44,218 nucleotides of DNA from a virus. The position numbers and the translations under genes are program-made. Location of the stretch: IMG/VR virus record IMGVR_UViG_3300033146_003054, positions 1 to 44,218 of that record; one strand, given 5' to 3'. The notes beneath the pieces are model-generated. The model did no database searches and was not told the DNA's origin. It worked only from the letters and a program-made list of their open reading frames with translations. Positions 1 to 44,218 of this stretch are shown in pieces (within the stretch, counting starts at the first letter, position 1; every line of letters starts with the position of its first letter).

Positions 1-561
1 AAAGAGACTATATACGCAAGAAAAACTATATTAAAAGAAGTAGAAACTAAAGAAGCCCAAGGTTTTCAAGAAAATAATCATATACAAGGAGCTACTTCTA
101 GTTCTGTTAAATTAGGATTATATTATAAAGATGAATTAGTTTCATTAATGACTTTCGGCAAAAGCCGATTTAATAAAAAGTATGAATGGGAATTAGTAAG
201 ATTTGTAAATAAAAAAAACACAAAAATAATTGGAGGAGCATCAAAACTTTTTAAGAATTTTATAAGATTAAAAGTTCCAACTAATATAATAAGTTATTCA
301 GATGAACGTTTATTTGATGGTAATTTATATGAAATATTAGGTTTTAATTATTCTCATACGACAGTGCCACAATACTATTATACAAAACAAAATAAAAGAT
401 TCAATAGAATGAAATTTCAAAAGAAAAAATTAAAAGAAAGATTATTAAACTTTAATGAAAACTTAACAGAAAAAGAAAATATGAAATTAAATGGATATAA
501 TAGAATATATGATTGCGGACAGAAGGTTTGGATTTATAGTTGTAAAGATAATTATAAATAG
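1..561 (+). CDS. C-terminal domain of a phage Hef-type homing endonuclease (5' truncated by window edge)
   Basis: The frame is open from base 1, so the start lies outside the window. The visible 186 residues contain the signature of a domain found at the C terminus of many phage homing-endonuclease-like proteins: YARKT near the start, then LVSLMTFGKSRF, YEWELVRF, GGASKLFK, ISYSDER, NLYEILGF and a final YDCGQKVWIY. The catalytic part is expected upstream. The gene ends in TAG and overlaps the GTAAAGATAATTATA element that precedes the next gene. I recognise the family from its motifs; the label homing endonuclease rests on usual annotation, not on visible catalytic residues. Confidence 0.75.
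   Translation, partial: KETIYARKTILKEVETKEAQGFQENNHIQGATSSSVKLGLYYKDELVSLMTFGKSRFNKKYEWELVRFVNKKNTKIIGGASKLFKNFIRLKVPTNIISYSDERLFDGNLYEILGFNYSHTTVPQYYYTKQNKRFNRMKFQKKKLKERLLNFNENLTEKENMKLNGYNRIYDCGQKVWIYSCKDNYK
542..557 (+). promoter_or_regulatory. GTAAAGRTAA element (candidate late promoter)
   Basis: GTAAAGATAATTATAA lies in the 3' end of the preceding gene, 21 bases before the next start. The same motif precedes several virion genes in the window. Confidence 0.45.
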
Positions 562-578
562 ATTATAAGGAACATATA

Positions 579-1469
579 ATGACACTAAACGAACTTAATG
601 AAAGTTATGATGAATATGTATTAACAGAAGAATATTATCTTGAAGAAGGGCTTAAATTCTTTAAAAAAAGTAAAAGGCTTAAAAAATACGCTAATAAAAT
701 AAATAAAAAAATCGCTAAAAAAGAAGGAAAGAAAAGAATTTCTCCTGCACAACTTAATACGCTTAAAACTTTAAGTAAAAATCTAACAGATTTATCTGAT
801 AAGTATGCTGTGATTGAAAATGATTTTGCTTCTGGTAACACTGATAAGAAAATATCAAAAACAAAACTAAAAGAAGTTGATAGAGCTAATAAGAAAATTC
901 TAGCTAAACTTAAAAGCAAAGAAGTAGCAGGAACTTTTAAAGCAATTGGATTAGGGGCTTTAGTTATTGGACTTGGAGTTGTATTATTTCAAATTGGACT
1001 ATCTCCTCAAATGAAATCTGTTTTAGTTAAAGGATTTCAAAACGCTTCTGAAAAAGCAGAAGCTATAAAAGATGCAGCAGCAGCATCTTTAAAAACTTCT
1101 GCATCAAAAATATCTAATTTTAAAGATAGTATAGGAGCAGCTGATGCAGTTGAAGCACCTAGTGCTTCTTCAATAGCTAGTGGAAGTTCAGATGTTTCTG
1201 GATTAGCAAATGCAGAAGCTGGAAGTAAGGCAAAAAGATTAGAAGCAATAAAAACTTCTTCTAAATTAAGAAGATTAGAATTAGCAACAGATGGTGGTGA
1301 ACTAGCAAGAAGAGAAGTAAAAAATGCAGAAATAGCTAATTTAAATTATGCATCTATGAGAAGAACAAAAAACTTAAATGATATAAATGATTTAAGAGCA
1401 ACAGCAAGAAGAGCAGGAGTAGCTAATTTAAGTTATGCAGCTATGAGAAGAGCAAAAAAAAATAAATAA
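579..1469 (+). CDS. Ala/Lys-rich one-helix membrane protein, possible internal virion protein
   Basis: 296 residues preceded by AAGGA. The N terminus is acidic (residues 5-24) with LTE and LEE tripeptides that resemble T4-type prohead protease sites (L/I-x-E). Residues 25-115 are lysine-rich and helical, residues 120-141 form one hydrophobic segment, and the rest is Ala/Ser/Arg-rich with two near copies of a decapeptide at 253-262 and 282-291 (ANLNYASMRR and ANLSYAAMRR). No family recognised. Its rightward direction, candidate late promoter and similarity in style to the gene at 14854 suggest a virion component packaged with DNA; that is inference. Confidence 0.6.
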   Translation: MTLNELNESYDEYVLTEEYYLEEGLKFFKKSKRLKKYANKINKKIAKKEGKKRISPAQLNTLKTLSKNLTDLSDKYAVIENDFASGNTDKKISKTKLKEVDRANKKILAKLKSKEVAGTFKAIGLGALVIGLGVVLFQIGLSPQMKSVLVKGFQNASEKAEAIKDAAAASLKTSASKISNFKDSIGAADAVEAPSASSIASGSSDVSGLANAEAGSKAKRLEAIKTSSKLRRLELATDGGELARREVKNAEIANLNYASMRRTKNLNDINDLRATARRAGVANLSYAAMRRAKKNK

Positions 1470-1509
1470 TTCACATAAATAAATTTATTGTTCAGAAAAA
1501 AAAATAAAA

Positions 1510-1668
1510 TTAATCTTCATATTCCAACCATAAATCACGAAAGCTCGCAGCATATTTTTTTATATGTTTTGCGAGCTTTCTGTTATTAGAAATATCTTCT
1601 TCATCTTCTTTAAGAAGAGCCTCTAAAAGAAATATTTGAATTTTATTAAATAGGATTGATTGTTTCAC
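1510..1668 (-). CDS. Small hypothetical protein (52 aa, GTG start)
   Basis: GTG-initiated frame overlapping the last 23 bases of the upstream gene, with a weak GGA 10-12 bases before it. Composition is protein-like: a hydrophobic/acidic helix (ILFNKIQIFLLEALLKEDEE) followed by a charged, aromatic C terminus ending DLWLEYED. It is the last gene of the leftward block and converges on the gene ending at 1469. Function unknown. Confidence 0.45.
   Translation of the reverse strand: MKQSILFNKIQIFLLEALLKEDEEDISNNRKLAKHIKKYAASFRDLWLEYED
1539..1580. other. 11-bp inverted repeat (possible terminator hairpin between convergent genes)
   Basis: GAAAGCTCGCA at 1539-1549 pairs perfectly with TGCGAGCTTTC at 1570-1580. 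It lies inside the small leftward frame just before its end and about 70 bases past the end of the rightward gene at 1469. No T-run follows on either strand, so it is not a classical terminator, but the position between convergent genes fits transcription termination or mRNA 3' protection. Confidence 0.4.
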
Positions 1669-2068
1669 TTGTTTTATTTCCATTATCTATTTCCTGAATG
1701 TTAGCTTTATGCTTTGTGATTAAATCACAAGAAATATTAATAACGTTTTCAAAACTTCCATCTAAAGTTTTATATACTTCATATTTACTTTTACTATTAT
1801 CTAATTGATCAATATTATCTAATGTAATAGTTCCAGTTGTGTTTAAAGTTTTCTTAAAAAAAGCAATCTTCCATATATCTTGAAATGAATCTTCTATATT
1901 TTCTTCTATTAACATAAAAGCTACATCGTAATGATCTGGAATATATCCCATTTGAAAAGTAGGATATTCTTTTTTAAGAAGTTTTATTACTTCACCGTTC
2001 TGGTAATAATCTAATTTATCAGAATCTATTTTAGATGTATAAAATTTTGGTGTTTCTGTTTTAAACAT
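1646..2068 (-). CDS. Hypothetical protein (140 aa)
   Basis: Good ribosome site (AAAGGAGAG). No recognised domain; mixed alpha/beta composition without membrane segments. Likely expressed from the sigma70 promoter embedded in the preceding gene (2190-2218) and/or from the GTAAAGGTAA element at 2080-2089. Confidence 0.6.
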   Translation of the reverse strand: MFKTETPKFYTSKIDSDKLDYYQNGEVIKLLKKEYPTFQMGYIPDHYDVAFMLIEENIEDSFQDIWKIAFFKKTLNTTGTITLDNIDQLDNSKSKYEVYKTLDGSFENVINISCDLITKHKANIQEIDNGNKTSETINPI

Positions 2069-2114
2069 TATTCTCTCCTTTACCTTTACTAAATACCTTC
2101 TGTTCTAAATCCAT
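2061..2114 (-). CDS. Possible 17-residue leader peptide
   Basis: ATG preceded by AGGAG at 5 bases; frame codes MDLEQKVFSKGKGENNV and stops just after the start of the next gene, so the two overlap. The ribosome site is convincing, but the frame is too short to prove. It could couple translation to the downstream gene. Confidence 0.25.
   Translation of the reverse strand: MDLEQKVFSKGKGENNV
2080..2089 (-). promoter_or_regulatory. GTAAAGRTAA element
   Basis: GTAAAGGTAA on the minus strand, ending 11 bases before the start codon at 2068. Confidence 0.4.
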
Positions 2115-2122
2115 ATTATCTC

Positions 2123-3136
2123 CTATAAAGTAAAATCAGAAACTATTTTTACTTCTTTATTTTTATTTGCTCCATCAATCTTTCTCTTAATTATATCATT
2201 TAATACTTTTTTTGTCAAGCTTTCACCTGAGAATTTATAAATATTTATATCATCACAAATTCCTTTAAGAATAGCATATGATATATTAGCAGAAAGATAT
2301 TCTAAATGATCGGCCATTTCAATAAAAAATTTTTCTTCTTCTGGAATATAAGCTTTAAAAAATTCTAAATAATCTTTTTTATTAGGTAGTTTAAAATCAA
2401 AAACTCTATCAATTCTTCCTGGCCTAATAAAAGCACTATCAAATACATTAATATTATTTGTTGTAAATATAGAAACAACATCATTAATCTCTTCAATTCC
2501 TTCAAGAGTATTAAGAACTTTTCCAAGTATTTGATTAGGTGTATTATTTGTTTCTTTTCTTTCCATGAGAGCAGCATCAAAATCTTCAAATACAAAAATC
2601 TTTTTACCAGCCGTATAGTATTCATCAACATCTTCCATAAACTGTTTTACATCTTTAAATTGACGATAAGTAATACCATTTTTTTCTGCTTGATTCCTTA
2701 GCCATTGGAGGGTAAGTGTATTATGAGATATTATTTCATCTGTATAAAAGCATCTTACTTCTTCTACTTCTAAATCATACATTTGACTTTCTTTACCGTT
2801 AAAATAACATTTTGTTATTTTTTTCCATCCACTTTTTGTATTTATTTCATCGCCTTCTTTAAGATCTTTTAAAAAACTCCATTTTAAATTATTTTTATCA
2901 TCTAAAACTCCATTCCTTGTTTCAACTCTATGAAAATCAGCAAAAATTGATTTATTTTTATTATCTAATTCTACTACCCATTCAGGGTTTAATTGCGTTT
3001 TTAACATTGCTTTTACTTTTTTGTATCCAAATGGTGTTTCAACTTCTAAATCAATAGAAGGAATACTTGTTCCCGGTTCATCGTCTACATTATATAATTG
3101 AAATAATTCTTTTGCTGTCATTTCTATTTCATACAT
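2123..3136 (-). CDS. C-intein plus C-extein of a split-intein AAA ATPase
   Basis: Residues 1-139 read as the C-terminal piece of an intein: a block-B-like stretch IFADFHRVET (64-73), then YDLEVEEVRCFYTDEIISHN (120-139) matching intein blocks F and G with the terminal His-Asn. Thr140 is the +1 residue and starts TLTLQWLRN, which continues the Walker A motif left open at the end of the gene at 4072-4689. The C-extein carries Walker B (KKIFVFEDFD), sensor 1 (FTTNN) and an arginine-finger segment (IRPGRIDRVF), all typical of AAA+ ATPases. Splicing in trans would give an uninterrupted ATPase of about 375 residues. It overlaps the endonuclease gene by 8 bases. Substrate of the ATPase is unknown. 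Confidence 0.85.
   Translation of the reverse strand: MYEIEMTAKELFQLYNVDDEPGTSIPSIDLEVETPFGYKKVKAMLKTQLNPEWVVELDNKNKSIFADFHRVETRNGVLDDKNNLKWSFLKDLKEGDEINTKSGWKKITKCYFNGKESQMYDLEVEEVRCFYTDEIISHNTLTLQWLRNQAEKNGITYRQFKDVKQFMEDVDEYYTAGKKIFVFEDFDAALMERKETNNTPNQILGKVLNTLEGIEEINDVVSIFTTNNINVFDSAFIRPGRIDRVFDFKLPNKKDYLEFFKAYIPEEEKFFIEMADHLEYLSANISYAILKGICDDINIYKFSGESLTKKVLNDIIKRKIDGANKNKEVKIVSDFTL
2190..2218 (-). promoter_or_regulatory. Sigma70-type promoter inside a coding region
   Basis: TTGACA (2213-2218), 17-base spacer, TATAAT (2190-2195), within codons for SLTKKVLNDIIK near the 3' end of the C-extein. Would drive the genes at 1646 and 1510. Confidence 0.7.
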
Positions 3137-4106
3137 TTATTTTCTCCTCATATGGATTATATTTTATTTCTAATTTTTCCTTATATTTATTTTTCATATT
3201 TTTTAAAAATGTTTTAGGGTTTTGTCTTTGTCCTACGTCTGTTATCATTTTATAATTATTATATATTAATTTTGCTGCTTCTTTTTTACACTTTATTTTT
3301 TCTTTATTCCAAAACATTCCTTTAATTTCAATAATTTCACTTTCATTAATAATAAAATCAGGAAAATAATGATGTGGTTCTCCTTTAAATTCATAATAAA
3401 TAGGTTCTAAATCATATCTTTTAATTGATATATTGTTTTCAATACAATCAATAATATATTTTAATTCCCAAGTTCCTTGAAAAGCTATATGGTTAAACAA
3501 ACCATTAGAACTTTTTCCAAACATACCATTTTCTTCCATAGTTTTAACCATTTGAATCTTACTTTCAACACTATGATGCTTTCCGTAGAATGGATGTAAC
3601 TCACCAAATCTTCCTGTTGCTGGCATCATTTCACATGCTTCTTCTAAAGTATCTAAATTAAATCTTTCCATAACACTTTCATACGACATATTATTTTTTT
3701 TACCAGAAAAATTTTCAGTTGCTTTTTTTCTCATTTCAGCTGCTACTTCTTCGCCAAAACTTTCTTCCCAAGTTTGTCCAGTTAAAGATTTATTTCTTTT
3801 TATTGTCCGTTGAATATATTTATCATATTCTTCTTGAGAATATCCTCTATCAAGTAATGAAACTCCTTTACTAGCTTCCCAAGCACATTTTTTAGAACAA
3901 TATTTTTGTTCTTTTTTTGCTTTCTCTGTTGAAACTGAATATTCAGTTTTACAATTTTCACAAACTTTAATTAATACTTCATTTCTTCTATGACTAGCCA
4001 TAAGTTCACTAGTACATTCTTGAGAACAACATTTCTTAGTAGGTATTCCTAAAAATGTTTTTCCACATATTTCACAGATTCTTTCTCTTTTCTTGTAAGG
4101 CATCAT
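3129..4106 (-). CDS. Freestanding VSR-like homing endonuclease with two zinc ribbons, lying between intein halves
   Basis: 325 residues. Two Cys4 clusters at the N terminus: C11/C14/C27/C31 and C49/C52/C70/C74. The middle (about 150-200) has NUMOD-like GKHHSVESK text. The C-terminal third shows the VSR/EDxHD-type PD-(D/E)xK fold: WELKY, then EPHHYFPDF and EIIEIKG. The start lies inside the end of the N-intein gene (35-base overlap) and the end overlaps the C-intein gene by 8 bases, so the three are translationally packed. A nuclease between the halves of a split-intein gene is the arrangement described as fractured genes in environmental phage sequence. Likely role: copying the intein cassette into empty ATPase alleles. 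Confidence 0.8.
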   Translation of the reverse strand: MMPYKKRERICEICGKTFLGIPTKKCCSQECTSELMASHRRNEVLIKVCENCKTEYSVSTEKAKKEQKYCSKKCAWEASKGVSLLDRGYSQEEYDKYIQRTIKRNKSLTGQTWEESFGEEVAAEMRKKATENFSGKKNNMSYESVMERFNLDTLEEACEMMPATGRFGELHPFYGKHHSVESKIQMVKTMEENGMFGKSSNGLFNHIAFQGTWELKYIIDCIENNISIKRYDLEPIYYEFKGEPHHYFPDFIINESEIIEIKGMFWNKEKIKCKKEAAKLIYNNYKMITDVGQRQNPKTFLKNMKNKYKEKLEIKYNPYEEKINV

Positions 4107-4689
4107 AATCCTCCTTTGAATTAAACCTTACATTTACCTTTGCATCACGAAAAATACATTTACCGCATCCTGGAGGTGATTGAAATATTATTCCCCTTTT
4201 AAGTTTAATAAATTTAGTTCTGCAGTATTCTCTAAAATCTTCATTCATTAAAAATTTAATAGTTTCTTGTTCTATCTCATCAAAATTAATATTAATGACA
4301 GGATAATCATTATTAAATTTAAAATTCTTTTTAGATTCTCTATCTTTAAGCATTTTAAGAATTGCTTCCATTTCATCAGTTTTACCAATTAAAAAATCAT
4401 ATGCTCTTTCGTGAGTAAAAGGAGTAACTACTTTAATGAACTTATATTTATCCATTTTACAATAATTAAAATCAGAAATTGATTCTGTTCCTTTTTCTTT
4501 AATACTATAATCTTGAAGTATTTTAACTTCAAAATTTCCATAACGAAGGATATTTCTTTCTTCTTTTTTAATTTCATCTACTAAACTATCACTATCAGCG
4601 AAAAAGCTAACAGTTAATTTTTTTTCTTTTCCAAAATATTTTTCAATTTCTTTGCTATAGGTGTCCATTACAAAATTAAGTGCATCCAT
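4072..4689 (-). CDS. N-extein plus very short N-intein of a split-intein AAA ATPase
   Basis: Residues 1-177 are the N-terminal part of an AAA ATPase and end in IIFQSPPGCGK, a Walker A motif cut after its lysine. Cys178 begins an intein block A (CIFRDAKVNVRF), and the frame stops with TGA only 28 residues into the intein. The missing Thr and the rest of the ATPase are in the gene at 2123-3136. A 28-residue N-intein is far shorter than the roughly 100 residues of ordinary split inteins and matches the atypically split class (for example AceL-TerL). Good ribosome site (GAGGAG); overlaps the upstream stop by one base. Confidence 0.85.
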   Translation of the reverse strand: MDALNFVMDTYSKEIEKYFGKEKKLTVSFFADSDSLVDEIKKEERNILRYGNFEVKILQDYSIKEKGTESISDFNYCKMDKYKFIKVVTPFTHERAYDFLIGKTDEMEAILKMLKDRESKKNFKFNNDYPVININFDEIEQETIKFLMNEDFREYCRTKFIKLKRGIIFQSPPGCGKCIFRDAKVNVRFNSKEDYDALQEKRKNL

Positions 4690-4934
4690 TAATATAACTC
4701 CTCTTTTATTTCTTCATTATATATTACCATACCATCTTGAAATGATGTTTTTAAGATAGTAGTATTTGTTTTTTGTGATCTATTATTTATAAGATAGTTT
4801 GCTTTTGTATCTAATGATTTTTCATAAGGAAAACTGTCATTTATAATATCCATATTTGTTCCAAGCCATCTCTTCATAAAACTAGTATAATCTTTATGGT
4901 TTACTTCTTTATGAAATATTTTAATACTTTTCAT
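4689..4934 (-). CDS. Hypothetical protein (81 aa)
   Basis: Basic N terminus (MKSIKIFHKEVNHKDY) and acidic C terminus. No recognised domain. Overlaps both neighbours by a few bases, so it belongs to the same leftward transcript as the VWA protein and the split ATPase. Confidence 0.6.
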   Translation of the reverse strand: MKSIKIFHKEVNHKDYTSFMKRWLGTNMDIINDSFPYEKSLDTKANYLINNRSQKTNTTILKTSFQDGMVIYNEEIKEELY

Positions 4935-5122
4935 TTTATCCTCAGTTTTTTTTGAGTTTTAAATCTTTTTGTTTTATTAAATATATTACATCCATCTTCA
5001 TTTTGTCTTGATGTAATAACATCGCCCCAATAACTTCCCTTTATTGAATGTCTTTTTTTAATTATATCTTTTTCGTCAAAAAGTATTTTTCTATATTCTT
5101 GACTAGTTATAATATATGCCAT
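4931..5122 (-). CDS. Hypothetical protein (63 aa)
   Basis: Small, lysine-rich at the C terminus (KTKRFKTQKKLRIK). Start and stop overlap the adjacent genes. No family recognised. Confidence 0.55.
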   Translation of the reverse strand: MAYIITSQEYRKILFDEKDIIKKRHSIKGSYWGDVITSRQNEDGCNIFNKTKRFKTQKKLRIK

Positions 5123-6726
5123 TATTTATATAAAATCCTATTAATCCCTTTTTCTATATCTCTTTCATCTCTTGTAAGAAACATAACACTTTTTTTATCT
5201 TCTTTGTAAAACTTTAAATCTTCTTCTCTAAATTTATAATAAAAATATCCATCAGTAAGAACTAACAAATAAGGTAATTTAGTTTTATCCGGAATATAAA
5301 TTTTTTCTTTAGGATTAAGTGTCATTACCATACTATTATATTTAGTTTCAGTTCTATTTTCTAACCAAGAAAATATTCTTCGTGGATTAGTTCCACCTCC
5401 ACCTCTAAGCTCATAATTCTTCCAACCACCAACTTTATATTCTTCTATATCATTTGATGCAACATAACTATCCCACATCAAAGTATAAACTTTACCAGTA
5501 GAACTAAATTCCATTTCTTTTGCAATAGCATCAATTTCAGTAAAAAATCTTTCTTTATCATAATCATCATAAAAACAAGAACCACTTGTATCAATAGCAA
5601 CAATAACATAATTCTGTTGTTTAGTAAATGTTTTTAATTTATGTTTTCCTAACATTCCATATCTACTTCTTGGATTAAGAAGATGAGTAATATAACTTTG
5701 TTTAGTGCCTTTGACAGTTCCTCTGTCTGATAAATATATATTTAATCCTTGTTTGAACTCTTTCTTCCAATTAACATCAGATTTTAATAAATTATTAATT
5801 GCTGCTATTAACGAATTTCCTTTTGTAATCCCTGCTGCTTTTTGAGCAGCTTTTAATGCTTCGTTTTTTTCAATCATATCAGTTGCTTGCTTAACAAGAT
5901 TTTCAGTAAATACTCTTTGAGGAATTAATTCATCATTATTTTCTTCATTTTGATCCATTATATCTGGATCGTTATATCCATGAAGTTCATAATCCCAATC
6001 TTGTTTAACTCCAGTACTAAAAGATTGTCTTCCACCTGCCATAACAACAGGTAATAAATTATCTATTGGCTGGTCAGAGTAACTACCTTTTGGCCCTATT
6101 CCTCTATTAAAATTTGCATATAATTCTTCAATTGTTGGATAAGAGACAACTGAAAGAATATCTTCTTTACTCTCATAAGAAACTTTAGCATATTCGCCAC
6201 TATCAATTATTTTACAAAATTCATTCTTCTTTAAAAACTCTTTTTTATCATTAACTTGATTTTGTTGATACCAATTATATAACCTTGGAGTAGTATAAGC
6301 ATCTTTTTTAAGAATACTATAATCATTCTTAAACTCATCAGGTATAAGAAAACCTTTTCCTTCTGTTGGCATTCTAGGAGTTAATCCCAAAAAATTCATT
6401 TCCTGTATTTCAGTATTTATTATTGCATCTTCTGCTATATTTCTTAAATTACCGTCTGTAAGATTTTGATGAAGTGATAAATGGTGTTTGAAGATATGTT
6501 GAGCTTCGTGTACCAATACAAAATATAATTCTTCTAATGGAAGATCCAAAAACCTTTGAGTATAATAAAAATTAACTCTATTGTTTTTGTAATTTACGCC
6601 AGCAAATCCTTTTCCTATTAGCTCTTCATTCTGTATAAAATCGGAATTGATTATGAACAGATAAATGAGTGGTTCTTTGTCCATCAAATAAAATGATAAT
6701 TTAGAAATAATTTCTGGTCGTGTCAT
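5122..6726 (-). CDS. VWA-like protein with putative metallopeptidase domain (DUF2201 type)
   Basis: 534 residues. N-terminal putative metallopeptidase region with HEAQHIFKHH at 73-82 (HExxH zinc site). C-terminal von Willebrand A-like domain with a MIDAS motif DTSGS at 379-383. This domain pair is known from bacterial proteins that work with MoxR-type AAA ATPases, where the ATPase remodels or chelates partners through the VWA domain. A MoxR-like ATPase is encoded at 9794-11269 and the split AAA ATPase lies directly downstream, so either could be the partner. No signal peptide, so cytoplasmic. Whether the HExxH is catalytic cannot be told. Confidence 0.8.
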   Translation of the reverse strand: MTRPEIISKLSFYLMDKEPLIYLFIINSDFIQNEELIGKGFAGVNYKNNRVNFYYTQRFLDLPLEELYFVLVHEAQHIFKHHLSLHQNLTDGNLRNIAEDAIINTEIQEMNFLGLTPRMPTEGKGFLIPDEFKNDYSILKKDAYTTPRLYNWYQQNQVNDKKEFLKKNEFCKIIDSGEYAKVSYESKEDILSVVSYPTIEELYANFNRGIGPKGSYSDQPIDNLLPVVMAGGRQSFSTGVKQDWDYELHGYNDPDIMDQNEENNDELIPQRVFTENLVKQATDMIEKNEALKAAQKAAGITKGNSLIAAINNLLKSDVNWKKEFKQGLNIYLSDRGTVKGTKQSYITHLLNPRSRYGMLGKHKLKTFTKQQNYVIVAIDTSGSCFYDDYDKERFFTEIDAIAKEMEFSSTGKVYTLMWDSYVASNDIEEYKVGGWKNYELRGGGGTNPRRIFSWLENRTETKYNSMVMTLNPKEKIYIPDKTKLPYLLVLTDGYFYYKFREEDLKFYKEDKKSVMFLTRDERDIEKGINRILYK

Positions 6727-6784
6727 TAATTTCCCCGTTGTAATTCATTCTATATTTTCTCCTGTAAAAAAGATTTGGAAAAGA

Positions 6785-7114
6785 TTATTTATTTTCTTCC
6801 CCTGCTTTTAAAAAATTTTTAAAAAATTTAAAATCCATATGTAATCTCTGAGAAGAATTTACTGAATCTTTTTTATGGTATTCCACCATAACTCCGTGAT
6901 TAGGTTGGTAGGGAATTAATCTAACAAAATCTTTCGAAGACTCATCAACTATATCTAAATAATCTCCTTTTCTAAACACAGAAACAAATTTCCCTTTTCC
7001 TAATTTAGCAAACATGGAACTATCAATATCTATAAAAATATTATATTTTATTTTTAGCCATAGTTTTTTTAATTTTCTATTTGTCTTTATTTTTAACCAT
7101 ATTTTTTTTATCAT
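6785..7114 (-). CDS. Hypothetical basic protein (109 aa)
   Basis: N-terminal lysine/tryptophan repeat-like stretch (IKKIWLKIKTNRKLKKLWLK) that could form an amphipathic helix, followed by a beta-rich part. First gene after the promoter at 7132-7160, with AGGGAAAATA before the ATG. No family recognised. Confidence 0.6.
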   Translation of the reverse strand: MIKKIWLKIKTNRKLKKLWLKIKYNIFIDIDSSMFAKLGKGKFVSVFRKGDYLDIVDESSKDFVRLIPYQPNHGVMVEYHKKDSVNSSQRLHMDFKFFKNFLKAGEENK

Positions 7115-7131
7115 TATTTTCCCTATATATA

Positions 7132-7160
7132 ATTATAACAAATTATTCTTTTTTTGTCAA
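7132..7160 (-). promoter_or_regulatory. Sigma70-type promoter (conserved family)
   Basis: TTGACA (7155-7160), 17-base conserved spacer, TATAAT (7132-7137). The TGA stop of thyX is formed by the -35 box. Confidence 0.85.
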
Positions 7161-7909
7161 TCTTTTTGAAGCAAATCTAAAGCTGCTATTATTCGTTTAA
7201 TACTAATTTTCTCTCCAATCTTTTCTTGCAATTTCCAATTCAATTCAGTCATTTCATCAAAGATTTCCATAGTCCAAACTAAATCAGTTATTTTGTGAAG
7301 TATTCTACTTATTGCTTTGGCAAATTCTCTTGTTTCAAATTGAGCATGTTTATGTAATCTCAATTCAAGAAAATGAAGTAAATTTCTTAAATCAGCAGTA
7401 AAATATAATTCTGTATATGTAGAAGAAGGAAGAACTATTCTTGCCATTTCTTTTGCTACATCATTATCAATTAAACCTTCATAAGTATGAAACACATCTG
7501 TCATTAATGTATCATAAGCTTCATTAAAATTTTCATTATCTTCTTTATTAAATATTTCACCACTTCCTTGATGATTTGTTATTCCTTGCTTTCTCCAATT
7601 TTTTGGAATATAATATTCTTCATCTATTTGACTGTATCTTTGTGAAATCATATTAAATGAAAAAGTTCTATGACGTAATAAATGAGTCGCTACAAAATTA
7701 GGAACTCTTACATGAAATGTTAATACAACCATTTCAAAAGGAGAAAAATGCTGATTTTTATATAAATATCTAATCAAACCTCTATCCTCTTTATCTCCTT
7801 TAGAGGCAATTCCGCCAGTTGAGACACGAGCGGATTGGAGAATACGATAATCATCTCCTAATTTATCAATTAATTCAACGCAACCATGATCTAAAAAAAT
7901 TTCTTTCAT
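7157..7909 (-). CDS. thyX: Flavin-dependent thymidylate synthase ThyX
   Basis: 250 residues, the usual length of ThyX. Carries the family signature RHRTFSFNMISQRYS (RHR-x7-S), which holds the active-site serine and FAD/dUMP-binding residues. ThyX methylates dUMP to dTMP with methylene-tetrahydrofolate, FAD and NADPH; in phages it boosts dTTP supply, which suits a genome this AT-rich. The ATG overlaps the stop of the 31-residue gene upstream, and the TGA stop lies inside the -35 box of the next promoter. Confidence 0.95.
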   Translation of the reverse strand: MKEIFLDHGCVELIDKLGDDYRILQSARVSTGGIASKGDKEDRGLIRYLYKNQHFSPFEMVVLTFHVRVPNFVATHLLRHRTFSFNMISQRYSQIDEEYYIPKNWRKQGITNHQGSGEIFNKEDNENFNEAYDTLMTDVFHTYEGLIDNDVAKEMARIVLPSSTYTELYFTADLRNLLHFLELRLHKHAQFETREFAKAISRILHKITDLVWTMEIFDEMTELNWKLQEKIGEKISIKRIIAALDLLQKD

Positions 7910-8001
7910 TTTTCTCCCTCATTATATTTTTCTAAAAAAGTATCTAATAAAGTAGGAAAGGTTAGAGGATTTTGGGACTTAATCTTATAATATTCCCTCA
8001 T
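7906..8001 (-). CDS. Small hypothetical protein (31 aa)
   Basis: ATG preceded by AGGAAG at 4 bases; product MREYYKIKSQNPLTFPTLLD followed by TFLEKYNEGEK. Its TGA overlaps the thyX ATG (ATGA), a typical coupled arrangement. Function unknown. Confidence 0.65.
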   Translation of the reverse strand: MREYYKIKSQNPLTFPTLLDTFLEKYNEGEK

Positions 8002-8011
8002 TTTACTTCCT

Positions 8012-8341
8012 TTATATTTCTCCATATTCAATTTTTATATTTTCTTCTTTTATAGCTTCATCAACTTTTCTATTTAATTCTTCTTGATCTAAATCTATTT
8101 CAAAAATCTTTCTATTTAACCATAATTTAAACTGGCTATTATTAGTTAAACTTTTAAAAGCTTCTTTTTGATTGGCTATTTGTGTTCTATTAGATTGACC
8201 AGTTCCAATAACACCAGAATCTCTATGCTTAATCCTACAACAATTTTGATGTTTATTTCTATATTGGCCTCCTCCCCCTGTACCAGAAAACCAAGTTATA
8301 GTAAAATCTTTTTTAGTAATTGAAAATAGTAATTCTTTCAT
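8012..8341 (-). CDS. GGQ-domain peptide release factor-like protein
   Basis: 109 residues. Contains SGTGGGGQYRNKHQNCCRIKH (19-39), the class I release factor catalytic motif GGQ (24-26) with the following N-K and R-x-x-H pattern. There is no codon-recognition domain, so it resembles stand-alone hydrolases (ArfB/YaeJ, RF-H type) that release peptides without reading a stop codon. The strongly basic tail of ArfB is not obvious here; the C terminus is acidic. Likely role: releasing nascent chains from stalled ribosomes or damaged mRNA during infection. A second peptidyl-tRNA-cleaving enzyme is encoded at 42349. Confidence 0.8.
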   Translation of the reverse strand: MKELLFSITKKDFTITWFSGTGGGGQYRNKHQNCCRIKHRDSGVIGTGQSNRTQIANQKEAFKSLTNNSQFKLWLNRKIFEIDLDQEELNRKVDEAIKEENIKIEYGEI

Positions 8342-8342
8342 T

Positions 8343-8753
8343 TTATTCCTCTACAATTATTTCATTGCAAAATTCTTTTTGAAGTTCTAAATACTTTTCA
8401 TACCTTTCTTTTTTAAGAAGTTCTTCTTTTTTCTCAGCTTCTTTATCTCTATTCATTTTGTCTCTTTTAAGTTTTTCAGCTTGTTGATGAAATTCATCAA
8501 AAAATTGTTTACGTCCTAAATCATCTAAGAATAATCGTTCTACAGGAAATATTTCTTGAAAACTATCTGAATAGCATCCATCATTACTAAATCCATTAAA
8601 CCACATTTCATCTTCTTCAATACACTCAAAATCTAAATATTCTAATCCTTGTATAGCTTGAATGTTATCATTATACCAATGTAAATAATCCATTGCTGAA
8701 TCTTCTAAGTCTTTTTGCAACTGTTTATATAATTCATAATTTTCTTTAGTCAT
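8343..8753 (-). CDS. Hypothetical protein with C-terminal coiled coil (136 aa)
   Basis: Acidic, aromatic N-terminal half (DFECIEEDEMWFNGF) and a highly charged helical C-terminal half from residue 85 (KLKRDKMNRDKEAEKKEELL). Start overlaps the stop of the 24-residue gene upstream. No recognised family. Confidence 0.65.
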   Translation of the reverse strand: MTKENYELYKQLQKDLEDSAMDYLHWYNDNIQAIQGLEYLDFECIEEDEMWFNGFSNDGCYSDSFQEIFPVERLFLDDLGRKQFFDEFHQQAEKLKRDKMNRDKEAEKKEELLKKERYEKYLELQKEFCNEIIVEE

Positions 8754-8824
8754 CTACATTCCCCCAATCTATATTCTTCCCAACTTTTTAATGTAGCGTT
8801 CTTAGCTTCTTCTGCACTAATCAT
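8750..8824 (-). CDS. 24-residue peptide gene
   Basis: ATG with AGGAAG 5 bases upstream; product begins MISAEEAKNATLKSWEEY and its TGA overlaps the next ATG (ATGA). SAxEAKxxT-like starts are common in small phage proteins. Translation is likely; function unknown. The remaining bases up to 9059 hold the open frame listed separately and a 12-codon frame (MSELTGSYKLFRF) with a GGGAG site at 8896. Confidence 0.5.
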   Translation of the reverse strand: MISAEEAKNATLKSWEEYRLGECR

Positions 8825-8888
8825 TTATACTTCCTTTTGTATACCTATTTTGGTTTAAAATCTAAACAATTTATAACTACCTGTAAGC

Positions 8889-9059
8889 TCACTCATTTGT
8901 ATTCTCCCAGTATTCAATTGAATCATCAGATAATATTTCTACTTCACATTTATATGCTTTATTAGATTTTGCTACACATAAGAATTTTGTTGGTTTTCTA
9001 TCATAACACGTTATTTTTACAGGTTGAGAATAGATTGTATTTTCATATTCTCTTTTTAA
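8889..9059 (-). pseudogene. Open frame without a start codon, in frame behind the TAA of the upstream gene
   Basis: After the TAA at 9060-9062 the same frame stays open for 56 codons to a TGA at 8889, with protein-like content (YSQPVKITCYDRKPTKFLC, then KAYKCEVEILSDDSIEYW). No ATG, GTG or TTG occurs at its head. Either a gene that lost its 5' end, a readthrough extension, or a gene with a rare start codon. Confidence 0.35.
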
Positions 9060-9779
9060 TTATTTTTTCATCATTTGTAAATTATGTGTTGCCCATTCTA
9101 TAATACCATCATGTTGAATTTTTGATTTTATAAATAAACTGACACTTGGAATTAATTCTGTTCCATTAGTATTATAAAATTGTCCATACTCTATTTTATC
9201 TTCTAAATATCCTTTTAAAAATTTAAAACTAATATCAAGACGTTGTAAACCAACATCTCCATTTTCTCTATAATATTGTTCAAGGTTTTTTTGATCTCCT
9301 TTTGTTATTGAATAATTTGCATTATTAATCCAACCTGATTGAATATGGTGTTTTATATTAGGATCTATATTTTTACATAATTCCCTATAAGATTTTTGAA
9401 AAGTTTTAATCACTTTATCAAATTTGTTTATTGGAAGTTTTTTTAAAGATTTTTTTTGTTTATAATCTCCTTTCTTAATAGGTTGATATTGAAGCAATTG
9501 ATATGTATTATGCTTTTTATTATCAATTACTTGTGTTGACCAATCTAATAAAAAATTCTCCTTTAATTTTTTTTTCAATAAATCAATATTCCTAATACTA
9601 CAACCCATATCTTTTGCTAATGTTTCTCTGGAAGGAAAAGCTGTAACTTTATCTCTTGCATAACTTAATAAGATTAAATATAGACGCATTGATGAATTAT
9701 CAATGCGTCTATTTATTAGTAGAGACCTTTCAATTGGAACCTTCCAGTCAATTTTTTTATAAACAAAATCATCTGGCAT
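9060..9779 (-). CDS. Helix-turn-helix DNA-binding protein
   Basis: 239 residues. Residues 45-75 (AFPSRETLAKDMGCSIRNID) form a winged-helix type HTH like that in phage replication-initiator and DnaD-like proteins. The rest is basic and helical with no recognised motif. It may act in phage replication or transcription control; the sequence does not decide. Downstream of the MoxR-type ATPase in the same transcript. Confidence 0.6.
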   Translation of the reverse strand: MPDDFVYKKIDWKVPIERSLLINRRIDNSSMRLYLILLSYARDKVTAFPSRETLAKDMGCSIRNIDLLKKKLKENFLLDWSTQVIDNKKHNTYQLLQYQPIKKGDYKQKKSLKKLPINKFDKVIKTFQKSYRELCKNIDPNIKHHIQSGWINNANYSITKGDQKNLEQYYRENGDVGLQRLDISFKFLKGYLEDKIEYGQFYNTNGTELIPSVSLFIKSKIQHDGIIEWATHNLQMMKK

Positions 9780-9793
9780 ATCTTATCAGCAGA

Positions 9794-11269
9794 TTATACT
9801 GCCTCCTGTTTCTTGTTTTGAATATCAAACAATTCTTGATCACTTGTATAATAAAAGCTTTGATAAGAATTTTTATATCTATCATTAATATTATATAACA
9901 TTTCACCAAGCTCTTTTGCAGGATTGGATTTTATTGCATTAAGTTCATAAATAAATACAGTTAAATCTTCTGCTGGAATATCTGTATCTGTAATGAAAGT
10001 TGAAATATTAAGCCCAGGAAGCTTTACTCCATTTTCACCTTCCCAAGTATCAATTTCCTTAATTGAGTGAGCCACAGATAGTAGAAGATACAACATTGCC
10101 CCCTTTTTTTTAGATAACTCTTTAATTTTATCACGAACTGCTACATAATTAAAAAGAACATCTTCCGGAAGAACTCTATTTTCAGAGAAATAAGCATATT
10201 TACCAATAATATCTCTAACTAAATCTTTTCCATTTTCAATTCCAAATTCACTAATATTATTTATAAGAGCACGAATTTGAACATTAGGATTTTGATAAAA
10301 ATCTGCGAAAGTTTCTTTTGGATCTTTTTCTTTTTTATTCCATTTTTCTATCATATCAAAAATCATATTGTTAGCGACTAACGTCCAAGCTCTAGGAGAC
10401 ATTGTTGAATCACCTTCTTCATCACCTTCGTTATTATTTTTAGGAATTAAAAAAGGAGTTTCTACTTTCCCATCTTCCATAAACTTATCAAAAATATAAT
10501 AACAAAGAATGGAAGGAACTCTTGTTGGAAGTTTTAAATTATTAATTTCAAATGGTTTAAAAGCAAAAGAACTCAACCAAGAAGGAGCATTATAACCAAT
10601 ATAAATATTCCTATGCCATCGTTCTGCTGTTGCTGTATCAAAATTATTTACTGAATTAAAAGATGATACATTTTTTTGTATTTTTCTATTTCCAGAACCA
10701 ATGATAACTGTTCTTTTAGGAAGTTTATATTTTTCGGATTTTCCTGTTTCTTCATTATAATCTGCACTTCCACCAATTTCACCGTTTAATACTAAATTCA
10801 TAACAGCAGCCATACTTTCGGTATCTGCTTTATTGTATTCATCTAAATGAAGTATCCATAATTTATCATCATCAGTTGGAGGTAATACTGTTGGTTGAGC
10901 TAACCGAACTACTGTTTGTTCTTTTTTATTTTTATGTAAATAAGGAAATCCTTGTAATTCTTCAATTGGAACTTTTTGAATTTCAAGTTTATGATAAATA
11001 CAATCACCTTCTTCTTCTGCAAGAGCTTTAATTATTGCACTTTTTCCCACACCTGTGTCGCCATAGATAAAAAGAGAATGTCTTGTATCATCTATGAAAA
11101 TATTATTTTTAGTTAATCTAATAGCTCTTTTGACTTCTTTTTCTAAATCTGCATATGTAGATGATATAGTTGGAATTGATTCAACAATTCCATTTTTAAT
11201 AGAAGCTATATCAAAATTACTGCTTATATTTTTTTGTAAGTCAAAATATAGTTTTGAATATTCTTTCAT
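9794..11269 (-). CDS. MoxR-type AAA ATPase
   Basis: 491 residues. Walker A GDTGVGKS at 70-77, a Walker B segment LWILHLDEYNKAD, and downstream GSGNRK and an ATAERWHRNIY stretch in the sensor/arginine positions. The layout fits MoxR/RavA-like AAA+ proteins, which act with VWA-domain partners as chaperones or metal-insertion machines. The VWA/metallopeptidase protein at 5122 is the likely partner. First gene behind the promoter at 11291-11319; the operon runs to thyX. Confidence 0.8.
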   Translation of the reverse strand: MKEYSKLYFDLQKNISSNFDIASIKNGIVESIPTISSTYADLEKEVKRAIRLTKNNIFIDDTRHSLFIYGDTGVGKSAIIKALAEEEGDCIYHKLEIQKVPIEELQGFPYLHKNKKEQTVVRLAQPTVLPPTDDDKLWILHLDEYNKADTESMAAVMNLVLNGEIGGSADYNEETGKSEKYKLPKRTVIIGSGNRKIQKNVSSFNSVNNFDTATAERWHRNIYIGYNAPSWLSSFAFKPFEINNLKLPTRVPSILCYYIFDKFMEDGKVETPFLIPKNNNEGDEEGDSTMSPRAWTLVANNMIFDMIEKWNKKEKDPKETFADFYQNPNVQIRALINNISEFGIENGKDLVRDIIGKYAYFSENRVLPEDVLFNYVAVRDKIKELSKKKGAMLYLLLSVAHSIKEIDTWEGENGVKLPGLNISTFITDTDIPAEDLTVFIYELNAIKSNPAKELGEMLYNINDRYKNSYQSFYYTSDQELFDIQNKKQEAV

Positions 11270-11290
11270 TTTTCCCCCTGATTTATTATA

Positions 11291-11319
11291 ATTATAACAA
11301 ATTATTCTTTTATTGTCAA
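11291..11319 (-). promoter_or_regulatory. Sigma70-type promoter (conserved family)
   Basis: TTGACA (11314-11319), 17 bases, TATAAT (11291-11296); spacer differs by one base from the family. Heads the ATPase-to-thyX block. Confidence 0.85.
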
Positions 11320-11328
11320 TATTATTTT

Positions 11329-12126
11329 TTAGTTATTAATTATAGCCGTTCGCCTTAAAAAATTTATAGGATCAATAAAAACTCCATTTTTACTGACTCC
11401 ATAATGTAAATGAGGGCCTGTTGAAATTCCACTATTTCCAAGATAACCTATAACTTGTCCTTTTTTTACTCTTTCACCCTCGTGAACTATAACTTTGGAC
11501 ATATGAGCATAATGAGTTCTAATATTGTTTTTATGTTGAATGATAACATATCTACCCATTCTCCAATCATTAATAAAATGATCTCTAATAACTCCATCAG
11601 CAGTTGCTATAACTGGATCAGCCCAATTACTTACAAGATCAATTCCTTCATGCGGATTTTTTGCTAATCTTTTGGAGTTAAATGGATTAAATCTTTCACC
11701 AAAACCAGAAGATATTGTAATACTATGATTATTAAACAAGGGCCATATATCAGGTAATTCATTAAAATAATCAGTTCTTTCATTAAAAAAATTATCTGTC
11801 ATTTTTAAGAGATCAGTAAAATTATTTTTAAGTAATAAAAGATCTTCATAAGATTTAAGATCAAAATCATCTTTATTATTATTAATAGAATAACCACCTG
11901 TAAATAAATAAGAATCAGTCATTTTTATATTTTTTACTATTTTTATTATAGTATCTTCATAATGACTTAAATTATTCTCATTAATTTGTTTAAGAGTTAA
12001 TATTTCTGTATTAAGTGTTTGGCTATACTTAATTTGCTTATTAAATGTTACTCCAGCAAAAATAAATACAACACTTAATACAGATATTTGTATTATTGCA
12101 GTTGTTTTTTTTATAAATTTATTCAT
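11329..12126 (-). CDS. Membrane-anchored M23 metallopeptidase (peptidoglycan hydrolase)
   Basis: 265 residues. Hydrophobic segment at about 8-28 acts as a signal anchor. Residues 35-130 are helical linker. The C-terminal half is an M23/LytM domain: NPHEGIDLVS (first zinc His and Asp), YVIIQHKN, THYAHMS, and GPHLHYGV with the HxH. Such enzymes cut peptide bridges in peptidoglycan. With an N-terminal anchor and no holin nearby it may act at the host envelope in lysis or in cell wall control; the role is inferred. Has its own promoter at 12144-12172. Confidence 0.85.
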   Translation of the reverse strand: MNKFIKKTTAIIQISVLSVVFIFAGVTFNKQIKYSQTLNTEILTLKQINENNLSHYEDTIIKIVKNIKMTDSYLFTGGYSINNNKDDFDLKSYEDLLLLKNNFTDLLKMTDNFFNERTDYFNELPDIWPLFNNHSITISSGFGERFNPFNSKRLAKNPHEGIDLVSNWADPVIATADGVIRDHFINDWRMGRYVIIQHKNNIRTHYAHMSKVIVHEGERVKKGQVIGYLGNSGISTGPHLHYGVSKNGVFIDPINFLRRTAIINN

Positions 12127-12143
12127 ATATATTCCTTTAAAAA

Positions 12144-12172
12144 ATTATATCAAATTATTCTTTTTCTGTCAA
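12144..12172 (-). promoter_or_regulatory. Sigma70-type promoter (conserved family)
   Basis: TTGACA (12167-12172), 17 bases, TATAAT (12144-12149), upstream of the M23 peptidase. Confidence 0.85.
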
Positions 12173-12181
12173 TTTTTATCT

Positions 12182-12191
12182 TTATCTTTAC
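12182..12191 (-). promoter_or_regulatory. GTAAAGRTAA element
   Basis: GTAAAGATAA on the minus strand, just upstream of the sigma70 promoter of the M23 gene. Confidence 0.35.
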
Positions 12192-12200
12192 TATATACTG

Positions 12201-12246
12201 TCTATGGAGAAAAATATTTCCTGTATCTATGGAGAAAAATATTTCC
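12201..12246. repeat. Two 21-bp direct repeats (possible operator)
   Basis: Copies at 12201-12221 and 12226-12246, 25 bases apart. Each has an imperfect dyad GGAGAAAAATATTTCC, as expected for a dimeric DNA-binding protein. They lie in the divergent region between the leftward M23 gene and the rightward virion genes, the main switch point of the window. Confidence 0.6.
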
Positions 12247-12265
12247 CGTTAATAATAAGCAGGGC

Positions 12266-12282
12266 GTAGATTTAAAATCTAC
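12266..12282. promoter_or_regulatory. Palindrome GTAGATTT-A-AAATCTAC
   Basis: Perfect 8-bp dyad with one central base, between the direct repeats and the virion operon start. Could be an operator; no binding protein can be assigned. Confidence 0.4.
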
Positions 12283-12316
12283 TAAGTAAAATTTTTAATA
12301 AATCTTATATAAATCA

Positions 12317-12331
12317 GTAAAGATAATTAAA
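12317..12331 (+). promoter_or_regulatory. GTAAAGRTAA element (candidate late promoter)
   Basis: GTAAAGATAATTAAA, 29 bases before the start of the gp13-like gene. Confidence 0.45.
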
Positions 12332-12360
12332 GATGATACTTTAACAAAAGGAAATAAATA

Positions 12361-14802
12361 ATGATAAAAGAAACTTTTAGAAGAATAGAATACAGTGATG
12401 AAACTAAGTTTCTTAAAACAAATGATAAAATAGAACTTAAAAGATATAGTGATGATTTAATATTCTTAGCTAATTATAACAGCACATTAGATGCTCAATT
12501 TACTTCTGGAGAAGAAACTCCTATTACTATAGGTTCTCCAGTTATTTCTGATTTTGATTCTTTTGGATTAAGTCAGCATCTTGACTTAAAAGGTTCTGTT
12601 ATATATGGATATGATACTTTTACAAATCTAAATGAAGAAGGACATATTTCATTCAGACTCAGTTCAGGTTTTGATAATAACTATGGAGAACAAACTTTTT
12701 TAAATGAAAATCCTTCTGTTGTAATTTCTGATGGAACTGATTATTTTTTTAAGTTGTATTTAGGAGATGTTCTTCAAGGAGAGTTTTCTATTGAATTAAA
12801 TATAGGAGCAACTAAAGTAGATGTATTTAATGCATTATCTATAGAAATAGCAACTTATGCAAATGTTTTATATAATTCAGAAAATAAAATAAAAATAATT
12901 TCATTAATATTAGGGCAATCTATTTATATAACAGAACCTGATTCTGGTAATTCATTGCTTACTTTAATGAATGGAGTTTCAAATCCAATTATACAAAATG
13001 CTCCAACACAAGATATAGAATTTTTTAAATTAGCTCCTTCTGGAAATTTAAACAACGCAATATTATTAACTCATGATATTAATAGTCATATAATAATAAA
13101 TATGTATGATAGTTCTGGTAATCTCATAGTAGATGAAGATGCTGGTATATGGTCAAATGAATCAATTAAATATTATGAATTTGAATTATCTTGGAATGAA
13201 AATATAGGACAATTATTTATAGAAGGTAAATTAAAACACTTATTTTTAACAAATTTTAGTAGAGTTAATTCTTTAACTGAATTAACTCTACAAGGAATTG
13301 ATTCTATTGATTATCATAAAATAGATGAAGTAATATTAAAAAATACTTTTGGACATAATAAAAACTATATTCCTGCGATTTTACCTCTTACTCCTTACAA
13401 TACTGAAAATCCTTATATAGATATTTATTTTGGGAAAGGATTTAAAGAAAATGAAATTACAGATTTAATAATTAATACTTCAAACTCAGGTATAAATTTT
13501 ATTGTTAAAATAGGGCATACTTGGTATTATTATTTTTCAGGAGCGTGGAGAGCGTCTGATGGGACATTCTCACAATCAACTTCAGCTGATGTGTTTGAAA
13601 CTCAATTCGCAGAATTATTTTTTAATGAGAATTATGATTTAGATATAAGAGTATTTTTTCATACAGATGGATATGAAAATGTTTGGATTGATGAATTTTC
13701 TATTATAATAGAAAAAGGAAGTTCAGCAGCTGCTTATATTACAGGAACAATAGCAATTACGGGAACTGTAGATTTATCAATAAATAATTCAGTAGAAATT
13801 ACAACAGATCAAGGATCATTAATTGTAGATTTATCAAGTGCTGCTGTAGATGCAAGTCTAACAACTTTACAAGAAATAAAACAAGCAATAAATGATGCTA
13901 ATGTTCCCGGATTAGCAGCAGCAACAGATGATGGAAATTATCATTTAGTTTTATTAAGTTCTAATACTGGAAGTGGATCTATTGTTGCAATTGACCACGC
14001 TGATACAGATGATGCATTAAGCATTGTTTGGGATGCAGAAGGAGCTACGGATTTAGGAGAAGATACAGAAATCGTAAGTGAATTTTCAGATTTTTCAGAA
14101 TTATATAGATTTATAAGAGCAAAACTTGGTGCACCATTAGTTCCAGTTGAATTAACAGATGAACAATTAGATGATTGTATTTCTTCTGCTGTATATCATT
14201 TTAATAAATGGAGAAATTTTCAAGAAAGTATTGAAACAACAACTCTTACTGGATCACCAGCAACAGGTTATGAATTACCAGCAATAGTAGGAGGAGAAGA
14301 AAATATAACAGAAATAATTCTTTCTCCAAGATATCCAACTTCATATTATAATGGTAGAGATGAATTAATGTCTAATATTTATATTCAATCAATTTATGAT
14401 AATAAAAGTGTAATGTCTAATGCAGCTGATTATCATATAGCTCTTGTAGCAACAAAAGATTTAAATATGGTTCTTAATACAGAAGTAAGATGGGAATATC
14501 TTAATAAAAAAATATTTTTATATCCAACACCTCCTCCTTCATTAAGAATTGGTATTAAATATAAATCATCAATGACATTAAGTGAAATTATTAATAGTCA
14601 ATCTATAAAAGATTTTGCATTAGCAGAAGCAAAAATTACACTTGGAACAATTCGTAGTACATTTGGTGGTGCTATACCTTCTGGAGATGGAATGTTACAA
14701 CTTAATGGTAGTGAATTAAAAGCAGAAGGAACACAAGAAAAAGCAGATTTAAAAGCAACTTGGAAATCAAGTACAGCTCCTTATGAAATGTTAATAGGAT
14801 AA
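12361..14802 (+). CDS. Neck protein with C-terminal gp13-like domain and long N-terminal extension
   Basis: 813 residues. The last 240 resemble T4 gp13: IRAKLGAPLVPVELTDEQLDD, then a middle region, then DFALAEAKITLGTIRSTF, IPSGDGMLQLNG and a terminal KSSTAPYEMLIG. gp13 is a head-completion/neck protein that joins the filled head to the tail. T4 gp13 is only about 300 residues; here roughly 570 beta-rich residues precede it, including two segments (about 120-210 and 455-555) like flagellin-hook IN domains (INNSVEITTDQGSLIVDLSS). The extension may form surface whiskers or a collar decoration; that is inference. AAGGA ribosome site. Confidence 0.7.
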   Translation: MIKETFRRIEYSDETKFLKTNDKIELKRYSDDLIFLANYNSTLDAQFTSGEETPITIGSPVISDFDSFGLSQHLDLKGSVIYGYDTFTNLNEEGHISFRLSSGFDNNYGEQTFLNENPSVVISDGTDYFFKLYLGDVLQGEFSIELNIGATKVDVFNALSIEIATYANVLYNSENKIKIISLILGQSIYITEPDSGNSLLTLMNGVSNPIIQNAPTQDIEFFKLAPSGNLNNAILLTHDINSHIIINMYDSSGNLIVDEDAGIWSNESIKYYEFELSWNENIGQLFIEGKLKHLFLTNFSRVNSLTELTLQGIDSIDYHKIDEVILKNTFGHNKNYIPAILPLTPYNTENPYIDIYFGKGFKENEITDLIINTSNSGINFIVKIGHTWYYYFSGAWRASDGTFSQSTSADVFETQFAELFFNENYDLDIRVFFHTDGYENVWIDEFSIIIEKGSSAAAYITGTIAITGTVDLSINNSVEITTDQGSLIVDLSSAAVDASLTTLQEIKQAINDANVPGLAAATDDGNYHLVLLSSNTGSGSIVAIDHADTDDALSIVWDAEGATDLGEDTEIVSEFSDFSELYRFIRAKLGAPLVPVELTDEQLDDCISSAVYHFNKWRNFQESIETTTLTGSPATGYELPAIVGGEENITEIILSPRYPTSYYNGRDELMSNIYIQSIYDNKSVMSNAADYHIALVATKDLNMVLNTEVRWEYLNKKIFLYPTPPPSLRIGIKYKSSMTLSEIINSQSIKDFALAEAKITLGTIRSTFGGAIPSGDGMLQLNGSELKAEGTQEKADLKATWKSSTAPYEMLIG

Positions 14803-14818
14803 TAATTATTTTATTATC

Positions 14819-14833
14819 GTAAAGATACTTATA
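14819..14833 (+). promoter_or_regulatory. GTAAAGRTAA-like element
   Basis: GTAAAGATACTTATA, 20 bases before the next start. Confidence 0.4.
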
Positions 14834-14853
14834 TACTAAAAGAGGAATATAAA

Positions 14854-15471
14854 ATGAAATCATTTACAGAATATATTGAATTAAAAGAAGAAGAAAATTA
14901 TCAAATACAAATGCTTAATGAAGACCCTATTCTTATAGCAGGAACTATTTTAGGATATGCTGGAGCAGGACTTATTATAGGTTGGGGTGGGGCATTGCTT
15001 GTTAGAGGATATGCTGAATTAACAAGTAGATTTGTTTCTGGGATAAAAAAATCTTATAAAAGATTTTTCAAAAAAGATAAATCAGTTGGAGAAATTACTA
15101 AATCAATTAGAAATTTAAAAACAGATACAAAAGTTAGAGTTCAACAAAACAAAATAAAAGATGAAGATAAAAAATATTCAGAAGAATTTAAAGAAGTTAA
15201 TGTAGCTATTAAAGATAAAGATGCTGATATAACAAAAGCCAAATTAAAATCAATTAAACTTGATGGAAAACTCATAAATAGAATGGTTATATTAGAAACA
15301 ACAAAAGTTTTTGGAGAGCCACCAATTCATTTTGGAAATACTGGAAATGATTGTTATTTATTTATAAAGAAAGTATTAGGAATTAAAGCAGCTCAAGCTG
15401 CTTCTTTTGTTGTTAAACAAGCACTTGAAAGTAAAGGAACTGAATTAGTTCAAAACGTAGAAAAAGAATAG
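14854..15471 (+). CDS. Internal-virion-type protein with hydrophobic segment (205 aa)
   Basis: Starts MKSFTEYIELKEEEN, close in style to capsid-targeting leaders of T4 internal proteins (MKTYQEFI...) and with LKE as a possible prohead-protease site. Residues 27-52 are hydrophobic and glycine-rich (ILIAGTILGYAGAGLIIGWG). The rest is lysine-rich and helical. Probably a virion protein packaged in the head or ejected with DNA; inferred from leader and position. Ends in TAG within the next ribosome site, in frame with the downstream gene. Confidence 0.6.
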   Translation: MKSFTEYIELKEEENYQIQMLNEDPILIAGTILGYAGAGLIIGWGGALLVRGYAELTSRFVSGIKKSYKRFFKKDKSVGEITKSIRNLKTDTKVRVQQNKIKDEDKKYSEEFKEVNVAIKDKDADITKAKLKSIKLDGKLINRMVILETTKVFGEPPIHFGNTGNDCYLFIKKVLGIKAAQAASFVVKQALESKGTELVQNVEKE

Positions 15472-15483
15472 GAGAAAAAAAAT

Positions 15484-15882
15484 ATGGCTTTATTAGTACC
15501 AAATGTCGGCGAAGAAGAAATGTTAAAAAGAATTATTGGAGATGTTTCTGGAGGAGATGTAACATTACATTTATATGGTGATAATATTACACCAACAGAA
15601 ACAGATACTGTTTCTAGTTATACAGAACTAACTGGAGGTAATGGTTATTCAAAAAAAGTTTTAGATGGAACTTGGACTATAAGTGGAGATCCAACTGGAG
15701 CAAGTTATCCTGAATATGAATTTTCGTTTAATTCTGGAACAGGAGAAACTGTATATGGATATTTTGTAACAGATTCAACTGATACAGTTTTATTATGGGC
15801 AGAAAGATTTTCTGATGCTCCATATACAATACCAACAGGTGGTGGTTCAATTTTTATTACACCAAAAATTCAATTAGATTAA
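15484..15882 (+). CDS. Phage structural protein of the MALLVPNVGEEE family
   Basis: 132 residues. The start MALLVPNVGEEEMLKRI, the central LTGGNGYSKKVLDGTWTI and the end ERFSDAPYTIPTGG match a beta-rich protein family frequent in myovirus structural regions. Probably a small virion surface or decoration protein; exact place in the particle is not known to me. Ribosome site GGAG overlaps the upstream TAG, and the two frames are continuous apart from that codon. Followed by a terminator. Confidence 0.7.
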   Translation: MALLVPNVGEEEMLKRIIGDVSGGDVTLHLYGDNITPTETDTVSSYTELTGGNGYSKKVLDGTWTISGDPTGASYPEYEFSFNSGTGETVYGYFVTDSTDTVLLWAERFSDAPYTIPTGGGSIFITPKIQLD

Positions 15883-15904
15883 AATAAAACAATAATTATA
15901 AAAA

Positions 15905-15935
15905 AAGGCAGGAATTGTTTCCTGCCTTTTTTTTA
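15905..15935 (+). terminator. Rho-independent terminator
   Basis: GGCAGGAA (15907-15914) pairs with TTCCTGCC (15919-15926), followed by eight T. Ends the first half of the virion operon; the A-run before the stem means it could also work leftward. Confidence 0.9.
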
Positions 15936-15938
15936 TGA

Positions 15939-15954
15939 GTAAAGATAATTATAA
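15939..15954 (+). promoter_or_regulatory. GTAAAGRTAA element (candidate late promoter)
   Basis: GTAAAGATAATTATAA directly behind the terminator and 12 bases before the next start. The terminator-then-motif order supports a promoter role. Confidence 0.5.
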
Positions 15955-15966
15955 GGATGTTATAAC

Positions 15967-16152
15967 ATGGCAAATTATACAGGATCAGGAGAAATAGTTA
16001 TAGATGGTTTAGCGCTTACAAAAGTAGTAGAACCATATTTATTAAATTTTACTCCTTTTTCAAAAAATAAGAAATATAATGCTGGGCTTGATGAAAATAA
16101 TAAATACCCAGAAGATTATACAGAAAATTATGCTGATTTATTTAGTAAATAG
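15967..16152 (+). CDS. Small structural-region protein (61 aa)
   Basis: Starts MANYTGSGEIVIDGLALTKV, neutral, no membrane segment. Unknown function; its position just before the gp14-like gene suggests a neck or tail accessory. Ends in a TAG that forms part of the next ribosome site (TAGGAG), with the downstream gene in the same frame. Confidence 0.6.
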   Translation: MANYTGSGEIVIDGLALTKVVEPYLLNFTPFSKNKKYNAGLDENNKYPEDYTENYADLFSK

Positions 16153-16164
16153 GAGATTGTTTTA

Positions 16165-16959
16165 ATGCAACAATGGGTTGATTACATGTCAAAATCCTAT
16201 ATAAATTCTGTTGGCCCAACAGTTAAAATTTTTAAAATGGATAAAGTAGAAACACAACTTGATGAACTTTATGGAGAAAGTAAAACTGGTAGAATATATT
16301 TACCTCCATTTGAAATAAGAGCTATTTATGATAATAATAAATGGATTGGTTTTCTTGATGCTGGTGGTTATGAAGAAAAAGAAGAAACTCTTTCTATGTT
16401 TGTGAATTTTAACGATATGGTAAAAAGAATAGTTGACTTAAAAAAGAAACATATAGCAGAAATATATATAACTTATAAAGGTAAAGGAACTCCTTCTATT
16501 GAAAAAAAAGGAGATATGATTACACTGTATATAAACAATAAAGAATATCTTACTTTTGATCTAAAAAACAATATGTTTTCTAATATAAGAAAGCTTGCAA
16601 GTAGAATAGATATGTATACTGATTGGTCTTGTAAGATAAAAGGAAAAAATGATTTAAGCGTTAATTTAATTGATTTTGAGAAAATTTCTTTTAATCAAAG
16701 AGAAACAATGATTTACACAATAGATCAAACATATAAAAATATAACAGATATTATTGAGATGGGAGATGCTATAATGACAAATCATTATAGATTATATGAA
16801 GTAACATCATCAAAACCAGCTGGCGATTTTGGTTGGGAATATTCTTTATGGAATTTGGAATTAGAATTAGCTTCTCCGGATAGATTTAACCTTCCCGGAA
16901 ATTATATAGAACAAATTAGAAATAATCCACACGGACTATCTAAAATAAATATGGAGTAA
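16165..16959 (+). CDS. gp14-like neck protein (tentative)
   Basis: 264 residues between gp13-like and gp15-like genes, the place of gp14 in T4-type maps. Visible parallels: an N-terminal KIFKMDKVETQLDELYGES segment, a beta region EEKEETLSMFVNFNDMVKRI, and a C-terminal part MGDAIMTNHYRLYEV plus WEYSLWNLELELASPDRFNL. gp14 completes the head-tail neck. Similarity is weak by eye and rests largely on order. Confidence 0.5.
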   Translation: MQQWVDYMSKSYINSVGPTVKIFKMDKVETQLDELYGESKTGRIYLPPFEIRAIYDNNKWIGFLDAGGYEEKEETLSMFVNFNDMVKRIVDLKKKHIAEIYITYKGKGTPSIEKKGDMITLYINNKEYLTFDLKNNMFSNIRKLASRIDMYTDWSCKIKGKNDLSVNLIDFEKISFNQRETMIYTIDQTYKNITDIIEMGDAIMTNHYRLYEVTSSKPAGDFGWEYSLWNLELELASPDRFNLPGNYIEQIRNNPHGLSKINME

Positions 16960-16964
16960 AAAAA

Positions 16965-17573
16965 ATGGATAAAATAAAAGAACTAAAAGAAGGAACTGGT
17001 ATAAGACTAGAAACAGTATTAAACGAAGTATCAGCAGAAATTACAAAAACTTCTAGTAGATATGTAATACTTATTAAACAAGGAAAAGAAATAAGAGAAT
17101 GGACATTTGAAATTTATAAACTTCAAAGTTTAAAAACTCTTCTTTTAAAAAATTACGGAAGTATAGCAGTAACTAAAATTATATCTGAATTATCAAAAGC
17201 TATAACAAATAGAACATTAGATAATTTTGCTAAAGATAAAATTGTTGATTTTGAAATAAAAGAAGGAAAAGCAAAATTATCTGCTAAAACTAAAACATTG
17301 TCTAAAAAAGAAGGTGTTAATGAAGCTACTATTGAATTCAAAAAGAGTCAAGGAACTCCTATGATATTAATAAATAATGTAAAATTTAATGGAGATATTA
17401 ATTCTTTTAAATTAAAGCATCCAATTTGGTTTAATGCCATAAAAAAACAAATAATAACTGATGGAAAAAAATGGTCTAATTTAGTGGGAGATGATGGAGT
17501 TCCAGATATGTCTATTACGGCAAACGCTAAGTCTGGCAAACTAGAAAAAATTAAAATTAATTATGATGCATAA
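16965..17573 (+). CDS. Hypothetical virion-operon protein (202 aa)
   Basis: Lysine-rich with alternating beta/helix text; no recognised motif. Starts five bases after the previous stop and its TAA overlaps the next ATG. The gene content suggests a neck or tail role, but nothing in the sequence shows it. Confidence 0.6.
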   Translation: MDKIKELKEGTGIRLETVLNEVSAEITKTSSRYVILIKQGKEIREWTFEIYKLQSLKTLLLKNYGSIAVTKIISELSKAITNRTLDNFAKDKIVDFEIKEGKAKLSAKTKTLSKKEGVNEATIEFKKSQGTPMILINNVKFNGDINSFKLKHPIWFNAIKKQIITDGKKWSNLVGDDGVPDMSITANAKSGKLEKIKINYDA

Positions 17574-17839
17574 TGAACAAACATAATATAATAGCAGATT
17601 ATAAATCTGCTATTTTAGAAAAATTAGAAAACTATGTTAAAAAAATATCACAAACAGATCCTGTGAAATCAGCTGAGTTAACTGAATCTGGAATACATAT
17701 AGAGTTTATAGAAGAAGTAGATATAAAAGGACAAGATGTTTTTAATGTTTTTATGCGTGGAGGTAATATAAAGAAATCAGCAAGTAAAGATAATAAAGAC
17801 GAACAATATTTTGAAATACCAGCAATTGGAGAACTTTAA
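17573..17839 (+). CDS. Hypothetical protein (88 aa)
   Basis: Overlaps both neighbours by one base. N-terminal helix (IIADYKSAILEKLENYVKKI), then beta strands (GIHIEFIEEVDI). No family recognised. Confidence 0.6.
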   Translation: MNKHNIIADYKSAILEKLENYVKKISQTDPVKSAELTESGIHIEFIEEVDIKGQDVFNVFMRGGNIKKSASKDNKDEQYFEIPAIGEL

Positions 17840-18450
17840 TGCCTAATTTAGTAGAACATTTTTTATTTAAAGAACAATCAATTGCTGTTAAAAAATTTTT
17901 GAAAGATAATTTATGGCTTAATAGATATCCTAATAAAACAAATGTTGATGTATTTTATTCAACTCCAGAAAGAGCATTTTCTAAATTAATTGCTCCAGTA
18001 ATAAATGGAGGAAATTTATATCCAACAGTATCAGTAGTTTTACAGAGTATGGAAATAGCACCCGGTCAAACACCCGGAGGATATTTTAAAAAATATATTG
18101 TATCTGAAAGTAATGATCATATTTTTGAAGAACATACTCATCCATTAGTATATGAATTAACATATAGAACAACTATTTGGTCAGCGTTACAATCTGATAT
18201 GGATATATTATTATATCAAGCAATGTCTTCAGCTCCACAAAACCATAAATATTCTACCATTGTTGATGGACAATGGATGGAAATAGAAGTTAGAACTCCA
18301 CAATCAGAAAGCACACTTGATCCAGGAGATGCTAGAGATGTATCTTTTCGATACGGATTTGACATTGTTGTACCAAGAGCATACTTACCACTTAATTTTG
18401 AACAATATTATGGTAGAATTGACAACATTGATTTTCAGTACGATATTTAG
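17839..18450 (+). CDS. gp15-like tail completion/sheath-stabiliser protein (tentative)
   Basis: 203 residues directly before the sheath gene. The region PLVYELTYRTTIWSALQSDM, then ILLYQAMSS and a late VSFRYGFDIVVPRAYLP, follows the pattern of T4 gp15 and related tail terminators (Y-E-L-x-I-x-T with DDM, then a beta strand and aromatic/proline end). gp15 caps the tail tube and stabilises the sheath. Supported by position; similarity judged by eye. Ends in TAG, in frame with the next small gene. Confidence 0.5.
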   Translation: MPNLVEHFLFKEQSIAVKKFLKDNLWLNRYPNKTNVDVFYSTPERAFSKLIAPVINGGNLYPTVSVVLQSMEIAPGQTPGGYFKKYIVSESNDHIFEEHTHPLVYELTYRTTIWSALQSDMDILLYQAMSSAPQNHKYSTIVDGQWMEIEVRTPQSESTLDPGDARDVSFRYGFDIVVPRAYLPLNFEQYYGRIDNIDFQYDI

Positions 18451-18462
18451 AGGAGTTCTAAA

Positions 18463-18618
18463 ATGTCATACAAAATATTTAATAAAACCTATCAACCAAT
18501 TAAATTAGTTGGTAAAACTATATTACAAAGAAATTTTATTCTAATTAATGCAATAACAAAACAAATGGAAAATTTAGAAAATAAAGGATTGTTATTTATT
18601 AAAAAAACAAAAGAGTAA
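18463..18618 (+). CDS. Small phage protein (51 aa)
   Basis: AGGAG 8 bases before the ATG. Product MSYKIFNKTYQPIKLVGKTI, then LQRNFILINAITKQ and a lysine-rich end. Small proteins of this style (KIxNKTxxPIxL, TKQxxNLxxKGLL) sit next to sheath genes in other phages; function unknown. In frame with the gp15-like gene across a single UAG. Confidence 0.75.
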   Translation: MSYKIFNKTYQPIKLVGKTILQRNFILINAITKQMENLENKGLLFIKKTKE

Positions 18619-18630
18619 AGGTAATTTATA
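18615..18630 (+). promoter_or_regulatory. GTAAAGRTAA element (candidate late promoter)
   Basis: GTAAAGGTAATTTATA, 26 bases before the sheath start; overlaps the stop of the preceding gene. Confidence 0.45.
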
Positions 18631-18656
18631 TATAATTTTATGGAGGAAATAAAAAA

Positions 18657-20621
18657 ATGGCTAAATCACCTAGTATTACAATTTTAGAACGTGATATGTC
18701 TGCCTATACAGTTACTTCTTCTGATACAGTACTTGCCGTAGTTGGATATGCTACAAAAGGTCCTATCGGAGTCCCAACTTTAGTGACATCACGAGCTGAT
18801 TTTAATGAAAAATTTGGAATTACTGTTACAGGTTCACCTTATGCTGCATTAGCAGTCTATAGAGCTTTTAATCAAAGTAATAAAATAATTTTTTACAGAG
18901 TTGCTACAACAGCAATAAATAAAAAAGCATCTGATGTTGGAGCAATTGAAGCAGAAGTAGTAGCTCATAATCCTGTAAAAACAGCAGGAACAATGGGATT
19001 AGATCTGGGAGCAGATCCTTTAACAGGATTAGTTGATACAGAAACTTATGGTATTGATATTACAATTGATGGAGGAACAACAGTTACAGCACAATTTACT
19101 GCATCTGGAACTTCTGAAACTGCAAATAATATTTTAACAGCTATTCAGGCAGCACTTGTAACAGAAGCTTCAGGAGCAACAGCAGAATTAAATACAAATG
19201 TAATTACAATTACATCTGGAACAGTTGGAACTGAAAGTACAGTTTTACTTGAAGCAGGAACAGGAACTGATAATGATTTAATTGCAGATACAACTGCAAC
19301 TATTGTAGCAGCAGTAGACGGAATAGAAGATGATACAGCAGCAGACAATGTTGGCTTTAAAACTCTTGAAAAAGGATCTTCAACAAATCTTTTTTCAGTA
19401 GTTAAATCTTCAAGAATAAATCCTGTTACATCTGAAATAGTTCATAAGATTGAAGTATATTATGATGAAGTTTTAAAAGAAACTTTTGATGATGTATCTT
19501 TAACTGTTGCTGATAGCAATTATTTATTAACAGTAATTAATGCTGATCATGATAATGGAGGTTCTCAATATATAAGTATATCTGTTGAAGAACTTGCTGA
19601 TCCTTCAACAATTGTTATTGCTGATGGAACTTATAAACTTGGAACTGGAATTGATGCTTGGGATGATGGAGATACAACTCTAGCAGATTACGATCATGTA
19701 GTTGGTAGAGATGGATATGATCCAAACGCATTGAGTGGAGCAAATGAAGCACTTTTTGTAACAGCACTTTCAACTACTGGTGAACTTGGAAATATGGAAG
19801 CTTATGATTATCATATACTTATAACACCTGATATGCCAGAAGAAATAGTTCAAAATGCTGCTATTGAATTAGCAAACTTTAGAAAAGATTTTATTTATAT
19901 TGTTGATTCACCAATGGGTTTACTTTATAATGAAGTAACTGATTGGCATAATGGACTTGGAAATCATGGTAGAAATATAGCTATTGATAATTCTTATACT
20001 GCACTTTATTGGAGTTGGTTAAAGGATTATAATAAAGATACTAAAGAATATGTTTGGTGTCCACCTTCTGTTTTTATAGCTGAAAAATTAATGGAAGTAG
20101 ATAGACTTTATGGTCCTTGGTTTGCTCCAGCAGGAGATTTAAGAGGAAAAATTACAGCAGCTGACTATGAACAATCACCTTCTTTTTCTCAAAGAGAAAT
20201 TCTTTATGGAGACTTTAATGCAGTTAATCCAATCGTTAATTTTGTGTCTAAAGGACTTGAAGTTTATGGACAAAAAACTCTTTTACGAAAAAATTCTGCT
20301 TTAAATAGAGTAAATGTAAGAAGAATGATTATATATGCTAAAAAATTAATCAAAAAAGCTCTTGAGTCTATTACTTTTGAACCACATAATCCTGAGTCTT
20401 GGAAGAAAGCTTCTACTTTAGTTAATGATATTCTTGAACCAATTAGACAAGCAGGTGGTATTGATAAATATAAAACTATAATTGATGATTCTACAAATAC
20501 TCCCGATATAATTGCTCAAAATATTATGAAAGGTGCTATTAAGATTATACCTATGAATACAATTGAAATTATTGAAATTACAATGCAAGTTCATAAATCT
20601 GGTGCTTCTTTAGATGAATAA
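18657..20621 (+). CDS. Contractile tail sheath protein (gp18 family)
   Basis: 654 residues, near T4 gp18 length. The N terminus PSITILERDMSAYTVTSSDT, VVGYATKGPIGVP and a C-terminal domain with WKKASTLVNDILEPIRQAGGI and IEIIEITMQVHKSGAS are typical of myovirus sheath subunits, whose rearrangement drives tail contraction. Between about 110 and 225 is an inserted Ala/Thr-rich domain (DITIDGGTTVTAQFTASGTS) resembling flagellin-hook IN modules, probably exposed on the sheath surface. GGAGG ribosome site; followed by a strong terminator. Confidence 0.95.
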   Translation: MAKSPSITILERDMSAYTVTSSDTVLAVVGYATKGPIGVPTLVTSRADFNEKFGITVTGSPYAALAVYRAFNQSNKIIFYRVATTAINKKASDVGAIEAEVVAHNPVKTAGTMGLDLGADPLTGLVDTETYGIDITIDGGTTVTAQFTASGTSETANNILTAIQAALVTEASGATAELNTNVITITSGTVGTESTVLLEAGTGTDNDLIADTTATIVAAVDGIEDDTAADNVGFKTLEKGSSTNLFSVVKSSRINPVTSEIVHKIEVYYDEVLKETFDDVSLTVADSNYLLTVINADHDNGGSQYISISVEELADPSTIVIADGTYKLGTGIDAWDDGDTTLADYDHVVGRDGYDPNALSGANEALFVTALSTTGELGNMEAYDYHILITPDMPEEIVQNAAIELANFRKDFIYIVDSPMGLLYNEVTDWHNGLGNHGRNIAIDNSYTALYWSWLKDYNKDTKEYVWCPPSVFIAEKLMEVDRLYGPWFAPAGDLRGKITAADYEQSPSFSQREILYGDFNAVNPIVNFVSKGLEVYGQKTLLRKNSALNRVNVRRMIIYAKKLIKKALESITFEPHNPESWKKASTLVNDILEPIRQAGGIDKYKTIIDDSTNTPDIIAQNIMKGAIKIIPMNTIEIIEITMQVHKSGASLDE

Positions 20622-20637
20622 TTTAAAGAACTAGAGA

Positions 20638-20672
20638 AAAAAAAAGACACTCTTTAAAGAGTGTCTTTTTTT
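20638..20672. terminator. Bidirectional rho-independent terminator
   Basis: Perfect dyad AAGACACTCTTTAAAGAGTGTCTT flanked by A-runs and T-runs, between the sheath gene and the convergent leftward gene ending at 20685. Confidence 0.9.
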
Positions 20673-20684
20673 ATTTAAAATTAG

Positions 20685-20867
20685 TTACCAAGTTTTAGGA
20701 TTGTCAGAATTTGGAATACTAACTTCTTTTTCGATTTTTGCTTCTGTTTGATTTGTTAAAGTAATATTTAACTCTTCTTTATTTGTAAGATTTTCTTGAA
20801 CATCTACATTAAAACCATCTTTAACAGTTTCTGGTTTTTCTAAATTTATTACTATTTGTTCAGCCAT
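20685..20867 (-). CDS. Hypothetical acidic protein (60 aa)
   Basis: Rich in Asn, Glu and Thr; no recognised motif. Start codon overlaps the end of the upstream gene. Last gene of its leftward block before the shared terminator. Confidence 0.55.
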   Translation of the reverse strand: MAEQIVINLEKPETVKDGFNVDVQENLTNKEELNITLTNQTEAKIEKEVSIPNSDNPKTW

Positions 20868-21132
20868 GATTTATCTCCTCATCTAAATAAAATTCATCTT
20901 CATCTATAGTTATCTTTTCATTTAGTAAAAACTGGTAAATGTCAATAGCAAATTCATTATTTGAACTAGCTTCATTTAAAATGATATTATACATATCATC
21001 AATTATCCCATTGTTAGTATATTCTCCAAAATCTTCTTCTGGAAAATATTTTTCACATAATTTAATTATTTCATCTTCTTTTGCTTCTGTTAATTTTTTT
21101 TCGATATCTACAATTACTTCCATTTTGTCCAT
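20860..21132 (-). CDS. Hypothetical acidic protein (90 aa)
   Basis: Highly acidic, helical (KLTEAKEDEIIKLCEKYFPE), pI clearly low. AGGAG site formed with the TAG of the preceding gene, which is in frame with it. Function unknown. Confidence 0.55.
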   Translation of the reverse strand: MDKMEVIVDIEKKLTEAKEDEIIKLCEKYFPEEDFGEYTNNGIIDDMYNIILNEASSNNEFAIDIYQFLLNEKITIDEDEFYLDEEINHG

Positions 21133-21141
21133 AAAACTCTC

Positions 21142-21279
21142 CTATTCACTGAACCACTCTGCTAGTTTAAAAATCAGGACAATAGATACAGCAACTAATC
21201 CTACTGCAACATGAGGATATTTACCAGCTAATGCTACAAGACAAAAAGTTAAAATACTTCCAATTATAAGTTTACTCAC
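21142..21279 (-). CDS. Small two-helix membrane protein (45 aa, GTG start)
   Basis: GTG overlaps the TGA of the upstream zinc-ribbon gene. Two hydrophobic segments (LIIGSILTFCLVALAG and VAVGLVAVSIVLIFKLA) separated by KYPH. Could sit in the host inner membrane. Ends in TAG inside TAGGAG, in frame with the next gene three codons on. Confidence 0.65.
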   Translation of the reverse strand: MSKLIIGSILTFCLVALAGKYPHVAVGLVAVSIVLIFKLAEWFSE

Positions 21280-21812
21280 ATATTTTCCTTTATTTTATCA
21301 ATCTTAACTTTGCATTTCGTTTTTAATAATTTAGGAGAACAAATAGGGCAAATATTATTAGAATTTAATTCTTCTTTTTCAAAACATTCTCCACATTCAT
21401 CACAATAATCATATATATTAAAAAAACATTGTTCACATAAAACATCTCCTTCTGGAGATTTATATACTTCATCTATGTTTTCCATTGCTTCATCACATTC
21501 ATAACAATGATAGATTTTGTCGTGATAACAACTACCACATAAAACCTCATGATCTAATAAATTACTATTAAGAATATCTATAATTTCTCCACATTCATGA
21601 CAAAATGCATATTGACTATCAAAACATTCTTGGCAAATAACTCTTCCATCTTTATCATAAAATTCTTCACCTTTAATTATATTACATTGACAATCACTAC
21701 ATAAAGTAATATCAAAAAAATTATCTCCTAAAGTTTCTTTTCTTTTAGATAACTTTTTTAACCCAAAATGATATAATTGAGTTGTTTCATTATTTACATC
21801 ATTTTCAATCAT
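21276..21812 (-). CDS. Multi-zinc-ribbon protein (LIM-like)
   Basis: 178 residues with at least seven CxxC pairs: CSDCQC, CQEC, CHEC, CGSC, CYEC, CEQC, CDEC, CPIC. The pairs are spaced like tandem LIM/treble-clef zinc fingers (residues about 38-165). Such proteins usually bind other proteins or nucleic acid; no specific partner can be read. AGGAG ribosome site. Confidence 0.7.
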   Translation of the reverse strand: MIENDVNNETTQLYHFGLKKLSKRKETLGDNFFDITLCSDCQCNIIKGEEFYDKDGRVICQECFDSQYAFCHECGEIIDILNSNLLDHEVLCGSCYHDKIYHCYECDEAMENIDEVYKSPEGDVLCEQCFFNIYDYCDECGECFEKEELNSNNICPICSPKLLKTKCKVKIDKIKENM

Positions 21813-21840
21813 TTTTTCTCCTTGTTGTTTTTTTTAAAAT

Positions 21841-21926
21841 AAAAAAAAGTGTAGCAAAAAAATAATTATTCTCAAGTTTGAAGGGGGATAAACAAACTAA
21901 AATTATAGAATAATTGCAGCTACACT
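21841..21926 (-). other. Compound hairpin (terminator or structured RNA)
   Basis: Three collinear stems on the minus strand: AGTGTAGC/GCTACACT (21919-21926 with 21848-21855), AATTATTCT/AGAATAATT, and AGTTTG/CAAACT around a C-rich loop, followed by an eight-T run. Longer and more branched than an ordinary terminator. Confidence 0.55.
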
Positions 21927-21950
21927 AAAAATATATAAAATATTATTTAC

Positions 21951-22130
21951 TTATGAATATTGTTCTTTAGCCCATCTTTCTAAATCTAAAATATCATTTT
22001 TTAATTGAGTTATATCAGTACTATGAACTGAAACAACCCAATTATAGCCTTTAGAGTTTTTTGTAATTTCTAATTTATATTGATTTTGAATTCCTTTCAC
22101 GATTTCTTCTGTAATATTCATTTTTTCCAT
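21951..22130 (-). CDS. Small conserved-type phage protein (59 aa)
   Basis: ATG with GGAGAAAAC before it. Product contains LEITKNSKGYNWVVSVHSTD and ends DLERWAKEQYS, a pattern I have seen in small T4-type phage proteins (SKGYNW-xx-V). First gene after the promoter at 22147. Function unknown. Confidence 0.65.
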   Translation of the reverse strand: MEKMNITEEIVKGIQNQYKLEITKNSKGYNWVVSVHSTDITQLKNDILDLERWAKEQYS

Positions 22131-22146
22131 GTTTTCTCCTTAAATA

Positions 22147-22175
22147 ATTATAACAAATTATTCTTTTTTTGTCAA
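22147..22175 (-). promoter_or_regulatory. Sigma70-type promoter (conserved family)
   Basis: TTGACA (22170-22175), 17 bases, TATAAT (22147-22152). The TGA stop of the upstream gene is part of the -35 box. Confidence 0.85.
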
Positions 22176-22318
22176 GCAAAAAGATTAACATTTAAACCTT
22201 TTTCTTTAATTTCAAAAAATGTTAATTTTTTTTCTTTCTCTTTTTTTGAAAAAGGTTTCATTGTTTTATGATAACATTTTATTGCATAAATTATTTTATT
22301 ATTAATTTCATTTATCAT
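22172..22318 (-). CDS. Small basic protein (48 aa)
   Basis: ATG overlaps the upstream TGA (ATGA). Lysine-rich (PFSKKEKEKKLTFFEIKEKG); no recognised family. Its stop codon is embedded in the -35 box of the next promoter. Confidence 0.55.
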   Translation of the reverse strand: MINEINNKIIYAIKCYHKTMKPFSKKEKEKKLTFFEIKEKGLNVNLFA

Positions 22319-22548
22319 TTATCTCTCACTTTAAACAAAAAAGAAAAGAAAAAAGCAACTCCAAATACTAAAAAATATAAAACTGTTATAATAAACATTA
22401 AAACTATTGGACTCCACCAAATAGATGTAATTACCCAAAACCAATGTATATTTATAAATCCTGTTAGTTTACCTATAAGTGTAACAAAAAAGAATATTAT
22501 AGAAAATCTAGCCATTCCATTTTTTATATAATCTTTTTCTAAGTTCAC
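22315..22548 (-). CDS. Two-helix membrane protein (77 aa)
   Basis: Two long hydrophobic stretches (FSIIFFFVTLIGKLTGFI and VLMFIITVLYFLVFGVAFFF) around a WFWVITSIWWSP motif. The W-rich loop recalls a phage membrane-protein family annotated as transmembrane Fragile-X-F. Function unknown. Overlaps neighbours by four bases each. Confidence 0.65.
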   Translation of the reverse strand: MNLEKDYIKNGMARFSIIFFFVTLIGKLTGFINIHWFWVITSIWWSPIVLMFIITVLYFLVFGVAFFFSFLFKVRDK

Positions 22549-22778
22549 TTTTCTTTCTCCATTTCATCTAAAAATTTTTCCTGTTTTATATCTTTAACAA
22601 TCATAGAATTAATTATTCCAGTTTCATTTATTTTAATTTCATAATACATTAAAATAGTTCTTTCATCTAATCTTCTAACATCTATTACTTTATATTGTTT
22701 GTTATATATAGAAACATTCTTTCCTATATATGATTTATAAAAATCTAATTCATTCTGTGTCTTTAATTGTTCTAACAC
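22545..22778 (-). CDS. Hypothetical protein (77 aa)
   Basis: Beta-rich centre (VSIYNKQYKVIDVRRLDERT) that could be a small SH3-like barrel; not enough to assign. Overlaps both neighbours. Confidence 0.55.
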   Translation of the reverse strand: MLEQLKTQNELDFYKSYIGKNVSIYNKQYKVIDVRRLDERTILMYYEIKINETGIINSMIVKDIKQEKFLDEMEKEK

Positions 22779-23130
22779 TTGTTACCTCAGCTTGGTCCAT
22801 ATAAGCAATCTCTTGATTATACTTATCTTTATAACTCTTACTAAGTTTTTCAAAAGCTCTTAAATTTCTTTCATAAGATTTTTTAATTCTTGTTTTATTT
22901 TCTTCTAATGTAAATGACATATCTATGATTTGTCTAAAAGCAATAATATCATTTACTATAATTTCAATTAAGTCATATTTAATATCATTTAAGTTTTGAT
23001 TTGTAAATGTATTTTTAGGATAAGATGTTGATAACTCTAATAACATTTCTTTTACCATTTCATCACGAGTTATTTCTTTTTCGTTGCTTTCTTCTTTGGT
23101 TTTAAGCTCAATTTCTTCTTTGTTTGACAT
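22750..23130 (-). CDS. Hypothetical charged protein (126 aa)
   Basis: Ribosome site GGGAG 7 bases before the ATG supports this start although it lies 61 bases inside the upstream gene. Helical, charged (LRAFEKLSKSYKDKYNQE). No family recognised. Confidence 0.55.
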   Translation of the reverse strand: MSNKEEIELKTKEESNEKEITRDEMVKEMLLELSTSYPKNTFTNQNLNDIKYDLIEIIVNDIIAFRQIIDMSFTLEENKTRIKKSYERNLRAFEKLSKSYKDKYNQEIAYMDQAEVTSVRTIKDTE

Positions 23131-23351
23131 TCTGTATCTCCCTCATTATTTTTCCATAAAATTTTATTAACTTTAGTTAATAGTTTGTCTTTTTTATATT
23201 CTTTATAATGTTCTTCACTCCAAGTTTCTTTTATAACAGTTCCTGCTTTAAAGTAATGAGTAGCTGAATAATTATTTTTTAATTTTTTAACTTCTATGAA
23301 TGTTTCTGGATTTTGAAATCTTGCTTTATTTCTATATAATTCTACTTCCAC
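23070..23351 (-). CDS. Hypothetical protein with Lys-rich tail (93 aa, GTG start)
   Basis: GTG overlaps the TAG of the upstream gene by one base. Middle has AxHYFKAGTVIKETWSEEHY; tail is KLSLKPKKKATKKK. The last 61 bases are shared with the next gene in another frame. Confidence 0.5.
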   Translation of the reverse strand: MEVELYRNKARFQNPETFIEVKKLKNNYSATHYFKAGTVIKETWSEEHYKEYKKDKLLTKVNKILWKNNEGDTECQTKKKLSLKPKKKATKKK

Positions 23352-23665
23352 TAATATAAATCCCTTATTGTAGTATTTATATCTGAAAACATTTTTCTAT
23401 TTGGTTCTAAGTGTTTTTTTTCATTTAGAGCGGCTATTTCAAATTTCTTTTTTAGTTCTAGCATATCATCTTTATATACTTCTAACTTCAGCTCTTCATT
23501 TAGATTAGTTTGTGATACTAAATGTAACACTTGAACTCCTTTTCCCATAGTTTCAGAGCAAGAAAAGTAAGTATAATCAAGATGTCCTGTTTCATGTTTT
23601 ATTCTTTGTAAAAATAAGGAAATTGTTTCATAATCTTTTATCGTAAAATATTTTAAGTGTTTCAT
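23351..23665 (-). CDS. Hypothetical protein (104 aa)
   Basis: No recognised motif. A GTAAAGATAA element ends four bases before the ATG, leaving almost no leader if it is a promoter. Confidence 0.55.
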   Translation of the reverse strand: MKHLKYFTIKDYETISLFLQRIKHETGHLDYTYFSCSETMGKGVQVLHLVSQTNLNEELKLEVYKDDMLELKKKFEIAALNEKKHLEPNRKMFSDINTTIRDLY

Positions 23666-23669
23666 GAGA

Positions 23670-23679
23670 TTATCTTTAC
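23670..23679 (-). promoter_or_regulatory. GTAAAGRTAA element
   Basis: GTAAAGATAA on the minus strand between tRNA-Trp and the gene at 23351. Confidence 0.35.
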
Positions 23680-23697
23680 CCCCTAAAGATATAATAC

Positions 23698-23767
23698 GGG
23701 CTATGTAGGATTCGAACCCACACTGAAAAGATTGGAGCTTTTCATGCTACCATTACAACAATAACCC
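23698..23767 (-). tRNA. tRNA-Trp (CCA)
   Basis: Acceptor GGGTTAT/ATAGCCC, anticodon stem AAAAG/CTTTT with loop CTCCAAT, T loop TTCGAAT. No encoded CCA tail. Confidence 0.9.
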
Positions 23768-23775
23768 ATGAAAAA

Positions 23776-23851
23776 TACCCTCAATCGGAGTCGAACCGAT
23801 AAAATCACAATATTCTAAGTATTGCCGCTTTGCCAGATTGCGTATGAGGGC
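23776..23851 (-). tRNA. tRNA-Leu (UAG) with short variable region
   Basis: Acceptor GCCCTCA/TGAGGGT, anticodon stem CAATA/TATTG with loop CTTAGAA, T stem ATCGG/CCGAT, discriminator A. The variable region is about seven bases (TGATTTT) instead of the long arm expected in bacterial tRNA-Leu. Confidence 0.8.
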
Positions 23852-23859
23852 GAAAATAA

Positions 23860-23933
23860 TAGTCCCGGTGGAACTCGAATCCACATTCAAGAAATTTTAA
23901 ATTTCTTTGCTTTACCATTTAGCATACAGGACT
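23860..23933 (-). tRNA. tRNA-Leu (UAA) with class I variable loop
   Basis: Acceptor AGTCCTG/CGGGACT, anticodon stem AGAAA/TTTCT with loop TTTAAAA, T stem GTGGA/TCCAC, discriminator A. Variable loop only five bases. Confidence 0.8.
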
Positions 23934-24109
23934 AAGTAACGATTTTTCGTATCGTCCAATTTCACTTATTAGTTTCCAACGAACCTTCTAACAGCTACAT
24001 CTTACGCTCCTATTAATTTATGGTGTTACGACAATCTTTCTTGATCGGAGTCCTCTCAAAATTGAAGGCAAGAATAGCATCCGCTTTTTTTCAATATTTA
24101 TTACGGCTT

Positions 24110-24172
24110 GCTATATGTTTCACTGCTTTTATTGAGCAGTAATAAGAAAGTGACTTTTCTTATTACTATAGC
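24110..24172 (-). ncRNA. Candidate structured RNA in a tRNA-array gap
   Basis: Minus strand: closing stem GCTATA/TATAGC encloses an 11-bp hairpin GTAATAAGAAA/TTTCTTATTAC (loop AGTCAC) and a second hairpin TGCT/AGCA, forming a three-way junction. It occupies part of a 244-base gap (23934-24177) with no reading frame; the rest of the gap contains shorter hairpins such as ACGAT/ATCGT near 23940. Confidence 0.5.
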
Positions 24173-24177
24173 TCATA

Positions 24178-24265
24178 CGGGTGAGGTGGGACTCGAACCC
24201 ACGCCGGGCTATTAACCCGTAAAGAATTTTCAAAATTCCCTGTATCGCCGCTAACTTACTCACCC
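24178..24265 (-). tRNA. tRNA-Ser (UGA)
   Basis: Acceptor GGGTGAG/CTCACCC, anticodon loop TTTGAAA, long variable arm (ACGGGTTAATAGCCCG), T loop TTCGAGT, discriminator G: a standard class II serine tRNA. Confidence 0.9.
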
Positions 24266-24271
24266 AAACTA

Positions 24272-24354
24272 CGGCTGGTGTGAGAATCGAACTCACGGAC
24301 GCTTACACGCCTACAGTTTAGCAAACTGCTGCATTACCTCTCTGCCAACCAGCC
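24272..24354 (-). tRNA. tRNA-Ser (GCU)
   Basis: Acceptor GGCTGGT/ACCAGCC, anticodon stem GCAGT/ACTGT with loop TTGCTAA, long variable arm, T loop TTCGATT, discriminator G. Confidence 0.9.
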
Positions 24355-24360
24355 CAAAAT

Positions 24361-24387
24361 AAAAAAACCCTCAACAATCGTTAAGGG
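24361..24387 (-). terminator. Rho-independent terminator-like hairpin before the tRNA genes
   Basis: CCCTTAAC/GTTGAGGG (one G-U pair) with a GATT loop, followed by seven T, directly upstream of tRNA-Ser(GCU). No promoter is visible between it and the tRNAs, so it probably attenuates rather than fully stops transcription. Confidence 0.7.
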
Positions 24388-24470
24388 GTGTAATTAACAA
24401 ATTGCGGTTCTTTCTCAGGTATTTGACCATAGTGAGGATAATAAACTGAGTGATAAAACCAAATTCTTTT
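24381..24470 (-). pseudogene. Open frame one base out of register with an ATG
   Basis: 29 codons of protein-like sequence (IWFYHSVYYPHYGQIPEKEP) without a start in frame. An ATG (24472-24474) sits immediately upstream in the other register, followed by A-A-A-A-A-G. A one-base deletion or a +1 slip would join them. Probably a decayed or frameshifted small gene; its stop lies in the terminator stem. Nothing else is visible in 24388-24502. Confidence 0.3.
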
Positions 24471-24502
24471 TCATAATATTAACTTACCCTTTCTTTAAAA
24501 AA

Positions 24503-24766
24503 CTAATTTATGCAAATTGCATTGACATGAATTAATTCAGGTTTTCTTTCTTCATGTTCTGCATCTTCTTCTTCTTCATCGTTTCTTTCAAAAATATCTT
24601 CTTGAGTGTCCCATTCTTTATCTTCCGAACGATAGTGACCAATTGATGGAGAAAAATAAACTTCATTAAAAGAATTCCCTTCGTCGTCAACACTATATAC
24701 GACTTCAAGATCTCCATAATTTTTAAGTTTTTCTTCTAATTCTTTAATATATTTAGATAGTTTCAT
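24503..24766 (-). CDS. Hypothetical acidic phage protein (87 aa)
   Basis: Starts MKLSKYIKELEEKLKNYGDL followed by EVVYSVDDEGN, a start pattern common in phage small proteins (L-x-x-L-x-x-x-x-GD-L-EV). C-terminal third is a Glu/Asp run. Function unknown. Confidence 0.65.
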   Translation of the reverse strand: MKLSKYIKELEEKLKNYGDLEVVYSVDDEGNSFNEVYFSPSIGHYRSEDKEWDTQEDIFERNDEEEEDAEHEERKPELIHVNAICIN

Positions 24767-24950
24767 TGTCCTTGTCTCTATTCTCTTTTTTTAAACTATA
24801 ATCGTTCATACCAAATGTTAATGAAGTCATAAACGCTTTCCAAACAGTAAAATAATCATAAACACTATCTTCTCCTGTTAGTCCCACTTCTAATTTTGAT
24901 AAAGATGTAAAATCTTCATCATCTTCTGGAATATATTCAAATCTTACCAT
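24753..24950 (-). CDS. Hypothetical protein (65 aa)
   Basis: Contains DYFTVWKAFMTSLTFGMNDY; first gene behind the promoter at 24968. No family recognised. Confidence 0.6.
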   Translation of the reverse strand: MVRFEYIPEDDEDFTSLSKLEVGLTGEDSVYDYFTVWKAFMTSLTFGMNDYSLKKENRDKDNETI

Positions 24951-24967
24951 TGTTTACCTCTTAATTA

Positions 24968-24996
24968 ATTATATCAAATTATTCTTTTTTTGTCAA
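24968..24996 (-). promoter_or_regulatory. Sigma70-type promoter (conserved family)
   Basis: TTGACA (24991-24996), 17 bases, TATAAT (24968-24973). Confidence 0.85.
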
Positions 24997-24999
24997 GTT

Positions 25000-25836
25000 T
25001 TATATGTGGCAATCAATCATAGTAATCATAGTATTATCAGGAGTAATACTTAATACTTTATTAAAAAAGTCATTCCAAATATTTGTATCTTTTTCGTCAA
25101 ATGTCATTCCCCACCATCCCATGCTTCCTTTTTCAAACCATCTATTTTCATTTATTAAAGCAAAAGGGGTTATAGCAGAATTCATTTCTCTATTTATATA
25201 TTCTTCTTCTGTAATTAAAAATTCGTCTACACTTGAAAATAAACTAATAGCTTGATCTTTTTTATTTTTTATTGCTTTATTAAAAGCTTTTACTAAATCT
25301 TGATTATTATATCTTTCTCTTTTTTCTTCTATAGTTAAATTTTCTTTTTTAAGAAAATCATTCCAAGTTGTATAAAGATTATAGTCATAATCTTTTATAA
25401 AAGAATGAACGAAATTCCATAATTTTTTAGAATCTTCTTTTATACTTTCTTTCATAGCGTTAAAATCAATGTCTTTTTTTAAAGCTTTATTTGCTCTTTT
25501 TCCATTTTTTAATTTAAAAAAACCATCCCATCTTCCACCTTCTGAATACCAATCCCATTTAGAATCAGGATTATAAGTTGAAAATTCTTCTAATACTCCT
25601 TCCGAATTATATCTCCAAGTGTTATCATTCCAATCAGAACCATTTAATTTATAAAGCTCATCAAAAGTTAAATTTTTTAAATTTTCATCTTTTTTAATGT
25701 AATAATTAATAAAATCTTCTTTTTCTTTTTCTGAAACTTTTTTTCTAGCATACTCTGGAACTTCTTTATTTTCATTATATGGTTCTAATAAACTTTCTAC
25801 ATCATCTCCAAAAACCATTACTGTAAAATGACTCAT
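25000..25836 (-). CDS. Conserved phage protein (MSHFTVMV family)
   Basis: 278 residues. Start MSHFTVMVFGDDVESLLEPY and the later WDWYSEGGRWDGFF are marks of a family seen in many large phages and annotated as hypothetical. No catalytic motif known to me. Ends four bases before the promoter of the next block. Confidence 0.7.
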   Translation of the reverse strand: MSHFTVMVFGDDVESLLEPYNENKEVPEYARKKVSEKEKEDFINYYIKKDENLKNLTFDELYKLNGSDWNDNTWRYNSEGVLEEFSTYNPDSKWDWYSEGGRWDGFFKLKNGKRANKALKKDIDFNAMKESIKEDSKKLWNFVHSFIKDYDYNLYTTWNDFLKKENLTIEEKRERYNNQDLVKAFNKAIKNKKDQAISLFSSVDEFLITEEEYINREMNSAITPFALINENRWFEKGSMGWWGMTFDEKDTNIWNDFFNKVLSITPDNTMITMIDCHI

Positions 25837-25851
25837 TATTTTTCTCCTTTT

Positions 25852-26562
25852 TTATTTTTTAGTAACCTCTTTAACTTTATTATATAATACTGTGTGTTTA
25901 TAATCAAACTCAATATCAAAATGATAATGTCCAAAATACCAGTGATCAAAATCAACATTTTCTTCCAATTGCTCAAAATAGTTCTGGAGTAAAGTTGTTT
26001 CATAGTATTTTGGTATATCAAATAAATTGTATATTCTCTCGGAACAATCATGAGTAATTATTAAATCCACCTTATTGTTATGTTTTTTTAAGTTAGTTAA
26101 TCCGTTAGAATATTCAGCAACATTAGGTGCTTCTTGTTTCCACCAACTTACAAATTCAGTCCTTCGTGCTTTATCAATAGATGTTCCACCACCAAAAGTA
26201 AAAATCTTAATACCGTTAATGGTATATATTTCACCCCTTTTAAGGTGAAATATACTATTGTTTACTTTTCCAACAATTCCACCAAACATTTCTTGTGTAG
26301 GAAGTTTATCTATTCTATCAAAATTACAGTGGTTTCCGTCAACAAAAAGTGTAGTCCAAGGTTTTTCCTCAAACCATTTCAATAAATGTTGTTCTTGTTT
26401 TCCTGATTTATTTACATCCCAAATAAGACCAGCGTCTCCAGCGATTATTACATAATCATTTTTAGTTAAAGTTTTTCCTTCAGAAAATCTTTTTGAAGTT
26501 AATTTTTCTAAATCTCCATTTTCTCCACCGTGTACGTCACCACAGCAAAATACTCTATTCAC
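25852..26562 (-). CDS. Calcineurin-like metallophosphoesterase
   Basis: 236 residues, GTG start with GGGGGAAAA site. All metal-binding motifs of the family are visible: GDVHG (8-12), GDAG, GNHCNFDR, THDCSE and GHYHFD. Such enzymes cleave phosphoesters using two metal ions; phage members include protein phosphatases and nucleotidases, and the substrate here cannot be told. Preceded by a structured leader of about 100 bases. Confidence 0.85.
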   Translation of the reverse strand: MNRVFCCGDVHGGENGDLEKLTSKRFSEGKTLTKNDYVIIAGDAGLIWDVNKSGKQEQHLLKWFEEKPWTTLFVDGNHCNFDRIDKLPTQEMFGGIVGKVNNSIFHLKRGEIYTINGIKIFTFGGGTSIDKARRTEFVSWWKQEAPNVAEYSNGLTNLKKHNNKVDLIITHDCSERIYNLFDIPKYYETTLLQNYFEQLEENVDFDHWYFGHYHFDIEFDYKHTVLYNKVKEVTKK

Positions 26563-26664
26563 TTTAATTTTCCCCCTTAAATAAAATTAGCGGGCTTCCC
26601 ACCCGCTCGTAAATTTCTTCTGTTTGAGTGGTCAGAACAACTTCTAAGTTTATCCACTATTTCT
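26563..26664 (-). promoter_or_regulatory. Structured 5' leader of the metallophosphoesterase mRNA
   Basis: Between the promoter and the GTG, the minus strand forms AGTGG/CCACT (26654-26658 with 26627-26631) around an AACTT/AAGTT hairpin, then AGCGGG/CCCGCT (26602-26607 with 26589-26594). The second is followed by only a weak T-rich tract. Possible regulatory element; no known riboswitch class recognised. Confidence 0.4.
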
Positions 26665-26670
26665 TAATTA

Positions 26671-26699
26671 ATTATACCAAATTATTCTTTTTTTGTCAA
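26671..26699 (-). promoter_or_regulatory. Sigma70-type promoter (conserved family)
   Basis: TTGACA (26694-26699), 17 bases, TATAAT (26671-26676). The stop TGA of the upstream gene is part of the -35 box. Confidence 0.85.
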
Positions 26700-26995
26700 T
26701 CTTTACTTGTTGTATCTGTTGTTATAATAGGCTCTAAAGATAATTTTTCTCCTACTATATGAGAATATCCGCTTGTAATTGTGCAATAAGGTTCATTCCA
26801 AGAAGAATTGTCATATATTCTTTGTGGAGCAATATAAGGCGTTGTATCATAAGGAATAAAAATAGTTTTTGTCTCACCTTCAATTCCCAAAGAATCAGCT
26901 AAATTTTCATATAACTTTTCAGCATCTTCTTTTGACAGTATTACTTCAACTTCTCCAAATTTCAATTTGATTGTTTGTTCAATTTTTACTTCCAT
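26696..26995 (-). CDS. Hypothetical protein (99 aa)
   Basis: N-terminal half KLKFGEVEVILSKEDAEKLY resembles a frequent small phage protein; C-terminal half is Thr/Pro-rich. Unknown function. Confidence 0.6.
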   Translation of the reverse strand: MEVKIEQTIKLKFGEVEVILSKEDAEKLYENLADSLGIEGETKTIFIPYDTTPYIAPQRIYDNSSWNEPYCTITSGYSHIVGEKLSLEPIITTDTTSKD

Positions 26996-27003
26996 TATAA
27001 CTC

Positions 27004-27876
27004 CTAATAATTAGTAATGATTAACTCATTTTTTTTTCTTGTTTTCTTATTTCCTTTTTCATCTTCTTTAAAAGTCATGAAATATCTATACTCTTGGTCT
27101 GTTATTATATAGTCCCTGAAACGTGCTCTTATTTCCTCATTGTCGTTATAAGTAATCATCCATTTAGATGGTAACTTCTTTACGACTTCAGCAAATCTGT
27201 CATGGTCAAAGCCTTTATGCATCTCTCCCATTTTTCCGTATAGAGTATTATTTTTTTCTCCTAAGTCATATGGAGGGTCAAGAAATACAAAATCGTCAGC
27301 CACAGAGTCGCTAAGGAACGTTTCGTAGTCATAATTAAACAATTTCCAGTTTTCCATAAATGAATTTATTGTTGAAAGTTTCTGGATATTCCCTAAGTTA
27401 AACTTTTTCTTGTAGTTAGATTTAGATAGAGAGCCATGTTCAGTCAATCCGGAGAACGCAATCTTATTTAAAGTGAAGTAAGCAGATGCTCTTGTTATAT
27501 CATCATTTTTAATGATGATATTAGGAGTATTATATAAAAGGTATTCCTGTTCTTTTAATAAACTCTTTCCTCTTTCTAAATCTTCTGGATCTGCATTTTT
27601 TCTAATAAAAGTAAGACTTTCTACTAACTCATTTGGATATTTATATAATACATTCCAGAAATTATATAAAACTTCATTTAAGTCATTTACAAATATATTC
27701 TTTTCTGGATATATTTGAGATATCCAAAGAGGGATACTTCCTCCACCAATAAAAGGATCGTAAAAATCTCCAATAAAATCTGGGAATAAAGGTGAAAGTA
27801 TATTCTTAATCATTTTACTTTTTCCACCGGGATATGATAAACATGTCATAACTTTAGGGATTTTTTTATTTTTCAA
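27004..27876 (-). CDS. Dam-type DNA adenine N6-methyltransferase (D12 class)
   Basis: 290 residues, TTG start preceded by AAGGA. Motifs in D12-class order: SYPGGKSKM near the N terminus (SAM binding), YDPFIGGGSIPLW, and the catalytic DPPYDLGEKN about residue 197. T4 Dam methylates GATC; specificity here is not readable. Likely protects phage DNA from restriction or marks it. Base usage is slightly less AT-rich than the neighbours, which hints at separate acquisition. Confidence 0.9.
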   Translation of the reverse strand: MKNKKIPKVMTCLSYPGGKSKMIKNILSPLFPDFIGDFYDPFIGGGSIPLWISQIYPEKNIFVNDLNEVLYNFWNVLYKYPNELVESLTFIRKNADPEDLERGKSLLKEQEYLLYNTPNIIIKNDDITRASAYFTLNKIAFSGLTEHGSLSKSNYKKKFNLGNIQKLSTINSFMENWKLFNYDYETFLSDSVADDFVFLDPPYDLGEKNNTLYGKMGEMHKGFDHDRFAEVVKKLPSKWMITYNDNEEIRARFRDYIITDQEYRYFMTFKEDEKGNKKTRKKNELIITNY

Positions 27877-27880
27877 TTTT

Positions 27881-28144
27881 CTATTCCTTTAAATTTTTTA
27901 TTAAATATTCATTTTTTCTTTGAAAGAAAAATTCAAATAAAAGTTCAGTTTTTCTTATTTCATTCTCAAAAAAAGCATTATTATATTGAAGAAATAAAAA
28001 ATTATTAATATCTGATTGTGTTTCAAATTTTTTCATTTCTTTAATTGGAAGAGTTACTGTAAATGCTCCTTCCATAGAATATTTCATATAAGGAACATTG
28101 AAGTAGGCAGGTGCAAGTATAAACATTTCGACTGGTTCTTTCAT
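27881..28144 (-). CDS. Hypothetical protein (87 aa)
   Basis: No recognised motif. A 15-bp palindrome CTATATCGTATATAG (28148-28162) lies immediately upstream of the ATG and could be an operator or part of a promoter. Confidence 0.55.
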   Translation of the reverse strand: MKEPVEMFILAPAYFNVPYMKYSMEGAFTVTLPIKEMKKFETQSDINNFLFLQYNNAFFENEIRKTELLFEFFFQRKNEYLIKNLKE

Positions 28145-28164
28145 TCACTATATACGATATAGCA

Positions 28165-28201
28165 TAAAAAAAGCTCCTGTGTATTATCGGTCCACAGGAG
28201 C
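28165..28201 (-). terminator. Rho-independent terminator after the Ro60-like gene
   Basis: GCTCCTGTG/CACAGGAGC (28193-28201 with 28173-28181) followed by seven T on the minus strand. About 60 bases separate it from the stop at 28262, containing an imperfect ATGCTG/CAGAAT hairpin. Confidence 0.9.
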
Positions 28202-28261
28202 CAGATATAATTATCAGTAATTTAATTAAGCATTCTGGCGGGAACAGCATTTTTAAATTAC

Positions 28262-29740
28262 TTATTCTACTGGTTCGTACCTCTCACCCTCAAGTACCTC
28301 TAACATAAGTTCCTCTGGAGTGACAGCAATTGTGTTGATTGCATATTTCAAGATAGATGGAGAACATCCACTTACAAGGAATGTGCCATTTTCATCCTTA
28401 GTTACAGGAGAATCTGCACTTGCATTTACATTCCAGAAAACCAGTTCTGGCATTTTATAACCAGTTGCAATATATTTTGCTTTGATTGCGTCAAAGTTAG
28501 TAGCAGGTGTTCTGTCTCCATAATAACCACTACACGCATGGTCAAATTGCATATCTGATATAATATAAATCTTCTTAATCATTTCATCAGGAGAAACATT
28601 CTTTTCAACTGCTGTTTTCAAAAGAACGTCAAATACAGCTTGAAGGTTTGTACTCATACCCCATTCAGCACGTCTAAGATTATTTACCTTTTCCCAGATA
28701 TTTTTACCCTGTATTTTCTGCATAACAGGTTTGCTTGAGAAAGTCATAAAGTAGTCCTTGAAAGGACCAATTATTCTTTCTGCAAAATATATACCAAGAG
28801 AAACTGAAACATCAATAGGTGCAACGTTACTTTCTCCCATTGTCATACTTCCACTTGTATCTACAACACAAAGTGAATTTTCTGGTTTTTCCATATAATT
28901 AGGAAGTGCGTTCCATAATACATCAAGAGTTTTAATTTCTTGAATATCGTTATTCCGAAGTTCGTTTGCGTCCTTTGTAATCTGGTATGGATACAAAGTT
29001 CCAGCATTGATTGTTTCTTCTCCATTAGCAACTTTTTCAATAAAAGCATTATAACGTGCTTCACTATGTTTTCTAAAAGCATCTGAATAGATTCTTGCCG
29101 CTTGAGAAGGAACATTTGAATAATCAACTGCATCCCAATTTTTATTAGACATAAGTTTTTCAACTATATTAATTTTACTTCTTAATGTAGACAATGCTTT
29201 TCTATAAGTTTTCTCATTAATTCCAAAGTATTCATAAGTAATTTTAGCAAGCCGTCTACTTTCTTTTGATGAAGTATTTGAACTTTTTAACCATTTTGCT
29301 AATAAAGATGGTTTATCACTTTTTTGATCTAATTTGAATTGAACTTTCATCATTTCAAGAGCATCTTTTTCAAGAGTAGTTCCAATTAGAGAATAAAGGT
29401 CATCCCATCTTCCATACTCAGGAATAAGATCCATATTTCTTGCTATTATATTAGGATTAGTTTCCGCTAAATAATGAATTATTACATTAAATAAATTACG
29501 TTCTCCCTGTCCACCTCTAATGTCTCTTGAATAGAAAAGTGCTTTCATAGCGAGTCTTTCATTTTCTGAAAGTGCTTTTGTGAAATAAGAAAATATTTCT
29601 ACATTACTATGACCTCTTAAGGCTCCTGATTTTGAAAAGAAATCCAATACAGCATTTAATGAAGTAGCATTTGATAATGCTCCATTATCAGTATATGCTT
29701 CATTTGTGTTTTCTCTTACTGCTTCTGCGAAATCATTCAT
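28262..29740 (-). CDS. DUF2828/TROVE-like protein with VWA domain (Ro60-like)
   Basis: 492 residues. N-terminal helical repeat region with family marks ALFYSRDIRGGQGERNLF (68-84) and IPEYGRWDDLY (106-116); C-terminal VWA domain with MIDAS DTSGSM (294-299). The layout (HEAT-like ring plus VWA) is that of Ro60/Rsr proteins, which bind Y RNAs and misfolded small RNAs and help exoribonucleases with RNA quality control. The gene follows its own promoter and a 5' hairpin, and ends in a strong terminator, so it is a separate transcription unit. RNA binding is inferred from family. Confidence 0.85.
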   Translation of the reverse strand: MNDFAEAVRENTNEAYTDNGALSNATSLNAVLDFFSKSGALRGHSNVEIFSYFTKALSENERLAMKALFYSRDIRGGQGERNLFNVIIHYLAETNPNIIARNMDLIPEYGRWDDLYSLIGTTLEKDALEMMKVQFKLDQKSDKPSLLAKWLKSSNTSSKESRRLAKITYEYFGINEKTYRKALSTLRSKINIVEKLMSNKNWDAVDYSNVPSQAARIYSDAFRKHSEARYNAFIEKVANGEETINAGTLYPYQITKDANELRNNDIQEIKTLDVLWNALPNYMEKPENSLCVVDTSGSMTMGESNVAPIDVSVSLGIYFAERIIGPFKDYFMTFSSKPVMQKIQGKNIWEKVNNLRRAEWGMSTNLQAVFDVLLKTAVEKNVSPDEMIKKIYIISDMQFDHACSGYYGDRTPATNFDAIKAKYIATGYKMPELVFWNVNASADSPVTKDENGTFLVSGCSPSILKYAINTIAVTPEELMLEVLEGERYEPVE

Positions 29741-29762
29741 ATTATTCCCCTTTATATAAAAC

Positions 29763-29815
29763 TAGACACATTATTATTTTCACCAAAAAAATTTTTTAAT
29801 TGCTGTTAGTGTCTA
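29763..29815 (-). ncRNA. TAGAC/GTCTA hairpin at the 5' end of the Ro60-like mRNA
   Basis: Minus strand TAGACAC (29809-29815) pairs with GTGTCTA (29763-29769); inside are ACAGCAAT and an A6T6 dyad. The predicted transcription start of the promoter at 29821 falls at the first base of the stem. Similar elements lie at 34730-34800 and 42141-42227. Confidence 0.5.
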
Positions 29816-29820
29816 TAATC

Positions 29821-29849
29821 ATTATACAATATTATTCTTTTTTTGTCAA
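29821..29849 (-). promoter_or_regulatory. Sigma70-type promoter (conserved family)
   Basis: TTGACA (29844-29849), 17 bases, TATAAT (29821-29826). Confidence 0.85.
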
Positions 29850-29853
29850 GTTT

Positions 29854-30414
29854 TTATTCATTCTCGTAAATACTTTCTTCTAATTCATTCATATCAAAAT
29901 CTGGAAGATCAGCATAACTAACTTCTTTTATAAGAGCTACATGATAGTATTCTCTTTCCTTATCGTCTTGAAATTTATATCTATTCTCTTGTGGCGTAGT
30001 TTGAAACCCTCTATAGATTTCAAGTTTACTGGTATCAAGATTATAAACATATGCCCATTCGCAAAATAAACTATCTTGCATAAATCCTTGATTGTCTATC
30101 ATATAAACCAAGTCAGTATCTCTATATACTTCAAGTTTCCCTTGAGTTTCTCTCAATAGAGAATACCAATCTTTTCCATCACTTACATCTTCATCGAGAA
30201 ATTCTTTATGCCTAATTCTATCTTGCGTTGAAATAGGTGTATCTTCATTTATTAATACAATCTTATCAAAAATTTCATTAAGTTTAACTTCTGTTGTATT
30301 CATTAAAAAGTTTTGAATTGCTTTTCCTAATTCTGACGGGTATCCATCGAAATGACAATATGTAATTTTGTCAACCCCTTTTTTATAAAACCCATACGCC
30401 GATCTTGTCCCCAT
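29854..30414 (-). CDS. Conserved phage protein (MGTRSAYGF family)
   Basis: 186 residues. Start MGTRSAYGFYKKGVDKITYC followed by HFDGYPSELG marks a family common in phages and some bacteria, of unknown function. The rest is acidic with no catalytic signature. Confidence 0.7.
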   Translation of the reverse strand: MGTRSAYGFYKKGVDKITYCHFDGYPSELGKAIQNFLMNTTEVKLNEIFDKIVLINEDTPISTQDRIRHKEFLDEDVSDGKDWYSLLRETQGKLEVYRDTDLVYMIDNQGFMQDSLFCEWAYVYNLDTSKLEIYRGFQTTPQENRYKFQDDKEREYYHVALIKEVSYADLPDFDMNELEESIYENE

Positions 30415-30418
30415 AATC

Positions 30419-30940
30419 CTACCCTCTTTGAAGATTTGTTACTAATAAATCTTCTATTTTATTTTTTTCATAAAACTTAATACGAATTAAGTTTATATTA
30501 TTTTTTTTACAATAATTGGTTTTTATTTTATCTCTTTTTTGTATTTCCATAAGATTACTTTCTCCACCCCAATTTTCAATTGGCTCAAAATGTTGTTTTC
30601 CATCAAACTCAATACAAGTATTATATTCTGATAAGTAAAAATCAAAAGGTAAAGGTTTAATATTTTTACATTCATTAAATTTTTTTTGATGAATGTATTT
30701 TATTTGATTTTTATCTAAAAATTTTCTTATTTGTAACTCTCCTTTTGAGGAATTACAAATAGGGCATCCTCTATCTAATAAATGTTTATTAGGAGTTTGT
30801 AAGAAAGACCCATGCTTCTTACAAATAATCTCTATTTTTTTAAGTGCTCCTTTATAATTAACCTTCGAATAATCATACTTATTTCCATGAACTTTTATTG
30901 CTTCAATTATAAATTCTTCTGCTGTTTTCTTTCTGCTCAC
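30419..30940 (-). CDS. VSR-like homing endonuclease with DUF723 domain
   Basis: 173 residues, GTG start overlapping the upstream TAG. N-terminal DUF723-type zinc element (VHGNKYDYSKVNY, CKKHGSFLQTPNKHL, GCPICNSS). C-terminal PD-(D/E)xK nuclease of VSR type: LPFDFYLSEYNTCIEFDGKQ followed by H and IQKRDKIKTNYC. Probably a freestanding homing endonuclease inserted behind the HNH gene. Confidence 0.75.
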   Translation of the reverse strand: MSRKKTAEEFIIEAIKVHGNKYDYSKVNYKGALKKIEIICKKHGSFLQTPNKHLLDRGCPICNSSKGELQIRKFLDKNQIKYIHQKKFNECKNIKPLPFDFYLSEYNTCIEFDGKQHFEPIENWGGESNLMEIQKRDKIKTNYCKKNNINLIRIKFYEKNKIEDLLVTNLQRG

Positions 30941-31575
30941 TATTTTAATTCTACAGTCATATACATTTCAGCTAAAAAATCATCAGGAAAGAAACTTTCC
31001 CATTCTTTATATTTATCATTAAGAAATATTTCTGTATACCTCTTGAACATTAAGTAGATAGATGGTTTCTTAGGAATTGTTAATAATTTCATTCCAGCTT
31101 GTTTAGGGGTTCTATCTCTTTTATGAGAATTACATTTAATACAAGAACATACAAGATTAGTCCATGTATTTTTTCCACCTTTAGATTTAGGAATAATATG
31201 ATCAATATTTAATTCACTTAAATTTTTCTTTTTATTACAATATTGGCAGGTGTGGTCGTCCCTTAATATAATATTTCGTCTTGTTAATTTAACTTTTACA
31301 GGAACTTTATTATATCCAGTAAGTCTAATTACTTTTGGAATCCCAAAAATACCATCATTTTTAGCAAAATAATCATAATTATTAGTTTTATCCCAAGTAG
31401 CTTTTTGATATAATGATACTTCTTCCCAAGAACTAAAATTATAACTTGAAAAATGACCATTATCAACAGAAATAACTTCTGCTTTTTCTTTAAACAATAA
31501 TTTTAATGTTCTTTTTATATTTGTTACATAAATTGGAATGTAAGAACTGTTTAAAACTAATACATTATTACTCAT
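30940..31575 (-). CDS. HNH endonuclease
   Basis: 211 residues. Starts VLVLNSSYIPIYVTNIKRTL, and has the HNH core CQYCNKKKNLSELNIDHIIP followed by SKGG and CIKCNSHKRDRTP (zinc CxxC pairs and DH). This bacterial/phage HNH family can act as a general or homing nuclease; adjacency to another nuclease suggests a mobile pair. Confidence 0.85.
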   Translation of the reverse strand: MSNNVLVLNSSYIPIYVTNIKRTLKLLFKEKAEVISVDNGHFSSYNFSSWEEVSLYQKATWDKTNNYDYFAKNDGIFGIPKVIRLTGYNKVPVKVKLTRRNIILRDDHTCQYCNKKKNLSELNIDHIIPKSKGGKNTWTNLVCSCIKCNSHKRDRTPKQAGMKLLTIPKKPSIYLMFKRYTEIFLNDKYKEWESFFPDDFLAEMYMTVELK

Positions 31576-31589
31576 AAATTTACCTCTTA

Positions 31590-31928
31590 CTATTCTACTT
31601 CTGCTCCATACTCTATATAAATCTCAATAACTCCATTTTCATTAAAGAAGTTTATTGGTTCTTCATCAGTTAAATTATTAGATATAATTTCTGGCAATAA
31701 AACTTCTTTTATTTCATCTTCGTAAACATCAATAAAATTTATGATATTTTCTTTTAATTCATCACCTCTAATAAAGAGAGAAACTACTCCAGAAATATAA
31801 TCTACACCTTTGTCAAAACCAGGAGTTCCCCAAAATTCATAAGAACCAATTCCATCATTTAATATATCTTCATCGCATTTAACAGTGAAGTGTTTCTTTT
31901 CAAATTCTGTAACAATCCATTCTTTCAT
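31590..31928 (-). CDS. Hypothetical protein (112 aa)
   Basis: Acidic, alpha/beta; no recognised family. First gene after the promoter at 31950. Confidence 0.6.
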   Translation of the reverse strand: MKEWIVTEFEKKHFTVKCDEDILNDGIGSYEFWGTPGFDKGVDYISGVVSLFIRGDELKENIINFIDVYEDEIKEVLLPEIISNNLTDEEPINFFNENGVIEIYIEYGAEVE

Positions 31929-31949
31929 AATTATCTTCCCCTTACAATA

Positions 31950-31978
31950 ATTATACCATATTATTCTTTTTTTGTCAA
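31950..31978 (-). promoter_or_regulatory. Sigma70-type promoter (conserved family)
   Basis: TTGACA (31973-31978), 17 bases, TATAAT (31950-31955). Confidence 0.85.
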
Positions 31979-31979
31979 A

Positions 31980-32405
31980 TTATCTAATGTATTCTATATA
32001 ATCATTATATGAGTGAAAATTATTTAAAATTTCTTCTTTTAACTTTTCTTCTGAGAGATTTAATTTTTTTAGCATATACTTTCTACTTTCATCTAATGAA
32101 ACTTTTTTCATTGAACATATAGGACACATTGCAGAAGGGTTCCCATAATCTTTTATTATGTCTTTAATTGTTCCTTCTTCGTCTTCATCAATGTGATACT
32201 TGATTAAGAAATCTTTCTTTTCTTCTGTGGTTAATTCGTCTAACTCTTTAACTAAGAACTTCGTATAGAAAACATGCCCTCTTTCACATTTACTCATTCC
32301 TAAATCATCATAAGAGCAGTCATATCCAGACTCAACTCCTCCAGTAATATCACAAATAAAACTACTGCTTGAACTATTGCTTACAAAACCTGTTCTTATT
32401 TTCAT
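31980..32405 (-). CDS. SNSSSSSF-motif protein with zinc knuckle (141 aa)
   Basis: I choose the ATG at 32405 because the product then begins KIRTGFVSNSSSSSFI, a start shared by many bacterial and phage proteins, and GGATGGATAGAG precedes it. Residues 30-45 and about 105-110 hold cysteines (CSYDDLGMSKCERGH, CPICS) likely binding zinc. Function of the SNSSSSSF leader is unknown to me; some such genes lie near radical SAM genes, as here. Confidence 0.65.
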   Translation of the reverse strand: MKIRTGFVSNSSSSSFICDITGGVESGYDCSYDDLGMSKCERGHVFYTKFLVKELDELTTEEKKDFLIKYHIDEDEEGTIKDIIKDYGNPSAMCPICSMKKVSLDESRKYMLKKLNLSEEKLKEEILNNFHSYNDYIEYIR

Positions 32406-32427
32406 CTCTATCCATCCTTTTTTCCAT

Positions 32428-32529
32428 TTAATTAATTCCCAATATGTTTTCAGTAACTGTTTGCTGCTCTTCACTTAATCTTTTCTTATAAATATCTACT
32501 ACTTTTTCGCAATATTTACAAAACGCCAT
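32428..32529 (-). CDS. Small CxxC peptide (33 aa)
   Basis: AGGAG 8 bases before the ATG. Product MAFCKYCEKVVDIYKKRLSE then EQQTVTENILGIN: an N-terminal CxxC and an amphipathic helix. Lies between the radical SAM gene and the SNSSSSSF gene. Could be half of a zinc hook, or a peptide substrate; unknown. Confidence 0.6.
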   Translation of the reverse strand: MAFCKYCEKVVDIYKKRLSEEQQTVTENILGIN

Positions 32530-32588
32530 AATACTAACTCCTATAGTTACTTTTACAGAACTGTGTAAAATAAGGTCTTTTTAACTAA

Positions 32589-33662
32589 CTATATAGTATA
32601 TAAAGGGCAATGCCTATTATTTTTTAAAAGGTTGTCTCTAAAAGTAATAGAATTTTTAGCGTTCCAAATATCATCAAGAAAATTATTACAATTTAATGTA
32701 TCTAATCCTTTTGGAAACATTTCATGATTTTCTGCAAAGCTACAAGGAAACGATTCTCCTTTACAATTAATATAATGAGAAAAAAGATTAGATTCACAAG
32801 GTTCTGCCATCATTTCAAAGTTTTTATAATCCTTATGATTTTTTACAGCGCCAAGAAAACGGTGAGCTGAGCAGCTATCAAAGCCGAATGGAATTTCTTT
32901 ATCAAGCGCATATTTAACAAGTTTATTATATTTCTCTGTTGACAATTGATGGAAGTTTTCACCACCACCTTTTGTCTTTAAAGAAAGAAAAACTATAGCA
33001 TTCATTCCCATCAGTCTACTATCATGTCTCATATCGTCCATGATTTCAAATGCTTTGTCATAAGTTTCTTCACTAATCATATAGTGAATATTAACTTGAT
33101 CCATTCCATTATCTGTAAATTTTTTGATTGCATTATAAGATGCGATTTTATTGTAAACAGATACAGCAACTGCACCGCAAAGTTCACTTGTTCTTTTTGC
33201 AACCTCATCAGTTACATCAAAACCATGACAAGTATAGTTAGGGATAACTCCTTGTTCTCTGGAGTATTCCATCATCTCAAAAAACTGAGGATTGGATTCT
33301 ATGTTAAGAATACCAAAAGCAATTTGTCCAATTGTTTTAGGCATAGTATGTAATATGTTTTTAAACTCTTTTAAATTCATGTTATATGTTGGGTAAGCTC
33401 CATTGGATTTGTAGCAAAACGCACATTTTCCAAGACAACCGCCATCATAGATTAATCTGTCTTTATCGTAGTTTTTAATCTGTTCAGGACGAACAGATGT
33501 GCTTATTTCTAAGTCTAGTATTTCGGGACCATACGGAGAGTAATCCGGATCATCTTCAAATGTTCTTCCCCATCTTTCAAAGTACCCAGAAACTTTATTG
33601 AAGTTAAAATTATAAGATGTGCTTCTAAGTTTTTTCTCTTCTTTATTTTCCTCTATTATCAT
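32589..33662 (-). CDS. Radical SAM enzyme
   Basis: 357 residues; the ATG at 33662 is chosen for its GGAG site 6 bases upstream. The radical SAM cluster motif is CLGKCAFCY (C76, C80, C83), followed by a TIM-barrel-like body (GQIAFGILNIESNP, VIPNYTCHGFD) and extra C-terminal cysteines (CESNLFSHYINCKGESFPC, CPL) that resemble a SPASM/twitch domain for auxiliary FeS clusters. Such proteins often modify peptides or RNA. Two small genes directly downstream are possible substrates or partners. Its promoter has a degenerate -35. Confidence 0.85.
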   Translation of the reverse strand: MIIEENKEEKKLRSTSYNFNFNKVSGYFERWGRTFEDDPDYSPYGPEILDLEISTSVRPEQIKNYDKDRLIYDGGCLGKCAFCYKSNGAYPTYNMNLKEFKNILHTMPKTIGQIAFGILNIESNPQFFEMMEYSREQGVIPNYTCHGFDVTDEVAKRTSELCGAVAVSVYNKIASYNAIKKFTDNGMDQVNIHYMISEETYDKAFEIMDDMRHDSRLMGMNAIVFLSLKTKGGGENFHQLSTEKYNKLVKYALDKEIPFGFDSCSAHRFLGAVKNHKDYKNFEMMAEPCESNLFSHYINCKGESFPCSFAENHEMFPKGLDTLNCNNFLDDIWNAKNSITFRDNLLKNNRHCPLYTI

Positions 33663-33680
33663 ATATATCTCCAATATATA

Positions 33681-33709
33681 ATTATAACAAATTATTTTCT
33701 TTTATAAAA
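33681..33709 (-). promoter_or_regulatory. Degenerate copy of the conserved promoter
   Basis: TATAAT (33681-33686) and the AATAATTTG part of the spacer are kept, but the -35 reads TTTTAT. Probably weaker, or activator-dependent. Confidence 0.55.
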
Positions 33710-33834
33710 TTATAAAAATCTAGTATAGAAACATTCAAATTGTCTTTTACATATATATTTTTTATTTCATTAGTAATAGGATCTATAAACCAAACTGAAT
33801 CACTCATTAGCCCATCCGAAAAAGTAATATACAT
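33682..33834 (-). CDS. Hypothetical protein (50 aa)
   Basis: Start ambiguous: ATG at 33834 (MYITFSDGLMSDSVWFIDPI) or at 33867; both overlap the upstream gene's end. GGAAAGGAAAAAG lies upstream of the nearer one. Unknown function. Confidence 0.45.
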   Translation of the reverse strand: MYITFSDGLMSDSVWFIDPITNEIKNIYVKDNLNVSILDFYNFIKENNLL

Positions 33835-34150
33835 GAAAATTTCTTTTTCCTTTCCATATTCTGCCACGTGCTTTTTGTAAATAAGAACCTTTAACTTCTA
33901 CACAAGCTGCTGGCCCCCATTTATCATTCCAAAATTTTCCTTCTCCATTATTTAATAAATCATAAACAAAAGATTGTGGATTGGTTCGTGGAGGACATTC
34001 AATCATTTGAAAATCATTTTTTTCTGCTATTGTTCCTGAATATCCATCATGTCCGTGATAATAAGAAGCGTCATTTACTGCTTCATCAAATGCTTCTTGT
34101 GCGTCTTTATATTGTCCTCGTTTTGTTACAAAAAATTCACATGCCCCCAT
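33800..34150 (-). CDS. Conserved phage protein (MGACEFFVTKRG family, 116 aa)
   Basis: The ATG at 34150 has AAGGGAG upstream and gives the familiar start MGACEFFVTKRG, followed by AQEAFDEAVNDASYYHGHDG and YSGTIAEK. The family is widespread in phages with no known function. Confidence 0.65.
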   Translation of the reverse strand: MGACEFFVTKRGQYKDAQEAFDEAVNDASYYHGHDGYSGTIAEKNDFQMIECPPRTNPQSFVYDLLNNGEGKFWNDKWGPAACVEVKGSYLQKARGRIWKGKRNFHVYYFFGWANE

Positions 34151-34370
34151 TCTTTTCTCCCTTTTAATATGTTTTTTTATGGAGCATCTGGGTTCTGCCA
34201 CCCAGGTCCTGATTTTTAATGCAAGATTTTAATCTACAAGGGTTTTCGGTTATAAATGCATTTATCATCACCCTTAATCATTTCATCAGTCGAAACTAAT
34301 TATGCCCCTTTATTTAATAATACAGATTATATTAATATTTTTATTTCATCTTTCATTTTATTCTACCCCT
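34151..34370 (-). promoter_or_regulatory. Long structured 5' leader
   Basis: About 215 bases between the promoter at 34377 and the ATG at 34150. Hairpins: CTGGGT/ACCCAG (34200-34205 with 34188-34193) and AAGGGT/ACCCTT (34270-34275 with 34238-34243) enclosing the palindrome ATAAATGCATTTAT. A ten-codon frame (MKDEIKILI) starts near 34355. Possible cis-regulatory RNA or small ncRNA; no known class matched. Confidence 0.4.
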
Positions 34371-34376
34371 TATAAT

Positions 34377-34405
34377 ATTATACATAATTATTCTTTTTTT
34401 GTCAA
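34377..34405 (-). promoter_or_regulatory. Sigma70-type promoter (conserved family)
   Basis: TTGACA (34400-34405), 17 bases, TATAAT (34377-34382). The upstream gene's TGA is inside the -35. Confidence 0.85.
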
Positions 34406-34602
34406 GACATTTCCATATCTTCAACTATTTCATCAAAACGTTCAATTAATTCAGCCCAAGCTTCCATATCTAAATTAATACCGCTTCTACTAGGTTTCAT
34501 TTCACCTGTCTCTCTGTCTTTGTATTGTTTCCGGATTGAAATATAAGTTGTTCCTTTATATTCCGTTTTTTCAATTTTTATAGTGTCTTGTAAATATACC
34601 AT
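34402..34602 (-). CDS. PC4-like single-stranded DNA-binding/transcription coactivator protein
   Basis: 66 residues; start at 34602 chosen for AGGAG 5 bases upstream. The sequence IKIEKTEYKGTTYISIRKQY followed by KPSRSGINLDMEAWAELIE follows the PC4/p15 fold pattern (beta strands with basic residues, then GI-x-L-x-x-E-x-W helix). PC4-type proteins bind single-stranded DNA; phage members are thought to help replication or transcription. The assignment is by pattern. Confidence 0.7.
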   Translation of the reverse strand: MVYLQDTIKIEKTEYKGTTYISIRKQYKDRETGEMKPSRSGINLDMEAWAELIERFDEIVEDMEMS

Positions 34603-34631
34603 ATATACTCCTTTGAGTATATATGGTGTAA

Positions 34632-34713
34632 AGGGAAAGGTGAGAATCGAACTCACGCCCCTTTCGGGCAAACGGGTTTGCAAGCCGCGGCCTAACCATT
34701 TAGCTTCTTTCCC
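34632..34713 (-). tRNA. tRNA-Cys (GCA) with long variable arm
   Basis: Acceptor GGGAAAG/CTTTCCC, discriminator U (usual for Cys), anticodon loop TTGCAAA with a C-C mismatch at the top of the stem, T loop TTCGATT. The variable region forms GCCC-GAAA-GGGGC, a class II feature not expected in tRNA-Cys. Confidence 0.75.
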
Positions 34714-34729
34714 AAAAATAAAAGGGGAC

Positions 34730-34800
34730 TAGACACATCTAAACCGACCAAGATTTAGAATTTCATTGTATTAATAGTTTTTGATTGCTGTATGCGTCTA
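34730..34800 (-). ncRNA. TAGAC/GTCTA element between tRNA-Ile and tRNA-Cys
   Basis: TAGACGCAT (34792-34800) pairs with ATGTGTCTA (34730-34738), 9 bp with one G-U. ACAGCAAT follows the 5' strand and a TCTAAA/TTTAGA hairpin lies inside. Starts one base after the tRNA-Ile 3' end. Confidence 0.5.
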
Positions 34801-34801
34801 A

Positions 34802-34876
34802 TAGAAGTGTTGAGAATCGAACTCAAGATTACGATTTTATAAGAATCGCCCTTATACCAACTTTTGGATCACTTCT
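34802..34876 (-). tRNA. tRNA-Ile (UAU)
   Basis: Acceptor AGAAGTG/CACTTCT, anticodon stem CGATT/AATCG with loop CTTATAA, T stem TTGAG/CTCAA, discriminator A. Reads AUA, a frequent codon in this AT-rich genome. Confidence 0.85.
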
Positions 34877-34920
34877 AAGTTTGTTGCCAATAATATTATA
34901 CATTATTGGCGACAAATTTT

Positions 34921-35886
34921 TTATTTAATCAAACTCATTTTAAGTTCTTGATAAATTTTTAAACCTATTTTTTTCTTAATTGCTCCTTGCGATAATTTAT
35001 CTAAATTATTCCATTCAATAAAATTATCTTTTTCAAAATCAATAAATAAGTCATTAAAATATTCTTTAGCAAATTTACTTATATCTTTTATATCTTCAAA
35101 TACTCCAATTTTAGATTGAAGATCATTTGTTCTATTTTCATTTATATATAAGAGTGCTTCATCAAGTAATGCTTGCACTGGTTCATCTAATGCAATTACT
35201 TTATGAACTTTTGGTTTAGAATTTTTATCTTTAAACTTATCACCTTTCTTTTTAATTAAGAAATAAGATTCCTGATTTTTAATTATATTATCATAAGGAA
35301 CAATAACAACACCTTCACAAAAATTTTCATCAGTATATTCTGGTGGAGTTAATTTAGATTGAAACTCATGATTAACTATTTTAATCATTTCTAAAACACC
35401 ATCAGTATTTGAACTAACCTTACAAATTACAGGAACTTTAAAATCAAGAATGTTTTTAAGCATTTCTTCTGCAATAGAAGGTCTAATAATATCTTCTTTT
35501 ATTCTTAAAGCATACCAACGAAAATGTTTTTCATTGCCATAAAATACACCTTTTTGAATTTTCCCTCCATAAAGTTCTCCATAAAGTTGTAAATCTACAT
35601 TCCAAGAAACAGATATTCTTTTTAATTCATTAATAAGTTTAACATAATTTTCTTTTTCAAAAACTGCTTTATAACCATAAAACTTATCTCCATCTTCAAT
35701 TATTCCATTTCTACTTGCAAATTTAACAGTTCCATTAGTATCAACCAAAATAGAGAAATTAGCACCATGGATTTTTTCAGTTACCTCAAAAAACATATTA
35801 TTTAATTCAGGGAAGTATTCTGTCCATTTATGAATAATCTTTTCTTGATAGTGATTTTCAATACTATTCCATTTTTTAAAATCCAT
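34921..35886 (-). CDS. Rnl2-type RNA ligase
   Basis: 321 residues. Nucleotidyltransferase motifs in order: I (TEKIHGANFS, catalytic Lys in EKIHG), III/IIIa (LQLYGELYGG), IV (EGVVIVPY) and V (FLIKKKGDKF). This is the arrangement of T4 RNA ligase 2, which seals nicks in double-stranded RNA using ATP. In a phage with many tRNAs it may repair tRNAs cut by host defence nucleases; no polynucleotide kinase is in the window. Heads a block that also carries tRNA-Ile, tRNA-Cys and the PC4-like gene. Confidence 0.9.
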   Translation of the reverse strand: MDFKKWNSIENHYQEKIIHKWTEYFPELNNMFFEVTEKIHGANFSILVDTNGTVKFASRNGIIEDGDKFYGYKAVFEKENYVKLINELKRISVSWNVDLQLYGELYGGKIQKGVFYGNEKHFRWYALRIKEDIIRPSIAEEMLKNILDFKVPVICKVSSNTDGVLEMIKIVNHEFQSKLTPPEYTDENFCEGVVIVPYDNIIKNQESYFLIKKKGDKFKDKNSKPKVHKVIALDEPVQALLDEALLYINENRTNDLQSKIGVFEDIKDISKFAKEYFNDLFIDFEKDNFIEWNNLDKLSQGAIKKKIGLKIYQELKMSLIK

Positions 35887-35905
35887 GCTTTCCTCCTTTT
35901 AATTA

Positions 35906-35934
35906 ATTATACCAAATCATTCTTTTTTTGTCAA
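35906..35934 (-). promoter_or_regulatory. Sigma70-type promoter (conserved family)
   Basis: TTGACA (35929-35934), 17 bases, TATAAT (35906-35911). Confidence 0.85.
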
Positions 35935-35936
35935 AT

Positions 35937-36887
35937 TTAATTCTCTTCTAAAATCTCTCCAACACTTTTATCTTCATGAACTCTATCAATTACTTTTGCA
36001 AGAATACTACCTAAACTTTTTATTACAAATTTATCTGGTAAATCATTATGAACTATAGAGTTGCTTCCGTATATCTTCTTAATAGGGGAATCCTGTAACT
36101 TCTGGACTGCATTTCCTGATAAAACTAAATGAGTTGCAATACAATAAATATCTAATGCTCCATTATCTTTAAGAGCTTGAATAACATTAAGTAATGTTCC
36201 GCCCCCATCTATCATATCGTCAACAATAAAAATATTTCTATTTTTTACATCACCAACTAAATGCATTACTTGAGATTTTCTATCAGGTCCTCTTCGCTTA
36301 TCAGCAAAAGCAATTTCTGTATTTAATACTTTTGCATAGTATCTTGCTTTTGCTAATCCACCAGCGTCTGGAGAAACGATAACAAAATCATTTTCTTTAT
36401 GCTGTTCAATTATTTCTGGAAGAAAAACTTGAGCTGAACTAATATTATCAAATCTTAAACCAGCAGCAAAAAAAGCAGCACTACTTTGAGGAGCATGAAG
36501 TGATACAGTTATTACTCTATCAACATTAACTGCTTTAATAATTTTAGCCATCATAGAAATCGTAACGATTTCTCTTGAAAATTTTCTGTCTTGACGCGAC
36601 CCATAGACAATAGGTAAAACTAAAGTAATTCTTTTAGCGGAAGAAGTAAAAGCAGCATCAGCTAACATTAAGGTTTCTACTAAATCCTTATTAGGATCTC
36701 CATTAAATGTATTAATAATAAATACATCTTTCCCTCTTATACTTTTTTCATATTTTACAGAAATTTCTTTATTAGGAAAATCTATTATGGTTGTCGGAAT
36801 TTCTTTTCCAACTCCATCTAACTCTCGTAATATATCTTTTGATAAAGATTTATTACTTCTACCAGAAACAATTAACAAATTAGGCAT
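35937..36887 (-). CDS. Ribose-phosphate pyrophosphokinase family protein (Prs or ADPR-PP synthetase)
   Basis: 316 residues, normal Prs length. Carries the ATP/ribose-phosphate motifs: YGSRQDRKF, VSLHAPQSSAAFF, VSPDAGGLAKAR (P-loop region) and the PRPP-binding VDDMIDGGGTL. Prs makes PRPP from ribose-5-phosphate for nucleotide and NAD synthesis. Phage homologues also include Adps of NAD-reconstitution pathways that counter NAD-depleting defences; the two cannot be separated here, and no Nampt or Namat partner is in the window. Confidence 0.85.
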   Translation of the reverse strand: MPNLLIVSGRSNKSLSKDILRELDGVGKEIPTTIIDFPNKEISVKYEKSIRGKDVFIINTFNGDPNKDLVETLMLADAAFTSSAKRITLVLPIVYGSRQDRKFSREIVTISMMAKIIKAVNVDRVITVSLHAPQSSAAFFAAGLRFDNISSAQVFLPEIIEQHKENDFVIVSPDAGGLAKARYYAKVLNTEIAFADKRRGPDRKSQVMHLVGDVKNRNIFIVDDMIDGGGTLLNVIQALKDNGALDIYCIATHLVLSGNAVQKLQDSPIKKIYGSNSIVHNDLPDKFVIKSLGSILAKVIDRVHEDKSVGEILEEN

Positions 36888-36919
36888 TTATTATCCTTTC
36901 TAATTAAATTAAAAAATAA

Positions 36920-36990
36920 AAGGCATGCCTGAAGTTGAATCAGGAATAGTAGAATCAAAATCTACTGTGTTACCATTACACCACATGCCC
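36920..36990 (-). tRNA. tRNA-Gln (UUG)
   Basis: Acceptor GGGCATG/CATGCCT, D stem GTGT/ACAC, anticodon stem GTAGA/TCTAC with loop TTTTGAT, T stem CCTGA/TCAGG with loop TTCAACT. Cotranscribed with the Prs gene. Confidence 0.85.
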
Positions 36991-36998
36991 ATAAATTA

Positions 36999-37121
36999 TT
37001 ACTTCTTCTTTTTTTTATCTTTACTTTCTTCTTTATATAAGTTATCAATATTATCAAACATTTTTTTAATTTCTTTTTCTTCTTTTTCTGTTAAAGGAAC
37101 TCCATTTTTAAACTCCGTCAT
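36999..37121 (-). CDS. Small Lys-rich protein (40 aa)
   Basis: ATG overlaps the end of the upstream gene by 14 bases. Product MTEFKNGVPLTEKEEKEIKK, then MFDNIDNLYK and a lysine tail. No family; ribosome site weak. Confidence 0.5.
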   Translation of the reverse strand: MTEFKNGVPLTEKEEKEIKKMFDNIDNLYKEESKDKKKKK

Positions 37122-37488
37122 TTCTACATTCTTCACAAAGAGTTTTTATCCAGTATTTTGAATTATCTATTTTTCCGGGCTTTCCGCAATTCTCACAAAT
37201 AGTCATAGATTTTTCTTCTGCTTTATTTATTAATTGATAGATTGTATTATTTCCTCCATCAACGTAAAATCTTAAAGATCCAAATTTTTCTTTAACTTGA
37301 ATTACTTCAAATCCTATAGGTTCATTCTCTTTGAGAACTTTTTCTATATCTTCACATAATTTCCAAATTAAATCAAACCAACCATTGTTACATTCAAATT
37401 CAAATGCCATTAAAGATTCAGTTATTGGACGTTCTGGCTTAAAAAATGAAAATCTTTTAAAGATTTTATTTGTATTTTTTTTATTCAT
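37108..37488 (-). CDS. Conserved hypothetical zinc-ribbon protein (126 aa)
   Basis: Contains FECNNGWFDLIWKLCEDI, VKEKFGSLRFYVDGG and C-terminal CENCGKPG plus TLCEEC (zinc ribbon). The pattern belongs to a family found in phages and bacteria without known function. Confidence 0.7.
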   Translation of the reverse strand: MNKKNTNKIFKRFSFFKPERPITESLMAFEFECNNGWFDLIWKLCEDIEKVLKENEPIGFEVIQVKEKFGSLRFYVDGGNNTIYQLINKAEEKSMTICENCGKPGKIDNSKYWIKTLCEECRNDGV

Positions 37489-37880
37489 TAAATATCTACC
37501 ACCACATTTTTAAGATCAATACCTAATTGATCGTCGTTTAATGCTGTTGAAGTAGTTGGTGAAAAATTCAACCAAACCATAGGATCTAATAAATCATTTA
37601 ATTTATCAAGATTTTTTTTATTCAAATAAAGACAACAAGAATTATAATTTTGTTTTTCTTTTAAGATTTGTCCTGTATCTTTAAGAGTTTTCATAACCCA
37701 TTTTACAAATTTATCATTATTTTTTCTCAAAACTTCATCTTTACTGGGATTGAAAATCCTTTCAAAATTATTTTTAGACCAATTTATTTTTTTTGGAATT
37801 TTTCTTAAATGTGGCACTTTGTATTTTATTACATCTAAAACTACTTTTGAATTATCTGAATTAGTATGTATTGTATTCAT
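37488..37880 (-). CDS. Hypothetical protein (130 aa)
   Basis: Basic, mixed alpha/beta, no recognised motif. First gene after the promoter at 37902. Confidence 0.6.
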   Translation of the reverse strand: MNTIHTNSDNSKVVLDVIKYKVPHLRKIPKKINWSKNNFERIFNPSKDEVLRKNNDKFVKWVMKTLKDTGQILKEKQNYNSCCLYLNKKNLDKLNDLLDPMVWLNFSPTTSTALNDDQLGIDLKNVVVDI

Positions 37881-37901
37881 AATTCTTTCCCCTTATATAA
37901 T

Positions 37902-37930
37902 ATTATACTAAATTATTCTTTTTTTGTCAA
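37902..37930 (-). promoter_or_regulatory. Sigma70-type promoter (conserved family)
   Basis: TTGACA (37925-37930), 17 bases, TATAAT (37902-37907). Confidence 0.85.
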
Positions 37931-37934
37931 GTAA

Positions 37935-38237
37935 TTATTTACTATCAATTCTTGCTTGATTTGAACTTAATTTATCTTTTTGTGCTTTAATCATAGCAAG
38001 GACTTTATCCGCATTTTTAATATAAGCTTTGTTCTTAACTTGAGCTCCTGTATCTCTTGTTAAGAATTTTTTTGCACTTTCAATAATTCCAGTATAATCT
38101 TTATTAGCTACTTTTCCGCTATTCATAAGATTCATTACTTTTTGAATTGTTGCTTGAGCTTTTCCATCGTCAGTAAAAGTTTGAATTGCCATCTCATTTA
38201 TACCAGCATCATGTCTCATCATTTCTAATAAATTCAT
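37935..38237 (-). CDS. Hypothetical protein, possibly late/virion (100 aa)
   Basis: Ribosome site AAAGGATA. Helical, Ala/Lys-rich, starting MNLLEMMRHDAGINEMAIQT. Preceded by a GTAAAGATAA element like the virion genes. No family recognised. Confidence 0.55.
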   Translation of the reverse strand: MNLLEMMRHDAGINEMAIQTFTDDGKAQATIQKVMNLMNSGKVANKDYTGIIESAKKFLTRDTGAQVKNKAYIKNADKVLAMIKAQKDKLSSNQARIDSK

Positions 38238-38265
38238 ATTGTATCCTTTTTATATTTCTATGAAA

Positions 38266-38275
38266 TTATCTTTAC
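38266..38275 (-). promoter_or_regulatory. GTAAAGRTAA element
   Basis: GTAAAGATAA on the minus strand, 28 bases before the start at 38237. Confidence 0.4.
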
Positions 38276-38706
38276 TATATCTGATATTCTTTAGGTATTT
38301 TTTTAAATTTACTCCAACATTGTTTTCTCCAATCTAAAGCATATTTACTATCAGTAGGAGTAAGTAATTTTAATAATTTTGCAGTAGCACCACAATAACC
38401 AGGTCCCATGCTTTCATCCATTTGTTTAGTAGTAAGTTCTCCATTTTTTTTACTATAACTCCAAAGAACTACAGCAGCATAAACTATATTTGAAACTACT
38501 TCACCATTTTCTTTAGAAACTTTTTGACGAACTGCTAAATAAGCTACTCCAAACTTTAAAGAAATATATTCTGGATAATGTTCTATTTTAGAAATAGAGC
38601 CATCTTCAAATTTTCCATCATACTTGCCTGTAAAATCTGAAATTATTTCTTTTTTGATGTCTTGCATTGTAGCATCATATCCTATTGGTTTCCCCCACCA
38701 TCCCAT
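38275..38706 (-). CDS. Hypothetical protein (143 aa)
   Basis: Start MGWWGKPIGYDATMQDIKKE and the later DESMGPGYCGATAKLLKLL resemble a conserved phage family of unknown function. AAGGGAG ribosome site. Confidence 0.65.
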   Translation of the reverse strand: MGWWGKPIGYDATMQDIKKEIISDFTGKYDGKFEDGSISKIEHYPEYISLKFGVAYLAVRQKVSKENGEVVSNIVYAAVVLWSYSKKNGELTTKQMDESMGPGYCGATAKLLKLLTPTDSKYALDWRKQCWSKFKKIPKEYQI

Positions 38707-38729
38707 TTTTTTCTCCCTTGTTTTAATTC

Positions 38730-38799
38730 AGCCTCTAGTTGGAGTCGAACCAACCCTAAAAGCTTCGAAGGCTTTTGTCTTAAGTCCCTAAGTAGAGGC
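38730..38799 (-). tRNA. tRNA-Arg (UCG) with compact D arm
   Basis: Acceptor GCCTCTA/TAGAGGC, anticodon stem AAAGC/GCTTT with loop CTTCGAA, T stem GTTGG/CCAAC. The D stem CTTA/TAAG follows the acceptor directly, without bases 8-9. The 5' end overlaps the last 12 bases of the gene at 38788. Confidence 0.8.
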
Positions 38800-39282
38800 A
38801 CTTTCTTTCAAAATGCTAATGACACTATTATATTGATTTTCTATTGTCATTTCATATACTTCTATTTCTTCATTCTGTATCCGATTAAGAAAATTTAAAA
38901 CTTTTATATTTTCATTGTATTTACCATTTGTATCTATTAAATGTAACATATCGTCGTCATAAAGAGTTTCCATATAAAACTTAGTAACAAAACTTTTTAT
39001 AGCAGCTTTTCTTCTGCTGTAATTATCAAATTGAATAGTCCACATATCAACAGGCGTACGAAGTTGCCTAACTCTTAACCATCCATCTTTCATAATGTTA
39101 GTCATTATTTCACCTCTGGCTTTTCCTTCAAACCCAAAAGGTTCCTTAAATTTTTTATATATTTTCTTTAATTCTTCTTTTGAAGTATTAAACTTTTCAG
39201 GATTCTTAATTATATAATCTATATGAATAGATATAGGATATATTTTAGAACCCTTAACCCAATAGCCATTTCCTTGTGCCAT
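38788..39282 (-). CDS. Hypothetical protein (164 aa)
   Basis: Contains GWLRVRQLRTPVDMWTIQFD, a pattern seen in phage hypothetical proteins. The last four codons and stop lie inside the tRNA-Arg(UCG) acceptor region, so tRNA processing would cut this mRNA's end. Confidence 0.6.
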   Translation of the reverse strand: MAQGNGYWVKGSKIYPISIHIDYIIKNPEKFNTSKEELKKIYKKFKEPFGFEGKARGEIMTNIMKDGWLRVRQLRTPVDMWTIQFDNYSRRKAAIKSFVTKFYMETLYDDDMLHLIDTNGKYNENIKVLNFLNRIQNEEIEVYEMTIENQYNSVISILKESAST

Positions 39283-39283
39283 T

Positions 39284-39799
39284 TTATTTATTCTTCCTTT
39301 GCCTTAAAACAATTCTTCTAACATCTTTTCTTTTTCTTTTCTCTCGAAAAGAAAATTTCTTATTTCTTGTTTGAGAAAAAGCATTTTCAACTTTTTTATC
39401 AGAAGTTGCAAGATCTTTATAAAAATTTCTTATTGTTTTTCCTGTTGAAACTTTTATTTCACTAAAAGTATTCGCATCTTTATATATAATAGAATATTGT
39501 TTATATTTTTTCCCTAATCTTAAAGCTTCTGATTTTGAAATCATCATAATCATAATTCCTTTTTCGAACTCTAAAGATAAATCTAATGATTCTCTCCATC
39601 CAGAAGGCATTAATTTATATCCTAATTTTAATTTTTTTATATCAGCTTTTAATTCTTTAGTAGCTTTAATATTTTCATTTTCTTTTTTAGTTCCTTGATA
39701 AGCTGAAACAAAAGCAAATGTTTTTTTATCATTTTGTATGTTTTCTAATACTCTTGAAACACTAACTTCGTTGAGTTTTAATACTTCTTCTAATAACAT
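39284..39799 (-). CDS. DUF3293-like hypothetical protein (171 aa)
   Basis: KTFAFVSAYQGTKKENENIK and ELKADIKKLKLGYKLMPSGW recall phage proteins of the type FxxxSAxRxxxxxxxNxxxxxxL...GYxxxPxxGxW. The tail is very basic. Function unknown. Preceded by GTAAAGGTAA. Confidence 0.55.
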   Translation of the reverse strand: MLLEEVLKLNEVSVSRVLENIQNDKKTFAFVSAYQGTKKENENIKATKELKADIKKLKLGYKLMPSGWRESLDLSLEFEKGIMIMMISKSEALRLGKKYKQYSIIYKDANTFSEIKVSTGKTIRNFYKDLATSDKKVENAFSQTRNKKFSFREKRKRKDVRRIVLRQRKNK

Positions 39800-39810
39800 A
39801 AAATTTTCTC

Positions 39811-39993
39811 CTATGTTATTACCTTTACTAAACTACCTTTCTTAAATAGAATTTCACTCTCTTCTATTTTTTTTATTTCTATTGTATCTGTAAAATCTAA
39901 TGGAGTTGGCCAAGCCATCATTGGTCTATGCATAACTTCATATTCTATTTTTAATAATTTTAAAGCTTTTAAAATAATTTCTAAATCTGTCAT
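39811..39993 (-). CDS. Hypothetical protein (60 aa)
   Basis: Short acidic/hydrophobic protein (LEIILKALKLLKIEYEVMHR). Directly behind the promoter at 40012. No family. Confidence 0.55.
   Translation of the reverse strand: MTDLEIILKALKLLKIEYEVMHRPMMAWPTPLDFTDTIEIKKIEESEILFKKGSLVKVIT
39819..39828 (-). promoter_or_regulatory. GTAAAGRTAA element
   Basis: GTAAAGGTAA on the minus strand, in the 3' end of the preceding gene, 19 bases before the start at 39799. Confidence 0.4.
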
Positions 39994-40011
39994 TATTTTC
40001 CCTCTTATATA

Positions 40012-40040
40012 ATTATAACAAATTATTCTTTTTTTGTAAA
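40012..40040 (-). promoter_or_regulatory. Conserved promoter with TTTACA -35
   Basis: TTTACA (40035-40040), 17 bases, TATAAT (40012-40017); spacer identical to the family. Confidence 0.75.
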
Positions 40041-40047
40041 TAAAAAA

Positions 40048-40115
40048 AACTCCTATCCAGAATCGAACTGGACTTAGAAATTTAGGAAACTTCTAGCCTA
40101 TCCACAGGTAAGAGC
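40048..40115 (-). tRNA. tRNA-Arg (CCU), compact, overlapping a reading frame
   Basis: Acceptor GCTCTTA/TAGGAGT, D-like stem CCT/AGG joined directly to the acceptor, anticodon stem GAAGT/ATTTC with loop TTCCTAA, T stem TCCAG/CTGGA. Shorter than a normal tRNA (68 bases). Confidence 0.6.
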
Positions 40116-40252
40116 TTGTTTTGATTATTAGAAAGTATCCAACTATCTTCTAAATATTCCTCTAGTTCGTCTACCCAAACTTCTTTATAATCCCAGAAAC
40201 GAGAAGGGATTAATTCTATACCTTTTAATATTATTACTTTATATATATTCAC
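40082..40252 (-). CDS. Possible protein-coding frame between two tRNA loci (GTG start)
   Basis: Protein-like text (KGIELIPSRFWDYKEVWVDE, then LEEYLEDSWILSNNQNK) of 56 residues from a GTG at 40252. There is no convincing ribosome site, and its last 12 codons overlap the tRNA-Arg(CCU) sequence. Either a real gene whose end was captured by a tRNA or a remnant. Confidence 0.4.
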   Translation of the reverse strand: MNIYKVIILKGIELIPSRFWDYKEVWVDELEEYLEDSWILSNNQNKLLPVDRLEVS

Positions 40253-40273
40253 AAAAACCAAAAGAATACAGAG

Positions 40274-40326
40274 TGGAGAAGTCGGGACTCGAACCCGCCT
40301 AAAACACCCCATCCGTTACATCCCCA
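40274..40326 (-). pseudogene. Degenerate tRNA-like sequence lacking a full anticodon arm
   Basis: TGGGGATGT/ACTTCTCCA acceptor-like pairing and a good T arm (CGGG/CCCG, loop TTCGAGT), but only about 20 bases between them: one arm short. Confidence 0.55.
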
Positions 40327-40339
40327 TTCTGTATTGTAG

Positions 40340-40407
40340 AAGCCCCAGTCGGAATCGAACCGACCCTAAATGTTTAGAAGACATTTGTCTTATCCTTAAG
40401 TGGAGCC
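40340..40407 (-). tRNA. tRNA-Arg (UCU) with compact D arm
   Basis: Acceptor GGCTCCA/TGGGGCT, D stem CTTA/TAAG directly after it, anticodon stem AATGT/ACATT with loop CTTCTAA, T stem GTCGG/CCGAC. 68 bases. Confidence 0.8.
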
Positions 40408-40410
40408 ATA

Positions 40411-40485
40411 AAAAAACAAACTTACACGAGTAATCAGTTACTACACCTGTCGACAAGGCTGTTATTTATTATAGTGCCTTTGTTT
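40411..40485 (-). ncRNA. Candidate hairpin RNA between tRNA-Glu and tRNA-Arg
   Basis: AAACAAA/TTTGTTT outer stem (40479-40485 with 40414-40420), inner AGTAA/TTACT hairpin and a GTCGAC-centred stem; the 3' strand runs into seven T, so it may also terminate. Confidence 0.4.
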
Positions 40486-40492
40486 GATTTTA

Positions 40493-40564
40493 TATTCCTA
40501 CGCGGAATCGAACCGCGGTCTTCAAATAGAAAGTTTGAGGTGCTAACCATTACACCATAGGAAC
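40493..40564 (-). tRNA. tRNA-Glu (UUC)
   Basis: Acceptor GTTCCTA/TAGGAAT, D stem GGTG/CACC, anticodon stem TCAAA/TTTGA with loop CTTTCTA, T stem CGCGG/CCGCG, discriminator A. Confidence 0.9.
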
Positions 40565-40585
40565 TTGAAATGATTTTTTTACTGA

Positions 40586-40625
40586 AAATCATAAAACATC
40601 TTGTTAAATCATAAAACATCTTGTT
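40586..40625. repeat. 20-bp perfect tandem duplication
   Basis: AAATCATAAAACATCTTGTT at 40586-40605 and again at 40606-40625, just behind the stop of the HNH gene. A small slippage or recombination scar. Confidence 0.85.
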
Positions 40626-41173
40626 TACATATTATATACTTTTTTATATCTCTTTCTAACAGAGTTATGTGTAACTCCTAATTTTTCTCCAACTTCACTA
40701 TAATTAAAGTTATATTTTTCTAATAAAGACATTAAATCAATATTATCCCAATCTACTCTTCTTTTATAATTTGCAGCGCAAGATAAAGAACAAGTTACAT
40801 TTTTAACAGGTTTATCTTTTCCGCATACTGGACATTTATTAAAATCTCCAATTTTTTTATAATCTACATAATCTTCATTAAAAGAATTATAAGATTCAGG
40901 AATTATAGAAACTTCTGCATGAACTTCTTTATGGCAATTAGAACATAATAAAACACATTTTCTAAGTTCTATTACTATTCTCTCCCAGCTTATAGGGCTT
41001 GCTGTTATTTTTCCAAAAGACAATTCTTTTTCTTCTGGATTTAAGTGATGAAGTTCTAATGCTTGATTTAATTTTTTATAACCACAAATCTGACATTCTC
41101 CACCCATAGATTCAACTATTCTTGCTTTAGTTGTTTTTCTCCACTTTTTTACCCCCTCGCTGCTTTTACTCAT
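40625..41173 (-). CDS. HNH endonuclease with C-terminal helix-turn-helix
   Basis: 182 residues; start at 41173 chosen for GGAGG 5 bases upstream (an upstream ATG would run through tRNA-Asn). HNH core: CQICGYKKLNQALELHHLNP and CVLLCSNCHKEVHAE, with zinc CxxC pairs; a second zinc knuckle CPVCGKDKP/CSLSC; the end (YSEVGEKLGVTHNSVRKRY) is an HTH. Typical freestanding homing endonuclease in a tRNA array. Confidence 0.85.
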   Translation of the reverse strand: MSKSSEGVKKWRKTTKARIVESMGGECQICGYKKLNQALELHHLNPEEKELSFGKITASPISWERIVIELRKCVLLCSNCHKEVHAEVSIIPESYNSFNEDYVDYKKIGDFNKCPVCGKDKPVKNVTCSLSCAANYKRRVDWDNIDLMSLLEKYNFNYSEVGEKLGVTHNSVRKRYKKVYNM

Positions 41174-41218
41174 ATTAACCTCCAGTATACAATTAACTTT
41201 ACGAGTTAATAAAAAATA

Positions 41219-41292
41219 CTCCCCAGGATGGACTTGGACCACCGACCCTTCGCTTAACAGGCGAACGCTTCTACCAACTGAGCTACTGGGGA
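41219..41292 (-). tRNA. tRNA-Asn (GUU)
   Basis: Acceptor TCCCCAG/CTGGGGA, anticodon stem TTCGC/GCGAA with loop CTGTTAA, discriminator G. Standard cloverleaf. Confidence 0.9.
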
Positions 41293-41304
41293 ATGAAAAA
41301 GGGG

Positions 41305-41528
41305 TTAGAATTGGATTCGAACCAATAATTTCCTGTTACAAACTACATAAACTTATCTAGTATATTTAAGCATTTATAACAAGCGTGATACACTTAAAAA
41401 ATAATAATAGGATGCATTAGAATTGGATTCGAACCAATAATTTCCTGTTACAAACTACATAAACTTATCTAGTATATTTAAGCATTTATAACAAGCGTGA
41501 TACACTTAAAAAATAATAATAGGATGCA
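41305..41528 (-). repeat. Perfect 112-bp tandem duplication carrying a tRNA-like T arm
   Basis: Units 41305-41416 and 41417-41528 are identical. Each holds, on the minus strand, a T arm (ATTGG-TTCGAAT-CCAAT), a CTAgATAA/TTATgTAG hairpin and an AAGTG/CGCTT hairpin, but no complete cloverleaf. A 24-codon frame (MESLTEVIKKGASYYYFLSV...) enters the rightmost unit from 41558. Confidence 0.9.
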
Positions 41529-41570
41529 CCCTTTTTTATTACTTCTGTTAATGATTCCATTATCACTACC

Positions 41571-41645
41571 TTAACCATAATTTTCCCAGTACGGAACCTC
41601 ACCGCCTTTTTCTATTTTATCGACCTTTTTAATAGATACTAGCAT
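41571..41645 (-). CDS. Small protein frame continuous with tRNA-Lys sequence
   Basis: From the only ATG (41645) the product is MLVSIKKVDKIEKGGEVPYW plus ENYG. The same frame is open upstream through the tRNA-Lys gene back to about 41796 and reads like protein next to the ATG (DKFKFQLDLFNSEG). Possibly the 3' part of a gene whose front was replaced by the tRNA. Confidence 0.4.
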   Translation of the reverse strand: MLVSIKKVDKIEKGGEVPYWENYG

Positions 41646-41677
41646 GCCCTCACTATTAAATAAATCTAACTGGAACT

Positions 41678-41750
41678 TGAACTTATCCGGAACCGACCCG
41701 GAAACATTCTGCTTAAAAGGCAGATGCTCTTCCTGTTGAGCTATAAGTCC
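41678..41750 (-). tRNA. tRNA-Lys (UUU) with altered T loop
   Basis: Acceptor GGACTTA/TAAGTTC, D arm AGCTCAACAGGAAGAGC, anticodon stem TCTGC/GCAGA with loop CTTTTAA, T stem TCCGG/CCGGA. The T loop is GTCGGTT, so both partners of the usual T54-A58 pair are changed. Confidence 0.8.
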
Positions 41751-41765
41751 TTGTTGTAAAAAATT

Positions 41766-41827
41766 GTTTCCTTGACGGGACTTGAACCCGCGACATTTTT
41801 AATCTACCAACTGAATTACAAGGAAAC
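41766..41827 (-). pseudogene. tRNA-like gene without anticodon arm
   Basis: Nine-bp acceptor GTTTCCTTG/CAAGGAAAC, D arm AAT-TCAGTTGGTAG-ATT and T arm GCGGG/CCCGT with loop TTCAAGT, but only eight bases (AAAAATGT) where the anticodon arm should be. Confidence 0.7.
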
Positions 41828-41850
41828 AAAAATTATTTTTATAAAAATAG

Positions 41851-41964
41851 AAAATGAGTTTGTGATTGAGTGACGTGTTCAGGGTCTTGGTGTTCCCACT
41901 TTTAAAAGTTTCTTGAAACTAACGTACTCATTACCAAACATTCTTTTTTAACAAACTCATTTTC
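41851..41964 (-). ncRNA. Candidate structured RNA in the tRNA array
   Basis: Perfect 13-bp closing stem AAAATGAGTTTGT/ACAAACTCATTTT (41851-41863 with 41952-41964), inner stem GAGTACGT/ACGTCACTC, and an AGTTTC/GAAACT hairpin (41907-41920). No open reading frame. No known RNA family recognised. Confidence 0.55.
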
Positions 41965-41969
41965 TAAAT

Positions 41970-42055
41970 TGCGGGCCTAGGATTTGAACCTAGAAGGGGA
42001 TTTCTCCACCACGAGCTTATGAGACTCGCCAGTTACCAATTACTGTAACCCACTT
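41970..42055 (-). tRNA. tRNA with CAU anticodon and long variable arm
   Basis: Acceptor GTGGGT/GCCCGC with an A-A mismatch at position 1, D stem CAG/CTG, anticodon stem CGAGT/GCTCG with loop CTCATAA, long variable arm (GGTGGA-GAAA-TCCCC with a bulge), T stem CTAGG/CCTAG. Anticodon suits Met or lysidine-modified Ile2; the arm is class II. Confidence 0.7.
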
Positions 42056-42062
42056 TGATTTA

Positions 42063-42133
42063 TAGAGAGACTGAGAATTGAACTCAGATGACGTAGATAT
42101 GAGCCACGCGTTTTACCATTAGACTATCTCTCC
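42063..42133 (-). tRNA. tRNA-Met or tRNA-Ile2 (CAU)
   Basis: Acceptor GGAGAGA/TCTCTCT, anticodon stem CGTGG/CTACG with loop CTCATAT, T stem CTGAG/CTCAG with loop TTCAATT, discriminator A, short variable loop. Confidence 0.8.
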
Positions 42134-42140
42134 AAAAAAC

Positions 42141-42227
42141 TAGACATATTCTTTTTTTCCCCCAACAACCAACAAAATAATTTATGAGGTCTTGGGGGGA
42201 AAAATAGTTTTATGCTGTTAATGCCTA
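42141..42227 (-). ncRNA. TAGRC/GTCTA element between the amber tRNA and tRNA-Met
   Basis: TAGGCAT (42221-42227) pairs with ATGTCTA (42141-42147) with a G-U pair; ACAGCAT follows the 5' strand; an inner TTTTTCCCCC/GGGGGAAAAA stem fills the middle. Begins directly at the 3' end of the amber tRNA. Confidence 0.5.
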
Positions 42228-42299
42228 TGCCTCTACTGGGAGTTGAACCCAGCCCTATCAGTTTTAGAAACTGCTGTGCTTCCGCAACACTTTAAAGGC
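42228..42299 (-). tRNA. Amber suppressor-type tRNA (CUA)
   Basis: Acceptor GCCTTTA/TAGAGGC, D stem GTG/CAC, anticodon stem CAGT/ACTG (outer G-A mismatch) with loop TTCTAAA, so anticodon CUA reading UAG. T stem CTGGG/CCCAG with loop TTCAACT, discriminator A. Charged amino acid unknown. Confidence 0.7.
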
Positions 42300-42304
42300 A
42301 ATTA

Positions 42305-42341
42305 TTTGGGAAGATGAGGCAATTCTCTCTGACTTCCCAAA
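42305..42341 (-). other. 9-bp hairpin behind the peptidyl-tRNA hydrolase gene
   Basis: TTTGGGAAG/CTTCCCAAA (42333-42341 with 42305-42313), between the gene at 42349 and the amber tRNA; no T-run. May protect or delimit the mRNA end. Confidence 0.45.
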
Positions 42342-42348
42342 ACGTAAA

Positions 42349-42720
42349 TTATAAAAGTTTCAAATGACCTGTAATACCATCTAATACATAACTGTCCGCA
42401 GGACCGATAGCTAAAGCCATCTTATACATCTCATCACCTATATCATCTGAAATCATCGCAAAAGGTAAATTATACTCTTTCGCTTTTTCTTCTAAATCAT
42501 TTAACTCTTTTTCACTATGTACCTTCAGTACAATTTTAGTAAATGATTCTTTCATCCAATGTTGAATGTCGTCCGGAACATTGTGGAGTTTGAAATTGTC
42601 TCCGTTCCATTCGCCCATTTTAAGAAACACTGATATTGAAGCATGTGCCACCTGTGCCGGTATTCGACCCAAAGACATATCTAAATCAGTTCGACAAATT
42701 ATAACTTGTTTTATACCCAT
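42349..42720 (-). CDS. Peptidyl-tRNA hydrolase type 2 (PTH2)
   Basis: 123 residues, the full length of archaeal/eukaryotic PTH2. Family marks: KQVIICRTDLDMSLGRIPAQ followed by VAHAS, and the C-terminal ALAIGPADSYVLDGITGHLK. PTH2 frees tRNA from dropped-off peptidyl-tRNA. Bacteria normally use the unrelated Pth1, so this is a phage-carried alternative. The start overlaps the end of the GIY-YIG gene, which supplies GGAAG as ribosome site. Confidence 0.9.
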   Translation of the reverse strand: MGIKQVIICRTDLDMSLGRIPAQVAHASISVFLKMGEWNGDNFKLHNVPDDIQHWMKESFTKIVLKVHSEKELNDLEEKAKEYNLPFAMISDDIGDEMYKMALAIGPADSYVLDGITGHLKLL

Positions 42721-43472
42721 AAATTTTCTTCCATTATAACTTTCTTTATTAAATGTCTTGAAATACCAATAGTTTTGGAAATTTTCCTTAATGAAATATC
42801 TTCATTATATAAATCTTTAATCGTCTCTTTTATATCTTTAGAAATTTTTATAAACTGATGATTTTTTTCTCCAATTTTTGCTATTTTACACTTTTCTTTT
42901 GTTTCTTCTGTATGCCTTTTTCCTTTATGGGATTTAGACATTTTGTTTTTTGTAGATTCACTAACAGTAAACCCTTTTCTATATTCTCTTGAAAGATTTT
43001 TAATTCTAATCTTTTCTTTTATTCTATTTGCTTTTTCGACTCCAAAAAACTCTTCAAAAGTCTTACCTGCTCTCAGTTTAGACAATGCTTCTTTTCCGCT
43101 TTCGCTCATTTCTGTATGACCAAAATCTCTTTTAATCGCTGCTTCTCTTAGCTTTTGCTTTGTTTCATCACTATGGTGAAACGTTCCTTTTTTTCTAAAA
43201 GCAGTTAAAATATTATATCCATTAGAAATAGAATTAAATGATGCAATTGCACTTGTTTCTTCTTCAAGAAGGTTCACCGTTTCCTTATAAATAGAAAAAG
43301 AAAAACTGTTATTACTGTACTTATTCCAAGCATTCTGTAAATGGTTATTACTATGCTTATTTCTATTTAACAAAGATTTATGTGCTCTAAATCTTTGTTC
43401 TATGTTTTTAGAACTACCTATATATTTTTTATTATTTTGTAAATTTTCTATAAGGTAAATACCAGAACTCAT
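42711..43472 (-). CDS. GIY-YIG homing endonuclease with NUMOD3 repeats
   Basis: 253 residues. N-terminal GIY-YIG domain (SGIYLIENLQNNKKYIGSSK, RFRAHKSLL, QNAWNKY, catalytic E in LLEEE). NUMOD3 DNA-binding repeats follow (GTFHHSDETKQKLREA, KGKRHTEETKEKC), and the end (DISLRKISKTIGISRHLIKK) is an HTH. Inserted between a 5' fragment of a PTH2-like gene and a complete PTH2 gene. AGGAG ribosome site; a GTAAAGGTAA element upstream. Confidence 0.9.
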   Translation of the reverse strand: MSSGIYLIENLQNNKKYIGSSKNIEQRFRAHKSLLNRNKHSNNHLQNAWNKYSNNSFSFSIYKETVNLLEEETSAIASFNSISNGYNILTAFRKKGTFHHSDETKQKLREAAIKRDFGHTEMSESGKEALSKLRAGKTFEEFFGVEKANRIKEKIRIKNLSREYRKGFTVSESTKNKMSKSHKGKRHTEETKEKCKIAKIGEKNHQFIKISKDIKETIKDLYNEDISLRKISKTIGISRHLIKKVIMEENLWV

Positions 43473-43540
43473 TTTATAACTCCTACGTATTTACCTTTAC
43501 AAAAATAATCTGTCCTGGCTATAATTACTTGTTTTACCAT
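43469..43540 (-). pseudogene. 5' fragment of a second PTH2-like gene
   Basis: 23 residues, MVKQVIIARTDYFCKGKYVG then VIK, aligning with the PTH2 start MGIKQVIICRTDLDMSLGRI. The homology stops where the GIY-YIG gene begins. Confidence 0.6.
43491..43500 (-). promoter_or_regulatory. GTAAAGRTAA element
   Basis: GTAAAGGTAA on the minus strand, 18 bases before the GIY-YIG start; here it coincides with codons of the PTH2 fragment (CKGK). Confidence 0.4.
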
Positions 43541-43620
43541 CTACTCAACCCCTCTAAGTTCTCTTCAGGTATTTCAGAGAAGTGTAAGGATGGATAACCA
43601 ATTAATGCTAAGTTTAACAT
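43534..43620 (-). CDS. Small hypothetical frame (28 aa)
   Basis: ATG overlaps the upstream TAA (ATGTTAA); product MLNLALIGYPSLHFSEIPEE then NLEGLSRW. Could be translated by coupling; ribosome site poor. Confidence 0.4.
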   Translation of the reverse strand: MLNLALIGYPSLHFSEIPEENLEGLSRW

Positions 43621-43814
43621 TCCTGTAAATATTTCTTTCCTCTTAGTAAGCAGTAAGCTACATGTTTTAAACGAAAATTTTCTTTAAGTTTACTAACATT
43701 GTAATGTGCTTCTGACATATCACCAGAAGTCCTAGCTAACTTTCTTATTCTCTTTGCTTCAATTATTTCTTTTTTTAAATTTAATAAATCGTTCTTTATG
43801 TATCTCTTTTCCAT
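43614..43814 (-). CDS. Conserved small phage protein (66 aa)
   Basis: AGGAG 6 bases before the ATG. The pattern KEIIEAKRIRKLARTSGDMS, then LKHVAYCLLRGKKYLQ, belongs to a small helical protein family common in large phages; function unknown. The 130-base leader upstream contains an AAGGAG-headed mini-frame ATG-CTT-TAG. Confidence 0.7.
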   Translation of the reverse strand: MEKRYIKNDLLNLKKEIIEAKRIRKLARTSGDMSEAHYNVSKLKENFRLKHVAYCLLRGKKYLQEC

Positions 43815-43957
43815 TTAGTGCTCCTATGTTTCATGGTATGTTGCTTGTTTTTACCTAATCTTTTTAAACATAGAAGTCAAGGTGGCTTAATCTAAAGCAT
43901 TGGCTTTCTCCTTATAATTTTTTGTTGCTATTCTATTTCACAACTTATCGTTATATT

Positions 43958-43986
43958 ATTATACCAAATTATTCTTTTTTTGTCAA
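43958..43986 (-). promoter_or_regulatory. Sigma70-type promoter (conserved family)
   Basis: TTGACA (43981-43986), 17 bases, TATAAT (43958-43963). Probable head of the PTH2 and tRNA block. Confidence 0.85.
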
Positions 43987-43989
43987 GCA

Positions 43990-44217
43990 TTACATCTTGG
44001 AACTAATATCATGGTCTCTTGTATGACGTTGATATCCTAATGCTCTTTTCTTTCCTATTTCTGTTACATTATCCATAGGAATAAATTCCTCTTTATATGT
44101 AAATCCGCCTTCTTGCATAACTGAATTACATGAACGATAAAGTAAAGTCTTATCTAATTCATTTCCTTCTCTGTCATATACTTTATTGATATTTCCATTC
44201 TTTCTATCGATCCACAT
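43990..44217 (-). CDS. Hypothetical protein (75 aa, may extend past the window)
   Basis: Starts with an ATG one base from the window edge, so the true start may lie outside. Text MWIDRKNGNINKVYDREGNE, later TRDHDISSKM; no recognised family. Confidence 0.5.
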   Translation of the reverse strand: MWIDRKNGNINKVYDREGNELDKTLLYRSCNSVMQEGGFTYKEEFIPMDNVTEIGKKRALGYQRHTRDHDISSKM

Positions 44218-44218
44218 C

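What the first reader, a model, noticed from the sequence alone, without database searches (positions are those of the whole stretch)
2123..4689. AAA ATPase gene broken by an atypically split intein at the Walker A lysine
Seen: the gene at 4072-4689 ends in SPPGCGK followed by Cys and a block-A-like CIFRDAKVNVRF, then stops 28 residues into the intein. The gene at 2123-3136 starts with about 139 residues ending in YDLEVEEVRCFYTDEIISHN, then Thr-Leu-Thr and the rest of an AAA ATPase. Known: naturally split inteins exist in phages, most with an N part near 100 residues; a few (AceL-TerL type) have about 25. This looks like a member of that rare class, in an ATPase host and with a Cys1/Asn/+Thr chemistry.
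Basis: partly seen in the sequence, partly recalled or inferred. Interest (0 to 1): 0.9.

Follow-up and report, generated by a model that had tools for sequence, protein, structure and literature searches.

The report
ATPase gene split by mobile intein
In this phage an ATPase gene is cut in two exactly at its ATP-binding site by a protein-splicing element (a split intein) that carries a DNA-cutting homing enzyme between its halves; closely related elements sit at the same spot of a different gene, a replicative helicase, so the element has probably moved between genes that share this motif.

Summary
Two minus-strand genes (4072-4689, 2123-3136) encode the halves of one AAA ATPase, broken between Walker A Lys and Thr by a class-1 split intein. 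Cys1, block-B His, block-F Asp, His-Asn and +1 Thr are intact. The 139-residue C-part folds as a Hint domain starting at canonical residue ~12, so the break lies just after beta-strand 2 (S1 site); only ~12 of the 28 N-part residues are intein. Between the halves lies an unreported homing endonuclease gene (3129-4106; zinc fingers, NUMOD3, PD-(D/E)xK motifs). This is the known 'fractured gene' arrangement. Six syntenic phage ATPases are intact at the site. The class is not rare: among the 80 best intein relatives, 42 are split with an N-half found, and 35 of these have a 0.8-1.8 kb gap, nearly always an endonuclease. The closest relatives of the whole cassette (endonuclease up to 53% identical, intein 40-47%) sit at the same Lys|Ser/Thr of DnaB-like helicases, not in ATPases, implying movement between P-loop genes. 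Splicing and cleavage are inferred, not shown. New variant of a known kind.

The parts
4159..4689 (-). N-extein: residues 1-177 of the AAA ATPase, ending in Walker A ...SPPGCGK
   Evidence: aligned column by column with six intact syntenic ATPases
4123..4158 (-). core of the N-intein, CIFRDAKVNVRF (Cys1, block A, beta-strands 1-2)
   Evidence: alignment with contiguous TerL inteins; in solved inteins the C-part model starts at residue 11-14; near-identical DNA in L161
4072..4122 (-). tail NSKEDYDALQEKRKNL and stop: read-through of the endonuclease's ribosome-binding site and start codon, probably not intein
   Evidence: contains AAGGAGG-ATT-ATG of the next gene; relative L161 has YEIDTETGEII* instead
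4110..4116 (-). Shine-Dalgarno AAGGAGG of the endonuclease gene
   Evidence: sequence
3129..4106 (-). free-standing homing endonuclease gene, 325 aa: two CxxC zinc-finger-like motifs, NUMOD3 (residues 168-186), nuclease domain
   Evidence: PF07460 E=2.9e-4 (above its cut-off) and PF05367 E=0.0028 (below its cut-off); phrog_1271/29037/945 endonucleases; homologues in the same position in L161, L158, L100, L101
3282..3494 (-). nuclease domain, PD-(D/E)xK motif E214 / H245-x-Y-x-PD250-F / E260-x-K262-G
   Evidence: E214 and D250 invariant, E260 and K262 nearly invariant in 13 relatives; T7 endonuclease I core matched by profile, E=0.001
2720..3136 (-). C-intein, 139 residues, own start codon, ends ISHN
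   Evidence: AlphaFold2 pLDDT 89.6, pTM 0.80; Hint fold, Z 15.7 to VidaL
3144..3149 (-). Shine-Dalgarno GAGGAG of the C-half gene, inside the end of the endonuclease gene
   Evidence: sequence
2123..2719 (-). C-extein, Thr+1 onward: rest of the AAA ATPase (Walker B, sensor, RPGR) and stop
   Evidence: PF00004; alignment
5122..6726 (-). syntenic upstream neighbour (DUF2201 metallopeptidase/VWA), also next to the intact ATPase in L001-L004 and L006
1646..2068 (-). syntenic downstream neighbour, also next to the intact ATPase in L001 and L003

Best explanation
This is a fractured gene. A class-1 intein inserted between the Walker A Lys and Thr of a phage AAA ATPase was itself invaded by a free-standing homing endonuclease gene, in the hairpin after beta-strand 2, which split it into a ~12-residue N-part and a 139-residue C-part. 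The three overlapping genes are translated one after another from their own ribosome-binding sites. The two intein parts associate, Cys1 starts an N-S acyl shift, Thr+1 takes over the N-extein, Asn139 cyclises, and a seamless ~375-residue ATPase with SPPGCGKTLTLQW is released. The endonuclease would cut intein-free P-loop alleles and copy the whole cassette (N-part, endonuclease, C-part) into them. Shown here: anatomy, codon-exact insertion, intact catalytic residues, Hint fold, empty sites in relatives, homologous cassettes elsewhere. Inferred: trans-splicing, DNA cleavage, homing.
For: Intact, syntenic, intein-free ATPases in L001-L006 with uninterrupted GKT/GKS. All class-1 splicing residues conserved with contiguous TerL inteins: C1, D5, block-B H, block-F D, H-N, then T. 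C-part fold equals solved inteins, model residue 1 aligned to residue 12 of NpuDnaB, Mtu RecA and Ssp DnaB. Both extein halves are conserved in step with L001 (70% and 75% identity; dN 0.21/dS 0.74 and dN 0.16/dS 0.60). The same three-part cassette occurs in L100, L101/L102, L158 and L161. Endonucleases or endonuclease-like ORFs fill the gap in 31 of 31 inspected split relatives with a long gap. Fractured-gene organisation with an intervening endonuclease and proven trans-splicing is described for AceL NrdHF (PMC7891396).
Against: No splicing or cleavage was measured. The N-part carries a 16-residue non-intein tail that could lower activity. The Pfam intein model scores below its cut-off (20.9 against 35.8 bits). 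The endonuclease model is poor (pLDDT 68.8) and found no fold match, so its nuclease type rests on motifs and weak profiles.
Confidence: 0.85

Rival explanations
1. The gene is dead: the endonuclease insertion destroyed splicing, and the two halves are relics or act as separate proteins.
For: The N-part has been shortened to ~12 residues plus a read-through tail; genes broken in pieces by endonucleases that work without splicing are known (Aeh1 nrdA, told in PMC3653736).
Against: Every catalytic residue, both exteins, Walker B and both ribosome-binding sites are intact. Neither half alone has a complete P-loop. S1-split inteins with N-parts of about 15 residues splice (PolB16, PMC13014065).
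Confidence: 0.08
2. Assembly artefact: a chimera of an ATPase contig with an unrelated intein/endonuclease locus.
For: The record is a metagenomic virus contig without read data here.
Against: The insertion is codon-exact at the classic P-loop intein site, both flanks belong to the same gene, gene order on both sides equals L001, and the same cassette structure occurs in independent contigs.
Confidence: 0.02
3. Splicing is conditional: the split intein is kept as a switch for when the ATPase is assembled, rather than only as a parasite.
For: The insertion abolishes the ATP site until splicing, and the three genes are translationally chained. Conditional splicing of other P-loop inteins is reported in the literature (titles and abstracts seen).
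Against: No evidence for regulation here; five of six related ATPases come from phages with the same neighbourhood and none carries the intein.
Confidence: 0.05

Closest known systems
Fractured genes (Dassa et al. 2009, NAR 37:2560; paper itself not in the library, content from own knowledge and from PMC7891396)
   Same: host gene broken by a split intein with a free-standing endonuclease gene between the halves; phage origin
   Different: break at S1 rather than the canonical endonuclease site; endonuclease not of the Vsr-like type; host is an AAA ATPase of unknown role
VidaL split intein (PDB 6vgv)
   Same: class 1, split right after beta-2, best solved relative of the C-part profile (E=7e-17; Z 15.7, 24% identity)
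   Different: not close by sequence; does not group with the window intein in the tree (long branch); its native gene neighbourhood could not be checked
AceL-TerL / GOS-TerL / Cat inteins
   Same: atypically split with a short N-part
   Different: split at S2, after helix 1; other branch (CatC groups with L058, 99/97)
Split inteins in DnaB-like helicases of L161, L158, L100, L101/L102
   Same: same S1 split, homologous endonuclease (36-53% identity), C-intein 40-47% identity, same Lys|Ser/Thr position
   Different: host is a replicative helicase (PF03796, phrog_19), not an AAA ATPase
T7 endonuclease I (PDB 1m0d) and related PD-(D/E)xK nucleases
   Same: H-x-Y-x-PDF ... E-x-KG core (profile E=0.001)
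   Different: similarity limited to ~50 residues; zinc fingers and NUMOD3 absent from T7 endonuclease I

Membership tests
class-1 split intein | Cys/Ser at position 1, block-B His, C-terminal His-Asn, Cys/Ser/Thr at +1 | tested here: met
   C1, H69 and H138-N139 of the C-part, Thr+1. The block-B Thr is Ala, as in the related contiguous TerL inteins
class-1 split intein | Hint fold of the splicing domain | tested here: met
   pLDDT 89.6; 46 PDB matches with E<=0.001, nearly all inteins; Z up to 16.1
class-1 split intein | splices in trans | not testable with these tools
   needs co-expression
atypically split intein, S1 type | N-part of about 15 residues, break directly after beta-strand 2 | tested here: met
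   C-part residue 1 aligns to residue 11-14 of full inteins; N-part is 12 residues of recognisable intein in a 28-residue ORF end; definition from PMC13014065
AceL-TerL (S2) type | break after alpha-helix 1, N-part ~25-37 | tested here: not met
   the first helix (residues 8-14 of the model) lies in the C-part
fractured gene | host gene broken in two by a split intein | tested here: met
fractured gene | endonuclease gene between the halves | tested here: met
   3129-4106
fractured gene | Vsr-like (EDxHD) endonuclease (present in about half of the original loci by own knowledge, so not strictly defining) | tested here: not met
   window endonuclease lacks the motif that the gap ORFs of most other split relatives share
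PD-(D/E)xK homing endonuclease, T7 endonuclease I-like | E ... PD ... ExK core residues | tested here: met
   E214, D250, E260, K262
PD-(D/E)xK homing endonuclease, T7 endonuclease I-like | matching fold | tested here: inconclusive
   low-confidence model, no fold match

The most novel reading that the evidence does not exclude
A single mobile cassette (S1-split intein plus PD-(D/E)xK endonuclease) moves between unrelated genes by cutting the DNA that encodes the P-loop, having jumped from a DnaB-like helicase into an AAA ATPase in this phage lineage; the window's P-loop (SPPGCGK, DNA 16/18 identical to helicase L101 and 11/18 to ATPase L001 over the last six codons) would be a trace of copied flank.
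Probability: 0.4. Interest if true: 0.65.

Novelty: new variant of a known kind. Interest (0 to 1): 0.5.

Why it matters
A paper on intein structure (PMC6801210) asks why endonucleases sit at one conserved site of inteins and notes that random invasion should also leave them elsewhere. These loci are such cases: endonuclease genes in the N-terminal part of the intein, at S1 here and after the first helix in many relatives, while the same nuclease family also sits between halves broken at what looks like the canonical site (L127, L134, L139, L144). The series contiguous intein, split with endonuclease, split without endonuclease is present within one intein family and makes the origin of split inteins testable. 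The cassette in two different P-loop genes gives a direct test of how inteins change host genes. S1-split inteins with N-parts of about 12 residues are also wanted as protein-labelling tools.

Tried and rejected
Searches with the C-intein alone or the endonuclease alone as single sequences gave no relatives in viral contigs; alignments were needed. A DNA pattern for the N-part (GKCxFRDxKV) hit only two further contigs (L163, L164), in which no coding frame was seen there: chance. Fold search with the endonuclease model gave nothing usable. An alignment mixing C-intein and intact ATPases misaligned and was replaced by C-intein only. Monophyly of all S1-split inteins (97/90) broke when VidaL, Cat and gp41 were added, so I do not claim it. 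The direction helicase to ATPase rests on host counts and the endonuclease tree (window + L161, 96/98); the intein tree does not resolve it (86/52 and 85/54). Whether the CUA-anticodon tRNA means stop recoding was considered: TAG still ends 9 of 39 ORFs of 120 aa or more, and the N-half and endonuclease genes end in TGA, so it does not change the finding. [quoted passage not shown]

Full report
WHAT IS THERE. The window is a 44,218-base IMG/VR virus record. On its minus strand three overlapping ORFs follow one another: the N-half gene 4689-4072 (205 aa), an ORF 4106-3129 (325 aa) and the C-half gene 3136-2123 (337 aa). The middle one was not mentioned. It scores as an endonuclease: NUMOD3 (E=2.9e-4, above Pfam's cut-off), T7-type phage endonuclease I (E=0.0028, below the cut-off) and three PHROG endonuclease families (E 1e-5 to 1e-6). 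Its start has a full ribosome-binding site (AAGGAGG-ATT-ATG) inside the N-half gene, and the C-half gene has its own (GAGGAG-7-ATG) inside the end of the endonuclease gene.

THE HOST GENE IS ONE ATPASE. Six contigs from viral contigs carry an uninterrupted homologue. The two window halves joined at K177|Thr align with them end to end at 44-73% identity; the site reads GGPGTGKT, GQPGTGKT, GKPGTGKT, GLPGTGKS, SPPGNGKS or GHPGTGKT. In L001 the neighbours on both sides are the same as in the window. Both halves are conserved alike against L001: 70% and 75% identity, dN/dS about 0.28 and 0.26. The protein is a BCS1/FtsH/CDC48-like AAA (PF00004; NCBIfam) of unknown role.

THE INTEIN. tblastn with the C-part finds contiguous inteins in the terminases of Kuttervirus (such as SFP10), Vibrio phages Kuja and VPALA, and a split one in Delftia phage PhiW-14. 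In the alignment C1, D5, the block-B His, the block-F Asp and the final His-Asn are invariant. A profile matches VidaL (7e-17), gp41-1 (4e-16) and Cat (3.5e-14). The predicted C-part (pLDDT 89.6, pTM 0.80) is a Hint domain (Z 15.7 to VidaL, 15.1 to NpuDnaB). In those alignments model residue 1 corresponds to residue 11-14 of full-length inteins (12 in NpuDnaB, Mtu RecA and Ssp DnaB), so what is missing is CIFRDAKVNVRF, beta-strands 1 and 2. That is the S1 split site, used naturally by VidaL and PolB16; AceL-TerL and GOS-TerL use S2 (PMC13014065). The remaining 16 residues of the N-half ORF are translation through the endonuclease's ribosome-binding site and first codons. In L161 the N-part runs on to YEIDTETGEII before its stop, which overlaps the endonuclease start.

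HOW COMMON. An alignment-based scan found 211 relatives of this intein type among the candidate stretches; the best 80 were read. My counts from those outputs: 18 are contiguous; 42 are split with the N-half found by a Cys1 motif; 20 are unresolved (contig ends or no clear N-half). Of the 42, 35 have 0.8-1.8 kb between the halves and 7 have under 100 bases. I inspected 31 of the 35 gaps: each holds an ORF of 180 aa or more, 29 on the same strand. Most are one related group with a Vsr/MTES_1575/DUF559-like nuclease motif (IIEFxGDYWHxNP). Hosts identified by family are DnaB-like helicase, clamp loader, SbcC-like nuclease and AAA; terminases are evident from the contiguous members. The loci are not independent samples (some are near duplicates), and N-halves were found by a motif, so the numbers are rough. 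They are enough to say that atypically split, endonuclease-bearing inteins are ordinary in phage contigs, not a rare curiosity.

THE CASSETTE'S KIN SIT IN ANOTHER GENE. The window endonuclease is not of the common Vsr-like type. Its nuclease domain (E214 ... HYFPDF ... EIKG) matches a T7 endonuclease I profile weakly (E=0.001), and a scan with it found 58 loci. In L100, L101/L102 and, by the intein, L158 and L161, the same three-part cassette appears. Identity to the window is 36-53% for the endonuclease and 40-47% for the C-intein. The window intein groups with these in every tree (100/89, 99/94, 97/89), and the endonuclease is closest to that of L161 (96/98), a contig in a Spirochaetia MAG. 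All these relatives interrupt a DnaB-like replicative helicase (PF03796 E 1e-10 to 1e-16, phrog_19 E 1e-44 to 1e-47) at the same GK|S/T. AAA genes that carry other inteins at this position (L027, L044, L077) fall elsewhere in the tree. So related cassettes occupy one motif in two different gene families. The simplest account is transfer between P-loop genes, more likely helicase to ATPase because the helicase is the host in four lineages and the window the only ATPase. The last 18 bases before the window site match helicase L101 at 16 positions and ATPase L001 at 11; but an intein-free ATPase (L005) also has SPPG, so this is a hint only.

HOW IT MOST LIKELY WORKS. Shown: three chained genes, codon-exact insertion, intact splicing residues and Hint fold, intact ATPase residues, intact nuclease motif residues, empty sites. 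Inferred: association of the parts, standard class-1 trans-splicing to a ~375-residue ATPase, cleavage of intein-free P-loop DNA and copying of the cassette. The Lys|Thr position is the 'classic' P-loop intein site (PMC5050341). A fractured gene with an intervening (GIY-YIG) endonuclease and efficient trans-splicing was shown for AceL NrdHF, split at the canonical site (PMC7891396).

NOVELTY. The arrangement is known (fractured genes) and so are S1-split inteins. What I did not find described in the papers that could be read is the combination: an S1 split, a T7 endonuclease I-like endonuclease in the gap, an AAA ATPase host, and the same cassette in helicases. The original fractured-gene paper could not be read here, so parts of this may already be in it. 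I therefore rate it a new variant of a known kind, interest 0.5, with the host-switching reading as the most novel one not excluded.

Noticed in passing
L076:4428-4895 and 4944 on; L009 (Delftia phage PhiW-14, GQ357915): The PhiW-14 terminase is annotated only from its C-half; an unannotated ORF upstream encodes the N-half ending in ~43 residues of intein, in the same frame, separated by two tandem stops and no endonuclease: apparently a naturally split TerL intein overlooked in the record.
   Followed up: partly
L022, L023, L075, L079, L087, L089: Split inteins of the same type whose halves lie -16 to 77 bases apart with no endonuclease: possible descendants that lost it.
   Followed up: partly
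L003:1407-3179: thyX of a related phage carries a contiguous intein-like insert (CYDDKTEIMTEKGF...); the window's own thyX (7157-7909) has none.
   Followed up: no
window 1-561: C-terminal fragment of another large phage endonuclease (phrog_559, phrog_3339) cut by the contig end; a look-alike sits on the opposite strand between terminase intein halves in L043 and L053.
   Followed up: no
window 42227-42300: tRNA with anticodon CUA (called tRNA-Pyl by ARAGORN) among 13 tRNAs; TAG is nevertheless the stop of 9 of 39 ORFs of 120 aa or more.
   Followed up: partly
window 2190-2218 and 7132-7160, minus strand: Two perfect 12-of-12 sigma-70-like promoters with extended -10, one inside the ATPase C-half gene; the total number of promoter-like sites equals chance.
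   Followed up: no
L127, L134, L139, L144: Endonucleases with the same nuclease domain sit between intein halves split at what looks like the canonical site (gene upstream ends in block B, gene downstream starts in the C-part ...VVHN^C or SHN^T); the same nuclease family has invaded inteins at two sites.
   Followed up: partly
L058:22-3862: A split intein grouping with the engineered Cat intein (99/97), inserted at ...LIFDE^C, with a 460-aa endonuclease (DUF7487, TnsA-like) between the halves.
   Followed up: partly
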